A stretch of DNA of 64,000 bases from assembly GCF_000331735.1 (NCBI RefSeq), contig NC_020126.1, positions 4,340,001 through 4,404,000 of the forward strand. Direction: 5' to 3'. The notes under the pieces were generated by a model, which saw only the letters and a program-made list of their open reading frames with translations, did not search any database and was not told where the DNA came from. This DNA is from Myxococcus stipitatus DSM 14675. Lineage in GTDB: Bacteria; Myxococcota; Myxococcia; Myxococcales; Myxococcaceae. Positions 1 to 64,000 of the stretch are shown here, one piece after another; the first letter of the stretch is position 1, and each line of letters opens with the position of its first letter. The translations under genes were made by a program, and so were the position numbers.

Positions 1-256
1 CCACGAGCTTCTCCGTGGCGAGGAAGTCCACCACGTGCTCGATGACGCCGGGCCAGGGCAGGCACATCTCCTCGGCGATGCCCATGCCCGTGCCGGTTCC
101 CGCGTAATAGAGGAACTTCAGCGCGATATCCGAGAGCAACCCCATCTTCAGCCCCGTCTCCTCCACCGACTTGGGCTCCGGAGGAGCGATGTCGAGGATG
201 GATGGGTTCTCGAGCCTGAAGGGATTTTCGTCGTAGACGTGACCGGCGGGAGCCAT
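1..256 (-). CDS. AAA-family ATPase, N-terminal part (runs off window)
   Basis: Only the first 85 codons are inside the window; the gene continues to the left. It begins with ATG at 254-256, preceded on its strand by a purine-rich AAAAGGGG. The visible peptide has a Pro/Asp-rich lead (residues 1-30), then a helical segment containing KFLYYAGTGTG and EEMCLPWPGVIEHVVDFL. I associate this with the winged-helix-like N-terminus of a widespread bacterial AAA ATPase described as a predicted chaperone-type ATPase. The Walker motifs would lie outside the window, so ATPase function is from family resemblance only. It lies downstream of ilvE on the same strand, separated by a hairpin at 313-341. Confidence 0.6.
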   Translation of the reverse strand, partial: MAPAGHVYDENPFRLENPSILDIAPPEPKSVEETGLKMGLLSDIALKFLYYAGTGTGMGIAEEMCLPWPGVIEHVVDFLATEKLV

Positions 257-312
257 CGGGGCCCTTTTAGCTCAATCCCACGTGGGGAGGGCACGCGGCG
301 ATGGGGAGGGCA

Positions 313-341
313 GGTGCCCGGTCCTCGTGGGTCCGGGCACC
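313..341 (-). terminator. Hairpin downstream of ilvE
   Basis: A perfect 9-bp inverted repeat (GGTGCCCGG / CCGGGCACC) with an 11-nt loop lies just past the ilvE stop codon. There is no U-run on the minus strand, so it is a terminator-like or 3'-end-protecting hairpin rather than a classical intrinsic terminator. Confidence 0.45.
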
Positions 342-351
342 CCCAGGTGCA

Positions 352-1299
352 TCACACGTACGTGAGCCACTCCGCGTAGCGCGGCTCCATGCCTCGGACC
401 GTGCGGAAGTAGGTTTCCTGCACGAACGTACCGATGGGGCCTGGCTTGCCGGCGCCCACGGAGCGGTTGTCCACCTCGCGAACGGGGGTGATCTCCGCGG
501 CGGTGCCGGTCAGGAAAATCTCGTTACAGATGTACAGCGCGTCGCGAGTGAAGGTGACCTCGTCCACGACGCGGCCGCTGTCGCGCAGCATCTTGAGGAC
601 GGTGTCGCGGGTGATGCCGTCCAGGATGGGCGAGGACAAGGGGGGCGTCTTGATGACGCCCTTCTTGTTCACCATGAAGATGTTCTCGCCGGACGCCTCG
701 GCGACGAAGCCGCTGATATCCAGGAGGATGGCCTCGTCGTAGCCCGCCAGCACCGCCTCGCGCTTGGCGAGGATGGAGTTGACGTACTGGCCGGAGATCT
801 TCCCGCGCACCATGTTCACGTTGACGTGCATGCGGGTGAAGGAGCTCACCTTCGCGCGGATGCCTTCGCGAACGCCCTTGTCGCCCAGGTACGCGCCCCA
901 ATCCCACGCGGTGACGGCCACACGCGTGGGGTTCACCGCGCCCAGGCCCATGGCGCCGTCGCCCATGAAGGCCACGGGCCTCAAGTACGCGCCGTTGGCG
1001 AAGAGGTCCTTCTGCTTGCGCAGCAGGTCCAGGCACGCGTCCACGAGCTGGTCCTCCGTGAACGGCATCTTCAACATGCAGATGTGCGCGGAGTCGAACA
1101 GCCGCTGGATGTGCTCACGCAGGCGGAACACCGCCAGCCGTCCATCATGCGTCCGGTACGCGCGAATCCCCTCGAAGACGCCCAGCCCGTAGTGCAGGGC
1201 GTGCGTCATCACATGGACCTGGCCCTCGTCCCATTTCACCAATTGGCCGTCGAGCCAGATTTGATCTGCACGCAATACGCTGGTCGAGGTCGAGCTCAT
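352..1299 (-). CDS. ilvE: Branched-chain amino acid aminotransferase
   Basis: PLP-dependent class IV (fold type IV) aminotransferase that carries out the last step of Leu, Ile and Val synthesis, and the reverse step that feeds branched-chain acyl-CoA to the iso-fatty acids typical of myxobacteria (the latter is established biology, not visible here). The 315-aa protein has the usual family length. The N-terminal HALHYGLGVFEGIRAY motif (about residues 33-48) and the PLP-lysine region RGKISGQYVNS with K167 are clear, as are the phosphate-binding GEN (204-206) and TGTAAEI (264-270). The ATG start is preceded by AAGGAA at good spacing and by a promoter-like sequence at 1346-1374. It appears to be a single-gene unit. 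Confidence 0.95.
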   Translation of the reverse strand: MSSTSTSVLRADQIWLDGQLVKWDEGQVHVMTHALHYGLGVFEGIRAYRTHDGRLAVFRLREHIQRLFDSAHICMLKMPFTEDQLVDACLDLLRKQKDLFANGAYLRPVAFMGDGAMGLGAVNPTRVAVTAWDWGAYLGDKGVREGIRAKVSSFTRMHVNVNMVRGKISGQYVNSILAKREAVLAGYDEAILLDISGFVAEASGENIFMVNKKGVIKTPPLSSPILDGITRDTVLKMLRDSGRVVDEVTFTRDALYICNEIFLTGTAAEITPVREVDNRSVGAGKPGPIGTFVQETYFRTVRGMEPRYAEWLTYV

Positions 1300-1345
1300 G
1301 CACGGGTTCCTTCGCCCTGAAGTTGAGTCGTGGGACTGCCCGACT

Positions 1346-1374
1346 CTTCTAGCCAGCCACCGCTATGAGGTCAA
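1346..1374 (-). promoter_or_regulatory. Sigma-A-type promoter for ilvE
   Basis: On the minus strand a TTGACC -35 box (1369-1374) and a TAGAAG -10 box (1346-1351) are separated by exactly 17 bases. The predicted start of transcription is about 40 bases before the ilvE ATG. Identified by eye from consensus only. Confidence 0.5.
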
Positions 1375-1398
1375 AGCGTGAAAGACCTTTCGCGGAAT

Positions 1399-2871
1399 TC
1401 AGAGGACATGGGGAATTGGCGCGAGCATGCGGCGGAGGAAGGGGAGGTCCTCGGCGAGCGCTTTGCGTCCGAAGTGGAGGGCCTTGGAGGCGAGCTCCAC
1501 GGAGGGCACGACGTCGAGGGGTGACAGCGTGCGCGGGAAGCGTTTGACGTGGTGCGCGTAGGGCAGGTTGGGACTCACCGTCATCGCGGCCAGGCGTTGG
1601 AGCGGGAGCCAGAAGGGTGTGGTGAGCTTGGGCGCGAAGCCATCCAGCGCGAGGATGAGGGTGTTGCGCGTGCCGATGCGGCCTTGCGCGACGGCCTTCC
1701 ACGCGGCCTTCGCGGGGAGGTTGTCCACCAGCCCGCCGTCGATGAGGCGCGCCACGCCGTGCTGCGCCATGAGCCCGTCCAGGAGCGAGTGCATGCGCGG
1801 GTCCTCGCGCAGCACGTCGTAGTGGATGACGCCGGGGAGCGCGGAGGAGAACCCGGCCGCGTCCAGCGCGTCGAACTCGCCGGTGGCGTCGTCGGCGCCC
1901 AGGTGCATGCGCACGGTGATTTCGGGGCGGGTGAAGAGCTCCGCCATGGCGCCCATGGTCGCCTGGAGGCGGCGCGTGACCCCCGCGGGGTTGAGCAGCC
2001 CCAGGGGGCTCGTTCCCAGCAGGCGCTCGTAGTACTCGAGCGGACGCGGGAGCATGCCTCGGCGGATGCCGCCCACCGCGATGAGCGTGGGCACCGGCAG
2101 GTCCTTGAGGCGCAGGCCGCTGCCTTCGGGGCCCGCGCCGAAGAAGCGCCCCAGTCCGGCGCGCAGGAACAGGCGCAGCGCCGCCGGCAGGCCGTAGCGG
2201 CTCTCCGTGGAGATGAAGCGGAAGAGCTTCCGGAAGGAGAGGCCTCGGACGATGTTGATCATCTCCGTGGGGTCGAAGCGCGCCATGCGCGAGCGCATGA
2301 TGGCGAGGATGGCGCCCATGGACGCGCCCGCGAGCAGCTTGGGCTCCAGCCCGTGCTCGGCCAAGAGGCTCATCACACCCAGGTAGACGAAGGCGGTGCC
2401 GCCTCCGCCGCCGGTCACCATCACCAGCTCCTTGTGGCGCAGCTCGCGGTCCATCGCCTCGGGAGGCACGCGGCCTCGCAGCCGGGCCACCACCGCGTCG
2501 CGCGCCCGCGCCGCGTGCTCGCGCAAGTCCCTCACGTGGGGGATGAGCTGATCTCTCGTCGGAGGTTGGGGTCCTCCGAGGACGGGCGTGAGGCGGCGCT
2601 CCACCTCGTCGCGAAACGGCGTGAGCAGCGCGCCCACGCCCACGTCCAGCCCGCCGTGCTGAATCTTGTAGAGCCGCGCGAGCGACAGCGCGGTGCGGAG
2701 CACGGCCTCCTCGTGCTCGCCTATCAAGGCGGGATTCGCCAGCGACGCGCGCACGAGGGACAGCTCCAGCTCCTCGAGCGGGCGGGTGATCTGGAAGCGT
2801 TCCTTCAGGAGCACGGGGAAGCCAGGGCCTCTCGGGGCGCGAGCGCCCAGCATACGCCGTCCAACCGACAC
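1399..2871 (-). CDS. Patatin-like phospholipase family protein
   Basis: Predicted lipid acyl hydrolase with a Ser-Asp dyad. The patatin domain starts near residue 148: a glycine-rich oxyanion stretch (TGGGGG, 153-158), the nucleophile elbow GASMG (S184) and the DGG motif (D377) followed by LVDNLPAKAAW. Residues 1-145 are a helical N-terminal extension of unknown role. No signal peptide or membrane span is evident, so it is probably cytosolic or peripherally membrane bound. The start chosen is GTG at 2869-2871, with GGGAGG very close upstream; an ATG at 2853 (six residues in) is a reasonable alternative. It follows the MoxR-like ATPase gene by 31 bases on the same strand, so the two are probably co-transcribed. 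Confidence 0.88.
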   Translation of the reverse strand: MSVGRRMLGARAPRGPGFPVLLKERFQITRPLEELELSLVRASLANPALIGEHEEAVLRTALSLARLYKIQHGGLDVGVGALLTPFRDEVERRLTPVLGGPQPPTRDQLIPHVRDLREHAARARDAVVARLRGRVPPEAMDRELRHKELVMVTGGGGGTAFVYLGVMSLLAEHGLEPKLLAGASMGAILAIMRSRMARFDPTEMINIVRGLSFRKLFRFISTESRYGLPAALRLFLRAGLGRFFGAGPEGSGLRLKDLPVPTLIAVGGIRRGMLPRPLEYYERLLGTSPLGLLNPAGVTRRLQATMGAMAELFTRPEITVRMHLGADDATGEFDALDAAGFSSALPGVIHYDVLREDPRMHSLLDGLMAQHGVARLIDGGLVDNLPAKAAWKAVAQGRIGTRNTLILALDGFAPKLTTPFWLPLQRLAAMTVSPNLPYAHHVKRFPRTLSPLDVVPSVELASKALHFGRKALAEDLPFLRRMLAPIPHVL

Positions 2872-2902
2872 GCCTCCCGGATGCGCAACGGCCTCGCGCC
2901 GC

Positions 2903-3841
2903 TCACGCCTGGGCGATTTGCGGCAGGTTGGCGCGGGCCTTCTCGATGTCGCCCTCGTACTTGAGCACGAGGTTCAGCGTGGAGGCCACGACGTCCGAGG
3001 TGAGCTGGTCCGCGTTGAGCAGCACCAGGCTCTGCGCCCAGTCCAGCGTCTCGCTGATGGAGGGGGCCTTCTTCAAGTCCAGGGCGCGGATGGCGGCGAC
3101 GGCCTCCACCACCTGCTCGGCCAGCACCTGCGGCACCTGCGGCAGCCGAGAGCGGACGATGCGCAGCTCGCGCTCCCGGTCGGGGAAGTCGATGTGCAGG
3201 TGGAGGCAGCGGCGCTTGAGCGCGTCGGACAGCTCGCGCGCGGCGTTGGACGTGAGCAGCACGCGCGGGATGTGCTTCGCGCGGAACGTGCCCAGCTCCG
3301 GAATCGTGACGGCGTTGTCGGAGAGGACCTCCAGCAGGAAGGCCTCGAACTCCGGGTCCGCCTTGTCGATTTCATCCACCAGCAGCAGGGCGGGGCGCTC
3401 GGAGAGCTGGGCGCGGAGGATGGGGCGGGGCAGGAGGAAGCGCTCGGAGAAGAACACGGCGTCCCCGGACGCGAGCCGGTCCGCGGCCTCCGCCAGCGAC
3501 GAGGTGCCCTCCACCATCTCCCCGATCTTGTCCTTGAGGAGCTGGGTGTAGAGCAGCTGCTTGGCGTACTCCCACTCGTAGAGGGCCTTGGCCTCGTCCA
3601 GCCCCTCGTAGCACTGGAGCCGGATGAGCTCGCGGCCCAGCGCCGACGCCATGGCGCGCGCCAGCTCCGTCTTCCCCACGCCCGCGGGGCCTTCCACCAG
3701 GATGGGCTTGTCCATCCGGTCCGCCAGGAATGCCGCCGTGGCGATTTCGGGGGAGGGCAGGTATCCCACCTGCTCCAGCTGCTCTTCCGCGTCCGCCACG
3801 CTCTTGAATGCGCGGACCTCTGCCGTCGAAGGGGTGCTCAC
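2903..3841 (-). CDS. MoxR-family AAA ATPase
   Basis: AAA+ ATPase of the MoxR/RavA type, often acting in metal-centre insertion or protein-complex maturation. Walker A is GPAGVGKT (residues 51-58), Walker B LLLVDEID (152-159), sensor 1 LLTSNAAREL and the arginine-finger region follow. No VWA-domain partner is adjacent, which is common for MoxR but here is replaced by the patatin gene 31 bases downstream. I chose GTG at 3841 because the open frame upstream (to 3937) is low-complexity Gly/Arg sequence without family resemblance; a longer protein cannot be excluded. The client is unknown. Confidence 0.85.
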   Translation of the reverse strand: MSTPSTAEVRAFKSVADAEEQLEQVGYLPSPEIATAAFLADRMDKPILVEGPAGVGKTELARAMASALGRELIRLQCYEGLDEAKALYEWEYAKQLLYTQLLKDKIGEMVEGTSSLAEAADRLASGDAVFFSERFLLPRPILRAQLSERPALLLVDEIDKADPEFEAFLLEVLSDNAVTIPELGTFRAKHIPRVLLTSNAARELSDALKRRCLHLHIDFPDRERELRIVRSRLPQVPQVLAEQVVEAVAAIRALDLKKAPSISETLDWAQSLVLLNADQLTSDVVASTLNLVLKYEGDIEKARANLPQIAQA

Positions 3842-4037
3842 CCGGTGGAACTTACCCGAGGCCCCCCGGGCAACTGCGGCAAAAATGCCAGCCTCATCGT
3901 CCTTCCGACCCTGCCCTCTCGCTCTACCTCCCTGCAACCCACTGAAAAGACATAGGGAAATAATTTTCGCACCGTGGGCATACCCCGTGCATCTCAGTGG
4001 CGTAACTCACGAAGGGAAAGCAACGAGGTCCGTGGTC

Positions 4038-4259
4038 ATGATGTGGGCGTGGATGAGGATGGTGATGGCGGTGGCGGTCATCCTGCTGCCGGGCGGTTTC
4101 CCCCTGCTGCTGGCGTACGTCACGCTGCGGACGCTGATGAGCCGCTGGCGCGAGGCGCGGGCCCAGGCAATCCGGTTGGGGCGCGCGGTCTCCCTGCGCG
4201 ACGTCGTTGCCTCACTGCACTTCAAGGAGCTGGTGCGCGACGCGCGCGCCGCCCTCTAG
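4038..4259 (+). CDS. Small predicted membrane protein
   Basis: 73-residue hypothetical protein. Residues 2-30 form one strongly hydrophobic segment rich in Met, Val, Ala and Leu that includes VAVILLPGGFPLLLAYVTL, followed by a basic, amphipathic C-terminal half (RWREARAQAIRLGRAV). This predicts a single-span inner-membrane protein with a cytoplasmic tail. An AACGAGG sequence sits 9 bases before the ATG; a second ATG follows immediately. The frame is open far upstream, but that part is antisense to the MoxR gene and not believable. I recognise no family. It is convergent with aglZ. Confidence 0.55.
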   Translation: MMWAWMRMVMAVAVILLPGGFPLLLAYVTLRTLMSRWREARAQAIRLGRAVSLRDVVASLHFKELVRDARAAL

Positions 4260-4331
4260 TTTCTTCGCGGGGTAGGGCACAGATGTCGCGGTCTGCTGGA
4301 CGCGCGGCTTCCTGAGCTCCCCCGCCTGGCG

Positions 4332-4347
4332 TGCCGGCTTCCCGGCA
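4332..4347. terminator. Hairpin between convergent genes
   Basis: TGCCGG / CCGGCA with a CTTC tetraloop lies in the 170-base gap between the small membrane protein gene (plus) and the end of aglZ (minus). It is short and has no U-run, so it is a weak candidate for a shared 3' end. Confidence 0.3.
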
Positions 4348-4429
4348 GGTGCCGCTTCTCCAGACAGCACGGTGAATGGACTTCCGGCGGGGGCCACCCA
4401 CGCCCTGGCGATGGCCCCAGCCCGGCTGG

Positions 4430-7400
4430 CTACTTGTCCAGCTCGTCCACCAGCGCGGTCCAGTCGTCGTCTTCCTTGGGCGCGGTGGTGACGGGGAGCT
4501 GAACGACCATGGTGCGGTCGGTGGGCTCCGACTCGTCGCTCCCCAACATGACGGGGGCGGGAGCGGGGGCCTTCTTCGCGGCGGGAGCGGCCTTGGCGGC
4601 GGGCTTCGCGGCCTTCGCGGGCGCCGCGGCGGCGGGAGGGATGGTCTGGTTGATCTGCGGAGCGCGGGCCAGGTCGTCCTCGTCCGCCGCTGGAGCGGCC
4701 TTGGCGGCCTTCGCGGCCACTGGCGCGGGCGTGGACGGTGACTTGCTCTTGAAGCGAGCCAGCTCCAGCTCAGCGACCTTGAGCGCCTTGCTCTTCTCCT
4801 GCACGGACTGCTGCAGGCGCGTCACTTCCTGCGCCTTGATGGCGTCGCGGCGCTCGAGCTCGGCCTTCTGCTTGGTGTTGAGCTCCTCGACCTCGCGCAG
4901 CTGCCGGGCCTCCAGGTCCTTGCGCTCCTTCTGCGCGGTGGCGAGGCGGGCGGCGGCCTCGTTGGCCTTGCCCTCGGCGGCGGAGACCTTGGTGGCCAGG
5001 TCCTTCTCCGCGCGGGTCTTGGCGCCCTGCGCGTTCTCCAGCGCGAGCTCCAGGTCCTGGACCTTCTTGGCGCGAGCGGCGAGCTGCGCTTGCAGGTCCT
5101 TGGCCTTCGCGTCGGCGTCGGCGGCCTTCGCCTGGGCCTCCTGGGTGAGCTGGGCGACGCGCTGCTCGGACTTGGCCAGCTTCGCGGCCAGCTCGTCGGA
5201 GGCGCGCTTGGCTTCCGCGCGCTCCTGCTGCGTCTGCTGGGCCTGCTGCTGCGCCCGCGCCTCGGACTGCTGGAGGTTGCTCGCGAGACCGTCGCGCTCC
5301 TGCGCCAGCTTCTGGTGCTGGGCACCCGCCGCGCGCAGTTGCTCCTCGCGCTCGCCGAGCGCCTTCTTCGCCAGCTCGAACTGGTTGTTGAGCCCGGCCA
5401 TCTGCTGGCCGAGTCCATCCGCGTGGCGCTTGGCGTCGGTGGCCTGCGTCTGGAGCTTGGTCTCCATCGCCTTGAGCTGCTCGGTGCGGGTGGCGACCTC
5501 GCGGTTGAGCACCTCGGCCTGACGCATCTTCTCCTGCGTCACCTGCGTCAGCTTGCGCAGCGTGTCCGACAGCTCCTTGCCCTTGTTGGCCAGGTCGTTC
5601 TGGAGCAGCTCCTCGCGGCGCTGGGACTCCTCGGTGAGGGTGTCCAGGCGCTCCTTGAGGGTGGCCCGCGCGTCCTCCACCTGCGCGAGCTGCGCGGTCA
5701 GCTGGGTGACGTCCGCCACCCGAGCGCCCAGCTCGTGCTTGGTGATGGTGAGCTGTTCGCCCAGCTCCTCCACCTGGTTGCGCGCCTCGTTGAGCTCGCC
5801 CTGCAGCGCGGCCTGGGCGCTGGCGGCCTGCTGCCGGCTGGTGGTGTGTGCCTGCTGCTCGCGCGACAGCGTGTCCCGCGTGGCGGCGAGCTGGTCCTGC
5901 ACCTGTGAGAGCGTCTCGCTGGTGGCCTCCAGCTCGGAGCGCAGTCCGTCGCGCTCGCCCGTGAGCGCCTCGATGGTCGCGCTCGTCTCGGCGGCGAGCT
6001 TCTCGTGCGCGGCCCGCTCCGCCTCGTAGTTGCCCAGCGTCTCGGAGAGGTCTCCGCGGAGCTGGCCAATCTGCTGCGTGAGGGACTGCTCCAGCGCGTC
6101 CTTCGCCTCGCCCAACGCCGCGAGCTCGGCGGTGCGCTGGTCGCGCTCACCCGTGGTCCTCGCCAGGGTGTCGTTCGTGTCCTGGAGCGCGCCGCGGGTC
6201 TCATCCAGCTCGAGCTTGAGCGCGTCGCGCTGCGCGGTGGTGGTGCCCAGCTCGTCGCGCGTCTCCTCCAGCGTGTTCTGCGTCTGGGTGAGCGTCTGGC
6301 TGGTGGCCTCGAGCTCGCCGCGCGTCTCGGAGAGGGTCTGCTCCGTATTGGCCAGCGTGCCCTGGGTCTGCGAGAGCGTCTGCTCGGTGCGAGCGAGCGT
6401 GTCCTGCGTCTGCGCCAGCGTCTGGCTGGTGGCCTCCAGCTCGCCGCGCGTGGAGGAGAGCGCCTCTTCCGTCTGCGCCAGGCGGGTCTGCGTGTCGCTC
6501 AGGGTCTGGCTGGTGGCCTCGAGCTCGCCGCGCGTCTCGGAGAGGGTCTGCTCCGTGTTGGCCAGCGTGCCCTGCGTGTCCGAGAGCTGCTGCTCGGTGC
6601 GCGCGAGCGTGTCCTGGGTCTGCGAGAGCGTCTGGCTGGTGGCGTCCAGCTCGCCGCGTGTCTCGGAGAGCGTCTGCTCCGTGTTGGCCAGCGTGCCCTG
6701 CGTGTCCGAGAGCTGCTGCTCGGTGCGCGCGAGGGTGTCCTGCGTCTGAGAGAGCGTCTGGCTGGTGGCCTCGAGCTCGCCGCGCGTCTCGGAGAGGGTC
6801 TGCTCCGTCTGCGCCAGGCGGGACTGCGTCTCGTTCAGCGTCTGGCTGGTGGCCTCGAGCTCGCCGCGCGTCTCGGAGAGGGTCTGCTCCGTGTTGGCGA
6901 GGGTGCCCTGCGTCTCCGAGAGCTGCGAGGTGAGGGCCTGGATCTGGCCCGTGAGGTCGGCTTCCAGCTCCGCCTTCGCCGCGCGCACGTCCTCGAGCTG
7001 CCGGGTGAGGTCCTCCTCCAGCGCGTCCTTGGCGATGCGCAGGGCCTCGATGCGGCCCGTGAGGTCCTCTTCGAGCGCGTTTTTCGCCTCGGTGAGTGCC
7101 TCCAGCTCGCCGCTCAGCTCGGCCTCGCGGTCGGCCAGGTGCGCCTTGACGGCTTCGACCTCGCCCTCGAGTTCACCGATGCGCTCCAGCTGCTGCTGGA
7201 TGCTGGAGTTGAGGTCCGCCTCGGTGCGCTCGTTGCGAGCGATGGTCTCCGCGAGCTCGCGATCCAACGTGGAGATCTTCGAGTCGCGGTCCTCGATGCG
7301 CTGGGTGAGCTCCGCCTCCAGGGCATCCTTGTCCATCCGGAGCTGCTCGCGCTCGCTGGTGGTGCGCGCGAGGTCCGCCTCCAGGTCCGCCACCTGCTGG

Positions 7401-8785
7401 CTGAGGCGCGCGTCGAGCGCGTCGCGCTCCGCGTTCAGCCGGATGATCTCCGCGTCGGCCTGCGCACCGTGCTCCTCGGCGGCGGCGGCGCGGGTCTCGA
7501 GTCCACGAACGGTGGTGTCGCGCTCCTGCTCGGTCTGCTGCAGCCGCTCCTGGAGGGCCTGGATCTCTCCGTCCAGCTCGGCGTAGCGCTGGTCCCGCTC
7601 GCTGACGGTGCGGCCCAGCTCCGACTCGAAGTCGTCGCCGCGCTTGCCCAGCCGGGCAATCTCCGCCTCGTGCCCGCGGACGGTGTCCTGGAGCTTCTGC
7701 TCCTTGACCTCGAACTCGAGCGTGACGACGTTGAGGTGCTTGTCGAGCTTCTCGAACTCGCCGCGCAGGTTCTCCAGCTCGGAGCCTCGCCGCGCGAGCT
7801 CGTCGTCGCGGTTGTGGACCTCCTTGCGCAGGACGTTGATGTCCTTCTCCTTGGAGGCGACGACCTCGATGAGGTCCTTCTCCGCGGAGAACTTCTGGAG
7901 CAGCAGGTCGTCGACGGTGGCGCCGTGCTCGCGCTCCTTCTGGAGCATGGCCTGCTGCGCTTCGTTGAAGCGGCGCAGGAGGTCATCCACCTGCATCTTG
8001 AGGCCCTGGAGCTCCACGTCCTTCTCGTGGAGCCGGTCCTCGCCCGTCAGCAGCTCACGCTCGCGCACGCTCCAGATTTCGGAGAGGCGGGCGAGCTGCG
8101 CCTCGCGCGTCTTGAGCTCGTCGCGGAGGATCTGAATCTTGCCTTCCGGCGTGCCCATCAGCTCGCGGCGCGGAGGCGGGCGCTTGAGCTGGCGGGACTC
8201 GGCGAGCAGCTCCGCCTTGCGGTCGGCGATGGACTGGAACGCGCGGTCGAGGAAGGCGCGGTCCTCATCCGTCATCGCGCTGCGGCGCTCGCGCTTGGGC
8301 AGCTTGGGAGGGCCTCCCGCGGTGGTGCGGATGGCGGGCATCGGCGGGGGGGCCTCGCGCGGCGCGTTGCCCGAGAGGGCGGCGTCCAGCGACGCATCCG
8401 AGTCATCCGTGCCGGGTGGCACGATGCCGGTGCTGAGAGAGGCCAGCTCCCCCATCTCGAAGGGGATGACGAGGTAGCCATCGGCGGCGCCGGGGGTCTG
8501 CCGGTGCTGCGTGAGCCCGTCGACGCCCGTGTCGGACGAGAGCAGGAGGACCTTGAGGTTCTGGCCCCACTTGCCCTTCTTGATCTGCCCGCAGAGCGTG
8601 AAGCCGGATTGATCAGGCAGCTCGGCGCGGAGGACGACGAGATCCGGACGGCGCTTTTCCAGCTCGCGCTGCGCATCCGTGGCCGTCGCCGCCATGGCGG
8701 TTTGGTAACCCGCGCTCTTGAGCACGGTTGCCATGCTGAGGGCGAAGTCGTTCTGGCTTTCAACGATGAGGACGCGGCGCTCCAT
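4430..8785 (-). CDS. aglZ: AglZ-type gliding motility pseudo-response regulator
   Basis: 1451-aa protein with a receiver domain (about 1-120), a Pro-rich linker (about 135-170) and a coiled coil of more than 1100 residues ending in an Ala/Pro/Lys-rich tail (about 1370-1451). This architecture and the N-terminal sequence match my knowledge of M. xanthus AglZ, which is needed for adventurous gliding, binds MglA and localises with focal-adhesion motility complexes. The receiver is degenerate: in DLVVLRAELP the expected phospho-Asp position is R53, and the usual KPF switch motif reads IPF (107-109), so it should not be phosphorylated on the normal Asp. Residues about 620-847 are tandem 14-residue repeats. 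ATG at 8785 is preceded by GAAAGGG. The GT4 gene lies 99 bases upstream on the same strand, so co-transcription is possible. Confidence 0.9.
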   Translation of the reverse strand: MERRVLIVESQNDFALSMATVLKSAGYQTAMAATATDAQRELEKRRPDLVVLRAELPDQSGFTLCGQIKKGKWGQNLKVLLLSSDTGVDGLTQHRQTPGAADGYLVIPFEMGELASLSTGIVPPGTDDSDASLDAALSGNAPREAPPPMPAIRTTAGGPPKLPKRERRSAMTDEDRAFLDRAFQSIADRKAELLAESRQLKRPPPRRELMGTPEGKIQILRDELKTREAQLARLSEIWSVRERELLTGEDRLHEKDVELQGLKMQVDDLLRRFNEAQQAMLQKEREHGATVDDLLLQKFSAEKDLIEVVASKEKDINVLRKEVHNRDDELARRGSELENLRGEFEKLDKHLNVVTLEFEVKEQKLQDTVRGHEAEIARLGKRGDDFESELGRTVSERDQRYAELDGEIQALQERLQQTEQERDTTVRGLETRAAAAEEHGAQADAEIIRLNAERDALDARLSQQVADLEADLARTTSEREQLRMDKDALEAELTQRIEDRDSKISTLDRELAETIARNERTEADLNSSIQQQLERIGELEGEVEAVKAHLADREAELSGELEALTEAKNALEEDLTGRIEALRIAKDALEEDLTRQLEDVRAAKAELEADLTGQIQALTSQLSETQGTLANTEQTLSETRGELEATSQTLNETQSRLAQTEQTLSETRGELEATSQTLSQTQDTLARTEQQLSDTQGTLANTEQTLSETRGELDATSQTLSQTQDTLARTEQQLSDTQGTLANTEQTLSETRGELEATSQTLSDTQTRLAQTEEALSSTRGELEATSQTLAQTQDTLARTEQTLSQTQGTLANTEQTLSETRGELEATSQTLTQTQNTLEETRDELGTTTAQRDALKLELDETRGALQDTNDTLARTTGERDQRTAELAALGEAKDALEQSLTQQIGQLRGDLSETLGNYEAERAAHEKLAAETSATIEALTGERDGLRSELEATSETLSQVQDQLAATRDTLSREQQAHTTSRQQAASAQAALQGELNEARNQVEELGEQLTITKHELGARVADVTQLTAQLAQVEDARATLKERLDTLTEESQRREELLQNDLANKGKELSDTLRKLTQVTQEKMRQAEVLNREVATRTEQLKAMETKLQTQATDAKRHADGLGQQMAGLNNQFELAKKALGEREEQLRAAGAQHQKLAQERDGLASNLQQSEARAQQQAQQTQQERAEAKRASDELAAKLAKSEQRVAQLTQEAQAKAADADAKAKDLQAQLAARAKKVQDLELALENAQGAKTRAEKDLATKVSAAEGKANEAAARLATAQKERKDLEARQLREVEELNTKQKAELERRDAIKAQEVTRLQQSVQEKSKALKVAELELARFKSKSPSTPAPVAAKAAKAAPAADEDDLARAPQINQTIPPAAAAPAKAAKPAAKAAPAAKKAPAPAPVMLGSDESEPTDRTMVVQLPVTTAPKEDDDWTALVDELDK
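6245..6925 (-). repeat. Tandem 42-bp (14-residue) repeats inside aglZ
   Basis: About fifteen consecutive 14-residue units, each exactly two heptads, with consensus like LSETRGELEATSQT, LSQTQDTLARTEQQ and LSDTQGTLANTEQT, often in the same three-unit order (a 126-bp super-repeat). Nucleotide identity between copies is high enough to see by eye. The phase keeps the coiled-coil register, so copy gain or loss would lengthen or shorten the rod without breaking it. Confidence 0.85.
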
Positions 8786-8884
8786 GAAGCCCTTTCACCC
8801 GTAAAAAGTGCAGTGAAAACCGCAACATCCTACTGGGCGCGCGCGCGACTTGGGAAATTTCCGAAGGGGGCTCGGTCGTCTGCT

Positions 8885-17662: not shown

Positions 17663-19123
17663 ATGAACCGCTCTTTCATCCAGTTCCGGCGTGCCCTCGT
17701 CACCGCGCTTCTGCTGGTCGTCCCATCCGTCGCGGGGGCCCAGGCTCCCGCCCAGACACCGCCCACCGCCGCGCAGGGGCAGTCCGGCAACCTCCAGCCC
17801 GCCACCCGTGAGGCGCAGGCGCTTCCGTCGCTGGCGCCCCTCGTGGATTCGGTGAAGACCGCGGTCGTCAACGTCGACGTCCAAGCGCGGGGAGGCGGTG
17901 GGCCGCGAGGCTCGGAGGAGAATCCACTCTTCGACCGCTTCTTCGGGGGAGGGCGCAAGGAGCAGCTCCGCCAGGGCGCGGGCTCCGGCTTCATCATCGA
18001 GCCGACGGGCATCGTCCTCACGAACAACCACGTCGTGGAGGACGCGGTCTCCATCACCGTGCGGTTGGATGATGGGCGCTCCTTTCCCGCCACCGTCGTC
18101 GGCAGGGACCCACTCACCGATGTCGCGCTCGTGAAGCTGAAGGAGAAGGTGGAGGGGCTGCCCACGGTGAAGCTGGGGGACTCGGATGCGCTGCGCGTGG
18201 GCGACTGGGTGGTGGCCATCGGCAACCCCTTCGGTCTGGCCTCCAGCGTGAGCCTGGGCATCGTCTCCGCGAGGGCGCGCGACATCGGCGCGGGCCCCTA
18301 TGACGAGTTCCTCCAGACGGACGCCGCCATCAACCCGGGTAACTCGGGCGGCCCGCTCTTCAACATGAAGGGGGAGGTCGTCGGCATCAACACGGCCATC
18401 GTCGGCGGCGGCACGGGCATCGGGTTCGCGGTGCCCAGCAACCTGGTGAAGGCGCTGCTGCCGCAACTGGAGAAGGAGGGCTCCGTCACCCGCGCATGGC
18501 TGGGCGTGGGCATCCAGGACCTCACGCGAGACCTGGCCGGTGCGCTCAAGCTCCCCGTGACGGAGGGCGCCATCCTCACGCAGGTGAACGCCAACACGCC
18601 CGCGTCGAAGGCGGGGCTGAAGGTGGATGACGTCATCACCGCCATCGACGGGCGGGCCGTGGCCTCGAGTGGTCAGCTCACGCGCACCGTCGCGCTCAAG
18701 CGTCCGGGTACCAGCTCCACGCTGACGGTGTTCCGCGACGGCAAGAAGCAGGACGTGAAGGTGACGCTCGGCACGCGGCCGGACATCGAAGGCGTGGCGT
18801 CACGCAAGAGCGCGGGGGAGGAGGAGCAGGAGAGCTCGCGCCGGGTGGGTGTCAGCCTCCAGAACCTGGATGCGCGCACCGCGCAGCAGGCGGGCTTCAG
18901 CGAGCGACAGGGAGCCCTCGTCACGGATGTCGTGCCGGGCTCCCCCGCGGACCGCGCCAGCCTGGAGCCGGGCATGGTGGTGGTGGAGGCCAATCGCAAG
19001 CAGGTGAACAACGCGGACGACCTGGCCAAGGCCATTCGCGCGGCGCCCGCGGGCAGCACCTTGCTGTTGCGGGTGGCGACTCCGGGCGGAGGCAGGCTGC
19101 TTCGCGCGCTCCGCGTCCCGTAG
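17663..19123 (+). CDS. HtrA/DegP-type periplasmic serine protease
   Basis: Trypsin-like protease with two PDZ domains, 486 aa. Residues 1-28 form a signal peptide ending around AGA. The catalytic triad is visible: H123 in TNNHVVEDA, D153 in DPLTDVALVKL and S228 in NPGNSGGPLFN. PDZ1 (about 250-340) contains the carboxylate-binding LGVGIQDL; PDZ2 (about 385-480) contains GVSLQNLD. It should degrade or chaperone misfolded envelope proteins. A Gly-rich loop (RGGGGPRGSEE, about 76-86) corresponds to the LA loop and is short. ATG at 17663 was chosen because it gives a clean signal peptide; ATG at 17657 is two codons longer. It is convergent with the diguanylate cyclase gene only 8 bases away. Confidence 0.9.
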   Translation: MNRSFIQFRRALVTALLLVVPSVAGAQAPAQTPPTAAQGQSGNLQPATREAQALPSLAPLVDSVKTAVVNVDVQARGGGGPRGSEENPLFDRFFGGGRKEQLRQGAGSGFIIEPTGIVLTNNHVVEDAVSITVRLDDGRSFPATVVGRDPLTDVALVKLKEKVEGLPTVKLGDSDALRVGDWVVAIGNPFGLASSVSLGIVSARARDIGAGPYDEFLQTDAAINPGNSGGPLFNMKGEVVGINTAIVGGGTGIGFAVPSNLVKALLPQLEKEGSVTRAWLGVGIQDLTRDLAGALKLPVTEGAILTQVNANTPASKAGLKVDDVITAIDGRAVASSGQLTRTVALKRPGTSSTLTVFRDGKKQDVKVTLGTRPDIEGVASRKSAGEEEQESSRRVGVSLQNLDARTAQQAGFSERQGALVTDVVPGSPADRASLEPGMVVVEANRKQVNNADDLAKAIRAAPAGSTLLLRVATPGGGRLLRALRVP

Positions 19124-19131
19124 GACAGGCG

Positions 19132-21057
19132 TCAGGCCTTGGCGATGCCGCTGGGAGGAACGGCGGCGGTCGCCTCGGCGGGGGGCGCGTGCGGGCCTCG
19201 CTCGCGGCCGGGGTGGATCTCCATGCCCAGCTCGAACGGCGTCGTGCGGTTGCGGCCCGTGCGCTTGCTGCAATACAGGGCCGCGTCCGCGCTATCGACC
19301 AGTCCCTCTTGCGAGGTGGTGTCGGTGGGGTAGTGGGCCACGCCGACGGAGACCGTGACGTGGCCCCCCGGCAGTCCTGGCTGGGTGAGGACCACGGTGT
19401 CCGCCACCGCGCGGCGCAGCTTCTCCGCCACTTCCACCGCGTCGTGCTTGGTGGCCTGGGGCAGGAGGATGACGAACTCCTCGCCGCCGTACCTCGCGAG
19501 CGTGTCCACCTTGCGCACCTTCGCGCGGAGGATGTCGCAGACGCGGCGCAGGGTCTCATCACCGACGCGGTGGCCCGCGAGGTCATTGAGGCGCTTGAAG
19601 TGGTCCACGTCCACCATGAGCAGCGCCAGCGGGGTGCCGAAGCGCTGGGCCCGCGCCAGCTCCAGCTCCATGCGCTGGAAGAGGTGACGCCGGTTGGGCA
19701 CCCCCGTCAGCGGGTCCGTCATGGTGAGCTTCACCGTCTCGGCGTGCAGCCGGGCGTTCTTCACCGCGGCCGCGGCGATGTCCGTCACCGCGGTGAGCAG
19801 CTCGATCTCCCCGGCGGAGAAGCTGGCCACCAGGGGGCGCTGGAAGTTCACCACGCCCAGCAGGCTGCCCGCGTGCACCATGGGCAGCGCGAGCAGCGCG
19901 CCCGTGTGCATGGCGTCCACGACGAGGCCTCGGCGCGCGAAGATGCTGGTGGGGTCGGTGACGTCCGGCAGGTAGACGGCCTTGAGCGTCTGGGCCGCGC
20001 GGCCACAGGCTCCTTCGCCCAGCGCGAACACCAGCCCCTCCGCGCCGCGATGCTCCGGCCAGGCCTGGCGCACCTCCAGCGAGCCCTCCGCGTTGAGGAG
20101 CATGATGGAGAACTCGGGAATCTGCAGCCGCTCGATCACCAGCCGGGTCACGGCCTCCAGCAGCTCATCCAGCTCCAGCGTGGCGTTGAGCGAGCGAGTG
20201 ACGTCGAACAGCAGGGACAGCTCGCGAAGTCGCTCCTCGAGCTCGTCCTTGAGCGCCAGCTTCTCCTTCACCAGCTCCAGGTCGCGGTGGGTGTCGATCT
20301 CCTCCGCCTTCATCGCGGTGAGGCGCGCGAGCATCTGGTTGAAGGCACCCGCGAGGCGCGAGATTTCATCCGAGCCGCGTGCATCCGCGCGCACCAGCAG
20401 GTCACCCGCGGCGGCGCGTCCCATGGCCGAGCTCAACCGGCGCAGCGGCCGCGTGAGGTTGAAGTGCAGCGACAGGGCGATGACTCCCGCGAGCGCGACG
20501 GCGAACAACGCCATGGAGCCCAGCGCGCCGCCAAAAACGTGCGTCAGTTGCTGATGCAACGCGGGTTCCGTCATCCGCATCTGGAGCACGCTGGCGCCCG
20601 GGATGTCCCCGCTCGCGTGACAGCTCCCGCACTCGGGACCGCCCAGCGGGCGAACGACCTCGGTGACACCATTCGCGGAGCGCGCCGTCTCGGGGCCGGG
20701 GCGGGTGAGTCGCGCGGCCTCCGGGTGCGACGTGCCCACCTCGGAGGGGTTGCGAGACCACCGCACGCGCCCGTCCAGCGTCAGCACGCGCACGTCCTCC
20801 ACCGAGCGGAACAGCCGCGTGTCCGAGTGAAGCACCTCCGCCACGGCCCCGTGCGCGGGAGCCCCGGGGCCTTGTGACAGCAGGAACGTGGAGGCCACGA
20901 ACTCCGCGAGCGCGAGCGACTCCACCTGCGTGGCGTCCTGCACCGCGACGCGGGCCTCGCGCCAGAAGTGCCCGACGCCCAGCAGTGCCACCACCAGGCC
21001 CGGCAGAGCGATGCTCCACAGCAGCTTGCGACCTACGGTGTCGGGACCCAGGGGCAT
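19132..21057 (-). CDS. Membrane diguanylate cyclase with periplasmic heme-c motif, HAMP and GAF domains
   Basis: 641 aa. TM1 is about 12-29; a periplasmic sensor domain follows (30-175); TM2 is about 176-198; HAMP about 199-252; a short coiled coil; GAF about 290-440; GGDEF about 445-605. The active site is GGEEF (524-528), a catalytically competent variant, with an RxxD inhibitory site (R515-D518) five residues upstream, so c-di-GMP synthesis with product inhibition is expected. The sensor domain carries CGSCH (143-147), a canonical CxxCH covalent heme-c site, suggesting redox or gas sensing. ATG at 21057 follows a perfect palindrome instead of a Shine-Dalgarno; a strong promoter match lies at 21118-21146. 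Divergent from pgeF. Confidence 0.9.
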   Translation of the reverse strand: MPLGPDTVGRKLLWSIALPGLVVALLGVGHFWREARVAVQDATQVESLALAEFVASTFLLSQGPGAPAHGAVAEVLHSDTRLFRSVEDVRVLTLDGRVRWSRNPSEVGTSHPEAARLTRPGPETARSANGVTEVVRPLGGPECGSCHASGDIPGASVLQMRMTEPALHQQLTHVFGGALGSMALFAVALAGVIALSLHFNLTRPLRRLSSAMGRAAAGDLLVRADARGSDEISRLAGAFNQMLARLTAMKAEEIDTHRDLELVKEKLALKDELEERLRELSLLFDVTRSLNATLELDELLEAVTRLVIERLQIPEFSIMLLNAEGSLEVRQAWPEHRGAEGLVFALGEGACGRAAQTLKAVYLPDVTDPTSIFARRGLVVDAMHTGALLALPMVHAGSLLGVVNFQRPLVASFSAGEIELLTAVTDIAAAAVKNARLHAETVKLTMTDPLTGVPNRRHLFQRMELELARAQRFGTPLALLMVDVDHFKRLNDLAGHRVGDETLRRVCDILRAKVRKVDTLARYGGEEFVILLPQATKHDAVEVAEKLRRAVADTVVLTQPGLPGGHVTVSVGVAHYPTDTTSQEGLVDSADAALYCSKRTGRNRTTPFELGMEIHPGRERGPHAPPAEATAAVPPSGIAKA

Positions 21058-21069
21058 GCGAACGTTCGC
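21058..21069. promoter_or_regulatory. Perfect 12-bp palindrome abutting the diguanylate cyclase start
   Basis: GCGAACGTTCGC sits directly against the ATG of the diguanylate cyclase gene, where a ribosome binding site would be. It could be an operator or could influence translation; no regulator is known to me. Confidence 0.4.
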
Positions 21070-21117
21070 GTCACTTCGAAAGAAAGAGTGGAGCCCGTTT
21101 CACGAAGAGTCATCGGA

Positions 21118-21146
21118 ATTGTCAATGGGCTGACGCGGACTGTCAA
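21118..21146 (-). promoter_or_regulatory. Sigma-A-type promoter for the diguanylate cyclase
   Basis: Minus strand TTGACA (21141-21146), a 17-base spacer and GACAAT (21118-21123). This is a perfect -35 and a 4/6 -10, with a predicted leader of about 50 bases. A second TTGACA on the same strand (21120-21125) overlaps the -10 box. Confidence 0.55.
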
Positions 21147-21250
21147 ACGTACTTGCATGGAAATTTTTCTGCCCCATTGGCGCGTTGGGCTGACGCTGGA
21201 GGTTGTCCGCGTGCGTCGTGCCGGGCGCCCTGGTTAAGAAGGGGCACCGC

Positions 21251-22012
21251 ATGGCGACCGAGCTGCTCACGTCCTCTCTGCTCCCTGTTCCTCACGGCTT
21301 CGCGACACGCACCGGAGGTGTCTCCGAAGGCCCGTTTGCCTCGCTCAATCTGGGGTTCTCCACCGGAGATGAGCGGGGGAGGGTGGAGGAGAACCTCCGC
21401 CGGCTCGCGCTCGCGGCGGGCGCTCCCCTGGGGGCGATGTCACGCGTGTCACAGGTGCATGGAGACCGGGTGTTGGAGGCGCGGGTGGAGCACGCCGCCG
21501 AGGCGCTGAGAGAGCCCGAAGGCGAGGCCGACGCGCTGTGGACGGAGGTGGCGGGGACCTGGGTCGCGGTGGGGACCGCGGATTGTGTCCCCGTGCTGCT
21601 GGTGGACCCGGAGGGCCAGCGCGTGGCGGCCGTCCACTCGGGGTGGCGGGGGACGGACGCGGACATCAGCGCGCGGGCGGTGGAGACGCTGGTGGCGCGA
21701 GGGGCTCGGCCGGAGCGGCTGCTCGCGGCGGTGGGGCCCGCGATCCAGCGCTGCTGCTACGAGGTGTCCCCGGAGCTGGCGCACCGCTTCGTGGCGCGCT
21801 TCGGGGCGGACGTGGTGGACGCGGAAGGGGACCGGTTCCGGCTGGACCTCAAGCGGGCCGTGCGGAAGACGCTGCTGCAAGCGGGGCTGCGGGCGGAGCA
21901 TGTGGACGTGCTACAGGCCTGTACCGCGTGTGAGCCCTCTCGGTTCTTCTCCCACCGGAGGGATGCCGGGCGCACCGGGCGGCACCTCAATTTCGTGGTG
22001 AATCGCTTCTAG
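21251..22012 (+). CDS. pgeF: Purine nucleoside phosphorylase / laccase-domain protein, YfiH family
   Basis: 253-aa protein of the YfiH/YlmD (multicopper polyphenol oxidase, DUF152) family; E. coli PgeF edits mis-incorporated Ser in peptidoglycan and other members are zinc-dependent purine nucleoside phosphorylases. The conserved metal ligands are visible: His in SQVHGDRV, Cys in TADCVPVLL and His in VHSGWRGT, along with GPAIQRCCYEV and the C-terminal FFSHRRD. The ATG at 21251 is preceded by AAGAAGGGG. The longer frame to 21203 lacks resemblance and was not used. It is followed within about 80 bases by the CpoB-like gene. Confidence 0.9.
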   Translation: MATELLTSSLLPVPHGFATRTGGVSEGPFASLNLGFSTGDERGRVEENLRRLALAAGAPLGAMSRVSQVHGDRVLEARVEHAAEALREPEGEADALWTEVAGTWVAVGTADCVPVLLVDPEGQRVAAVHSGWRGTDADISARAVETLVARGARPERLLAAVGPAIQRCCYEVSPELAHRFVARFGADVVDAEGDRFRLDLKRAVRKTLLQAGLRAEHVDVLQACTACEPSRFFSHRRDAGRTGRHLNFVVNRF

Positions 22013-22035
22013 GTCGGGCGGACACAGCCGTTTTC

Positions 22036-22065
22036 TTGACGCTCTCCGACGTGGCTTCCTATCCT
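22036..22065 (+). promoter_or_regulatory. Promoter for the CpoB-like lipoprotein gene
   Basis: TTGACG (22036-22041), 18-base spacer, TATCCT (22060-22065). The predicted transcription start is near 22072, 20 bases before the chosen GTG. This also argues against the longer ATG start at 22036, which would lie upstream of the transcript. Confidence 0.5.
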
Positions 22066-22092
22066 CGGAGGGACTTCTCTCCGTCGAGGACC

Positions 22093-22950
22093 GTGCTCGC
22101 GCGCTCCGTCATCTTCCGCCTGCTCGCCGTCGCGCCCCTGTGCGTGCTCGGTGCATGTGCCAGCAACGCCGCCTCGAAGGAGGAGGTGGGGGCGCTGCGT
22201 GCGGAGCTGCGCACGCTGCGCGATTCCCAGTCGCGGTTGTTGGAGCGGCTGGAGCGCATGGAGGCCCACGCCGCCGTGGACCGCGCCCGGGACACGTCGT
22301 CGGGCTCGAAGCCACTCGCGACGGTGAAGGTCACCGCGCCCGAGCTGGGCGAGCCGCTGTCGACCACGCCCGAGCTGTCGGTGGTGAAGCTCAAGCCTCG
22401 CTTCGAGCCCGCGCCCAAGCTGTCCACGCAGGTGGCGGTGGTGGAGCCCGAGTCGGAGCAGGTGGAGATGTTCATCAGCGCGCTGCCGGATGGCGCGCCC
22501 GCCGCGTCCGGTGGTGGGGCCACGATGGTGGCGGCCCGCGAAGAGGCCGACCCCGCGGACCAGGCGGACCCCGACGTGCTCGACGCGGACTACAACAAGT
22601 CCGTGTCGATGCTGCGCACCGGAAACGTGGAGGGCGGCGTGGAGCGACTGCGCCGCTTCTCCGAGGACAACCCCCGTCACCCCCGCGCGGACAACGCGCT
22701 GTACTTCAGCGGGCTGGGGCTGATGGGGCTCAACGACTTCAAGGCCGCCGCGAGACTCTTCGAGCGGCTGATCGCCACCTATCCCGCTGGAGATGCCGTG
22801 CTGGATGGCATGCTCCGGCTCGCCGAGTGCCGGATGCGGCTCAACCAGGCCGCGGATGCCCGGGCTCTCTACACGCGTGTCGTCACCCAGTTCCCGGGGA
22901 CGGCCGCCGCCACTCAGGCGGAGCAGCGGCTTGCCGCGCTCCGGCAGTAA
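22093..22950 (+). CDS. CpoB/YbgF-like TPR lipoprotein
   Basis: 285-aa envelope protein. The GTG start gives a lipoprotein signal with lipobox LGAC (C22). A short coiled coil (about 27-60: EEVGALRAELRTLRDSQSRLLERLERME) is followed by a Pro/Thr-rich spacer and C-terminal TPRs (about 175-285: YNKSVSMLRTGNVEGGVERLRRF, ALYFSGLGLMGLNDF and similar). This is the layout of the Tol-Pal system protein CpoB/YbgF, which coordinates outer-membrane constriction with peptidoglycan synthesis, but no tol or pal gene is adjacent. An ATG at 22036 would extend it by 19 residues and overlap the promoter. The LysM gene follows 25 bases on, so the two are probably an operon. Confidence 0.75.
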   Translation: MLARSVIFRLLAVAPLCVLGACASNAASKEEVGALRAELRTLRDSQSRLLERLERMEAHAAVDRARDTSSGSKPLATVKVTAPELGEPLSTTPELSVVKLKPRFEPAPKLSTQVAVVEPESEQVEMFISALPDGAPAASGGGATMVAAREEADPADQADPDVLDADYNKSVSMLRTGNVEGGVERLRRFSEDNPRHPRADNALYFSGLGLMGLNDFKAAARLFERLIATYPAGDAVLDGMLRLAECRMRLNQAADARALYTRVVTQFPGTAAATQAEQRLAALRQ

Positions 22951-22975
22951 AGTCTTCTCGAAAGGATGTCGTGCG

Positions 22976-24193
22976 ATGCGCTCCCGGATCCTCACCTCGC
23001 TGATGTTGAGCCTCGCCGTTGCCCCTGCCTGGAGCGCGCTCGCGCAGCAGGAGGAGGGCAGTGGCCCGGAGGAGACCGAGGCCGGCGGCGAGACCGAAGG
23101 CGCGGAGGTCATGGACGAGGCCCCCGAGCGGTCCTCCGGCACCGTGCAGCTGCCCCCGGGCGCGCCCAAGGGACGTGACAGCGCCCCCGGCGAGGTCCAC
23201 ACGGTGCAGGACGGCGACACGCTGTGGGACCTGTCCTCGCGCTACCTGGGCAGCCCCTGGTACTGGCCGAAGGTCTGGTCCTACAACCCGGAGATCGCCA
23301 ACCCGCATTGGATCTACCCGGGCAACCAGGTGCGCTTCTTCGGCGGCGGGGAGGAAGTCCCCCAGCGCGTGGAGTCCGGTGAAGAGACGCCCGACGTGAC
23401 CGCGCCCATGGAGATGGCCAGCACCAGCGCGGTGACGGTGACGGGCAAGATTGGCTACGACGTGTCCTCTGCGCGGCCGGTGACGACGCAGGGCTTCGTC
23501 ACGCCCCGCGAGCTGGAGGAGGCGGGCCGCATCGAGGGCTCCCCCAGCGGCGCGCACATGCTGTCCTTCCCGGACAACGTCTACGTGCGCTTCAAGCGCA
23601 ACGCGCAGGCCAAGGTGGGCGACCGCTACGTCGTCTTCCACACGACGCAGCCGGTGAAGCACCCGCGCACGGGCAAGCAGCTGGGCTTCCTGACGGACTT
23701 CGTGGGCACGCTGCGCGTGGTGCGCGTGGACAAGGGCATCGTCACGGCGCAGATCGTCGACACGTGGGACGGCATCGAGCGCGGCGACCTGGTGGGCCCC
23801 TACGGTGAGAAGCTCACTGATCGCGTGGCCCCGCGGCCCAACGCGAAGGAGGTCAACGCCACCGTCGTGACGCCGCTGGTGCCCTACCTGTCGCTGCTGG
23901 GCGAGCACCACACGGTGGTGCTGGACAAGGGCAGCGCGGACGGCGTCCAGCTGGGCAACACCTTCACCATCCTCCGCCAGGGAGACCCGTCCCGGACGGT
24001 GCTGGGCCAGATGTACGCCAAGCCGCCGTCCCAGGAGGACAAGACGCTGCCCTGGGAGGACATCGGCACGTGCATGGTGACCGAGGTGAAGGAGCGCACC
24101 AACAACTGCCTCATGATGCGCTCGCTCCAGGAGGTCAGCTCGGGTGATCGCGCGATGATGAGGGTGAGCAACGCGCCCACCGCCAGCCGCTGA
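22976..24193 (+). CDS. Secreted LysM-domain protein
   Basis: 405 aa with a signal peptide (1-22, ending SALAQ), an acidic spacer, then a LysM domain at about 70-120 (VHTVQDGDTLWDLSSRYLG ... NPEIANPHWIYPGNQVRF). LysM binds peptidoglycan. The 285-residue C-terminal part, with VGDRYVVFHTTQPVKHPRTGKQ and repeated GD-V/GDL turns, looks like tandem beta-rich modules of unknown function. It has an AAAGGA sequence upstream of ATG 22976. It follows the CpoB-like gene and precedes dprA, with a GC hairpin at 24215-24234 between. An envelope-structure role is inferred. Confidence 0.8.
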   Translation: MRSRILTSLMLSLAVAPAWSALAQQEEGSGPEETEAGGETEGAEVMDEAPERSSGTVQLPPGAPKGRDSAPGEVHTVQDGDTLWDLSSRYLGSPWYWPKVWSYNPEIANPHWIYPGNQVRFFGGGEEVPQRVESGEETPDVTAPMEMASTSAVTVTGKIGYDVSSARPVTTQGFVTPRELEEAGRIEGSPSGAHMLSFPDNVYVRFKRNAQAKVGDRYVVFHTTQPVKHPRTGKQLGFLTDFVGTLRVVRVDKGIVTAQIVDTWDGIERGDLVGPYGEKLTDRVAPRPNAKEVNATVVTPLVPYLSLLGEHHTVVLDKGSADGVQLGNTFTILRQGDPSRTVLGQMYAKPPSQEDKTLPWEDIGTCMVTEVKERTNNCLMMRSLQEVSSGDRAMMRVSNAPTASR

Positions 24194-24214
24194 ATCTCGG
24201 CAGGAAAAGTGCAT

Positions 24215-24234
24215 CCCCTCCCGCGCCGGAGGGG
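24215..24234 (+). terminator. GC hairpin between LysM gene and dprA
   Basis: Perfect 7-bp stem CCCCTCC / GGAGGGG with a 6-nt loop just after the LysM stop, followed by TTGAGTGCTTG with no clean U-run. Probable transcript end. A TATATA at 24299-24304 downstream may be a -10 box for dprA. Confidence 0.45.
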
Positions 24235-24329
24235 TTGAGTGCTTGACCGGTGGCGGTCCGGTGTTTATGTGTCGCGCCCCTCCCAGCGGGCCCATCTTCT
24301 ATATAGGTGGGATTCGAGCGGGGGTCGGT

Positions 24330-25451
24330 ATGGCGGACGCGGAGACGGACAGCCTCACGGCGGAGCAGCAGGCATGCCTTGCGCTCTGGGCCGTTCCCGG
24401 CCTGGGGCCGAGGACGCTGGCCGCCCTGCGCGTCTACGCCGACGAGCACCTCTCCTCCCTTGTCTCCACTCCGGTGCGAGACTGGGTGTCCGAGGCGCCG
24501 GTTTCCCCACAGGCAAGGCGCCGGCTCCTGTCCGTGGAGCGGCTGGCGCCCCTGGCGGAGCAGGTGTTGGAGGCCTGTCGCGCGGGGGAGATGAAGGTGG
24601 CCTTCGCGGGGCAGCGGGCGTTTCCGGAGCGGCTCCGGGACGTGGTGGACGCGCCCCCCTTGCTCTTCTACCGAGGGCAGCCCGGGGCTCCCCGCCGGCG
24701 GGTGGCCATGGTGGGAAGCCGTCGCCCGGACCAGGGGTTCCTGCCATTCGCCCGAGCGTTTGCCCGCCAGGTGGCCGAGGGTGGGGTCGGGGTGGTCTCT
24801 GGCGCTGCGGTGGGCGTGGACCGGGCGTGTCATTGGGGCGCCCTGGATGCGGGTGGGGAGACGTGGGCGTTCTTGGGGTCGGCGCTGGATGTGTTGGACC
24901 CCGCACAGGCTGGCCTGTTGCCCCACTTCCTGGAGAGGGGCGGGGTGTTCTTCAGCGAGCTACCGCCAGGCGTGCGGGCCAGCACCAGCACTTTTCCTCG
25001 CCGCAACCGGCTCATCTCTGGTGCATCGGATGCGGTCCTGGTGCTGCGGGCGGGGGTGGAGTCGGGCAGTTTGTACACGGCGAGGGCGGGGCGGGCGCAG
25101 GGGCGGACGGTGCTGGCGATGCCAGGGGACGTGCGTCAGGGCGGGGCGGCAGGCTGCAATGCCCTGCTGCGGGAGGGGCACGCGAGTGCGTGCCTGGACG
25201 TGAAGGACGTATGGCGGGCGGTGGGTGTTGACCCTGGGTGGATGGTGGCGCCAGGGGCGGAGGACTCGAGGGCGGGGCTTTCCGTGGAAGCACGGGGCGC
25301 CTATGCGGTGTTGGACCGGATTCCCCGGACATTCGATGAGGTGCTGGCCGGGAGCACCCTCACGCCGGCGGCGCTGGTGGGCGCGCTGGTGGAGCTGGAG
25401 ATGACGGGGCTGGTCATCCAGCACCCGGGCAGGCTGTACGAGAAGATCTAG
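24330..25451 (+). CDS. dprA: DNA-processing protein DprA (Smf)
   Basis: 373-aa DprA: loads RecA onto incoming single-stranded DNA during natural transformation. Order: N-terminal helix-hairpin-helix region (LWAVPGLGPRTLAAL, 19-33), Rossmann-like core with VAMVGSRRP, VVSGAAVGVDRACHWGAL, the FPRRNRLISG motif and GSLYTA, then a C-terminal winged-helix (DprA_WH, about 310-373). Start ATG 24330 is the first one in frame after the TATATA box; an in-frame ATG at 24243 would add 29 unlikely residues. It lies 11 bases before topA, a common dprA-topA linkage. Confidence 0.93.
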   Translation: MADAETDSLTAEQQACLALWAVPGLGPRTLAALRVYADEHLSSLVSTPVRDWVSEAPVSPQARRRLLSVERLAPLAEQVLEACRAGEMKVAFAGQRAFPERLRDVVDAPPLLFYRGQPGAPRRRVAMVGSRRPDQGFLPFARAFARQVAEGGVGVVSGAAVGVDRACHWGALDAGGETWAFLGSALDVLDPAQAGLLPHFLERGGVFFSELPPGVRASTSTFPRRNRLISGASDAVLVLRAGVESGSLYTARAGRAQGRTVLAMPGDVRQGGAAGCNALLREGHASACLDVKDVWRAVGVDPGWMVAPGAEDSRAGLSVEARGAYAVLDRIPRTFDEVLAGSTLTPAALVGALVELEMTGLVIQHPGRLYEKI

Positions 25452-25462
25452 GTAGGAGAGTC

Positions 25463-28033
25463 ATGGCCACGCGGACGAAGAAGAAGGCGGAAGAGACTGA
25501 GGCGACCGAGGAGAAGGCGCCCCGCAAGGCGACCGGTCGCACGGCCGCCAAGAAGAAGCCTGCGGCCAAGAAGGCCACGGCGAAGAAGGCCGCGGCCCGC
25601 CGGCGCACGACGAAGAAGAAGGGGGATGACGACGCGCTGCCCACCGTGGAGGCGGACGCGGAGGAGGAGGCCACCCCGCGCGGCAAGGGGCCGCACTACC
25701 TGGTCGTCGTCGAGTCGCCCGCCAAGGCGAAGACCATCAAGAAGTACCTGGGCTCCGGCTACTCGGTGAAGGCCTCCGTGGGCCATGTGAAGGACCTGCC
25801 CAAGAGCAAGATGGGCGTCGACGTGGAGCACGACTTCCAGCCCGAGTACGAGGTCATCAAGGGCAAGGAGAAGGTGCTCAACGAGCTGAAGAAGATGGCG
25901 AAGTCCGCCGACAAGGTCTTCCTGGCCACGGACCCCGACCGCGAGGGCGAGGCCATTGCCTGGCACATCAAGGAAGAGCTCGCGCATCCGGACGCGATGC
26001 GGGTGACCTTCAACGAAATCACGAAGAAGGCGATTCAAGAGGCCATCGCCCAGCCGCGTGAGCTGAACCAGGACAACTACGACTCGCAGCAGACGCGGCG
26101 CATCCTGGACCGGCTGGTGGGCTACCAGATCTCCCCGCTGCTCTGGCAGAAGATCCGCCGGGGCCTGTCCGCCGGCCGCGTGCAGTCCGTGGCGGTGCGC
26201 CTCATCGTGGAGCGCGAGGCTGAGATCAAGGCCTTCGTCCCCGAGGAGTACTGGACGCTGGACGCGCTCCTGGAGGGCCCGTCGGGTCCGCCGCCGTTCA
26301 AGGCGAAGCTGTCCAAGGTGGACGGCAAGAAGGTGGAGCTCAAGGACCGCGTCGGCACGGAGGCGCTCGTCTCCGAGCTGCAGGGGGCCGAGTTCACCGT
26401 GGCCAAGGTGGACCGCCGCGAGCGTCGCCGCAACGCGCCCGCGCCGTTCATCACCTCCAAGCTCCAGCAGGAGGCCGCCAACCGGCTGTCCTTCACGGCG
26501 AAGAAGACGATGACGCTGGCCCAGAAGCTCTACGAGGGTGTGCCCCTCGGCGAGGAAGGCCAGACGGCGCTCATCACGTACATGCGTACCGACTCCACGC
26601 GTCTGTCCGACGACGCGGTGAAGCAGGTGCGCGAGATGATCGGCACCAAGTATGGCGGGGACTACCTGCCCGAGGAGCCGGTGGTCTACAAGTCCCGCAA
26701 GAGCGCGCAGGACGCCCACGAAGCCATCCGTCCCACGTCCCTGGAGTACCCGCCGGAGCGGGTGCGGCCCTTCTTCGAGGCCATGGACGAGCAGGACATG
26801 TACCGGCTCTACGAGCTCATCTGGAACCGCTTCGTCGCGTGCCAGATGAAGCCCGCCGTGTATGACCAGACGAGCGCGGACATCTCCGCAGGCCGGGCCA
26901 CGTTCCGTGCCTCGGGCAGCACGCTGAAGTTCCCTGGCTACCTCGCGGTGTACGGCGCGAGCCTGACGCCAGAGGAGGAGGCGGAGAAGGAGAAGGCCAA
27001 GGCCGCCGGCGACGAGAACGCGGCGGATGGCGCGGACGCGGTGGGTGACCTCCCGGTCCTCAACGATGGCGACAAGCTGGCCCTGCAGAAGCTCCTGCAC
27101 GAGCAGCACTTCACCCAGCCGCCCCCGCGCTTCAGCGAGGCCACGCTGGTGAAGGAGCTGGAAGAGAAGGGCATTGGCCGCCCGTCCACCTACGCGGCCA
27201 TTCTCTCCACCATCCAGGACAAGAAGTACGTGGAGAAGCTGGAGGGGCGCTTCCGGCCCACCGACCTGGGGCAGATGACCAACGAGATGCTGGTCAAGCA
27301 CTTCCCCCACGAGCTGGACGTCACCTTCACCGCGACGATGGAGGAGAAGCTCGACCAGATCTCCGACGGTGGCACGAGCTGGAAGGCCGTGCTGCACGAC
27401 TTCTACGGGCCCTTCAAGGAGACGCTCGAGAAGGCGAAGGCGGAGATGCGCGACGTCAAGCGCGAGGAGATCAAGACCGACATCGCTTGTGAGAAGTGCG
27501 GCAACCACTTCGTCATCAAGTTCGGAAAGATGGGGCACTTCCTCGCCTGCTCGAACTACCCCGACTGCAAGAACACGAAGGACTTCAAGCGGGACGCCGA
27601 GGGGAAGATCGTCATCGTCGAGGAAGAGACGACGGACGAGCTTTGCGAGAAGTGCTCCAAGCCCATGGTCATCAAGCGCGGCCGGTTCGGACGCTTCATG
27701 GCGTGCTCGGGCTACCCGGACTGCAAGACGTCCAAGCCCATCTCCATCGGCGTGAGCTGCCCGGACTGCAAGCAGGGCTACCTCACGGAGCGCCGCAGCG
27801 GCCGCGGGAAGATCTTCTTCGGCTGCAACCGCTACCCGGACTGCCGCTTCGCCGCGTGGGACCGGCCCCTGGCGGAGGCGTGCCCTCAGTGCGCGTCGCC
27901 GTATCTGCTCCAGAAGTTCTCCAAGCGGGACGGCGCGTACGTCGCCTGCCCGAACAAGGAGTGTGGCTACCGGCGTGAGGTGGCGGAGCAGGCAGGCGTA
28001 CCCACAGACCCCGGGACTTCCTCCGCGGCCTGA
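25463..28033 (+). CDS. topA: DNA topoisomerase I
   Basis: 856-aa type IA topoisomerase that relaxes negative supercoils. TOPRIM begins YLVVVESPAKAKTIKKYL; the catalytic Tyr is Y373 in ITYMRTDSTRLS. Four C-terminal C4 zinc ribbons follow (about 675-850: CEKC...CSNYPDC, CEKC...CSGYPDC, CPDC...CNRYPDC, CPQC...CPNKEC). Unusually, the first 75 residues are a Lys/Ala-rich tail (AAKKKPAAKKATAKKAAARRR) resembling histone H1 or H-NS-type DNA-binding tails, then an acidic patch. AGGTAGGAGAG precedes the ATG. It probably forms an operon with dprA. Confidence 0.96.
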   Translation: MATRTKKKAEETEATEEKAPRKATGRTAAKKKPAAKKATAKKAAARRRTTKKKGDDDALPTVEADAEEEATPRGKGPHYLVVVESPAKAKTIKKYLGSGYSVKASVGHVKDLPKSKMGVDVEHDFQPEYEVIKGKEKVLNELKKMAKSADKVFLATDPDREGEAIAWHIKEELAHPDAMRVTFNEITKKAIQEAIAQPRELNQDNYDSQQTRRILDRLVGYQISPLLWQKIRRGLSAGRVQSVAVRLIVEREAEIKAFVPEEYWTLDALLEGPSGPPPFKAKLSKVDGKKVELKDRVGTEALVSELQGAEFTVAKVDRRERRRNAPAPFITSKLQQEAANRLSFTAKKTMTLAQKLYEGVPLGEEGQTALITYMRTDSTRLSDDAVKQVREMIGTKYGGDYLPEEPVVYKSRKSAQDAHEAIRPTSLEYPPERVRPFFEAMDEQDMYRLYELIWNRFVACQMKPAVYDQTSADISAGRATFRASGSTLKFPGYLAVYGASLTPEEEAEKEKAKAAGDENAADGADAVGDLPVLNDGDKLALQKLLHEQHFTQPPPRFSEATLVKELEEKGIGRPSTYAAILSTIQDKKYVEKLEGRFRPTDLGQMTNEMLVKHFPHELDVTFTATMEEKLDQISDGGTSWKAVLHDFYGPFKETLEKAKAEMRDVKREEIKTDIACEKCGNHFVIKFGKMGHFLACSNYPDCKNTKDFKRDAEGKIVIVEEETTDELCEKCSKPMVIKRGRFGRFMACSGYPDCKTSKPISIGVSCPDCKQGYLTERRSGRGKIFFGCNRYPDCRFAAWDRPLAEACPQCASPYLLQKFSKRDGAYVACPNKECGYRREVAEQAGVPTDPGTSSAA

Positions 28034-28071
28034 AAACCCAAGTGTTTACGGGGGGCTGGCCTGACCGCGGC

Positions 28072-28101
28072 TTGACAGCTTCGGCGGGCCCGCCCTACAA
28101 C
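28072..28101 (+). promoter_or_regulatory. Promoter of the exbB-exbD-exbD operon, apparently leaderless
   Basis: Perfect TTGACA (28072-28077), an 18-base spacer (17 if CTACAA is used) and TACAAC (28096-28101). The predicted +1 falls at about 28108-28109, on the ATG itself, and there is no Shine-Dalgarno sequence. Confidence 0.6.
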
Positions 28102-28108
28102 CCGGCCA

Positions 28109-28849
28109 ATGATTTCCTCGGTGGTGAGCGAGCTGCTGGTCAACGCGAGCCTCGCGGCCGCGGACGCGGGAAAGCTGGGCTTCACGGACTCCGTCATCAA
28201 GTTCTTCAAGGATGGCGGGCCGTTCATGTTCGTGAACCTCTTCTGGCTGGCCTGCTCGTTGGCCGTGGCGGTGGAGCGCTTCGTCACGCTGGTCTTCCGC
28301 TACAACCTCAACCCGGCGCCCTTCATGGAGCAGATCTCCAAGCTGGTGCGCAGCGGCAACCTGGACCGTGCCGTGAAGGTGTGCGGCATGGCGCCGGCGG
28401 CGCCGCTGGCCAAGGTCATCCGCGCGGGGCTGGTGCACGCGAACCGGGGTGAAATCGAGGTGGCCAAGGCGGTGGAGGAGGCGCTCGTCGAGCACAGCCC
28501 CCACGTGTCGAAGCGGATTCCCTGGCTGTGGTCGCTGGCGAACATCGCCACGCTGGTGGGCCTGGTGGGCACCATCTTCGGCCTCATCGGCACGTTCCAG
28601 GCGCTGGGCAACGTGCCCGCGGAGCAGAAGCAGATGCTCCTGTCGGACGGCATCTCCAAGGCGATGAACAACACCGCCTTCGCGCTCTCCATCGCGGTGC
28701 TCTGCATCGTCTTCCACCTGTTCCTCACGTCGTACGCGAAGGCGCTGGTGGAGAACCTGGAGCTCAACGCGCTGAAGCTGGAGAACCTCCTGTCCCGGCG
28801 CGGAAGCGTGGACCCGTCAGCCACGGAGCTCGAGGCCCGAGCGTCGTAG
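28109..28849 (+). CDS. MotA/TolQ/ExbB-type proton channel protein
   Basis: 246-aa inner-membrane protein with three predicted spans (about 35-57, 150-172 and 190-212), as in ExbB/TolQ/AglR. The conserved core LANIATLVGLVGTIFGLIGTFQAL and the second pore helix AMNNTAFALSIAVLCIVFHLFL are present. It uses proton-motive force, with the two ExbD-like proteins downstream, to energise an envelope process. The ATG at 28109 lies where transcription is predicted to start (see promoter). Myxobacteria have several such complexes (Tol, Exb, AglRQS, AglXV); sequence alone does not tell me which outer-membrane partner this one powers, and no tonB is adjacent. Confidence 0.88.
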   Translation: MISSVVSELLVNASLAAADAGKLGFTDSVIKFFKDGGPFMFVNLFWLACSLAVAVERFVTLVFRYNLNPAPFMEQISKLVRSGNLDRAVKVCGMAPAAPLAKVIRAGLVHANRGEIEVAKAVEEALVEHSPHVSKRIPWLWSLANIATLVGLVGTIFGLIGTFQALGNVPAEQKQMLLSDGISKAMNNTAFALSIAVLCIVFHLFLTSYAKALVENLELNALKLENLLSRRGSVDPSATELEARAS

Positions 28850-28868
28850 CTCCGGGCGAGCGCGCTCC

Positions 28869-29387
28869 ATGGCGTTCTACTACTCCCGCCGCAAGCTGAA
28901 GGTCCGCGAGGACGAGGAGACGGGCGAGCTGAACATCGTCCCGTACCTCGACATCCTCATGAACCTCATCATCTTCATGCTGCTGTCGATCACCGGCCTG
29001 GCCTCGTTCGGCATCCTGAACGTGAGCGCCCCGGCCTATGGGCCCGCGCCCGCCGGGGTGACGCAGGCTTCGCCCACCGACGAGCCGAAGCTGACCTTGT
29101 CCGTGCTCATCTCCCGCAAGGGGCACTTCGTCAGCAGCGAGAGCGCCGTCCTGGGAGAGCAGGGCGAGCCCACGGTGCCCACGAAGGCCGGCGACTACGA
29201 CTACGCCGCGCTCAACGCGTGGATGGTGAAGATCAAGGCCGAGTTCCCCCAGGAGACGAAGGTCATCGTGGGCGCGGATGGGGACATCCCGTACGACGTG
29301 CTCATCCAGACCATGGACGCCATCCGTGAGGAGCAGGGGACGCAGCACCGCCTCTTGTTCCCCGACGTCACCCTGGCGGGGACCTGA
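28869..29387 (+). CDS. ExbD/TolR-family protein (first copy)
   Basis: 172 aa with a short basic N-terminus, one membrane span (about 24-48) and a periplasmic domain. The proton-path Asp is D28 in NIVPYLDILMNLIIFML. The periplasmic part ends PYDVLIQTMDAIREEQG, typical of ExbD/TolR dimer domains. The gene is 19 bases after exbB and 3 bases before the second exbD-like gene, so the three are one operon. Two different TolR-type subunits per channel also occur in AglRQS, so a heteromeric stator is plausible. Confidence 0.88.
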   Translation: MAFYYSRRKLKVREDEETGELNIVPYLDILMNLIIFMLLSITGLASFGILNVSAPAYGPAPAGVTQASPTDEPKLTLSVLISRKGHFVSSESAVLGEQGEPTVPTKAGDYDYAALNAWMVKIKAEFPQETKVIVGADGDIPYDVLIQTMDAIREEQGTQHRLLFPDVTLAGT

Positions 29388-29390
29388 GCC

Positions 29391-29972
29391 ATGGCCGGCC
29401 CTCTGTCACCTGCTCCCGACGTCGCCGACGAAGAGGCCCTCGCGCGGCTGCGCTTCCGCAGGGCGCTGGCGCGCAAGAAGCGCAAGGAGCGCGAGGCGGC
29501 GGGGGAGATCAAGGAGCTGAACATCACCGCGATGATGGACATGATGACCATCCTCCTGGTGTTCCTCCTCAAGTCGTTCGCCTCGTCGTCCGCGGCGGTG
29601 ACGGCCTCCGAGGACGTCCGGCCGCCCATCTCCACCACGCGCGCGACGCCTCGGGACACCGTGGCCGTCACCATCACCCCGAAGAGTGTCCTCGTGGGGG
29701 AGCGTGAGGTGCTGCGGTTGAAGGACGGACAGCTTCCCGCGCAGGCCCTCCAGGGCCGGCTGGTGCTCCCGCTGGACGCGCAGCTGAAGAAGGAAGTGGA
29801 GAAGCTGAAGTACATCGCCGAGCGCAATCCCCAGGCGCCCTTCAGCAAGGAGCTCTCCGTCATCGCGGACCGCAAGGTCCCCTACGACATGCTCCTCAGC
29901 GTGCTCTACACCGCGGGGCAGAACGAGCTGGAGAACTACCGCTTCGTCGTCCTCAAGAAAGAGGGCGACTGA
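29391..29972 (+). CDS. ExbD/TolR-family protein (second copy)
   Basis: 193 aa. A basic N-terminal segment (RFRRALARKKRKEREAAGEIK) precedes the single span, with the proton-path Asp D50 in NITAMMDMMTILLVFLLKSF. The periplasmic domain ends KVPYDMLLSVLYTAGQNEL. It is shorter in the span and longer in the N-terminus than its partner. The operon ends at a strong hairpin at 29977-29999. Confidence 0.88.
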   Translation: MAGPLSPAPDVADEEALARLRFRRALARKKRKEREAAGEIKELNITAMMDMMTILLVFLLKSFASSSAAVTASEDVRPPISTTRATPRDTVAVTITPKSVLVGEREVLRLKDGQLPAQALQGRLVLPLDAQLKKEVEKLKYIAERNPQAPFSKELSVIADRKVPYDMLLSVLYTAGQNELENYRFVVLKKEGD

Positions 29973-29976
29973 AGGC

Positions 29977-29999
29977 GCTCCCGGGGCAGGCCCGGGAGC
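29977..29999. terminator. Hairpin between convergent exbD and dksA-like genes
   Basis: Perfect 9-bp stem GCTCCCGGG / CCCGGGAGC with a 5-nt loop, directly after the second exbD stop codon and before the end of the convergent dksA-like gene. No U-run, so possibly a shared 3'-end structure. Confidence 0.5.
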
Positions 30000-30023
30000 C
30001 CCCAGGACGTCGTGCCGCCGACG

Positions 30024-30410
30024 CTACAGGGACGGCGTGGCGTACGGTCCGCCGCGCATGTCCTGTTCGTGGGAGGTGGCGTCCTCCTCGCAGCGGATGG
30101 CGAACGGGAGGGCTTCCAGGCGCTCCATGGAGATCTCCTGGCCGCAGTCCACGCATTCGCCGAACACGCCCATGTCCATGCGGCGCAGCGCGGCGTCGAT
30201 GAGCATGACTTCGCGCCGCTGGGCCTCCATGAGGCTGGACAGGGTGTAGTCCGCCAGCTCCGACTGCGCGTTCTCCTCGTACTCGGGATCTCGCTCCTGC
30301 TCCTTGAGCGCGGTCAGCTCGCGGTGCGTGCCGGCGCTGGTGGTGAGGATTTCCCGCCTGCGGCGCTGGAGAATCTCACGGACCCTCAGCAAGTCTTTGG
30401 CTCGGCTCAT
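30024..30410 (-). CDS. DksA/TraR-family protein with incomplete zinc finger
   Basis: 128-aa DksA/TraR C4-type protein: a helical N-terminal hairpin (1-75) and a C-terminal zinc-finger region. Family members bind the RNA polymerase secondary channel and modify the response to ppGpp. Three ligand cysteines are present (C86, C89, C107), but the fourth position is Asp (RCEED, 107-111), so the site is C-C-C-D or may not hold zinc, similar to zinc-independent DksA2-type paralogues. The coiled-coil tip has [16 protein letters not shown]; acidic residues here are typical of RNA polymerase contact. Divergent from trmFO across a 283-base gap. Confidence 0.85.
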
Positions 30411-30693
30411 GATGGCCTCGTCTTCCGTGTGGACGTCTTCGGGTGCGTCTGGCGCTCGCCCGGATGAACGCCGTCCCCGAGCGATGAACGCGAGAAACGT
30501 AGGGTTTCAACCCAGGTGGGGAAACCGCGCCTTCCAGCCGGGGATGGCGGCGGCTCGGAGGGCGGCCGGCCGGACCGGGGGCCCTGGCCTCGACGCCAGG
30601 TTGACGCCCCTGGTTTCGCGACTGGGACAGGGGGTGCCAGTCCTGGTAACTGTTGCTGACGGGCATGCGCCTGGCGCTCCCGGGAGGAACAGG

Positions 30694-32070
30694 ATGGCCG
30701 ACGTGAAGCAGCAGCGGGTGACGGTGATTGGTGGGGGCCTGGCGGGTACGGAGTGCGCATATCAACTCGCTCGCCGGGGCGTGCCGGTGGTGCTGCGCGA
30801 GATGAAGCCCCACAAGCGTTCTCCGGCCCACAAGTCGGACTCGCTCGCGGAGCTGGTGTGCAGCAACTCGCTGCGCTCGGACAACCCGGAGAGCGCCGTG
30901 GGCCTGCTGCACGCGGAGCTGCGCGCCCTGGGCTCGTTGATTCTGCGGAGCGCGGATGAGCACCGCGTTCCCGCGGGCGACGCCCTGGCGGTGGAGCGCG
31001 AGGGCTTCTCCAGCGCGATTACGCGCGCGCTCCTGGGCCAGGCCGGCGTGGAGCTGGTGGCGGGCGAGGTGGAGACGCTTCCGGAGGAGGGCCCCGTCGT
31101 GGTGGCCACCGGGCCGCTGACGTCGGACGCGCTGACGCGGGAGCTCGAGCGGCACGTGGGGCAGAAGCTCTATTTCTACGACTCCATCGCCCCCATCCTC
31201 TCCGGGGATTCCGTCGACATGTCGGTGGCCTTCCGCCAGAGCCGCTATGGCAAGGGGGGCGGGGACGACTACCTCAACCTGCCGATGGACCGGGAGGAGT
31301 ACTACCGGTTCATCGCCGAGGTGAAGGCCGGGCAAAAGGTCGTCCCGCACAGTTTCGAGGAACCCAAATACTTCGAAGGCTGTCTGCCCATCGAGGTCAT
31401 GGCGGAGCGAGGCGACGACACCCTGGCCTACGGGCCGATGAAGCCCGTGGGGCTGCGAGACCCGCGCACGGGCAAGGAGCCCCATGCGGTGGTGCAGCTG
31501 CGCATGGAGGACCGCGCCGGCACGTCGTGGAACATGGTGGGCTTCCAGACGCGACTGACGTGGGGCGAGCAGAAGCGCATCTTCACCACCTGCATCCCCG
31601 GCCTCCAGGGCGCGGAGTTCCTGCGCATGGGGCAGATCCACCGCAACACGTTCATCGACTCGCCCCGGCTCTTGTCGAGCGACCTGTCCCTGAAGTCGGA
31701 GCCCCGCCTGTACTTCGCGGGGCAGATTTCGGGCGTGGAGGGCTACGTGGAGAGCGCGGCGTGTGGCTACCTGGTGGCGCTGGCGCTGCACGCGAAGCTG
31801 ACTGGCACGGAGTGGGTGCCGCCTCCGGCGACGACGGCGCTGGGCGCGCTCTTCCGCCATGTGACGGGTGAGGCGCACCCGCCGGACTACCCGCATCAGC
31901 CGTCCAACATCATCTTCGGCCTCTTCCCACCCCTGACGGGGCGGATGAAGAAGGCGGATAAGCGGGCGGCGTACTCGGCCCGTGGGAAGCAGGACCTGGC
32001 GGCGTGGCTGCCGCACGCGGGTGTCCCGGCATCGGGCGCCCCGGAGCACGAGGAGCAGAGGAACGCATGA
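30694..32070 (+). CDS. trmFO: tRNA uracil-5 methyltransferase, folate/FAD dependent
   Basis: 458-aa TrmFO, which makes m5U54 in the T-loop of tRNAs using methylene-tetrahydrofolate and FADH2 (folD, making that folate pool, is in the same window). The FAD-binding [19 protein letters not shown] opens the protein; [28 protein letters not shown] and [17 protein letters not shown] are family signatures. The ATG at 30694 has GGGAGGAACAGG upstream; the open frame to 30304 is shadow sequence. The stop overlaps the start of the next gene as ATGA. The 283-base upstream gap (30411-30693) shows no convincing promoter beyond a TTGACG near 30600. Confidence 0.93.
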
Positions 32071-33734
32071 TGCGGCCGAGGCTGGGACGACTTCTGGGCG
32101 CGGGCCTGATGGCCTCGCTCGTGTGGGCGGGCGCGGGATGCAAGAAGGGAGGCGAGTCGGAGGCGGGGAGCACGCCCTCGACGCCCGCTCCGAGTGCCGC
32201 CGCGCGCCCCGCGAGCAGTCCTCCCGCGTCGAGCACCTCGGGACGCGGCGCTCCCTCGGGTGCGGGGCAAGGGCTCCTGCTGGAGGCGGGCCGGGCCGCG
32301 GACCTGCGAGTCACCGCGGACGGGCGCTTCGCCACGTACTTGATGAACGGGCAGAAGCCTCGGCTGGATGGGGTGCCGCCGCAGATGTTGCTGGGCGCGC
32401 TGCACGTGGTGAAGGTCGACGGTGGTGAGCCTCGGCTCCTGGGCGAGAGCGTGACGAACGTTCCGGGCGGGCTGCTCTTCTCGGCGGACTCGAAGCACGC
32501 GCTGTTCCTCACGGGCTACAACCCGGCTTCGCAGTCGGGCTCGCTCAACGTGGCCGTGCTGGATGACGAGAAGGCGGACCCGGTCGTGCTGGGCACGGCC
32601 GTCAGCTACATGCTTCCGTCTCCGGACGGCACGAAGCTCGCCTTCGTGGACGGTGGCAAGCTGAAGCTCGGGCCGCTGCCCTCGGGGCCCTTCGTGGACG
32701 TGGCGGCCGAGGTGAGCACCGCGCAGTTCACCGCCGATGGGAAGTCGCTGCTGCTCAAGCGCCGCCTGTCCGCCGCGGGGGGGCTGGCCGTGGTGTCCGT
32801 GGAGAAGCCCGAGGACGCACCGCGAAAGCTCGCGGACCAGGTGGGCGACTACGCCGTGTCACCGGACGGCACCCACGTGGCCTTCCAGGTCCGCAGCGAG
32901 TCCGTGCGCGGGCTCTATGACTTGTACCTGACCGACCTGTCGGCGCAGAAGCCGAAGCGCCTGGCCGTGGCCTCGCAGGCTTTCGGCTTCTCTCCGGATG
33001 GCAAGTGGCTGGCGCGCTCGGAGAACGGCAAGCCGGACGTCCCGGGAGACTTGTACGTCGGGCCCGCCAGCGGTGGGCCGGGCCGCAAGGTGGGCGAGCG
33101 CGTGGAGATCTTCTCCTTCTCGCCCGACTCGCAGGCGGTGGGCTTCCTGGACAAGTACGACGTGACGGCGCGTGCCGGGTTGATGGCCGTGGCCTCGCTG
33201 CCGGATGGGGCGCCGAAGCGGGTGGGGGACCGGGTGCCCAACTTCGTATGGGGCTCGGATGCGCGCTACGTGGCGTTCCTCTCGCGCTTCCTCAAGCCCG
33301 AGTACTCCGTGGACCTGATGCTCTACCCGCTGGGCGCGGAGAAGGCGGAGAAGGTCCACCGCGGCGTCTTCGGCTACGGCTTCATGCCGGGCAACGGTCA
33401 GGTGGTGTTCCGCTCCAACTGCATCCGCAACGGGCGCGCTTGTGACTTCAAGGCGCTGGAGCTGCCCCAGAAGGCGGACCCGCAGACCTGGCTCCAGGGC
33501 ATCTTCAGCTACAAGCTGTCCGCGGATGGAAAGCGCGTGCTGGCGACGTATGCGCGGATGGACTCGGACACCTACGACATCGCGGCGTACGACGCGAAGA
33601 CCCAGCAGCGGAAGCTCCTGGACCAGGGTGTCCAGGTGCCCGTGCACTTCGGTGGCAAGGACGAAGCGCGGGCCGTCTACATCATCTCGCAAGGGGCGAA
33701 GGCGGGCGTCTACAGCGTGTCCGCCCTGCCGTAG
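32067..33734 (+). CDS. Lipoprotein with TolB/WD40-like beta-propeller repeats
   Basis: 555 aa. A lipoprotein signal peptide ends at C25 (AGAGCKKGG), followed by a Ser/Pro/Ala linker (about 30-75) and then repeated blades of the pattern [42 protein letters not shown] and [11 protein letters not shown], typical of TolB-type or PD40 propellers. The start overlaps the trmFO stop codon (ATGA), so translation is probably coupled. The location is likely periplasmic or outer-membrane anchored. Ligand or partner unknown; a link to tRNA modification is not evident, so the operon may be only a matter of convenience. Confidence 0.8.
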
Positions 33735-33762
33735 CGGGCGATGTGCTCGGGGGGGGCAGGGG

Positions 33763-34068
33763 CTATCGCAGTGAGAGGTGGAAGCTCACGCCCCCGTCCC
33801 CGACGCTGAAGCCCGCGTGCGGCCCGAGCACGAGCAGCGAGAAGAGCGCCATGCCCAGACACGCGAGGGCGACCTTGCGGCCGGTGCGCAGCGAGTGGAA
33901 GAACGTCGTCTCGTAGTTCACGCCCACGTAGCGCAGCGCGAAGAAGAACCCGATCGGCAGCAGCGGTGTGTCGTTCACGGTGAACCACAGGGTGGAGAGC
34001 GCGAGCAGCTCGTAGTACCGCTTGCGGCTCAGGTGGAAGCGGTCGTCGTACTCGGCGGTCGTGTCCAT
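33763..34068 (-). CDS. Small two-span membrane protein
   Basis: 101 aa. A polar N-terminus (MDTTAEYDDRFHLSRKRYYE) is followed by a hydrophobic segment with Pro (LLALSTLWFTVNDTPLLPIGFFFALRYV, about 21-48), a short loop with FFHSLRTGRK, a second span (VALACLGMALFSLLVLG) and a short periplasmic or cytosolic tail. I recognise no family. It is convergent with the lipoprotein gene. The amino-acid composition and hydrophobic pattern look like a real small membrane protein rather than a shadow. Confidence 0.55.
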   Translation of the reverse strand: MDTTAEYDDRFHLSRKRYYELLALSTLWFTVNDTPLLPIGFFFALRYVGVNYETTFFHSLRTGRKVALACLGMALFSLLVLGPHAGFSVGDGGVSFHLSLR

Positions 34069-34280
34069 GGTGCGGGGCTTTCGGGAAAGGGTGTGCCGCG
34101 CGCCGATTGCACGGCGGACGCCACCCTTGTCTCCTCGGTGTTCCGCTGAGTTGGCCGTGGGCCGCGTCCATGTGTCTGGACACTGGGTCCGAGGTGACAG
34201 GCGAGCGCTCTGCCTCGTGAAGGAATGCTCTCTCGAGCCCGTGCGAGGCGTCTCCGGGTGTGCTTAGGTCCGCCGCCCGT

Positions 34281-36542
34281 ATGACTTCGACACCGCTTGT
34301 CTATCGCCGCTATGGCGGCTCGCTCCAGGTCGACATCCCCACCTTCGACGTGCTCGTGGAGGCCGCGCGCATCCCCGAGACGCAGTGGATTGCCACGGCC
34401 TGTCCTCTGGAAGGGCTGAGCTGTGACCCGGCCTTCCTCGCCTTCATGGACTCGGACGGCAATGGGCGCGTCCGCGTGGCGGAGGTTCGCGCCGCCGTGG
34501 CCTGGGCCGCGAAGCTGCTCAAGGACCGGCGTGGCGCCGACGCGGCCAGCGACGTGCTGGAGTTGGCCTCGCTGTCCACCGATGCGGCGCACCTGCGTGG
34601 CGCGGCGGAGATGATCCTGCGCACGTTGGGCGCGCAGGACCTGGGGCGCATCTCGCTGGCGCAGGTCCGCGAGAGCGACAAGGCGCTGCGCAAGTCGGGG
34701 CAGAACGGGGACGGAATCGTCGCCCCCGCGCTCCTGACGGAGTCGCTGCGCCCGCTCGCGAAGGACGTCATGGCGAGCTTCCCCGAGGTGAAGAACCGCT
34801 CGGGCGAGGCAGGGGTCGACCCGGCGACGCTGAAGCGCTTCCGCGAGGAGCGCGAGGCGCTGCTCAAGCACCTGGACACGCGCGGCGCTGTCTTCGTCTG
34901 GGGGGAGGACAGCGAGGCGCGAGCGCGGCGCATCCGCGAGGTGGCGCCCCTCCTGGACACGTACTTCCTCCAGTGCCGTCTGGTGGCCGCGCAGCCCGAG
35001 GCCGCGGCGAGCCTGCGGCTGCGCGCGGAGCGCGTCGAAGGCGCGTTGGGAGACGCCGCGGCGCTGGGCAAGGCCGTGGGAGATCTGCCCATCGCGGCGC
35101 CCGAGGCCTCCGGTGTTCTCGAGTGGTCCCGGCTCCTGCGCGGTCCCGCGTATGAGCAGTTGCAGGCGTTCCGCCGCGACGTCGCTGGCCCGGTGACGGG
35201 CGACCTGGAGCGACTGTCGGACGCGGCGTGGAGGGACCTGGTGGCGAAGGCCGACGCGGTGCTCGCGTGGTTCGCGCAGCGCGACGCGAATCCGCTGCAC
35301 AAGCTCGCGGGCTCGCTGGCGTCGGTGTCGCTCGCCGACTTGGATGCGATGGACGCCGCGTGCCAGGCGGACCTCGCGCTGGCGCCGACGCTGGCCGCCA
35401 TCGTCGAGGTGGAGCGCCTGGTGCTGTATCAGCGCTGGCTGCTCGTCTTCGCCAACAACTTCATCAGCATGCCCAACCTGTACCTCCCCAAGGCGCCCGC
35501 GCTGATGGAGAAGGGGACGCTCATCCTGGGCGGCCGCAAGTACACGTTGTCGGTGCTGGTGAAGAACCGCGCCGAGCACACCTCGCTCACGAGCCAGGGC
35601 ACCACCTGTGTCCTCTACGTGCAGGTCGCGCCGAAGGACGGCACGCCGGGCTACGAGGTGGCGGTGCCCGTCACGCGCGGCCGGAGCACGGACCTGGTCG
35701 TGGGCAAGCGCGGCGTCTTCTACAACGTGGACGGCGTGGAGCACGACGCCACCGTGACGCATGTCATCCGCCAGCCCGTGTCGCTGTGGGAGTCGATGAC
35801 CATGCCCTTCACGCGCATCGCCTCGTTCGTCACCAACAAGGTGGAGGGCATGGCGACCGCGGGGGAGAAGACCTTCGACGCGGCGCTGGAGGAGGGCTAC
35901 ACGCACGCGGCGACGGCCAAGCCGCCGGCGGCTCCCGCGACCGCGGCGGCTCCCGCGCAGGCGGCTCCAGGGGGGCTCGCCGGGGTGCTCGCGGCCGGCA
36001 GCATCGCGGCCGCGGCGCTGGGTTCATCGTTCGCCTTCATCGTCTCGCAGGTGAAGTCGCTGTCGATGGCGGATGTCATCACCGCCGCGTCCATCATCGC
36101 CATCGTGGTGATGGCCCCCGCGGGCTTGATGGGCTGGCTGAAGCTGCGCCGGCGCAACCTGGCGCTGCTGCTGGAGGGCTCGGGCTGGGCGCTCAATGAC
36201 CGGCTGATGCTCACGCGAGGACTCTCCACCCTGGTGACACGTCGCCCCCGGCTCCCTCAGGGCTCCCGCGTGGACCACCGGGACATGGTGCGCCCCGCGT
36301 TGCTCGCGCAGATGGAGGACGATGGCGAGACGGAGGGCCTGTCGGGCTGGTCGCGCCTGGGGCTGGGAGTCCTCATCGCGTTCGTCCTGCTCTGGCAGGT
36401 GCGAAACCCCATCCTCACGTGGGTGTGCGAGAAGGCCTGGTTGTCGGAGGCCACGTGCGTCGCGCTGCTTCCCGCGCCCCCGGCCGTCCCGGCGCCGCCT
36501 CCTCCGGCCGCGGCCCCGCCCGCTCCGGCTCCGGCGAAGTAG
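34281..36542 (+). CDS. EF-hand-containing membrane protein of unknown function
   Basis: 753 aa. Residues 57-68 (DSDGNGRVRVAE) are a complete canonical EF-hand loop: acidic D57, D59, N61 and a terminal E68. A long, mostly helical region (70-380) follows, then a beta-rich segment (about 390-490: KGTLILGGRKYTLSVLVKN, CVLYVQVAPKDG, YEVAVPVTRGRSTDLVVGKRGVFYNVDG). An Ala/Pro-rich linker leads to two or three predicted membrane spans (about 565-615 and 695-715) and a Pro-rich tail. No signal peptide at the N-terminus, so the bulk may be cytosolic, making Ca2+ control of a membrane process a hypothesis only. The start ATG 34281 gives a sensible N-terminus. I recognise no family. Confidence 0.75.
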   Translation: MTSTPLVYRRYGGSLQVDIPTFDVLVEAARIPETQWIATACPLEGLSCDPAFLAFMDSDGNGRVRVAEVRAAVAWAAKLLKDRRGADAASDVLELASLSTDAAHLRGAAEMILRTLGAQDLGRISLAQVRESDKALRKSGQNGDGIVAPALLTESLRPLAKDVMASFPEVKNRSGEAGVDPATLKRFREEREALLKHLDTRGAVFVWGEDSEARARRIREVAPLLDTYFLQCRLVAAQPEAAASLRLRAERVEGALGDAAALGKAVGDLPIAAPEASGVLEWSRLLRGPAYEQLQAFRRDVAGPVTGDLERLSDAAWRDLVAKADAVLAWFAQRDANPLHKLAGSLASVSLADLDAMDAACQADLALAPTLAAIVEVERLVLYQRWLLVFANNFISMPNLYLPKAPALMEKGTLILGGRKYTLSVLVKNRAEHTSLTSQGTTCVLYVQVAPKDGTPGYEVAVPVTRGRSTDLVVGKRGVFYNVDGVEHDATVTHVIRQPVSLWESMTMPFTRIASFVTNKVEGMATAGEKTFDAALEEGYTHAATAKPPAAPATAAAPAQAAPGGLAGVLAAGSIAAAALGSSFAFIVSQVKSLSMADVITAASIIAIVVMAPAGLMGWLKLRRRNLALLLEGSGWALNDRLMLTRGLSTLVTRRPRLPQGSRVDHRDMVRPALLAQMEDDGETEGLSGWSRLGLGVLIAFVLLWQVRNPILTWVCEKAWLSEATCVALLPAPPAVPAPPPPAAAPPAPAPAK

Positions 36543-36564
36543 GCGTTTCGCGGGGCCCGGAATC

Positions 36565-36592
36565 TTGCGAGGCTCTCCGGGCCCCCTACGCT
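36565..36592 (+). promoter_or_regulatory. Promoter of xerC, apparently leaderless
   Basis: TTGCGA (36565-36570), a 16-base spacer and TACGCT (36587-36592). The predicted start of transcription is about 3-4 bases before the xerC ATG at 36603, and no Shine-Dalgarno is present. Confidence 0.4.
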
Positions 36593-36602
36593 CCTGCCCG
36601 CC

Positions 36603-37505
36603 ATGACGAACCTGTCGCCGCTCTTGGAGAAGTTCCGGGTCCACCTCGAGGACGAGAAGGGGTCGTCACCGCACACGGTGCGCAACTACCTCATCGACCT
36701 CGTCGACTTCGAGCGCTACCTCACCGAGCGGATGAAGCTGTCGCTGCTGGCCGGGACTCACGCCGCGATTCGCGGCTACCTGGGCACGCTCAGCGTGGAC
36801 CATGCCCCCGCGAGCCGCGCCCGGCGCCTGGCCTCCATCAAGTCCTTCTACAAGTACCTGGTGCGGCAGAAGCTGCTCCCCGCCAGCCCCGCGAAGCTGG
36901 TGAAGAGCCCGAAGCTGCCCAAGGCGCTGCCCAAGGTCCTGCCCGTGGAGGAGGTGTTCGCCCTCCTGGACGTGCATGACCTGAAGTCCGTGCTGGGCCT
37001 CCGGGACAAGGCCATCCTGGAGCTGCTCTACGGCGGCGGGCTGCGTATCAGCGAGCTGTGCTCACTCGACCTGCTCGACGTGGACCGTCGTGGGCGCATC
37101 ATTCGCGTCATGGGCAAGGGCAGCAAGGAGCGGCTCGTGCCCGTCAACGCGCAGGCCATCCGCGCGCTCGAGGCGTACCTGGCCCGCCGGGGAGAGCTGC
37201 TCGCGGAGCCCCATCCCACGCAGGCTCCGGAGGCCATCTTCCTCAACTTCCGGGGCGGTCGGCTCACACCCCGCAGCATCCGCCGCCACCTGGACGCGCA
37301 CGTGCTGAAGTGCGCGCTGGCTCGCAAGGTGAGTCCGCACGCGCTGCGCCACTCCTTCGCCACGCACCTGTTGGGCGGCGGCGCGGACATCCGCAGCATC
37401 CAGGAGCTGCTGGGCCACGCGAGCCTGTCCACCACGCAGCGCTATACCCACGTCACCTGGGAGCAGCTCCAGCAGGTCTACGACGCCGCCCATCCCCGGG
37501 CGTGA
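36603..37505 (+). CDS. xerC: Tyrosine recombinase XerC/XerD type
   Basis: 300-aa site-specific recombinase of the size expected for chromosome-dimer resolution at dif. SAM-like N-terminal domain (about 5-90) and catalytic domain with all six conserved residues: R148 (GLRISE), K172 (GKGSKER), H246 and R249 (HALRHSFATHLL), H272 (GHASLSTTQ) and nucleophile Y281 (RYTHV). Located just before hslVU, an arrangement (xerC-hslV-hslU) also seen in Firmicutes and other groups, which supports XerC rather than an integron or phage integrase. No mobile-element ends are nearby. Confidence 0.88.
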   Translation: MTNLSPLLEKFRVHLEDEKGSSPHTVRNYLIDLVDFERYLTERMKLSLLAGTHAAIRGYLGTLSVDHAPASRARRLASIKSFYKYLVRQKLLPASPAKLVKSPKLPKALPKVLPVEEVFALLDVHDLKSVLGLRDKAILELLYGGGLRISELCSLDLLDVDRRGRIIRVMGKGSKERLVPVNAQAIRALEAYLARRGELLAEPHPTQAPEAIFLNFRGGRLTPRSIRRHLDAHVLKCALARKVSPHALRHSFATHLLGGGADIRSIQELLGHASLSTTQRYTHVTWEQLQQVYDAAHPRA

Positions 37506-37569
37506 GGCGGAGGCCGCCGCGCCCGCGCCCGGAGAAACGGTGCGGGAGCGGACAGGCAGGCGGTGTTCC

Positions 37570-37598
37570 TTGGAAACGTGGCGCGCGGCTTGTTAAAC
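37570..37598 (+). promoter_or_regulatory. Candidate promoter for hslVU
   Basis: TTGGAA (37570-37575), a 17-base spacer and TTAAAC (37593-37598), ending 7 bases before the hslV ATG. No Shine-Dalgarno is present. The -35 resembles the CTTGAA of heat-shock promoters but the -10 does not match CCCAT well. Confidence 0.35.
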
Positions 37599-37605
37599 CC
37601 GCTCC

Positions 37606-38133
37606 ATGTTCCACGGCACCACCATTCTTTGTGTGCGGCGCGACGGGAAGGTCGCCATCGCGAGCGATGGCCAGGTCTCCCTCGAGAAGACGGTGATGAA
37701 GAACACGGCGAAGAAGGTCCGCAAGCTGGGCGAGGGGCAGGTCCTCGCCGGCTTCGCGGGCAGCACCGCCGATGCCTTCACCTTGTTCGAGCGCTTCGAG
37801 GGCAAGCTCAAGGAGCACCAGAAGAACATGGCGCGCGCGTGCGTCGAGCTGGGCAAGGACTGGCGCACCGACCGCTTCCTGCGGCGCCTGGAGGCCCTGC
37901 TCATCGTCGCGGACCGGGAGAAGACCTTCATCCTCTCCGGCGCGGGTGACGTGATTGAGCCGGACTACGGCATCGCCGCCGTGGGCAGCGGAGGTCCGTA
38001 CGCGTTCGCCGCCGCGCGAGCCCTCATGGCGCACACCCAGATGTCCGCGCGCGACGTGGCCCACCAGTCGCTCACCATCGCTGGTGAAATCGACATCTAC
38101 ACCAACTCCCACATCTCTCTCGAAGAGCTCTAG
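37606..38133 (+). CDS. hslV: ATP-dependent protease subunit HslV (ClpQ)
   Basis: 175-aa proteasome-like N-terminal nucleophile peptidase. The mature N-terminal Thr is in [14 protein letters not shown], after a four-residue propeptide MFHG. Other signatures: [23 protein letters not shown] (Lys active-site partner) and [14 protein letters not shown]. With HslU it forms a two-ring ATP-dependent protease for misfolded and regulatory proteins. hslU begins 10 bases after its stop, a standard operon. Confidence 0.96.
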
Positions 38134-38143
38134 GAGCCACCCC

Positions 38144-39547
38144 TTGGCTGAGACGCGAAAGACCTCCACCTTCACGCCCCGCGAGGTGGTGGGGGAGCTG
38201 GACCGCTACATCGTCGGTCAGAGTGCCGCCAAGCGCGCGGTGGCCATCGCGCTGCGCAACCGGTGGCGCCGTCAGCAGGTCTCCGACGACCTGCGCGACG
38301 AAATCCATCCGAAGAACATCATCATGATGGGCCCCACCGGCGTGGGGAAGACGGAGATTGCCCGAAGGCTCGCGAAGCTGGCCCAGGCGCCCTTCGTCAA
38401 GGTGGAGGCCTCCAAGTTCACGGAGGTCGGCTACGTGGGACGCGACGTGGAGTCGATGATTCGCGACCTCGTCGAAGCCGCCATCTCGCTGGTGCGGGAC
38501 GAGGAGACGGAGAAGGTCCGTCCGCGCGCCGAGGAGATGGCCGAGGACCGGCTCATGGAGCTGCTCTCGAACAACGGCGCTCCGCGCACGCCCTCCTCGC
38601 CGCCGCCGTTCGGCTTCTCGCCGCCGCCTCCTCCCGCGCCACAGCGCCTGGGAGACTCCGAGCGCGAGAAGCTGCGCGCCCAGCTGCGCGCGGGCACGCT
38701 CGATGACCAGTTCGTCGAGCTGGAGATGAGCGACAGCGCGCCCACCTTCATGCGCGGCTTCTCGGGGCAGGGGATGGAGGAGATTGGCGTCAACCTCCAG
38801 GACCTCTTCAAGAACATGCCGGGCATGAACAAGACGCGCCGCCGCCGGGTGCGCGTGCCCGAGGCTCTCCAGCTCCTGCGCCAGGAAGAAGCCCAGAAGC
38901 TGGTGGACCCGGACCGCGTGCAGCGCGAGGCCGTGGCCCGCGCCGAGTCGAGCGGCATCGTGTTCATCGACGAAATCGACAAGATCGCCAGCCGCGAGGG
39001 TGGCGGCAAGGGCGGCGGAGGCCCGGACATCTCGCGCGAGGGCGTGCAGCGCGACATCCTCCCCATCGTCGAGGGCTCCACCGTCAACACCAAGTACGGC
39101 ATGGTGAAGACGGACCACATGCTCTTCATCGCCGCGGGAGCGTTCCACGTCTCCAAGCCCAGCGACCTCATCCCGGAGCTCCAGGGCCGCTTCCCCATCC
39201 GCGTGGAGCTGGAGCCGCTCTCCGGCGACGACCTCATCCGCATCCTGAAGGAGCCGAAGAACTCCCTGCTGCGGCAGTACACCGCGCTCCTGGCCACCGA
39301 GGGCGTGCGGCTGTCCTTCACCGACGACGCCGTGACGGAGCTGGCGCGCATCGCCCAGCAGGCGAACGAGCGCACGCAGAACATCGGTGCTCGCCGCCTG
39401 CACACCGTCCTGGAGCGACTGCTCGACGAGGTGTCCTTCTCCGCCAGTGAGCTGGGGCCTCGGGACTTCCAGGTGGACGGCAATTATGTGCGCGAGCGCC
39501 TGGGCGCCATCATCCAGGACGAGGACCTGTCGCGCTACATCCTGTAG
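38144..39547 (+). CDS. hslU: ATP-dependent protease ATPase subunit HslU (ClpY)
   Basis: 467-aa AAA+ unfoldase. Walker A GPTGVGKT (63-70); the pore-loop motif GYVGRDVES; an I-domain region containing a Pro-rich insertion ([17 protein letters not shown], about 148-165) that is unusual; Walker [11 protein letters not shown]; the C-terminal DLSRYIL tail that docks into HslV. The start TTG at 38144 is eight bases after GGAG, right behind the hslV stop. The frame upstream is out-of-frame overlap with hslV. Confidence 0.95.
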
Positions 39548-39603
39548 CGCGCTATATGGCGCGCCAGCAGCCGTCCCACTCACGCTCAAGGAAGGTGACC
39601 CCC

Positions 39604-40833
39604 TTGCCGCAGCCCGTACCCGCCACCGCCACCCCGGCCTCCAACGACACCCTCATCCAGAAGGCCAAGAGCCACCTGCTGCAGAACTACAAGCAGCAGC
39701 CCATCGTCCTGGTCAAAGGGCGAGGGACTCGCGTCTGGGATGCGGACGGGCGTGAGTACCTGGACCTCATCGGCGGCGTGGCGACGTGTGCGCTGGGCCA
39801 CTGTCATCCGGAGGTGGTGGCGGCCGCGCACGCGCAGCTGGACTCGCTGTGGCACGTCTCCAATGCGTTCTACTCGCAGCCGCAGATCGACCTGGCGGCG
39901 AAGCTGTCCGAGTGGAGCGGCCTGCCGCGCGCCTTCTTCTGCAACTCCGGCGCGGAGGCGAACGAGGCGCTCCTGAAGCTGGCCCGCAAGGTGATGAAGG
40001 ACCGCGGGATGCCGGAGCGCTTCGAGGTCATCACCTTCGAGCGCAGCTTCCACGGCCGCACCCTGGCCACCGTCACGGCGACGGGGCAGCCGAAGTACCA
40101 TGCGGGCTTCGAGCCGCTCCCCGCGGGCTTCCAGCACGTGCCCTACGGCGACCTGGACGCGGTCCGCGCCGCGGTGAAGCCCACCACGGCCGCCATCCTC
40201 GTGGAGCCCATCCAGGGCGAGGGCGGGGTGCGGCAGGCTCCGCCGGGCTTCCTCAAGGGCCTGCGCACGCTGTGCGACGAGAAGGGCCTGCTGCTCCTGG
40301 TGGATGAGATCCAGACGGGCATGGGCCGCACGGGCATCCCCTTCGGCTTCATGCGCGAAGGCATCCTCCCGGACGCCATCAGCATGGCCAAGGCGCTGGG
40401 CAACGGCCTGCCCATCGGCGCCATGCTGTGCCGCGACGAGGTGGGGGCGAGCCTGTCTCCGGGCAGCCACGGCTCCACCTTCGGCGGCAACCTGGTGGCC
40501 GCGGCCGCCGCGAACGCCGTCCTGGACGTGATTCGCCGGCCGGGGTTCCTGGAGGAAGTGACGGCCAAGGGGGCCTGGTTCCTGGGTCGCCTCCGGGAGA
40601 TCCAGGGGCGCCTGCCCGCGGGCCGCGTCGTGGAGGTCCGTGGCCAGGGCCTGCTCGTGGGCCTGGAGATGGACCGGGACGCGCCCCAGGTGCTCGCGAA
40701 GCTGCGCGAGGGGGGGGTGCTGGGCAACGCCGCCGGAGACAGGACGGTCCGTTTCGCCCCACCGTTCACCATCACCCGTGAGGAGTTGGACCAGAGCCTG
40801 GCCATCATCGAGCGGGTGCTGGCCGCCCTCTAG
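39604..40833 (+). CDS. argD: Acetylornithine transaminase, class III aminotransferase
   Basis: 409-aa PLP enzyme that converts N-acetylglutamate semialdehyde to N-acetylornithine in arginine synthesis (and often acts on succinyl-DAP). Signatures: YLDLIGGVATCALGH, FFCNSGAEANEALLKLARK, FERSFHGRT, VEPIQGEGGV, DEIQTGMGRTG and the PLP Lys in SMAKALGNG. I chose TTG at 39604 because AAGGAAGGTGA, nearly complementary to the 16S 3' end, lies 5 bases upstream; the ATG at 39556 has no such site and would add 16 residues. Succinyl-/acetyl-ornithine versus 4-aminobutyrate aminotransferase cannot be fully separated by eye. Confidence 0.88.
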   Translation: MPQPVPATATPASNDTLIQKAKSHLLQNYKQQPIVLVKGRGTRVWDADGREYLDLIGGVATCALGHCHPEVVAAAHAQLDSLWHVSNAFYSQPQIDLAAKLSEWSGLPRAFFCNSGAEANEALLKLARKVMKDRGMPERFEVITFERSFHGRTLATVTATGQPKYHAGFEPLPAGFQHVPYGDLDAVRAAVKPTTAAILVEPIQGEGGVRQAPPGFLKGLRTLCDEKGLLLLVDEIQTGMGRTGIPFGFMREGILPDAISMAKALGNGLPIGAMLCRDEVGASLSPGSHGSTFGGNLVAAAAANAVLDVIRRPGFLEEVTAKGAWFLGRLREIQGRLPAGRVVEVRGQGLLVGLEMDRDAPQVLAKLREGGVLGNAAGDRTVRFAPPFTITREELDQSLAIIERVLAAL

Positions 40834-40855
40834 AGTCTGGTGTCCTGGAGGGGGG

Positions 40856-40913
40856 AAGCCTGGGTGGGGGCAAACTGGGTGTTTGACGCCCCGCTCCCCC
40901 CAAACCTAGGCTT
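40856..40913. terminator. Long inverted repeat after argD
   Basis: An imperfect 58-base hairpin: AAGCCT (40856-40861) pairs with AGGCTT (40908-40913), then a G-rich arm pairs with a C-rich arm, with an inner CAAAC / GTTTG stem-loop at the tip. It ends in CTTT. Likely terminator for argD, also just upstream of the J-domain gene. Confidence 0.5.
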
Positions 40914-40934
40914 TCCACCTTCGGCAACCCGTTC

Positions 40935-42284
40935 GTGGACCGTCCTGTGAGCGCGCCAAACACGATTGTCGGCCTGGGGGCTCGGACAGACCACATCGCC
41001 ACTGTGCCCAACGTGGACCCCGCTCGCCTCCAGCTCACGCCGGAGGAGACCGCGGTGCTGTCACTCGTTGGCCGCGTGGAGCGTATCGAGCTGGTGCTGT
41101 CACGTTCCACCCTGGGTGAGGCCCGCACCATCGCGCTGCTCCTGTCGCTTCGCGCGAAGGGCGCCATCGTCCCCGCGCGCGTGGTGCCTCGGAACCAGCC
41201 CGCGCCCGCGGTGGATGCGGCCCTGGCCGAGGAAGTCGACCTGGAGCCGGAGCGGAAGAAGGAGATCATCGACCTGGAGCGGGCCCTGGACGGGTTGGAC
41301 CACTTCGCCGTCCTGGGGCTGCGGCCGGGGGCCCCCGCCACCGAGGTGAAGCAGGCGTACTACAACGCGTCGCGCCGCTATCACCCGGACCGCTACTTCG
41401 GAAAGAACCTGGGCAGCTTCCGCGCGCGCATGGAGCGCATCTTCCGGAGGCTGACCGACGCGCACAACGTCCTCACGCAGCAGGACAAGCGCGATGCGTA
41501 CCTCAAGGCCCACCCGGCGCTCGCGCAGGCGTCCACGCCCGCACCGGCGCCCGCCGCTCCCGCGGCCTCGCCCGCTCCCGTCTCCGCGGCGTCGTACCCC
41601 GCGATGGAGCTGACGCCCCTCACGCCGGTGCCGCGCTCGCTGACGCGCCCCACGCCCGTCGCGGCGCCGCCTCCGCCCACGCCCGCACCGGTGAACGACG
41701 CGGAGTCGGAGGCCCGGCGCGCGGAGCGGCAGGCTCGGCTGGCTCGCCATCCGTACATGGCGCGCAACGTGAAGCTCTCGGAGCTGGTGGCGCGGGGCAA
41801 GGCGGCGGTGGCTCGGGGGGACTGGGAGCGGGCGTACCAGGACTTCCACCAGGTGCAGACGCTGGACCCGAAGAACCGCGAGGTGGCGACGCTGCTCCTC
41901 GAAGCCCGCAAGAAGCATGACGAGCAGCGCGCGGCCGTCGAGGTGTCTCGCGGGCGTGAGCTGGAGCAGCACGGCGACGACGTGGCGGCGCTGGCGGCGT
42001 TCCGGCTGGCGTACTCGCTGGATGGGGCGAACGCGGAGGCCGCGTATCGCGCGGCGAAGCAGGGGCTTCAGCAGGGCCAGGACGTGGGCGAGGTTCGCGC
42101 GCTGGCGCAGCGGGCCGTGGACCTCCAGGGGGCTCGGGTCGAGCACCATCTGTTGTTGGGGCGGATTCTCATGGATGCCGGGTCCAAGAAGCTGGCCAAG
42201 CGGGTGTTCGAGGATGCAGCGAAGTTGGAGCCGGACAACGCCGAGGCCAAGGCGGCGCTCAAGAAGCTGCGCTGGACCTTCTAG
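40935..42284 (+). CDS. J-domain (DnaJ-like) protein with TPR C-terminus
   Basis: 449 aa. A helical N-terminal domain (about 35-85) resembles the DUF4388-like or winged segments seen in other myxobacterial proteins; the J domain (about 118-190) has an intact HPD (150-152) in RRYHPDRYF. An Ala/Pro linker (about 200-265) is followed by a helical TPR region (about 280-449). There is no Gly/Phe or zinc region, so this is a class C J protein that should stimulate the adjacent DnaK paralogue. The start is GTG at 40935 or 40947. It precedes dnaK by 17 bases. Confidence 0.85.
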   Translation: MDRPVSAPNTIVGLGARTDHIATVPNVDPARLQLTPEETAVLSLVGRVERIELVLSRSTLGEARTIALLLSLRAKGAIVPARVVPRNQPAPAVDAALAEEVDLEPERKKEIIDLERALDGLDHFAVLGLRPGAPATEVKQAYYNASRRYHPDRYFGKNLGSFRARMERIFRRLTDAHNVLTQQDKRDAYLKAHPALAQASTPAPAPAAPAASPAPVSAASYPAMELTPLTPVPRSLTRPTPVAAPPPPTPAPVNDAESEARRAERQARLARHPYMARNVKLSELVARGKAAVARGDWERAYQDFHQVQTLDPKNREVATLLLEARKKHDEQRAAVEVSRGRELEQHGDDVAALAAFRLAYSLDGANAEAAYRAAKQGLQQGQDVGEVRALAQRAVDLQGARVEHHLLLGRILMDAGSKKLAKRVFEDAAKLEPDNAEAKAALKKLRWTF

Positions 42285-42301
42285 GATGGACACGCTCTGC
42301 C

Positions 42302-44143
<1,842 letters not shown>

Positions 44144-44953
44144 ATGACCACGGAGCGCGCCAACCAGCTCGTCGAGGCGGGGCAGTGGCTGCGCCTCAGT
44201 GGCGACCCGCAGGGGGCGCGCAAGCTGTTCGAGCGGGCACTCGTGTTGGACATGGGCAACGTCCGCGCTCGCGAGGCGCTGGCCTCTCTGGACGCGCCGG
44301 TGGGACGGGGCGCTTCAACGCTGAACTCTCCCGCGGACATCGCGCCCCTGGCGTCCCTCGACGGCGATTGGGGCGCGTGGGCCGAAGGGGAGGGCGGTCC
44401 GCTGGAGGAGGAGGACGAGGAGCGCTCGCCCAGCGTGCTGCTGCCGGAGTTCGACGAGCCGGTCCCCGGAAGCGACGTGCTGGCCCTGCTGGCCCGCGAC
44501 GAGACCCCCACGACCCAGGAGTCCGGTGTCCCCGATGGCGACACCGACGAGTACGGCGTCCCCGCAGGCGAGAACGAGCTGGAGCGGCTGCTCCGTGGCG
44601 CGACGGACCTGCTGGAGCTGGATGACCACTCGGGCGCGGTGGACCTGCTCTTCAAGGCGCAGGAGCTGGCTCCGGGCGACCCTCGCGTCGAGGCGCTCCG
44701 TGCGCGCAGCGAGCGGATGTTGATGGGCATGCTCGAGTCGAAGCTCGGGGACCTGGGCCGGGTGCCTCGGGTTCGGCTCCAACCCGATGACATCATCTGG
44801 CTCAGCCTGGACCACCGCGCGGGCTTCGTCCTCGCGCAGATTGATGGCGCGGTGACGTTCGAGGACGTGTTCTCCCTGTCGGGGATGACGCGCCTGGATA
44901 CGGCCCGCATCCTCGCGCAGCTCCTCGACGAGGGGGTCATCGCCGCGGCCTGA
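44144..44953 (+). CDS. TPR-like protein encoded with DnaK paralogue
   Basis: 269 aa. Residues 1-45 form a TPR-like pair of helices (ANQLVEAGQWLRLSGDPQGARKLFERAL). An acidic, low-complexity middle (about 60-145) is followed by a second TPR-like part (about 150-195) and a C-terminal 60 residues (IIWLSLDHRAGFVLAQIDGAVTFEDVFSLSGM) similar to the helical C-terminal module often found on myxobacterial DUF4388/PATAN-type regulators. The ATG directly abuts the dnaK stop, so translation is coupled. Probably a co-chaperone, adaptor or client of this Hsp70; specific function unknown. Confidence 0.75.
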   Translation: MTTERANQLVEAGQWLRLSGDPQGARKLFERALVLDMGNVRAREALASLDAPVGRGASTLNSPADIAPLASLDGDWGAWAEGEGGPLEEEDEERSPSVLLPEFDEPVPGSDVLALLARDETPTTQESGVPDGDTDEYGVPAGENELERLLRGATDLLELDDHSGAVDLLFKAQELAPGDPRVEALRARSERMLMGMLESKLGDLGRVPRVRLQPDDIIWLSLDHRAGFVLAQIDGAVTFEDVFSLSGMTRLDTARILAQLLDEGVIAAA

Positions 44954-44973
44954 GCCGCGATTGGGAAGCCGAG

Positions 44974-44999
44974 TTGACAGGTTCCTGTCATGATGACAG
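44974..44999. promoter_or_regulatory. Overlapping palindromes with three TGACAG half-sites
   Basis: TGACAG-GTTC-CTGTCA (44975-44990) and CTGTCAT-G-ATGACAG (44985-44999) share their central half-site. A perfect TTGACA -35 hexamer (44974-44979) overlaps the first half-site. Placed 64-89 bases before the VOC gene start, it looks like an operator for a dimeric repressor or activator. Confidence 0.55.
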
Positions 45000-45062
45000 T
45001 TTCAGGGGGTCGTGCGCCCTTGGAAGTGGAGTCCGTGCGCGCGGCCTGCGTGAGGCGCATCC

Positions 45063-45782
45063 ATGGACCCTGATTCCAGCATCCCCGCGCTCCCGTGTGT
45101 CGAGCTGGGGGCGACCCTCGAGTTCTACGGCCGTCTGGGTTTCAAGACGACGTATCAGCAGCGCGCGCCCAATCCCTATGCGGCCACGAACCGCCAGGGG
45201 GCGGAGCTCCACTTCTTCGGGGTGAAGGGATTGGACCCCGCGGCCGCCTACAGCGTCTGTCTCATCATCGTGAGCGAGGTGGAGAAGCTGCACGCGGAGT
45301 TCTCGGAGGCCTTTCGTCAGGGCTATGGGAAGGTTCCGCTGCGGGGTGTGCCGCGCATCACCCGGATGAAGAAGGGGCAGTCTCGCTTCACCGTCGTCGA
45401 CCCGAATGGGAACTCCGTCATGTTCATCCGAAAGGACGAGCCGGAGGGGTATGGCGATGATGACGTCGACACGGACGCCCAGCCCGCCTCCGTGTTGGGC
45501 AAGGCCCTCAAGACGGCGCGCCGGTTGCGTGACTTCAAGGGGGACGACGCGATGGCCGCGAAGGTCCTCGACGGCGCGCTGAAGAAGCCCGGAGGCGGGA
45601 CGGTGCTGGAGCGGGCTCGGGTCATCCTGGCCAGCGCGGAGCTGGCCGCGGTCCTGTCGGGCTCGGACCGGGCGCGCGAGCGGCTTCGCGAGCTGGACGC
45701 ACTGGCGCTCTCGGCCTCGGAGCGCGACTCGCTGCGGGAGGAGCACGCCGCGGTGCGGAAGTTCATCGAGGCCGCGAAGTAG
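45063..45782 (+). CDS. VOC-superfamily (glyoxalase/bleomycin-resistance-like) protein with helical extension
   Basis: 239 aa. The first 125 residues have the VOC fold pattern: ELGATLEFYGRLGFKT, a loop, GAELHFFGVKG, YSVCLIIVSEVEKL, and FTVVDPNGNSVMFI. They resemble bleomycin-resistance proteins, where the fold binds drugs or metals. The C-terminal 100 residues (about 140-239) are highly charged and helical (KTARRLRDFKGDDAMAAKVL, ALSGSDRARERLRELDAL), possibly TPR-like. Metal ligands are not clearly conserved, so a binding role is as likely as catalysis. The preceding gap holds the TGACAG operator-like element. Confidence 0.75.
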   Translation: MDPDSSIPALPCVELGATLEFYGRLGFKTTYQQRAPNPYAATNRQGAELHFFGVKGLDPAAAYSVCLIIVSEVEKLHAEFSEAFRQGYGKVPLRGVPRITRMKKGQSRFTVVDPNGNSVMFIRKDEPEGYGDDDVDTDAQPASVLGKALKTARRLRDFKGDDAMAAKVLDGALKKPGGGTVLERARVILASAELAAVLSGSDRARERLRELDALALSASERDSLREEHAAVRKFIEAAK

Positions 45783-45808
45783 ACGCGGCGCTTCGCGCGT
45801 CGAGCGAG

Positions 45809-45838
45809 GAGGCCAGGAGCCGTCGAGCCCCTGGCCTC
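45809..45838. terminator. Bidirectional hairpin between convergent genes
   Basis: Perfect 9-bp stem GAGGCCAGG / CCTGGCCTC with a 12-nt loop in the 66-base gap between the VOC gene and the convergent dehydratase gene. No U-run. Confidence 0.45.
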
Positions 45839-45848
45839 GGCACGGGCA

Positions 45849-46328
45849 CTACCCTCGGACGACGGCGGTCCAGGTGCCCTTCACCACCAGGTCGCCGCGC
45901 TGGTTGCGCGACTCGGTGGTGGCGATGAGGAACTGCTTGCCCGCCTTCTCGTAGACATCCGAGATGCGGCCCGTGGTCGTCATCACGTCGCCGGGACGCA
46001 TGACGTCCAGGAACTCCAGCTCCTGCTCACCGTGCACGAGCATCAGCAGGTTCAGGTCGAGCTCCGGGTCCGCGACGGCGCTGGCGAACGGGCGGATGGC
46101 GAAGACGACGGCGAAGCTGGGGAAGGCAATCAAGTCCCCATAGGGGCCCGCCTTGGCGGCCTGGTCGTCGTAGAGGAGGGGACTGACGTGGGCGGGGGGC
46201 TCGCCCGGGGTTCCGGCGGCGGGGTGCGCACCTCCCACGGCGAAGGTGAACTCGCGCAGCTTCTCCGCGCCGATCGTGTACGTGAACGGGCCGTACTCCC
46301 GGCCGATGAAGCGCTTGTCGATGGCCAT
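45849..46328 (-). CDS. MaoC-like hydroxyacyl dehydratase subunit (HadA-like)
   Basis: 159-aa hot-dog-fold protein of the FAS1-type dehydratase N-terminal family (MaoC_dehydrat_N). Sequence: FIGREYGPFTYTIGAEKLREFTFAVGG at the start, then YDDQAAKAGPYGDLIAFPSFAVVF, and DVMRPGDVMTTTGRISDVYEKAGKQFLIATTESRNQRGDLV. It lacks the catalytic Asp-His motif, so it should pair with the subunit encoded 5 bases upstream, as HadA pairs with HadB in mycobacterial fatty-acid elongation. Start ATG 46328; the longer frame to 46682 overlaps the partner gene. Confidence 0.82.
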   Translation of the reverse strand: MAIDKRFIGREYGPFTYTIGAEKLREFTFAVGGAHPAAGTPGEPPAHVSPLLYDDQAAKAGPYGDLIAFPSFAVVFAIRPFASAVADPELDLNLLMLVHGEQELEFLDVMRPGDVMTTTGRISDVYEKAGKQFLIATTESRNQRGDLVVKGTWTAVVRG

Positions 46329-46333
46329 GGTGT

Positions 46334-46729
46334 CTATCCGATGGAGGCTTCGACGACGGCGCCCTTGAGGACGGCCTCGCCGCGCTGGTTGGTGGCGGTG
46401 ACTTCGGTGGTGAGTCGGCCCGCTTCGATGGCGGTGACGCGGCCCTCGAAGGTGACGGTGTCGTCGGGGCGAACGGGGCGCGAGAAGCGCACCTTCACCT
46501 TGCGGATGCGGCCCGGGTCGCCCACGAAGACGGCGACGGCTTCCACCGCCCAGCCCAGCGTGCAGAGCCCCTGGAGGATGACGCCGTCGAGGCCGGCCAC
46601 CTTGCCGACCTCCGGGTCGATGTGGATGGGATTGAAGTCGCCGGATGCGCCCGCGTAGTAGATGGGCCGGTACACGTCGCACTCGCGGACGTGCGTGAAG
46701 GTATCGCCTACCTGGAAGGAGCGTGCCAT
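46334..46729 (-). CDS. MaoC-like hydroxyacyl dehydratase catalytic subunit (HadB-like)
   Basis: 131-aa R-hydratase/dehydratase. The hydratase-2 motif YAGASGDFNPIHIDPEVGKVAG (catalytic Asp and His) is intact, followed by GLDGVILQGLCTLGW and the hot-dog helix. It should dehydrate 3-hydroxyacyl-ACP or -CoA together with the next gene product. The start ATG at 46729 has GGAAGG six bases upstream; the open frame to 46777 is not conserved. It sits in one operon with the SDR, coaE and the second subunit. Confidence 0.85.
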   Translation of the reverse strand: MARSFQVGDTFTHVRECDVYRPIYYAGASGDFNPIHIDPEVGKVAGLDGVILQGLCTLGWAVEAVAVFVGDPGRIRKVKVRFSRPVRPDDTVTFEGRVTAIEAGRLTTEVTATNQRGEAVLKGAVVEASIG

Positions 46730-46778
46730 GAGGCCTTCCGGTCTATCACGGCCCCGCCCGGCGTCACCCTCCGTCAAC

Positions 46779-47909
46779 TCACCCCGTCGCGGTGCCCTGG
46801 TCCAGCGGGTCTTCCACCTCGGAGCCCTCGCGGCGCTTGCGGTACTGCTCCCGCACGTAGGCCACCAGCTGGTCCAGGTACGAGGACAGGGGAGGGCAGC
46901 GGACCCCCGTGCCGTCCAGCAGCTCCAGGGTGTTGTGGCAGTTGTAGATGGCCAGGTGGTTGACGTAGCTGATGGCCGCCCGCTGGGGGCGGGCCAGCTT
47001 CTCCAGCAGCGGCAGCCGCAGCATGACGTCGGCGGCGCGCGCGGAGAGGTTGAAGCGGGGCAGCTTCTTGTTGGCCTTCTCCGCGATGAGCTCGTACACG
47101 CGGCGCGCGCTCATGGGATTGGGGTCCACCAGGTGGAAGGTGCGGCCCACGGCGCGCGGGTCCTTCGACAGCCGCCACACCGCCTCCACCACGAAGTCCA
47201 CCGGCACCACGTTGAGCGGCGCCACGCCGTTGCCCGGCAGCGGCAGCGGCACCACCAGCGGTGAGGTGACCAGCAGGATGCCCAGGTAGTAGGGCCCCTC
47301 GAACTTGTCGATCTCGCCCGTGCGGGAGTCGCCCACCACGCTGGACGGCCGGATGATGGTGATGGGCAGGGTGGCGCCGGCGCGGGTGACGAGCCGCTCC
47401 GCCTGGAACTTCGTCTCCTCGTAGGGGTTGCGGAAGCCCTGGCCCCGGTCCAGCTCGTCCTCGGCGATGACGCCCAGCCGGTCTCCGGACACGTAGCAGG
47501 TGGAGAAGTGGTTGAAGCGCGCCAGGTGCTCGCAGTCGCGCGCCAGCTCCAGCATGTTGCGCGTGCCGTCCACGTTGACGCGCCACGCGGTGTCCTTGGG
47601 CACGCCCAGCTGCGCCACGGCGGCCAGGTGGAAGATGTCCGTCACCCGCTCGCACAGGCGCTGGTACTCCTCGCCGGACAGGCCCAGGTGCATGTCCACC
47701 ACGTCACCGGTGAGCAGCTCCACGGTGGCGCCCTTCAAGCGGGCCGCGTGCTTCTGGGCCTCCTTGAGCGCCTTGGGCTGGACCAGCGCGTAGATGTGCC
47801 CCTTCGGATCCTCCCGGGCGATGTGCTCCACCAGCCGCTTGCCGATGAACCCTGGGTAACCCGTGACGAAGTACGTCCCGGCGCCGGCCTTCTTGCGCGT
47901 CTCGCTCAT
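46779..47909 (-). CDS. Extended SDR, fatty-acyl reductase/thioester reductase-like
   Basis: 376-aa NAD(P)-binding SDR. The nucleotide motif is TGYPGFIG (a TGxxGxxG variant); catalytic residues are in NHFSTCYVSG and NPYEETKFQAE (Tyr and Lys). A hydrophobic substrate region (YYLGILLVTSPLVVPLPLPG) and the C-terminal helices are like those of fatty-acyl-CoA reductases and thioester-reductase (Lys2-type) domains, which reduce acyl thioesters to aldehydes or alcohols. Neighbouring dehydratase subunits support a lipid role, but substrate and product are not known. It starts 23 bases downstream of coaE. Confidence 0.8.
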   Translation of the reverse strand: MSETRKKAGAGTYFVTGYPGFIGKRLVEHIAREDPKGHIYALVQPKALKEAQKHAARLKGATVELLTGDVVDMHLGLSGEEYQRLCERVTDIFHLAAVAQLGVPKDTAWRVNVDGTRNMLELARDCEHLARFNHFSTCYVSGDRLGVIAEDELDRGQGFRNPYEETKFQAERLVTRAGATLPITIIRPSSVVGDSRTGEIDKFEGPYYLGILLVTSPLVVPLPLPGNGVAPLNVVPVDFVVEAVWRLSKDPRAVGRTFHLVDPNPMSARRVYELIAEKANKKLPRFNLSARAADVMLRLPLLEKLARPQRAAISYVNHLAIYNCHNTLELLDGTGVRCPPLSSYLDQLVAYVREQYRKRREGSEVEDPLDQGTATG

Positions 47910-47932
47910 TGCGCGCGCAGCATACCCGTCCG

Positions 47933-48529
47933 TCAGCCGCGCGCGAGCATGGCGCGCCAGACTGTTTCCACCTGGGCTCGGGTGGCCGCCAGGTCCCCGC
48001 TGTTATCGATGACCCACGTCGCGTGTGTCCGCTTGTCATCCAGGGGGAGCTGGGACGTCAGCCGGGCCTCGGCCGCCGCCTCGTCCAGCCCGTCGCGCGC
48101 CATCAGCCGCGCCTTCTGCAGCTCCCGAGGCACCCACACCAGGGCCACCCCTTCCAGCCAGTGGTGCATCCCCGCCTCGATGAGCAGCGGCACGTCGTAG
48201 ACGGCGCGCGCCACGCCTCGCTCCTCCAGGAACTGGAGCTTCTCCAGGAAGGCCTCGCGCACGCGCGGGTGGGTGATGGCGTTGAGCGCGGTGCGCTCGG
48301 CCTCGTTGCCGAAGACGCGGGCGGCGAGCTTCGCCCGGTCCAGCCGCCCGTCCGGGCCAATCACACCGGGGAAGCGCTCCGCGATGGAGGCAAGCCCCGG
48401 CGTGCCCGGCTCCACCACCTGCCGGGCCAGCACGTCCGCGTCGATGACCTCCGCGCCCAGCTCCCGGAGCATCCGCGTGACGGTGCTCTTGCCGGATGAG
48501 ATGCCCCCCGTCAGCCCGAAGACGTGCAC
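47933..48529 (-). CDS. coaE: Dephospho-CoA kinase
   Basis: 198-aa CoaE, which phosphorylates dephospho-CoA on the ribose 3'-OH, the last step of CoA synthesis. P-loop GGISSGKST (8-16), substrate region VIDADVLARQVVEPGTPGL, NAITHPRVREAFLEKL and YDVPLLIEAG are all typical. Full family length. It is part of a minus-strand operon running from the secreted protein gene (10 bases upstream) to the lipid-related SDR downstream. Confidence 0.95.
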   Translation of the reverse strand: MHVFGLTGGISSGKSTVTRMLRELGAEVIDADVLARQVVEPGTPGLASIAERFPGVIGPDGRLDRAKLAARVFGNEAERTALNAITHPRVREAFLEKLQFLEERGVARAVYDVPLLIEAGMHHWLEGVALVWVPRELQKARLMARDGLDEAAAEARLTSQLPLDDKRTHATWVIDNSGDLAATRAQVETVWRAMLARG

Positions 48530-48539
48530 GGTGGGGGGC

Positions 48540-49010
48540 CTACTTCGCGGCCTTCTGCGTGGTGAACGTGAACGACTGCACCGTCTTGCCGTCCTCGTTG
48601 AAGAAGATGGCCAGGCCCAGCTTGGGGTAGAGGAAGTAGGTGCGGAAGTCGTCGGTGAGCTTGCGCTGGTAGCACGGCGCCGAGGGCACGGGGCCGGAGG
48701 GGCAGGCGGGGCCGTAGCTGGTCTCGATGGTCTCCTTGTCGATGACCGGCCCGGGGAAGACGTCGATGCGCTCGATGAGCTGTGAGGTGGGGTCCACCTT
48801 GAACTGGGCCTGGCTGGTGCCCTTGATGGCCTCCTTGCCCAGGTAGGCGATGGTCTCCTTGCCGTCCTGGCTCACGGTTCGCGAGGGCTCGCCGAACTTC
48901 TTGATGACTTCGTCCTTCTTGGTGACGCCAGGCTCCACGCCCTGCCAGGGCTTGGCGGCGGCGGGGAAGGCCAGGGCGAATACGGCGAGCGCGGTCAGGG
49001 TCCTCATCAC
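48540..49010 (-). CDS. Secreted protein of unknown function
   Basis: 156 aa with a clear signal peptide (1-19, ending AAA). The mature part starts KPWQGVEPGVTKKDEVIKKFGEPSRTV, a pattern like the N-terminus of BamE/SmpA-type outer-membrane assembly lipoproteins, though there is no lipobox. Two Cys (ACPSGPVPSAPC, about 112-123) could form a disulfide. The C-terminal half is beta-rich. Either of two adjacent ATG codons could be used. It is the first gene of the coaE operon and diverges from the cytochrome gene. A BamE-like fold is my inference. Confidence 0.7.
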   Translation of the reverse strand: MMRTLTALAVFALAFPAAAKPWQGVEPGVTKKDEVIKKFGEPSRTVSQDGKETIAYLGKEAIKGTSQAQFKVDPTSQLIERIDVFPGPVIDKETIETSYGPACPSGPVPSAPCYQRKLTDDFRTYFLYPKLGLAIFFNEDGKTVQSFTFTTQKAAK

Positions 49011-49102
49011 GACTTCCTCCCTAATGGAAAGGGCGGGCGGGGCTCAAGCGCTGCCCTCTCTTTCAACGGACGATTCCGACAGGCATTCAACCACGAGACG
49101 CC

Positions 49103-49131
49103 TTGCCCCGTCCGGGGGGGTCTGCTACTTC
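49103..49131 (+). promoter_or_regulatory. Candidate promoter of the tetraheme cytochrome gene, apparently leaderless
   Basis: TTGCCC (49103-49108), a 17-base spacer and TACTTC (49126-49131). The predicted start of transcription coincides with the ATG at 49139. No Shine-Dalgarno sequence. Confidence 0.35.
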
Positions 49132-49138
49132 GCGAGCC

Positions 49139-49651
49139 ATGCGCGCATCTGGCTTCAGGGTCCTGCCCGTCCTCCTGCTGGCCCTTTGTGGCGCGGCCGG
49201 AGCGGCGGATTTCGTCGGCGCCGACAGCTGCAAGGGCTGCCACCCGGAGGCCTACGAGGCGTGGATGCAGTCCAAGCACGCCCGCGCGGTGAGCTCCCTG
49301 TCCGAGCAGCAGCAGAAGGACGGCCGGTGTCTGTCGTGCCACTCGCCGGACCAGGTGGCCCAGCAGCAGGCCAGTGTGAGCTGTGAGACATGTCACGGAG
49401 GGGGGCAGTACTACTCGCCCGAGTACGTGATGAAGGACCCGGAGCTGGCGCGGCTGGTGGGGTTGGTGGACCCGTCGGAGAAGCAGTGCCGCTCCTGCCA
49501 TGACGCTTCCTCGCCCTCCTTGCGGCCGTTCGACTTCAAGGAGTCGCTGAAGGCCATCGACCACTGGTCCGCGGAGCGCGCCCGTCGCGCGGCCCGCACC
49601 GAGGCGTCTGCTCCCGTGACAACCCCTCCCACCACCACCGCGAAGAAATAA
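49139..49651 (+). CDS. Secreted tetraheme c-type cytochrome
   Basis: 170 aa. Signal peptide 1-23 (GAAGAAD). Four CxxCH heme-binding motifs: CKGCH (31-35), CLSCH (64-68), CETCH (82-86) and CRSCH (117-121). The spacing resembles the cytochrome c554 family (NrfH/NapC-like electron carriers or perchlorate-type soluble multihemes), with a Lys/Thr/Pro-rich tail. Periplasmic electron transfer is likely; the partner oxidoreductase is not in this window. engB begins 4 bases after its stop, which is odd given their unrelated jobs. Confidence 0.85.
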   Translation: MRASGFRVLPVLLLALCGAAGAADFVGADSCKGCHPEAYEAWMQSKHARAVSSLSEQQQKDGRCLSCHSPDQVAQQQASVSCETCHGGGQYYSPEYVMKDPELARLVGLVDPSEKQCRSCHDASSPSLRPFDFKESLKAIDHWSAERARRAARTEASAPVTTPPTTTAKK

Positions 49652-49655
49652 CCGC

Positions 49656-50297
49656 GTGATCAAGATTCTCGACGCACGCTTCGTCATCACCGCCGTGGAG
49701 CCCAAGGGCTATCCACAGGGACACACCGCCGAGGTGGCCTTCGTCGGCCGCTCCAACGTCGGCAAGTCCTCCATGATCAACACGCTCACCGGCCGCAAGA
49801 AGCTGGTGCGCGTGTCCAACACGCCGGGCCGCACCCGCACGCTCAACTTCTTCGACGTGGACCTGGAGCGAGGCTCCTTCCGTCACCAGGTCCGCTTGTG
49901 TGACTTGCCGGGCTACGGCTTCGCCCGCGCGAGCAAGGCGGACAAGGCCCAGTGGGAGAAGATGATCACCACCTACCTGGAGAAGCGTCATCGCCTGGAG
50001 GTGGTGGTGAGCATCATCGACGCGGAGGTGGGGCCCACGCCGGATGACCTCGCCACGCTCGACTATCTCCAGTCGCACAAGCGCAAGGTGATGGTGGTGG
50101 CGACGAAGATCGACCGCCTCACCAAGGCCAAGACGCGCCCCCGCCTGGTGGAATTGTCGAAGCAGCTGGACCTGCCCATGGAGGCCATCCTGCCGTTCTC
50201 CTCGACGGAGCCGCGGGGCGTGGACGAGGTCTGGAACGCGCTGCTCGACACGTTCGGCAAGGCCAGCCGCGTCCGTCCCGAGGGCTCCGAGGACTGA
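49656..50297 (+). CDS. engB: Ribosome biogenesis GTPase EngB/YsxC
   Basis: 213-aa TRAFAC GTPase needed for 50S assembly. G1 GRSNVGKSS (31-39), G2 TPGRTRTLNFF, G3 DLPGYGFA, G4 TKID and the G5-like ILPFSSTEPRG are all present. GTG start 4 bases after the cytochrome stop, implying co-transcription. Typical family length. Confidence 0.94.
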   Translation: MIKILDARFVITAVEPKGYPQGHTAEVAFVGRSNVGKSSMINTLTGRKKLVRVSNTPGRTRTLNFFDVDLERGSFRHQVRLCDLPGYGFARASKADKAQWEKMITTYLEKRHRLEVVVSIIDAEVGPTPDDLATLDYLQSHKRKVMVVATKIDRLTKAKTRPRLVELSKQLDLPMEAILPFSSTEPRGVDEVWNALLDTFGKASRVRPEGSED

Positions 50298-50369
50298 GAG
50301 CATCGGGTAGTCGCCGCTCGGGAGGGGGTTCCTCTCCCGACGCGCGGGGCGCTGTGGTAGGCACGCCCC

Positions 50370-52037
50370 GTGTCCGAGAACGGCAAGGGTAATGGCAGGG
50401 ATTCGCAGCTCGCCTTGCGCGAGCTGCAGCAGCAGTTGATGCGGTTGTCGCCCAAGCGGCGGGTGGATGCGCTGCTGGACGGGCCGGATGCTCAGGCCGT
50501 CGTGCGCGCGCTGCCGCCGGAGAGCCTCTACCTCACCATCCAGGAGGTGGGCCTGGCGGATGCGACGGAGCTCGTGCAGCTCGCGTCCCCCGCGCAGTTC
50601 CGCGCCTTCGTGGACCTGGGAGCGTGGACGCGCGACAAGCTGGACGCGCATCAGGTGCTCACGTGGCTGCGCGCCTCGCGCGGTGGCTTCGACGACACCG
50701 AGGAGTTCCTGCGCAAGCTCCACGGGATGGACCTGGAGGTGCTGGAGCTGGTGCTGCGCGAGTTCGTCGTCCTCCATGACCGCGAGGAGAACCCGGACGT
50801 CAACCCGCAGGGCGTGACGATGGAGACGCCCGAGGGCCGCTACCTCGTCGAAATCACCGCCGAGGGCGTGGAGATGTCCGCGGTGCGCGCGCTCGTCAAC
50901 GACCTCATCGCGGAGAACCCCTTCGAGGCGGTGCGTCTGCTGGAGGCCGTGCGCTGGGAGATTCCGGGCGAGCTGGAGGAGACCGCGTTCCAGTTCCGCA
51001 AGGGCCGCCTGTTGGACCTGGGCTTCCCCTCGCTGGAGGACGCGGTGTCGCTCTTCAGCCGCGTGGACGTGGGACCCCCGCGCGGGCGCGCCGCGAGCAC
51101 GGCGCTGGCGTCGGCCCAGGGCCACGTGGACTACCTCGAGGCCGCCTTCCGGGGCCTCACTGACGTGGAGCGGCAGAACGCCGAGGACGAGCTGACCAGC
51201 GTGGCCAACGCGGTGCTCGTGGCGGAGCTGGCGGACCCGGGGGACCTGGACGCCGTGCGCCGCGTGGGAGAGATGACGCGGGACTCCCTCTCGCTGGGCC
51301 TGGAGCACCTGACGGGCGGGGACCCCGCTCGAGCCACGGAGGTGCTGCGCGACACGCCGCTGCGGCGTGTGTTCCAGACGGGCTTCTCGCTGACGCTCCA
51401 GCTCAAGTTCCGCGCGGACCGGCTGGCCAAGGCGCCGGGCGCGGTGGTGGATGGCGTGCTGATGGTGCTGCCCGAGGAGGCCGCCGCGGTGGAGGCCCTG
51501 CGTCGCAAGCGTCCTCGCCGCGCGCTGCGGGTGGAGGGCGCGGAGCCCGTGCCGTTCCGCTCCCTGCGCGAGATTGCCGCCAGCGAGGCCGTGCTGGCCC
51601 GCGCGGAGGCCCAGGTGGAGGTGCTCCGCGGAGTGTTGGGTGGAACACCCGAGGCGGCGCGCGCGGCGGTGGCCCGCTTCGGCGTGCCCATGGAGGCGCT
51701 GGGCGTGGAGCGCCTCTTCGCCGCGGTGGTGGCCATGGCGGTGCTGGAGGGCCGGGCGGATGCGCGGCCGGTGCCGCTGGGGCGCGGGGCGGAGTTGGGC
51801 CAGCGACTCTTCGAGGGCACCCCGCAGGCGCCTCGGCTGCTGGCCTCCGCGTCGGAGCGGGCCCTGTCGGGGCTGGAGGGCGCGGTGGCGCCGGAGGCTC
51901 GGGAGGAGCTGCGTCGCATGGTCGGCTCGACGCTCGCGAAGCTGCTGTCGGAGCTGGGCGCCAGTTGGCTGGAGGACCTTCAGTGGAGCCCCGTCGCCTC
52001 CGAGGTCCTCCCCATGGAGACGCCCCCGGTGCCGTAG
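50370..52037 (+). CDS. DUF6178 family protein
   Basis: 555 aa, mostly helical, cytosolic. Near the start LRELQQQLMRLSPKRRVDALLDGPDAQAVVRALPPESLYLTIQEVGLADATELVQLASPAQFRAFVDLGAW matches what I know of the DUF6178 family, which is found widely in deltaproteobacteria-type lineages without a known role. The remainder is Ala/Leu/Glu-rich helices. GTG start at 50370; a TAGGCA box lies close upstream. It lies between engB and the Wzy-type gene and ends with a strong hairpin at 52051-52081. Confidence 0.75.
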   Translation: MSENGKGNGRDSQLALRELQQQLMRLSPKRRVDALLDGPDAQAVVRALPPESLYLTIQEVGLADATELVQLASPAQFRAFVDLGAWTRDKLDAHQVLTWLRASRGGFDDTEEFLRKLHGMDLEVLELVLREFVVLHDREENPDVNPQGVTMETPEGRYLVEITAEGVEMSAVRALVNDLIAENPFEAVRLLEAVRWEIPGELEETAFQFRKGRLLDLGFPSLEDAVSLFSRVDVGPPRGRAASTALASAQGHVDYLEAAFRGLTDVERQNAEDELTSVANAVLVAELADPGDLDAVRRVGEMTRDSLSLGLEHLTGGDPARATEVLRDTPLRRVFQTGFSLTLQLKFRADRLAKAPGAVVDGVLMVLPEEAAAVEALRRKRPRRALRVEGAEPVPFRSLREIAASEAVLARAEAQVEVLRGVLGGTPEAARAAVARFGVPMEALGVERLFAAVVAMAVLEGRADARPVPLGRGAELGQRLFEGTPQAPRLLASASERALSGLEGAVAPEAREELRRMVGSTLAKLLSELGASWLEDLQWSPVASEVLPMETPPVP

Positions 52038-52050
52038 CTTTTTCAGTCCC

Positions 52051-52081
52051 GGAGGGCCTCGGGCAGTTCCCGGGGCCCTCC
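52051..52081 (+). terminator. Strong hairpin after the DUF6178 gene
   Basis: A 13-bp stem (GGAGGGCCTCGGG / CCCGGGGCCCTCC, one G-U pair) with a 5-nt loop (CAGTT), 13 bases past the stop. No U-run after it; a TTTTT run lies before it. Confidence 0.55.
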
Positions 52082-52187
52082 ATCCTGTGAAGTTCCGGGG
52101 CCTTGCGCGCCTGGAGTCTGGCACGTCGTCTGCTTCTGTCTGGCCCACGCGACGCTCGAGGCGTGGGACTGCCAGAGGAGGAGGGAC

Positions 52188-53468
52188 ATGGTGCCGGGAG
52201 AGCAGGGGCAGCGCCGTGACGTGTGGGCCTTCTACGCGCTGACCGCGTTCGCGGCGGTGATGTACGCGGTGCCCGGAGAGTGGATTCCCGCGCTGGGGCC
52301 GCTGCGGCTGGCGCTGGTGACATCGGGGCTCGCCGCGGGGCTGATGGTGGTGCGGAGGTTGGGACGGGCGGAGCCGCTCTTCCTGGATGGTCCACGAGGC
52401 TGGGCGCTCATCGGCTTCTCGGCCCTGGCGCTGATGTCCGTCTCGTGGGCGGTGAACCCGGAGGTCGCCAGCTACACGGGCATCGAGCTCTTCAAGCTCA
52501 CGGCCATCTACCTCACCGTCGTCAACGTCATCACGAACCAGCGCCGGCTGGCTGTCGTCTGCGGGGCCATGGTGCTCGCGTCGATGGTGACGTCCATCGG
52601 CGTCATCGACTGGTATCGGGTGGGGGAGGACCTGGTGGAGGGCTTCCGCGCGCGCTGGGTGGGCGTGTACGCGGACCCGAACCACATGGCCATGAACATG
52701 GTGCTGGTGGTGCCCCTGGCCGTGGCCTTCATGGCGCGCAAGGGCTCGCCGTGGGTCTGGCGGCTGGCGTGTCTGGTGGCGGCGGTGCTGGCGGTGATTG
52801 CCATCGTCGTGTCTCACTCGCGCGGCGGCTTCATCGGCCTGTCCGTGGCCATGGGCCTGTGGGCCATCCGCGAGAGGCGCCGCATCCAGGCGATCGTCGT
52901 GGGGTCGCTCTTCGTCGTGGGCCTGCTGGTGTTCGCGCCCGACAGCTTCTGGCAGCGCAACGAGACGGTGGCCGCGTTCCACGAGGACGCCTCCGCGATG
53001 GGGCGCGTCTACGCGTGGCAGGTGGCCAGCCGCATGAGCCTGGACCGCCCGCTGCTCGGCGTGGGCGCGGGGAGCTTCCGCTTCGCGTGGGCGGAGTACG
53101 CGCCCCCCGAGGCCCGCCGCGCGTACGTCGCGCACAACATCTTCCTGGATGTGATTGGAGAGCTGGGCTGGGTGGGCATGGCGCTCTTCATGGTGTTCAT
53201 GGGAGGCGCCGCCGGAGGCACGTTCGTCGCGTCGCGCAGCCGGGACGTAGGGTGGCTCGCGCGAGCGTTGTCGGCCTCCATCGCGGGCTACCTGACGTGT
53301 GACCTGTTCTCCGGCTACATTCTCTCCGCGCACTGCTATGTCCTCTTCGGGCTGGCCGCGGCGGCGGAGCGCATCGCTCGCGCGGAGCCGGCCACGGAGT
53401 CGGACAGCGCGCCGGACGCGGGGCGCGCACCCTCGGAGACGTGGGAGGGGACGGGCCATGCGGCGTGA
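52188..53468 (+). CDS. Wzy/O-antigen-ligase-type polysaccharide polymerase
   Basis: 426-aa inner-membrane protein with about ten hydrophobic spans and the Wzy_C signature around VSHSRGGFIGLSVAMGLW plus the periplasmic loop with GVGAGSFRFAWAEYAPPEARRAYVAHNIFLDVIGELG. It should polymerise or ligate undecaprenyl-linked repeat units. The ATG has a strong AGGAGGAGGGAC site. The next gene, a GT4 enzyme, overlaps its last 11 bases. By my recollection of M. xanthus gene order this pair corresponds to the ExoJ (WzyS) and ExoK proteins of spore-coat polysaccharide synthesis; this needs checking and I give no symbol. Confidence 0.85.
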   Translation: MVPGEQGQRRDVWAFYALTAFAAVMYAVPGEWIPALGPLRLALVTSGLAAGLMVVRRLGRAEPLFLDGPRGWALIGFSALALMSVSWAVNPEVASYTGIELFKLTAIYLTVVNVITNQRRLAVVCGAMVLASMVTSIGVIDWYRVGEDLVEGFRARWVGVYADPNHMAMNMVLVVPLAVAFMARKGSPWVWRLACLVAAVLAVIAIVVSHSRGGFIGLSVAMGLWAIRERRRIQAIVVGSLFVVGLLVFAPDSFWQRNETVAAFHEDASAMGRVYAWQVASRMSLDRPLLGVGAGSFRFAWAEYAPPEARRAYVAHNIFLDVIGELGWVGMALFMVFMGGAAGGTFVASRSRDVGWLARALSASIAGYLTCDLFSGYILSAHCYVLFGLAAAAERIARAEPATESDSAPDAGRAPSETWEGTGHAA

Positions 53469-54606
53469 AGAACCTGGCATGGGCGCCCGGCCCGTGCGCC
53501 TGGTGCAGTTCACTCGCTCCTTCCACATCGGCGGGACGGAGGTGCAGGTGCTGGAGCTGCTCCGGGGCCTGCCCCCCAGCTACCAGCTCCAGGTCTCCGT
53601 GCTGGAGGACGCGGGGCCGCTGATGGGCGCGGTGTGGAAGCTGGGCTACACGGCGGAGACCTTTCCGCTCAAGGGCTCCGTCGCGCAGGCCAACACCGCG
53701 TACCAGGTGCTGCGCATGGCCCGCTGGCTGCGCGCCCATCGCGTGGACCTGGTCCACGTGCATGACTTCTATTCGTCGCTCATCGCCGTGCCGGCCGCGA
53801 AGCTCGCCGGCGCCAAGGTCATCGTCGGACGCCTGGACCTGTCCCACTGGCAGGGCCCCGCCCGCCGCGCGGTGCACTCCCGGCTGACGGCGATGGCGGA
53901 CCATGTCGTGGTCAACGCGGAGGCCATCCGCCGGCAACTGGTGGACGAGGAGGGCCTGCCCGCCGCGCGCATCTCCGTGATCCACAACGGCCTGGACCTG
54001 GCGCGCTTCGATGCGCGCATGCTCGAGGGCCTCAAGGCGCCCCTGCCGGACACGGGCGACGCGCCCATCCTGGTCCACGTCGCCAACATGAACCACCCGG
54101 TGAAGCGCCAGGAGGACCTGCTCCTCGCGCTGGCCATGCTCCACCACGGCGGCACGCCCCTGCACGCGTTCCTCGTGGGAGATGGCCCCCGTCGCAAGGG
54201 CCTGGAGAAGCTGGCCGCGGAGCTGGGCGTGTCGGAGACGGTGCACTTCCTGAGGCACCGCACGGACGTTGCCGCCATCTACGCCCGGGCGACCCTGGGT
54301 GTCCTCTGCTCCAGCGCGGAGGGCATGTCCAACGCCGTCATGGAGGGCATGGCCGCCGGACTCCCCATGGTGGTGACCCGCGTCGGGGGAAACACGGACC
54401 TGGTCCGCGACGGAGAGCGGGGACTCGTCGTCCCCCCCGAGCGCCCCGCACAGCTGGCCCAGGCCTTCAACCAGCTCCTGTCCCACCCCGAGAAGGCCCG
54501 CCGCATGGGGAACGAGGCCCGGGAGTTCGTCGCCCGGGAGCTCTCCCTGGAGCGCCTGGTCCGCCTCCATGACGCGCTGTATCAACGAGTGGTCCACGGC
54601 CCTTAG
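53458..54606 (+). CDS. GT4-family glycosyltransferase
   Basis: 382 aa. N-terminal acceptor lobe starts VRLVQFTRSFHIGGTEVQVLELLRGL; C-terminal donor lobe holds ILVHVANMNHPVKRQEDLLLAL and the EX7E-type region SSAEGMSNAVMEGMAAGLPMVVTRVGG, then GERGLVVPPERP. It is encoded with the Wzy-type gene (11-base overlap, so translation is coupled), pointing to addition of a sugar to the polysaccharide repeat unit. The start ATG 53458 has GGAGGGGACGG upstream. In M. xanthus the analogous neighbour is, as I recall, ExoK. Confidence 0.85.
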   Translation: MRREEPGMGARPVRLVQFTRSFHIGGTEVQVLELLRGLPPSYQLQVSVLEDAGPLMGAVWKLGYTAETFPLKGSVAQANTAYQVLRMARWLRAHRVDLVHVHDFYSSLIAVPAAKLAGAKVIVGRLDLSHWQGPARRAVHSRLTAMADHVVVNAEAIRRQLVDEEGLPAARISVIHNGLDLARFDARMLEGLKAPLPDTGDAPILVHVANMNHPVKRQEDLLLALAMLHHGGTPLHAFLVGDGPRRKGLEKLAAELGVSETVHFLRHRTDVAAIYARATLGVLCSSAEGMSNAVMEGMAAGLPMVVTRVGGNTDLVRDGERGLVVPPERPAQLAQAFNQLLSHPEKARRMGNEAREFVARELSLERLVRLHDALYQRVVHGP

Positions 54607-54713
54607 CAGGGCATGTCAGACCGCCGTGGATACTTCGCGTCGCTCGCCAGCAATGGGGGCGTCGACTTCTCCGTAAGGTGGGATGTTCCCACCCCTACCT
54701 CGGAGCACCGCTC

Positions 54714-55397
54714 ATGTTGTTTCCACTTCTGGTCGTGTTGGCCTCTGCCGCGGCGCCGCAGTCTTGGAAATTCGACACGGATGGGACCCCCCAGGTCCAC
54801 GTCTCCAATGTTGATGGCGCGGTTCGCGTAGATGCGGTAGACGGGAATAGCGTGGTAATCGAGGCGGTTCCGGAAAATCCGGACAGTGGCCGGAAGGCGA
54901 CTGAGGTGGAGGTGACCCAGGAGGGTGACGACATCCGGGCGAGGGTGTGCTGCGGCCCCTGCGAGGAGCGGAGGCAGTCGTGCAAGGGCGTCAGCCCGGT
55001 GCGGTTCGTGGTGAAGGTGCCTCGCGAGGCGGCGCTGGAGGTCTCGGTCGTCAACGCGGCGGTGACGGTGCAGGGCGTGAAGGGTGAGCAGCGCATGTCC
55101 GCCGTGGACGGCCGTGTGGAAGTGAACGGTTCGGAGCGACGGTTGTCGGTGAGCACCGTTAAAGGGGAAGTGGTACTGGCTCCCCGGAAGCTCGAGGGTG
55201 TCGAAATCAGCACGGTGTCGGGCGACGTCCGGCTGAAGCTGCCGGAGCGCGCGGATGCCAAGGTGGAATTCAGCTCCGTCGGGGGGAGTTTCAACGGGAA
55301 GTCCGTCTCCCTGGGCTCCAAGACCCGGACCTACGGCGCGGGCACCCATGAGGTGGAAGTCAGCACCGTGGGCGGCTCGCTGACGGTTCAAGAATAA
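54714..55397 (+). CDS. DUF4097 family beta-strand repeat protein, secreted
   Basis: 227 aa with a short signal peptide (MLFPLLVVLASAAA). The mature region is made of repeated beta-strand units: VDGAVRVDAVDGNSVVIEAV, VSVVNAAVTVQGV, SAVDGRVEVNGS, STVKGEVVLAP, STVSGDVRLKLPE and STVGGSLTV, the DUF4097 pattern of a right-handed beta-helix. A Cys-rich insertion (RVCCGPCEERRQSC) is peculiar. Likely periplasmic; function unknown, and sometimes linked to envelope-stress systems. The ATG at 54714 has CGGAG upstream. Two strong terminators follow. Confidence 0.8.
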   Translation: MLFPLLVVLASAAAPQSWKFDTDGTPQVHVSNVDGAVRVDAVDGNSVVIEAVPENPDSGRKATEVEVTQEGDDIRARVCCGPCEERRQSCKGVSPVRFVVKVPREAALEVSVVNAAVTVQGVKGEQRMSAVDGRVEVNGSERRLSVSTVKGEVVLAPRKLEGVEISTVSGDVRLKLPERADAKVEFSSVGGSFNGKSVSLGSKTRTYGAGTHEVEVSTVGGSLTVQE

Positions 55398-55436
55398 ATG
55401 GCTTTCGAGGCCCGTCTCCTAGTCAGACGGCCCGGG

Positions 55437-55482
55437 GCGCTCGCCGGTGAAACTCCAAGGCGCCGGCGAGCGCTCACTTTTT
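55437..55482 (+). terminator. Intrinsic terminator (first of two)
   Basis: An 11-bp perfect stem GCGCTCGCCGG / CCGGCGAGCGC with a 15-nt loop, followed by TCACTTTTTC. Good rho-independent terminator for the DUF4097 gene. Confidence 0.8.
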
Positions 55483-55528
55483 CAGCCCTGCTGCCCCCAC
55501 GCACCGTGGCGCGAGGCACAAGGCCCTG

Positions 55529-55573
55529 AACGCCGGGACGCCCGCAGCGGCGCATCCCGGCGTTTCTCTTTTC
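55529..55573 (+). terminator. Intrinsic terminator (second of two)
   Basis: A 10-bp perfect stem AACGCCGGGA / TCCCGGCGTT with an inner CGCC / GGCG stem, followed by TCTCTTTTC. It lies right against the end of the convergent pyrD gene. Confidence 0.75.
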
Positions 55574-56666
55574 AGGCCCCGGGGAGCGTGGGGCGCCGAT
55601 GTTCCGCGCCAATGGCTTGCGTGACGTGGGTGAAGCCATCCCGCGCGAGCAGCCGCGCCAGTGCGGGGAGGATGCGGCGCACCATGCCGGGCCCCTCGTA
55701 GATGAAGCCCGTGTAGACCTGCACCACGGACGCCCCCGCGCGCAGCTTCTCGTAGACGTCCTCCGCGCTGAAGACACCTCCCACGCCGATGATGGGCAGC
55801 GCGCCTCCCGAGCGCTGGTACGCGCGCCGGATGACGGCGTTGGCGGGCTCTCGCACGGGCGCGCCGGACAGGCCCCCGGCTTCCTTCGCCAGCGGATGCT
55901 CGAACGGACGCGCCACCGTCGTATTGGTGGCGATGAGCCCGGCGAGCTTCCTCGCGCGCGCCACGTCCACCACTTCATCCACCGCCTCGGGCGTCAGGTC
56001 GGGGGCAATCTTGAGGAAGAGGGGCTTGCCCGGAGCCACGGCGGAGAGTCGCTCCTGCACGGTGCCCAGGAGCGCGGCGAGCTGCTCCGGCTCCTGCAGC
56101 TTGCGCAGGCCCGGGGTGTTGGGGGACGAGGCGTTGACCACCACGTAGTCGCCCAGGGGCGCGAGCGCGTCCACGCAGGCCACGTAGTCGTCCACCGCCT
56201 GCTCCAGCGGCGTGTCCTTGTTCTTGCCCACGTTGACGCCCAGCGGGCCCGGGTGCCAGTCGCGCCCGCGCAGGTGGGCCGCGGCCACGGCGGCGCCGTG
56301 GTTGTTGAAGCCCATGCGGTTGATGACGGCCTGGTGCTCCGGCAGCCGGAACAGCCGGGGCTGTGGGTTGCCGGGCTGGGGGCGGGGGGTGATCGTCCCA
56401 ATCTCCACGGCGGAGAAGCCGCAGGCGAACAGGCCGTCCACCGCCTCCGCGTCCTTGTCCAGGCCCGCGGCCAGGGCCACGGGATGGGCGAAGCGCAGTC
56501 CCGCCACCTCCACGGCCAGGGCGTCGGTGGTGTCCCGCAGGGTGCGCTCGCGCATCGACTGGCACAGGCCCCGGAAGTGGCCCAGCTGGCGCAGGCCGGC
56601 GATGCCCAGCCGGTGCGCTCGCTCCGCGGAGAACTGGAAGAGGAGCGAGCGAGTCAGTCCGTACAT
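55572..56666 (-). CDS. pyrD: Dihydroorotate dehydrogenase (quinone), class 2
   Basis: 364-aa membrane-associated FMN enzyme of pyrimidine synthesis. The N-terminal amphipathic helices (MYGLTRSLLFQFSAERAHRLG) are the quinone/membrane entry. FMN motifs: AAGLDKDAEAVDGLFACGFSAVEIGTITPRPQPGNPQPRLFRL and the active site NASSPNTPGLRKLQ with Ser as base, diagnostic of class 2. ATG start at 56666, just after the add stop codon; the open frame further upstream overlaps that gene and is not used. Operon with the upstream deaminase, Smr and DjlA-like genes. Confidence 0.93.
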   Translation of the reverse strand: MYGLTRSLLFQFSAERAHRLGIAGLRQLGHFRGLCQSMRERTLRDTTDALAVEVAGLRFAHPVALAAGLDKDAEAVDGLFACGFSAVEIGTITPRPQPGNPQPRLFRLPEHQAVINRMGFNNHGAAVAAAHLRGRDWHPGPLGVNVGKNKDTPLEQAVDDYVACVDALAPLGDYVVVNASSPNTPGLRKLQEPEQLAALLGTVQERLSAVAPGKPLFLKIAPDLTPEAVDEVVDVARARKLAGLIATNTTVARPFEHPLAKEAGGLSGAPVREPANAVIRRAYQRSGGALPIIGVGGVFSAEDVYEKLRAGASVVQVYTGFIYEGPGMVRRILPALARLLARDGFTHVTQAIGAEHRRPTLPGA

Positions 56667-56674
56667 GCGCGTGC

Positions 56675-57670
56675 TCAGCCCGGGATGAAGGACGACTGCC
56701 GCGCCCAGGCCAGGGTCTGATCCACCTGCTCCGGGGTGAGGATGCCGTGGCTCTCCACCAGCTCGATTTCGCGGCGCATGTCCGTCTCGAGCAGGTAGGG
56801 GCCGTCCGTGTTGATGGTGAACTTCACCTTGCGGTCCCAGAAGGTGCGGATGATGTGGCGCAACTCCTCCACGCCCTCCACCGCCTTGGTGTGCAGGTTG
56901 GACGTGGGGCACAGCTCCAGGACGATGTCGTTCTCGCGCAGCACCTTCATCGCGTTCTCGTCATACGCCGCGCGGATGCCGTGGCCGATGCGGTGCGGCT
57001 TGAGCTTCTCGACGACGGACATGACGCCCTCGGCTCCCGTGCCCGCCGTCTCGCCGGTGTGCACCGTGCACTTGAGCCCGCCGCGCCGCGCCCGGGCGAA
57101 GAGGTCTTCATACTGCGCGACGACCTCCGGCTTGAGCTCCATGGCGTTCGTCTCCGTGCCCGCCAGGTCGATGCCGTACACGCCGCGCGTGCGGTACTTG
57201 ATGGCCTTGTCCACGAGGATGCTGTTGAGCCGGTGGTCGAACTCCCGCGCCAGGCAGAAGATGAAGCCCACCTTCACGCCGTACTCCAGCACCGCGCGGT
57301 CCATGCCTCGCAGCGCCGCGTGGATGATGTGGTCCAGGTCCAGCTCCGAGTGGAGGTTGCGCTTCATGGGATTGAAGCGCAGCTCGATTTGCGTCACCCG
57401 GCTGCCCCGGTACTCCTTGCCGATGATTTCGTAGACGGAGCGTTCGATCGCGCTGGGCGACGACTGGATCTTCTCCGTCCACGTGTGGAGGATCTTGAGG
57501 TAGTCATCCAGGCTTCCCACCTTGCCTGGACGCGAGGTGATGAGCTCCACGAAGTCGAAGTAGGTCTTGACGGGGAGCTTGAAGCCCTGCTGGTGAGCGA
57601 TGGACCAGAGGATGTGGGGGGCCACCGAGCCACCCACGTGGATATGCAGGTCAATCAATTCGCGTGCCAT
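56675..57670 (-). CDS. Adenosine deaminase-family amidohydrolase with altered substrate residues
   Basis: 331 aa with a metallo-beta-barrel: zinc ligands H9 and H11 (DLHIHVGGS), H204 and E207 (VHTGE), H230 (RIGHG), CPTSN and D289 (NTDGP). Two residues that contact adenosine in true deaminases differ: the Asp of HxHLDG is Gly (G13) and the second Asp of NTDDP is Gly (G290). So catalysis is intact but the substrate may not be adenosine; alternatives include other nucleosides, AMP or modified purines. It precedes pyrD by 8 bases and follows the Smr gene by 46. Confidence 0.85.
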   Translation of the reverse strand: MARELIDLHIHVGGSVAPHILWSIAHQQGFKLPVKTYFDFVELITSRPGKVGSLDDYLKILHTWTEKIQSSPSAIERSVYEIIGKEYRGSRVTQIELRFNPMKRNLHSELDLDHIIHAALRGMDRAVLEYGVKVGFIFCLAREFDHRLNSILVDKAIKYRTRGVYGIDLAGTETNAMELKPEVVAQYEDLFARARRGGLKCTVHTGETAGTGAEGVMSVVEKLKPHRIGHGIRAAYDENAMKVLRENDIVLELCPTSNLHTKAVEGVEELRHIIRTFWDRKVKFTINTDGPYLLETDMRREIELVESHGILTPEQVDQTLAWARQSSFIPG

Positions 57671-57716
57671 GGCGGCATGTATGCACAGTGCCGGGCGCGC
57701 GTAAAGGTCGTGACCG

Positions 57717-58433
57717 CTAGCGTCTGAGCAGCACGTACACCGCTCCGCTCCCGCCGTCCTCGGGACGTGCGCTGCAGAACGCCAGCACCATCGCGCTGAT
57801 ACGTTTCTGCGACAGCCACTCCCTCACCCACGTCTTCAAGACGGGCACCTGGTCCTTGGAGCTCAAGCCCCGGCCATGGACGATGAGGACACACCGCCTG
57901 CGGGCGCGGCAGCTGTCGGAGAGGAAACGCTCCGCGGCGGACCGGGCCTCGGCCTGCGTCAGGCCGTGCAGGTCCAGCTGCCCCTGGCGGGGGAAGTCGC
58001 CTCGGCGCAGGGAGCGCAGCAGGTTGCGGTCGACGCCGGGGCTGATGCCCTCGATGAGCTCCCCCGTGTCGGAGATGTCGAAGTCACCCTGGCTCGCGAC
58101 GAGCTCGGAGAGCTGCGCGAGCGCCTCCGCGTTGTCGTCGATGAGCTCCGGCAGGCGCGGGTCCGTCTTGGGGGCCTCGCCGCGATTCGTGATCTGCGCC
58201 ACGCCGTCCATGGCGGAGAAGAAGAGGGAGGCCTCGTCCTCGGCGCTCTCGCGACGGACCTTGGCCGCGCGGACGGGGGCCGGGGGCGGCTTGCGCTTCT
58301 CGGCCTCCGCGGCGGCGCGGGCCTGGGCCTCCTGCTTGTCCTTGTCCTGGATGGACTTGATGGCGGACTTGAAGGGGTTGTTGTGGAACGCCTCTTCCTT
58401 CTTCTTGGGCGGTGGCTTGCGCTGCTGGCTCAT
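57717..58433 (-). CDS. Smr-domain protein
   Basis: 238 aa. A Lys/Pro/Ala-rich N-terminus (RKPPPKKKEEAFHNNPFKSAIKSI, then coiled coil to about 48) precedes a middle region and a C-terminal Smr domain (about 150-238) with the motifs LDLHGLTQAEARSAAERFL and VLIVHGRGLSSKDQVPVLKTWV. Smr domains nick or cleave DNA or RNA; solo Smr proteins are linked to stalled-ribosome mRNA cleavage in other bacteria. The family's usual activity is inferred. Operon with DjlA-like (53 bases upstream) and the deaminase. Confidence 0.85.
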   Translation of the reverse strand: MSQQRKPPPKKKEEAFHNNPFKSAIKSIQDKDKQEAQARAAAEAEKRKPPPAPVRAAKVRRESAEDEASLFFSAMDGVAQITNRGEAPKTDPRLPELIDDNAEALAQLSELVASQGDFDISDTGELIEGISPGVDRNLLRSLRRGDFPRQGQLDLHGLTQAEARSAAERFLSDSCRARRRCVLIVHGRGLSSKDQVPVLKTWVREWLSQKRISAMVLAFCSARPEDGGSGAVYVLLRR

Positions 58434-58486
58434 GGGGCGGCCCGTGTCCTCGTCGTCGTGGGCGGTGTCCTGTGTGTAATCCCCGT

Positions 58487-59308
58487 CTATAGCCCGCGCA
58501 GGCGCCGGATTTCCTCATAGGCGTCGCGCACCTCCTGGAACTGGCGGGCGGCCTCGTCGGCGTCCTCGCCCGACAGGTGGGCGTGCTTGTCGGGGTGCAG
58601 CTCGGCGGCGAGCCGGCGGAAGGCCCGCTTCACGTCCGAGTCCGAGGCGGCGGCGGTCAGCCCGAGCACCTCGTAGTGCATCGACGCGTCGCCCAGGTGG
58701 ATGGACGCCACGGCCTGCTGCTCCGCGTCCGACAGGCCCAGTGCCCCGCCCACCCGTCCCAGCACCTCGCGCTCGGAGCGCTGGAGGGCGCCATCCACGA
58801 GGGACAGCTCGTAGAGCGCCTCCAGCAGCCTGCGCCGCTCGAGCGCCGGGAGGGCCTCCTGACAGGCGGCCGCGGCGTCATCCAGGTCGGGGGGATGGGA
58901 GATGAAGTCCTTGAGGCGGCCCCGGACGAACTCGAGCGAGTCCGGGCCGTACTTGAGGGTCTCCTCGAAGTAGCGGCGGATCTCCCGCACCTCTTCCCGG
59001 CGCACCTCGCCGTCGGCGCGCGCCACCTCCACGAAGAGGGCGCACAGGCTGCGGGTGAGGTGCGCGTCGGACTCCTCCTGCACGGAGGCGGCGTCGCGCG
59101 GTCCCCCTCGCGTGGCGAAGGCGGAGGGCTCCAGCGGAGGGAAGTCCGCGAGCGCGTCGGGGGACTCGGAGGGCAGGGAGTGCATCTCGTCGAAGCGGTA
59201 CCCGGCGATGCCACCCACCACGCCGAGCAGGATGATGGCCCAGGGGTTGCCGATGAGCAGCCCCACCATGAGACCCAGCATCACCCCCAGCACTTTTCCT
59301 TGTCCCAT
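58487..59308 (-). CDS. DjlA-like membrane-anchored TerB/J-domain protein
   Basis: 273 aa. Two closely spaced N-terminal hydrophobic segments ([15 protein letters not shown] and [16 protein letters not shown], about 7-40), an acidic linker, a TerB-like helical domain (about 80-200: [46 protein letters not shown]), then a C-terminal J domain (about 210-270) with HPD in AELHPDKHA. This is the DjlA arrangement, an inner-membrane Hsp70 co-chaperone. Glycine zipper spacing in the membrane part hints at dimerisation, as in E. coli DjlA. Confidence 0.86.
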
Positions 59309-59363
59309 GCCTTCGGTTTCCCTCCCGCCAGGCCGCGGAGTCTCTCATAGAGTGGGCCTTCCT

Positions 59364-60224
59364 ATGGCCCAGTTGATTGATGGCAAGGCAGTGGCCGCGC
59401 GCGTCCGGGCGGAGGTGAAGTCGGAGGTCGCCCGCCTCCAGGCGGAGCGAGGCCTCATCCCCGGGCTCGCGGTGGTGCGGGTGGGAGACGACCCCGCGTC
59501 CCAGGTGTACGTGGCGGGGAAGAAGAAGGCCGCGGAGGAAGTGGGCTTCCGCTCCTGGGAACACCACCGCGACTCCTCCATCTCCCAGGACGAGCTCCTG
59601 GCGCTGGTGCACCGGCTCAACGAGGACCCCGCCGTGCACGGCATCCTCGTGCAACTGCCGCTGCCCCGGCACCTGGACGCGGACGCCATCCTCTCCTCGG
59701 TGCGGCCGGAGAAGGACGTGGATGGCTTTCATCCGCTCAACGCGGGGAGCCTGCTGCTGGGGCGTCCGGCGACGCGTGCGTGTACGCCGCTGGGGGTGAT
59801 GCGGCTGCTGGAGGAGGTGGGCTGTGAGCCCGCGGGCAAGAACGCGGTGGTGGTGGGCCGCAGCAACATCGTGGGCAAGCCGATGGCGCTGATGCTCCTC
59901 CAGCGCAATGCCACGGTGACGCTCTGCCACAGCAAGAGCGACCTGCCGGCGGAGGTGTCGCGCGCGGACATCCTCGTTGTCGCGGTGGGCGTGCGGGAGC
60001 TCATCAAGGGGGCCTGGGTGAAGCCCGGCGCCGTCGTCATCGACGTGGGCATGAACCGCAAGGAGGACGGCAAGCTGGTGGGGGACGTGGAGTTCACCGC
60101 CGCCGCCGAGCGCGCGTCCTTCATCACCCCCGTCCCCGGAGGTGTGGGGCCGATGACCATTGCCATGCTCATCCGCAACACCCTCGAGGCCGCCATGCGC
60201 GGAGTCACCCCGCCATCGCATTGA
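59364..60224 (+). CDS. folD: Bifunctional methylenetetrahydrofolate dehydrogenase/cyclohydrolase
   Basis: 286-aa FolD interconverting methylene-, methenyl- and formyl-tetrahydrofolate. Signatures: [16 protein letters not shown] (catalytic Lys), [49 protein letters not shown] and [15 protein letters not shown]. The ATG at 59364 is in the 55-base gap after the divergent DjlA-like gene; the open frame extending back to 59055 is antisense to that gene. Confidence 0.95.
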
Positions 60225-60417
60225 CAGACGCGGTAGTGGTCTTGCCCCCGAGGGGACCTGCGTGAGGGTGTGGGCTTGGAGACGCTCCCCCGCGCGCGGT
60301 CCGCTCCCGGCCTGGTCTCCTGGGTATGGAAGGCGGACGCCAGCCGGGACTGGAGGCCGAAGGTGGGGCCTCGCCCGGCGCCAGGGCCCGCGTGAGACGT
60401 GGGCGAGGAGTCGACGC

Positions 60418-61533
60418 ATGAGAGGGTTCAAGACCGGAATGTTGCTGGCCTGGAGCGTGCTCGGGGGGACCGCGAGCCTCGCGCAATCCCAGCCACCCCA
60501 AGCCACGCGCCATCCGGTGGTCTTCGCGCACGGCATGGGGGGCTACGAGGACCTGCTGGGCTTCGCGTACTTCGGTGACGAGATGGGCTTGTTCGTGGGC
60601 GACGCGTGCGACGAGCCTCTCGAGTGGCACTGCAACGCCGGCCTCCACCCGAGACAGCGAACGTTCGGCTCGCAGGTGCTGTCGTTCCACTCCTCGGAGG
60701 TCCGCGGACTGGACCTGGCCGCCGACATCGAAGGACTCCTGGCGACGACGGGCGCCAAGCGGGTGGACATCATCGGCCACTCGCAGGGCGGCATCGACGC
60801 GCGCAAGGCCGCCAAGGTGCTCTTCGAGCAGCAGCAGCGCGCGGTGGTGGACGTCCTCGTCAGCCTGTCGTCGCCCCACCGGGGCTCCCCGGTGGCGAAG
60901 TACATCCTGGACATGGGGCCCGGCGTGTCGTCGGTGGTCGCCGCGCTGGCGAACATCTTCGGCAACAGCGTCTACGCCCCCGGCAACGACGCCATCGCCG
61001 CGATGAAACAGCTCGTCTACGACGACATTCAATCCAACGACGGCGTCGTCACGGGCATGAAGGCCTTCAACGCGGCCTATCCCATGGACTCGCGCCATGT
61101 CTCCTCCTACGCGTCGCTGCTCACCGCGCAGACGGCCGCGCAGGTGAATCCCGCGTTCTATCTGCTGCGGCTCGGCTTCCTGGACATCGACGGGAATGGG
61201 TACTGCGTCGATGACTGCGATGGGGACGGCGCGGCGGGGCAGGGGGATGGCGTGCGCCAGGACCGCGATGATGACGGCGTGGTGGGGATCAACTCCCAGC
61301 AGATGGGCAAGCGCCTGCGCTACACGGAGTCACTGTGGGGACCGGGCCTCATCGCCGAGGACCGCTCCATCCCCGCGGTCACGGACTTGAACGCGCCCAT
61401 CCTCGTGCAGATGACGTCGATCTCCAGCGTCCTCGACCAGGACCACCTGGACGTGGTGGGCGTCGGGCCCGACCTCTTCAACGAGCCCAAGTTCTACGCC
61501 GCCATCATCCAATACATCCGCCAGCACGAGTGA
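60418..61533 (+). CDS. Secreted alpha/beta-hydrolase lipase with Asp-rich loop
   Basis: 371 aa with a signal peptide (1-24, ending ASLAQ). Oxyanion-hole HGMGG (39-43) and the nucleophile elbow GHSQGG (S122) identify a triacylglycerol-lipase-like fold (PGAP1/LipA group); the lid resembles Pseudomonas-type lipases. Residues 256-288 hold an Asp/Gly-rich insertion with DIDGNGYC, DCDGDGAAG and DRDDDG repeats, like Ca2+-binding dockerin or thrombospondin loops. It is probably extracellular, suiting a predatory bacterium. GGCGAGGAG precedes the ATG. The 193-base gap before it shows nothing definite. Confidence 0.85.
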   Translation: MRGFKTGMLLAWSVLGGTASLAQSQPPQATRHPVVFAHGMGGYEDLLGFAYFGDEMGLFVGDACDEPLEWHCNAGLHPRQRTFGSQVLSFHSSEVRGLDLAADIEGLLATTGAKRVDIIGHSQGGIDARKAAKVLFEQQQRAVVDVLVSLSSPHRGSPVAKYILDMGPGVSSVVAALANIFGNSVYAPGNDAIAAMKQLVYDDIQSNDGVVTGMKAFNAAYPMDSRHVSSYASLLTAQTAAQVNPAFYLLRLGFLDIDGNGYCVDDCDGDGAAGQGDGVRQDRDDDGVVGINSQQMGKRLRYTESLWGPGLIAEDRSIPAVTDLNAPILVQMTSISSVLDQDHLDVVGVGPDLFNEPKFYAAIIQYIRQHE

Positions 61534-61548
61534 CGCGGGCGTCGGGCC

Positions 61549-62169
61549 TCAGGCCCACGACATGACGTATTCGCAGTCCAGCAGGCTCAGGGGGCGCCCG
61601 CGCACGCGCGCGACGCGGGTGCCGATGGCCTGCAGCACCGCCTGCAGCACCCCCTCGTGGTACGTGTGGGGCATGAAGTCCCGGAACACGTTGAAGCACG
61701 CGTCCTGGTTGCCCGTCCACGTCACGTGCCGCTCGCCGTACGTCACGGCCGTCCGGTAGCCGGAGGGCAGGTTGTTGATGAGCCGCCGAGGGTCCCCCGC
61801 GGCGAGCATCAAGAAGCTGCGGCCCACCACCGAGTCGAGGAAGTCATGGGTGGCCTGCGCGCCGATGATGCGCATGGCCGTCTCGAAGCCGCCCAGTCGC
61901 GGCGCGAGAATCTCCGCCGCGGCGAAGGACATCCGCAGGAAGGCGCTGACCGGATAGAGGAAGAAGGGAACGAAGCGTCGCTCGCCGGACGCCGCCAGGC
62001 ACCGCGCGGCCGCGGTCTCTCCTGACTCCCTCCGCACCACGTCCATCACACCCAGGAAGAACATGCCGCGAGCCCGGTCCTCGGTCGCGGACAACCCCAG
62101 ACGTCGTTCCAACTCGCAGCCTGGGTCGAGAGTTTCTCGTTCCCGACTCCGGAACGCAATCACTGTCAT
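61549..62169 (-). CDS. DUF2378 (TIGR02265) family protein
   Basis: 206 aa. A member of the TIGR02265 family, a large paralogous family almost restricted to myxobacteria: RARGMFFLGVMDVVRRESGETAAARCLAASGERRFVPFFLYPVSAFLRMSFAAAEILAPRLGGFETAMRIIGAQA, then FLDSVVGRSFLMLAAGDPRRLINNLPSGYRTAVTYGERHVTWTG. It has no known biochemical role; genes of this family often neighbour regulators. Upstream is a 391-base gap (62170-62560) with a cluster of inverted repeats at 62291-62330. Confidence 0.8.
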   Translation of the reverse strand: MTVIAFRSRERETLDPGCELERRLGLSATEDRARGMFFLGVMDVVRRESGETAAARCLAASGERRFVPFFLYPVSAFLRMSFAAAEILAPRLGGFETAMRIIGAQATHDFLDSVVGRSFLMLAAGDPRRLINNLPSGYRTAVTYGERHVTWTGNQDACFNVFRDFMPHTYHEGVLQAVLQAIGTRVARVRGRPLSLLDCEYVMSWA

Positions 62170-62290
62170 GGACGCCCCCCTGACGAAGAAGTTGAACCTG
62201 ATACCTGCCCGCGAACGGGCTCATCCATGAAAGTGCGGCAATCCGGGTGAGCTGAGAAGCCCGCTTGGGGGGGACGCGGGTCGGTGTGCG

Positions 62291-62330
62291 CTGTCTCGAC
62301 GGGGACAGTTGGGGACTGTCTCCAGAGACA
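62291..62330. promoter_or_regulatory. Alternating inverted repeats, operator or RNA structure
   Basis: Within 40 bases: CTGTC (62291-62295), GACAGT (62304-62309), ACTGTC (62315-62320) and a TGTCTC-CA-GAGACA palindrome (62317-62330). Each half-site can pair with two neighbours, which could form alternative structures or host an oligomeric regulator. Confidence 0.45.
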
Positions 62331-62511
62331 AAGGGGAGGTCTGGCGCGGAATCCGGGCCGGATGGCGGGTGGCCGCCAATGCACAACACGGGGCGCCCGC
62401 CGGGCGCGATGTGGCGGCTTCTGTGCGTTCTGGACCACTCACAGGAGGGAACGTCTGCCGGCGGCACCCGTCGCACATGAATGTTTCGCATCGCGACGGC
62501 GCGACGCGGCA

Positions 62512-62539
62512 CCCCCCGCGCCAGGACTCGCGCGGGGGG
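62512..62539 (-). terminator. Hairpin after the DUF937-OmpA gene
   Basis: Perfect 10-bp stem CCCCCCGCGC / GCGCGGGGGG with an 8-nt loop, about 20 bases past the stop codon on the minus strand. No U-run. Confidence 0.5.
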
Positions 62540-62560
62540 GGGGTGGAAGGCCGCGCGTCC

Positions 62561-63796
62561 TCAGCGGCTCAACATCTGGACTTCGATGCGGCGGTTCATG
62601 TCGCGGCCCTGGGTGGTGTCATTGTCCGCCACGGGTTTTTCGGAACCCACGGCGGCGACGTCTACGCGGCTGGCGGGGATGCCGTCCTCGACGAGCGCGG
62701 ACCGCACGGCCTCCGCCCGGCGCTGCGCCAGCTGGCGGTTGGCGGCCGGGTCACCCGTGGAGTCCGTGTGGCCGGCGATGCGCACGCGCGCGTCGGGCTT
62801 CTCGCGCAGCACGGACGCAAGCTGCCCCACGCTGGCGTCACTCTGCGGCGTCAGCGTCGCGGAGCCCTCGTCGAAGTTCACGCCGCCCAGGATGAAGCTG
62901 TTGGCCCCGTTGTCGATGGCCTGGCGCATGCCCTGCGCGTCCTGCACGACGGCCGGCGCGCGGGTGCCCATGGAGCCGGCGCCGCCCACGCCGGTGTCAT
63001 CCGGAGCGGGCCTGACCGGCTCTTCCGGCCGAGCGGGCTGCGCGGGCTGCGTGGCCGTCGCCTGTTCACGCCGAGGGGCCTCGCGCTTGCCGCGCGTGAG
63101 GAACCAGCCGGCCAGGAGCGCGAGCAGCGCCACGGGGATGACCCAGGACAGGTTCTGCTTCCGGGGCTCCGCGTGCACGGGGGCGCGTTCGATGGGCTGC
63201 TGGCGCCGCACCGTCTCCACGGAGGGGACGGTGCGCGTCTCGTGGACCTCCTCGACGACGCGAGGCCCCGTGCCGCCCATGCCCAGGATGCTGCCCAGCC
63301 CCGCGGGCATCGCGGCGGAGAGCAGCGAGCGCTGGCTGCCCAGGAGCTGGCTCAGCCCCGACGGGCTCATCCGGTGGTCGCGCACCTGCTTGCCAATCAC
63401 ACCCATGACCATGGGGGCGACGACGGCGAGCAGCCCGGACGCGGACTTCGAGTTGGAGAAGCCGCCCGTGCGGCCGAGCACGCTGCTGAGCATGCCCAGC
63501 TTGTCGCCGAACAGGCCGTTGAGCATGCCTTGTCCGCGCTCCACCGTGTCGGGGGAGAGCGAGTCCTCGCCGCCCGTGTCGGGGCCCGTGTAACCCCCTT
63601 CGTTGAGCTGTGACATCAGGCGCTGGGCGCCCGCCTCGGTGGAGCCTCGCTCCACCACGCTGCCACCCACCGCCGCGATGGCGCCCGGGAGGGCCTTGGT
63701 CAGCGTGCTCGGGTCCTCGCCCAGGGCGGAGCCCATCTGTTGCATCACGTTGCCGGTGAAGCGCTCACGGACCATGTCGATGAGGTTGAATCCCAT
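62561..63796 (-). CDS. DUF937-OmpA fusion protein
   Basis: 411 aa. The N-terminal DUF937 region (about 1-190) contains MGFNLIDMVRERFTGNVMQQMGSALGEDPSTLTKALPGAIAAVGGS and DTVERGQGMLNGLFGDKLGMLSSVLGR. A predicted membrane span (about 220-238, WVIPVALLALLAGWFLT) links it to a Pro/Ala/Glu-rich stretch and a C-terminal OmpA-like peptidoglycan-binding domain (about 300-411: GGVNFDEGSATLTPQSDASV, RIAGHTDSTGD, NRQLAQRRAEAV, NRRIEV). DUF937 would be cytosolic and OmpA periplasmic, so it may tether the inner membrane to the wall. ATG 63796 has AGGAGG at good spacing; the longer frame to 63934 is unlikely. Confidence 0.85.
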   Translation of the reverse strand: MGFNLIDMVRERFTGNVMQQMGSALGEDPSTLTKALPGAIAAVGGSVVERGSTEAGAQRLMSQLNEGGYTGPDTGGEDSLSPDTVERGQGMLNGLFGDKLGMLSSVLGRTGGFSNSKSASGLLAVVAPMVMGVIGKQVRDHRMSPSGLSQLLGSQRSLLSAAMPAGLGSILGMGGTGPRVVEEVHETRTVPSVETVRRQQPIERAPVHAEPRKQNLSWVIPVALLALLAGWFLTRGKREAPRREQATATQPAQPARPEEPVRPAPDDTGVGGAGSMGTRAPAVVQDAQGMRQAIDNGANSFILGGVNFDEGSATLTPQSDASVGQLASVLREKPDARVRIAGHTDSTGDPAANRQLAQRRAEAVRSALVEDGIPASRVDVAAVGSEKPVADNDTTQGRDMNRRIEVQMLSR

Positions 63797-63916
63797 GCGA
63801 ATGCCTCCTGCGTTTCGGGCGGCACCAGTCGCCCCCGGTGAGGGGAGTCGCTCACCGCCTGCGTGGAGCAGAGGGCTCCTCCGATGCGAACGACTCTTCA
63901 GGGAAGGAGGGTGCGG

Positions 63917-64000
63917 ATGGAATACGAGGCCCACATCGCCCTGCTGGCGTGGCCGCTCGAAGGACGGAGCCGCCGGATGCCTCCTCGCGCGCGGAGGGCT
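63917..64000 (+). CDS. Possible start of a gene running off the window
   Basis: From ATG 63917 the frame is open to the window end (28 codons, starting MEYEAHIALLAW). GGAAGGAGG, a very good ribosome binding site, lies 7 bases upstream, and the divergent OmpA-like gene starts 120 bases away. Too little sequence to identify; an alternative is chance read-through in high-GC DNA. Confidence 0.35.
   Translation, partial: MEYEAHIALLAWPLEGRSRRMPPRARRA

Follow-up and report, generated by a model that had tools for sequence, protein, structure and literature searches.

A membrane-bound diguanylate cyclase of Myxococcus stipitatus with a predicted covalent heme-c Cache sensor domain

A minus-strand gene of Myxococcus stipitatus DSM 14675 raises the question of whether a diguanylate cyclase could be controlled by heme bound covalently in a periplasmic sensor domain, and which signal such a heme would perceive. 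The gene lies in the 64,000-nucleotide stretch analyzed here (the window; NC_020126.1, positions 4,340,001 to 4,404,000), within a host genome that consists of a single contig of 10,350,586 bases. The initial annotation, in which the strand was not stated, had described a HAMP-GAF-GGDEF protein with an intact GGEEF motif and I-site, and with a CGSCH motif between two membrane spans. Hydropathy analysis bears out the position of the motif, the spans being centered at approximately residues 20 and 187, and Pfam and motif searches bear out the domain architecture, with HAMP, GAF, and GGDEF matches that all exceed the Pfam cut-offs (for PF00990, 159 bits against a curated cut-off of 23.8). We consider it quite probable, from sequence comparison and structural modeling, that the protein is a membrane-bound, heme-c based sensor diguanylate cyclase carrying a predicted covalent heme (Table 1). 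The initial annotation had likewise placed a covalent heme-c sensor upstream of the cyclase, and this proposal is well supported because the motif is invariant, the predicted Cache fold presents the CxxCH on a helix, a wide profile of the domain recovers the Geobacter heme-c sensors GSU0582 and GSU0935, and the genome encodes a cytochrome c maturation (Ccm) system.

Table 1. Features of the predicted heme-c sensor diguanylate cyclase gene, in window coordinates.
Feature	Position	Strand	Details	Basis
Diguanylate cyclase gene	19132..21057	minus	641 aa; TM1 - heme-c Cache (predicted) - TM2 - HAMP - GAF - GGEEF	ORF, Pfam, orthologues
HAMP domain	20317..20460	minus	residues 200-247	PF00672, E 4.9e-14
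GAF domain	19762..20175	minus	residues 295-432	PF01590, E 4.6e-15
GGDEF domain	19246..19722	minus	residues 446-604; I-site RKVD 515-518, A-site GGEEF 524-528, Asp500	PF00990, E 1.1e-46
Periplasmic Cache-type sensor domain with flanking helices	20530..20970	minus	residues 30-176	AlphaFold models; VIA-align to WalK sCache
CGSCH, predicted covalent heme-c attachment site	20617..20631	minus	residues 143-147; proximal ligand His147	Invariance
His69 codon, candidate second (distal) heme-iron ligand	20851..20853	minus	ligand role inferred	Conservation
Promoter-like TTGACA-17-GACAAT	21118..21146	minus	61 bp upstream of start codon	Consensus match only

The cyclase appears to be intact, and its product should be c-di-GMP rather than cGAMP, because the substrate-specificity position is occupied by Asp500, which together with GGEEF is the canonical combination. 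In the Hypr GGDEF enzymes (cGAMP synthases) this Asp is replaced by Ser (or Thr) (PMC6456294), and a Hypr identity was rejected on this rule. The segment RKVDTLARYGGEEF starts at residue 515, with the RKVD I-site five residues ahead of the GGEEF A-site; all 60 proteins examined have GGEEF, and all 60 have an RxxD I-site.

Judged from the alignments, CxxCH is conserved in the manner of a heme-attachment site, rather than of a motif that arose by chance, because both cysteines and the histidine are invariant while the two intervening residues vary freely. The initial annotation had made its proposal dependent on conservation of the motif in orthologues, and CxxCH is retained in every homologue that has the domain (95 of the 95 collected, some genomes being counted twice), with 18 different pairs of intervening residues. 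Cys143, Cys146, His147, and His69 are invariant in all 38 aligned orthologues that retain the periplasmic domain; in a 28-sequence alignment that extends down to approximately 15% identity, only the C, C, and H of the motif are fully invariant, with His69 (27 of 28 members), one Gly, and one Ser nearly so. CxxCH also occurs in only approximately 0.1% of shuffled versions of the protein, although we regard the conservation as stronger evidence than the shuffling that the motif did not arise by chance.

AlphaFold models of the domain (m9de032bd6eb3; pLDDT 87, pTM 0.81) and of a TM-HAMP construct (m71364ab5c9ca; pLDDT 84, pTM 0.65) contain a long N-terminal helix, a short second helix, and five strands, with a short CxxCH helix immediately before the last strand (in model numbering, strands 57–64, 68–72, 95–99, and 102–109, CxxCH helix 112–118, and strand 127–134). 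The prediction supports a single Cache fold in which the heme helix precedes the last strand. This is the layout of the sCache_heme domains, which have been described as Cache folds carrying an insert of cytochrome origin, with WalK as the heme-free comparison (PMC12889525). Alignment to the WalK sCache domain (7dud) using VIA-align gave a Z of 12.7 and an rmsd of 3.0 over 129 residues, and the top fold matches were ligand-binding Cache domains such as those of WalK, TlpB, and Adeh_3718 with acetate (PMC3831638). Foldseek also listed GSU0582 and GSU0935, which superposed poorly; neither these two nor Tll0287 was among the VIA matches listed, which is not evidence against a relationship.

The periplasmic domain had no match in Pfam or NCBIfam, and a single-sequence search of PDB sequences matched the GGDEF part only. 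With a profile built from orthologues alone, the best PDB sequence, GSU0582 (3b47), had the CxxCH in register but an E of 0.26, which is not significant; with a wider family profile, GSU0582 (E 8.1e-5) and GSU0935 (E 0.0033) were recovered with the CxxCH in register, together with Tll0287 (E 0.037), for which the motif region only was aligned. A tandem cytochrome c555 trimer outranks GSU0582 in the wide-profile search, through its three bare-motif copies only. The window protein has no match to PF11845 (Tll0287-like) at an E of 10, and 4 of 28 homologues reach this model only below its cut-off (best E 0.0052; 17.7 bits against 24.1); alignment of the domain to PF11845 members from relatives using hhalign covered only 17 columns, around the motif. 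There is likewise no match of the window protein to PF21563 (Mcp40H-20 sensor), the family of GSU0582, which itself matches the model; a distant homologue (L166) reaches an E of 0.002, below the cut-off. Because distant homologues touch both PF21563 and PF11845 below their cut-offs, the window domain would be a diverged relative of the GSU0582, GSU0935, and Tll0287 sensors that falls outside both families as currently drawn. Heme-c Cache sensors would thereby extend beyond the existing family models.

For heme attachment, the M. stipitatus genome encodes CcmE and two Ccm-type proteins, clustered at 6.018–6.020 Mb (System I), and ResB was not found in this genome; domain-bearing relatives that lack CcmE (G037 and G038) have ResB, a System II component. 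One match to the cytochrome c assembly family (L129; G000:C1:6018390-6018956) has an in-frame TGA in the aligned stretch, which may be a gene boundary or mark a disrupted copy. Elsewhere in the window, an ORF resembling a small multiheme c-type cytochrome (49103-49651, plus strand), in which CxxCH occurs four times (CKGCH, CLSCH, CETCH, and CRSCH), sits just upstream of an EngB-type GTPase (49656-50297).

Ungapped extension of the profile alignment to GSU0582 places His69 approximately four residues away from the counterpart of position 60, on the stretch that precedes the second helix. Since Met60 is the switchable ligand of GSU0935 (PMC8396549), and His69 lies near the equivalent of this position, we propose His69 as the distal ligand; it is probably the exchangeable second ligand of the heme. 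We envisage that the first membrane helix would export the periplasmic Cache domain, and that the Ccm system would attach heme at Cys143 and Cys146, with His147 as the proximal ligand. Binding of NO, or a redox change that swaps the second ligand, would alter the heme pocket, and the change would be relayed through the N-terminal helix and the transmembrane helices to HAMP and then GAF, altering the pairing of two GGEEF domains and with it the synthesis of c-di-GMP.

Whether the motif carries heme at all has to be weighed against an ordinary Cache sensor in which CxxCH forms a thiol/disulfide switch or a metal (Zn, Cu) site. The periplasmic domain comprises approximately 140 residues in which Cys143 and Cys146 are the sole cysteines, and these could form a disulfide; however, His147 is no less invariant than the two cysteines, the motif aligns in register with those of GSU0582, GSU0935, and Tll0287 at a structural placement that fits heme-Cache domains, and a motif of this kind would presumably be modified by the Ccm system, so that we regard a heme-free site as very unlikely. 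A heme that is present could also be structural or vestigial, with the true signal entering either as a small ligand bound by the Cache pocket or through GAF. The best fold matches are indeed ligand-binding Cache domains, and orthologues without the domain persist with GAF-GGEEF (see below), meaning that GAF can serve as an input; a vestigial site would nevertheless be expected to drift, whereas no other feature of the domain is conserved as strongly as the heme site, and this explanation likewise seems to us very unlikely.

If the domain is a heme-c sensor, the signal would be NO or redox, and by analogy with characterized proteins we slightly favor NO. In P. azotoformans, an sCache_heme protein linked to HAMP binds NO tightly and releases it slowly, but does not bind O2 (PMC12889525), and GSU0582 and GSU0935, the hemes of which have been characterized (PMC8396549), also bind NO. 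Redox stays in play because His69 is conserved: as a sub-case of the heme-c interpretation and a rival to NO as the signal, a low-spin heme with bis-His ligation (His147/His69) could track periplasmic redox potential with no physiological gas ligand. The near-invariance of His69 makes a stable six-coordinate heme plausible, and GSU0582 and GSU0935, which have potentials of -156 and -251 mV, were regarded as redox sensors (PMC8396549); on the other hand, these two proteins bind NO and CO with displacement of the sixth ligand, and the sole signaling-type sCache_heme protein tested acts as an NO sensor (PMC12889525). We therefore hold redox sensing to be possible, if rather doubtful. Tight ligation by His69 would imply slower NO sensing and would make a redox role likelier.

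Orthologues of the whole protein (E ≤ 1e-80) were identified in 47 of 61 relatives, including M. xanthus (L074; 645 aa, CAGCH), Corallococcus, Archangium, Hyalangium, and Citreicoccus. A record titled "Comamonas sp. KCTC 72670" (L078; BNCN01000003.1) also contains a fully syntenic orthologue of Myxococcus type and is probably a mislabeled myxobacterium. A phylum-wide profile search found the periplasmic domain in 97 of 195 genomes; of the distant cases, which belong to other Myxococcota families, the majority share the TM-domain-TM-HAMP-GAF-GGEEF layout. Two Myxococcaceae genomes (G036 and G035) encode a CxxCH Cache-type domain on HAMP and a histidine kinase (L167 and L169, respectively), and both also have the cyclase version. 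In the M. stipitatus genome the heme-Cache domain looks to be single-copy, since other weak matches to the domain profile were unrelated proteins, including a GspE/PilB-type ATPase with CxxCH and a 663-residue ORF. It is conceivable, at a likelihood that falls a little short of even, that these domains constitute a distinct, phylum-wide Myxococcota subfamily of heme-c Cache sensors, outside the Pfam models and with an invariant distal His69, that links periplasmic NO or redox to c-di-GMP in most Myxococcaceae. If so, the protein could become the first biochemically characterized c-type heme-gated diguanylate cyclase, none having been found in the literature searched.

Certain orthologues lack the sensor. 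A fully syntenic orthologue in G034 (L185; G034:C1:552500-562500) retains HAMP-GAF-GGEEF without the periplasmic domain, TM1 running almost directly into TM2, and similar domain-less orthologues with yfiH-side synteny occur at two further loci (L188 and L192). A tree of the cytoplasmic part requires three presence/absence changes, at least two of which are forced by well-supported branches; the deep branches are weak. G034 is nested among heme-bearing Myxococcaceae, for which loss of the sensor is the simplest reading of the tree. The sensor thus appears to behave as a detachable module that keeps its heme motif intact for as long as the domain is retained. Ccm-system status was considered as the cause of domain loss and rejected: domain-less genomes also carry cytochrome c maturation genes of either type.

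Transcription of the gene diverges from that of a yfiH-type gene and converges with that of an htrA-type gene, and these orientations leave an operon role with HtrA or YfiH unsupported. Nearly all named orthologues on a contig long enough to cover them retain the yfiH, TPR, LysM, and dprA neighbors. The gene is probably transcribed alone, given the sigma-70-like site upstream of the start codon, which as a consensus match only agrees at 10 of 12 positions (mean of 0.0 in shuffles).

The initial annotation had connected the protein to motility or development, a link that screens in M. xanthus weaken. Inactivation of the 11 predicted diguanylate cyclase genes implicated DmxA alone in motility during growth (PMC11255338), and of 24 genes for GGDEF, EAL, or HD-GYP proteins, only sgmT, tmoK, dmxB, and pmxA affected development, the other 20 showing no such phenotype (PMC4877007). 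The M. xanthus orthologue should be among the genes screened, and is probably MXAN2997, from a length match only (646 residues in the strain list versus 645 here). It is therefore unlikely that the protein acts constitutively in motility or development, since the deletion screens implicate other genes; screens under standard laboratory conditions could have missed a gas- or redox-dependent role, conditional on NO, oxygen limitation, or redox stress. Our analysis provides a concrete input for one of the diguanylate cyclases predicted in the myxobacterial model, which number approximately eleven and for the most part lack a known signal. It also names Cys143, Cys146, His147, and His69 as residues for mutation, for which the sensor-less orthologue at the same locus is a natural control.

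Among heme proteins that control c-di-GMP, the globin-coupled and PAS-heme diguanylate cyclases/phosphodiesterases (DosC, DosP) are cytoplasmic and bind heme b non-covalently. The window protein resembles them in placing c-di-GMP under heme sensing, and differs in that its predicted heme c would be covalent and periplasmic. The initial annotation overstated the rarity of covalent heme sensors feeding c-di-GMP: a 2026 preprint describes thousands of heme-c Cache domains, some of them fused to GGDEF/EAL proteins (PMC12889525), so that heme-Cache fusions to GGDEF proteins are already known; the ligand set here is possibly distinct. With these sCache_heme domains (DUF3365/Tll0287, PF11845), the window domain shares a single periplasmic Cache fold (predicted), a short CxxCH-bearing helix placed just ahead of the last strand, strict conservation of the motif (approximately 99% of sCache_heme members), and HAMP linkage to signaling outputs that include GGDEF/EAL proteins (PMC12889525); unlike them, the window protein has a GAF domain between HAMP and GGDEF, and in place of the Cys ligand of Tll0287 it has the conserved His69 in the helix-helix loop. 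DmxA and DmxB of M. xanthus are GGDEF diguanylate cyclases from the same genus, although DmxA has two GAF domains before GGDEF and DmxB is cytoplasmic with a receiver domain, and the two reports describe neither with a heme motif (PMC11255338; PMC4877007). The closest sequence relatives with solved structures are GSU0582 and GSU0935 (PDB 3b47 and 3b42), which are likewise periplasmic sensors of membrane receptors; their output, however, is chemotaxis, and the segment that holds the switchable Met60 in these Geobacter proteins holds His69 in the window protein.

Follow-up and report, generated by a model that had tools for sequence, protein, structure and literature searches.

A run of TGACAG half-sites stands before a gene for a VOC-family protein in Myxococcus stipitatus and covers a promoter-like hexamer, which raises the question of whether it is a genuine operator and, if it is, of which regulator. 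The site lies in the window, by which is meant the whole 64,000-nucleotide stretch of DNA that was analysed, and positions refer to it unless a contig is named. The letters at 44974-44999 are TTGACAGGTTCCTGTCATGATGACAG, with the first base 89 bp 5' of the ATG of the VOC gene (45063-45782, plus strand, 239 aa). An earlier note on this DNA had described two palindromes with a common half-site over TTGACA, and both are indeed present, TGACAGG-TT-CCTGTCA at 44975-44990 and CTGTCAT-G-ATGACAG at 44985-44999, with CTGTCA (44985-44990) common to the two and a perfect TTGACA hexamer at 44974-44979. It is proposed here, with a high degree of confidence, that a MarR-family protein binds the motif as its operator and acts as an autoregulated, probably inducible repressor of its own gene and of the VOC gene, the marR-VOC operon being the likely ancestral state. 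This reading draws on sequence, conservation, genomic uniqueness, linkage, co-occurrence and predicted fold, from which we infer binding, repression, a leaderless start, induction, the ligand of the VOC protein and the direction of rearrangement.

Architecture of the operator and its putative promoter

Aligned across relatives the site reads TTGACA-N6-TGTC-N4-TGACA-N6-TGTC, followed by the start codon, which gives two outward palindromes whose starts are 19 bp apart. In the window the full tandem operator takes up 44974-45008 on the plus strand, with palindrome 1 (TGACA-N6-TGTCA, 44975-44990) overlapping the -35-like hexamer and palindrome 2 (44994-45009) having an intact left half, TGACA, and a degenerate right half (45005-45009). 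The three half-sites counted in the earlier note are those that are visible, but the tandem operator has four, the last of which is lost in the window copy. The comparison used a family set of 96 genomes that was searched for VOC homologues, MarR and the operator, and in which the VOC genes that are separated from marR are called detached. Palindrome 1 is exact in TTGACA and TGTC in 36 of the 40 family marR operators and in all 11 detached VOC operators; it is imperfect in L040, L041, L073 and L074, with L073 and L074 retaining palindrome 2. An exact TGTC as the fourth half-site is found in 28 of the 40 marR operators and 3 of the 11 detached VOC operators, and palindrome 2 is degraded or missing in G058 and G059 of the family and in Nannocystis. 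Exact half-sites and distances to the start codon in the family marR operators were read row by row from the alignment. L062 was dropped before counting as a duplicate of L068, and the operator list leaves out L115 (marR frame broken).

Palindrome 1 is not only conserved but covaries, as its columns 7 and 12 are complementary in 41 of 46 marR rows, compared to a mean of 31.5 and a largest value of 38 in 2000 shuffles. The spacer of the inner palindrome is asymmetric across relatives and complementarity at its columns 17/21 and 18/20 is not above that of the shuffles, although the pair 12/26 is complementary in 40/46 rows and so reaches the shuffle maximum (largest 40), which leaves the inner palindrome some support. 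The 46 rows leave out L116, L131, L117, L118 and L123, whose operator sites were read by eye, the alignment windows of L116 and L131 being off the true site; the alignment column counts include these two off-site rows. A shifted dimer on a shared half-site was rejected as the main unit, with the inner spacer at shuffle level and palindrome 1 above it. The overlap that the earlier note pointed out is real, but it is probably a by-product of two outward palindromes in tandem.

The claim of a perfect -35 holds for the hexamer itself, but no good -10 was found and a strict sigma-70 scan of 44850-45150 returned no promoter. Conservation of the first T in TTGACA (column 1 versus column 18) goes beyond what the palindrome requires, which suggests that TTGACA serves as a -35 element (44974-44979, plus strand). 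A weak candidate -10, CAGTTT, is found after a 17-bp spacer at 44997-45002 on the plus strand; in relatives CAGNNT is common 17 bp beyond TTGACA (A in column 25, T in column 29) and could be a -10, which would place the transcription start at the marR start codon. In 38/40 family marR genes the distance from the operator's first T to the start codon is exactly 36 nt (35 and 37 nt in the others), and because of it the marR messenger is probably leaderless.

Whether a protein at such a site represses or activates is not readable from sequence, and the weak -10 resembles that of some activated promoters, thus MarR might be an activator here, or a constitutive autorepressor that no ligand releases. 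Either is unlikely, though likelier than the other alternatives, as the palindromes extend from the -35-like hexamer as far as the start codon, a layout typical of repression, and MarR-family proteins are described in PMC3737563 and PMC10458429 as homodimers that are often autoregulated and for the most part, as PMC3737563 has it, ligand-released repressors. Inverted repeats are also able to form a stem, and the site could then be an RNA hairpin or terminator of the upstream dnaK-TPR operon. This is highly improbable, since a scan of the window site found nothing terminator-like, on which the terminator was rejected, and the marR copies place the operator immediately before a start codon in unrelated surroundings. 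The upstream neighbour, a TPR protein gene (44144-44953, plus strand), is context and stands outside the proposed regulon. Together with a J-domain/TPR gene and an Hsp70 paralogue it makes up a chaperone-like cluster at 40935-44953 of the window, and, judged from the upstream sequence, eight relatives share with the window the order of TPR gene followed by VOC gene.

Candidate regulator and distribution of the operator

The palindrome TGACAG-N4-CTGTCA occurs without mismatch once in the window and at three places genome-wide, and the longer motif TTGACA-N6-TGTCA-N3-TGACAG has two perfect matches in the 10,350,586-bp genome (G000). No match has one or two mismatches, and at three mismatches there are four rows, among them the marR site read on the opposite strand. 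One perfect match lies before the VOC gene, and the other, 4.7 Mb distant, runs up to the start codon of a MarR-family gene. Short palindromes are frequent in general, which is all that speaks for a chance palindrome of no function; with about 9e-5 perfect matches expected from base composition alone, two observed, both at paired genes, and conservation in 11/11 detached orthologues, the probability of chance is negligible and that reading is refuted for practical purposes. The single palindrome TTGACA-N6-TGTCA is found at four distinct places, which include the VOC and marR operators. The third, a near-perfect TTGACAGTTTCCTGTCAA at G000:C1:10211613-10211629 (L080, L184), is 3' of an AraC-type gene and has no obvious promoter role; the fourth, at C1:2730118, is shortly 5' of an unrelated lipoprotein-like gene. 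A further sequence, TGACAGAGCGCTGTCA, is found in the space between two genes at C1:2912163. Considered as further members of the regulon, C1:10211613, C1:2730118 and C1:2912163 were none of them convincing.

The second operator is at C1:9064790-9064815 on the minus strand, with the start codon of the MarR-family gene (G000:C1:9064327-9064779, minus strand) 36 nt after its first base. The protein carries the MarR_2 domain PF12802 (47.7 bits, 1.8e-12, cut-off 27), as does that of Corallococcus (50.8 bits, 1.9e-13, same cut-off). In Corallococcus-type genomes the MarR gene is immediately 5' of the VOC gene, overlapping it or nearly touching, and an orthologue search with the Corallococcus-type MarR reached the same G000 gene as the operator search, at 53% identity. 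The genus labels of the family genomes (Corallococcus-type, Pyxidicoccus-type and so on) are those we take them to have. As its start codon adjoins the second operator and it is reached independently through the Corallococcus-type neighbour, this MarR is identified as the likely regulator, and the TGACAG motif is very probably, on sequence grounds, bound by a MarR-type protein whose gene is distant, in line with the earlier guess of a regulator encoded elsewhere. MarR-family operators are usually palindromes of 16-20 bp, according to PMC10458429, and a palindrome of 16 bp stands before 40/40 family marR genes, imperfect in four.

Among the 96 family genomes, 49 have a full VOC homologue and 40 a MarR, with both genes in 40, VOC only in 9, MarR only in 0 and neither in 47 (Fisher 1.2e-18, relatedness ignored). 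Left out of these counts were weak VOC fragments in G005, a second G003 match and, for MarR, paralogues in G014 and G015 at E 3.8e-29 and weaker. marR is directly 5' of VOC on the same strand in 29/40 genomes and apart from it in 11/40, all of which belong to the genus of the window. None of the 40 family marR genes lacks the operator before its start, though some copies are imperfect, and all 11 detached VOC genes keep it upstream, the core having 0 mismatches in ten and 1 mismatch in one. The idea that it serves the VOC gene is supported by this, and the lack of conservation upstream of orthologues that would have spoken against it was not seen where the VOC gene is apart from marR in a genome that has both. 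All nine VOC homologues in genomes without MarR have 6-7 mismatches, the level of shuffled sequence, and no operator. The VOC genes inside operons showed no operator of their own in the upstream listings, which was judged by eye and not by scoring.

A scan of the family with at most one mismatch found matches in 49/96 genomes, and each of the 33 zero-mismatch matches has a marR or VOC match that starts 12-97 bp from it; with the pattern reversed as a control, 0 matches were obtained in all 96 genomes. One-mismatch matches away from marR and VOC were found in G061, G081 (two), G082 and G085 and as one common site, TCGACATC...GATGTCTCCATGACA, in G060, G066, G067, G075, G076 and G077, which have no MarR. 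The site in G061 (L180, G061:C1:88773), CTGACAATGCATTGTCATATTGACA, is shortly 5' of a thioester-reductase-like ORF, possibly an additional regulon member in that genome. The nine VOC homologues without MarR (L081-L089) have a longer N-terminus and different upstream regions that are partly similar to each other, and for these reasons are probably under other control.

By sequence alone other regulators with TGTCA/TGACA half-sites would be compatible with the motif, which might belong to one of them and merely also be found at the MarR gene. The Pho box of PhoB-type regulators, which consists of CTGTCAT direct repeats 11 bp apart, is one such case, and CTGTCAT here resembles one half of it. However, the direct repeats are here 19 bp apart and their units are palindromic, on which distance the Pho box was rejected, and for any other regulator it would have to be explained that the operator precedes the MarR gene in 40/40 family genomes and that its absence tracks that of MarR. 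This alternative is thus improbable, and the MarR-type protein stays the preferred regulator.

Outside the family the same pairing is found. A scan of named genomes gave 138 VOC relatives, of which 80 were kept, with MarR just upstream in 24/80; pairs outside the family are those of Polyangium (2), Sorangium (2), Nannocystis (6, one with a broken marR frame) and Micromonospora (2). Both palindromes are present in Polyangium and Micromonospora, the second is weaker in Sorangium, and Nannocystis has palindrome 1 only, once with a mismatch. Scanned with at most one mismatch, six Polyangium, Sorangium and Micromonospora genomes have the motif at a single place in five cases, which we equate with the marR site as its sequence is identical to the one read upstream of marR, the sixth, Micromonospora G096, having one additional one-mismatch match; a Nannocystis genome scanned in the same way gave no match. 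At the 56/80 loci without MarR upstream the operator is absent from 52 (5-8 mismatches) and present at 4, which are those of Myxococcus species with the split arrangement. A search of the phylum with a MarR profile matched 41/195 genomes, all in the family of the window, with G014 as a weaker paralogue; the MarR-carrying Sorangium, Polyangium and Nannocystis genomes are evidently outside the 195.

How the two genes came to be separate can be asked of their trees. Detached MarR genes make up a single clade (100/100), and the detached VOC genes group with the Corallococcus-type VOC (100/99) without being one clade in the best tree, a single clade not being rejected (p 0.136). The two detached groups, MarR and VOC, have different relatives as neighbours in the best trees, and because of this a simple split of one operon is not proven. 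The MarR data do not reject the grouping seen for VOC (p 0.225), which leaves room for a single ancestral operon that broke up; a grouping of the detached VOC with the Pyxidicoccus-type is rejected (p 1.2e-5). The trees would fit a split of the operon or the gain of a VOC gene together with its operator, and the ancestral arrangement was probably a two-gene operon of marR followed by VOC.

The VOC protein and the proposed mechanism

The VOC protein consists of a bleomycin-binding-like domain (residues 1-125) and a C-terminal part of six helices (144-238), as seen in a predicted structure with a mean pLDDT of 91.3, the prediction having been made for this protein only. Its match to the Pfam Glyoxalase family is just under the cut-off, and its top NCBIfam matches are to bleomycin-binding families at scores far under theirs (BLMT 35.5 bits versus 210, BLMA 32.0 versus 140). 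Sequence profile and structure comparison both rank bleomycin- and zorbamycin-binding proteins first, nine such entries heading the structural list with Z of 15.6-17.5, where the rest reach 12.7 at most, and the best being 1ecs (Z 17.5, 117 residues, 2.0 A). The likeness to BLMT, BLMA, Shble and ZbmA thus lies in the VOC domain, although the window protein is only ~26% identical to them, is under the family cut-offs and has the extra six helices. The helical part is present in all 16 proteins of an alignment, and four Corallococcus-type homologues (L020-L023) are shorter, at 198-203 aa, with part of the tail lost. A second structure comparison gave TPR-type rows (LapB, LpoP) for the tail, for which no likeness to TPR is claimed, as Z values of this order are common for helical repeats. 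The protein resembles a drug-binding protein, any bleomycin resistance is putative at most, and we know of no link between it and bleomycin production or exposure.

The best reading is therefore of an autoregulated MarR repressor with a regulon of two promoters, inducibility being probable. The ancestral marR-VOC operon would have been read from a promoter inside the tandem operator, where MarR dimers on both palindromes would cover the region from -35 to +1 and repress transcription, including that of their own gene. In the lineage of the window marR and VOC sit at different places with one copy of the operator each, so that both would remain under a single regulator although it is encoded 4.7 Mb from the VOC gene. 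On binding a small molecule MarR would let go of the operator and the VOC gene would be switched on; its product, with a bleomycin-binding-like fold and a helical tail, may bind and neutralise the inducer or a related molecule; MarR probably keeps this antibiotic-binding-like protein off until it is needed.

The module is present in Myxococcota and Micromonospora. More tentatively, and at somewhat less than even chances, it may be a mobile, inducible protection module, a MarR sensor with a helical-tailed VOC protein, that shields predatory soil bacteria from a natural product they encounter; in that case it would work after separation of the genes because both places carry the operator. On the same tentative reading this would be a clean natural example of a regulator and its target parting whilst the operator is retained. 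One operator with one regulator across phyla, outlasting the break-up of the operon, would be a case for studies of regulon rewiring. An orphan operator would gain a specific candidate regulator, an uncharacterised VOC gene family a likely role in small-molecule binding under drug-type control, and, should the inducer be found, a two-promoter biosensor would be ready to hand.

Relation to known MarR systems

The literature that was searched, which left most subscription journals outside its coverage, held no description of this MarR-VOC regulator-target pair. The operator is genuine and now has a likely regulator, and the system is of an ordinary kind with the history of a split regulon. It shares with other autoregulated MarR repressors whose target gene is a neighbour (SCO3205; EstR/EstC) a winged-helix regulator and a palindromic operator at the regulator's own promoter and at that of the target, and SCO3205 has two operator sites 5' of the regulator gene, as are seen before marR here (PMC3737563). 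Unlike in SCO3205 and EstR/EstC, the unit TTGACA-N6-TGTC is here repeated at 19 bp and ends at the start codon, the target gene encodes a VOC protein that resembles bleomycin-binding proteins and has a helical tail, and in the lineage of the window the regulator and its target are unlinked.
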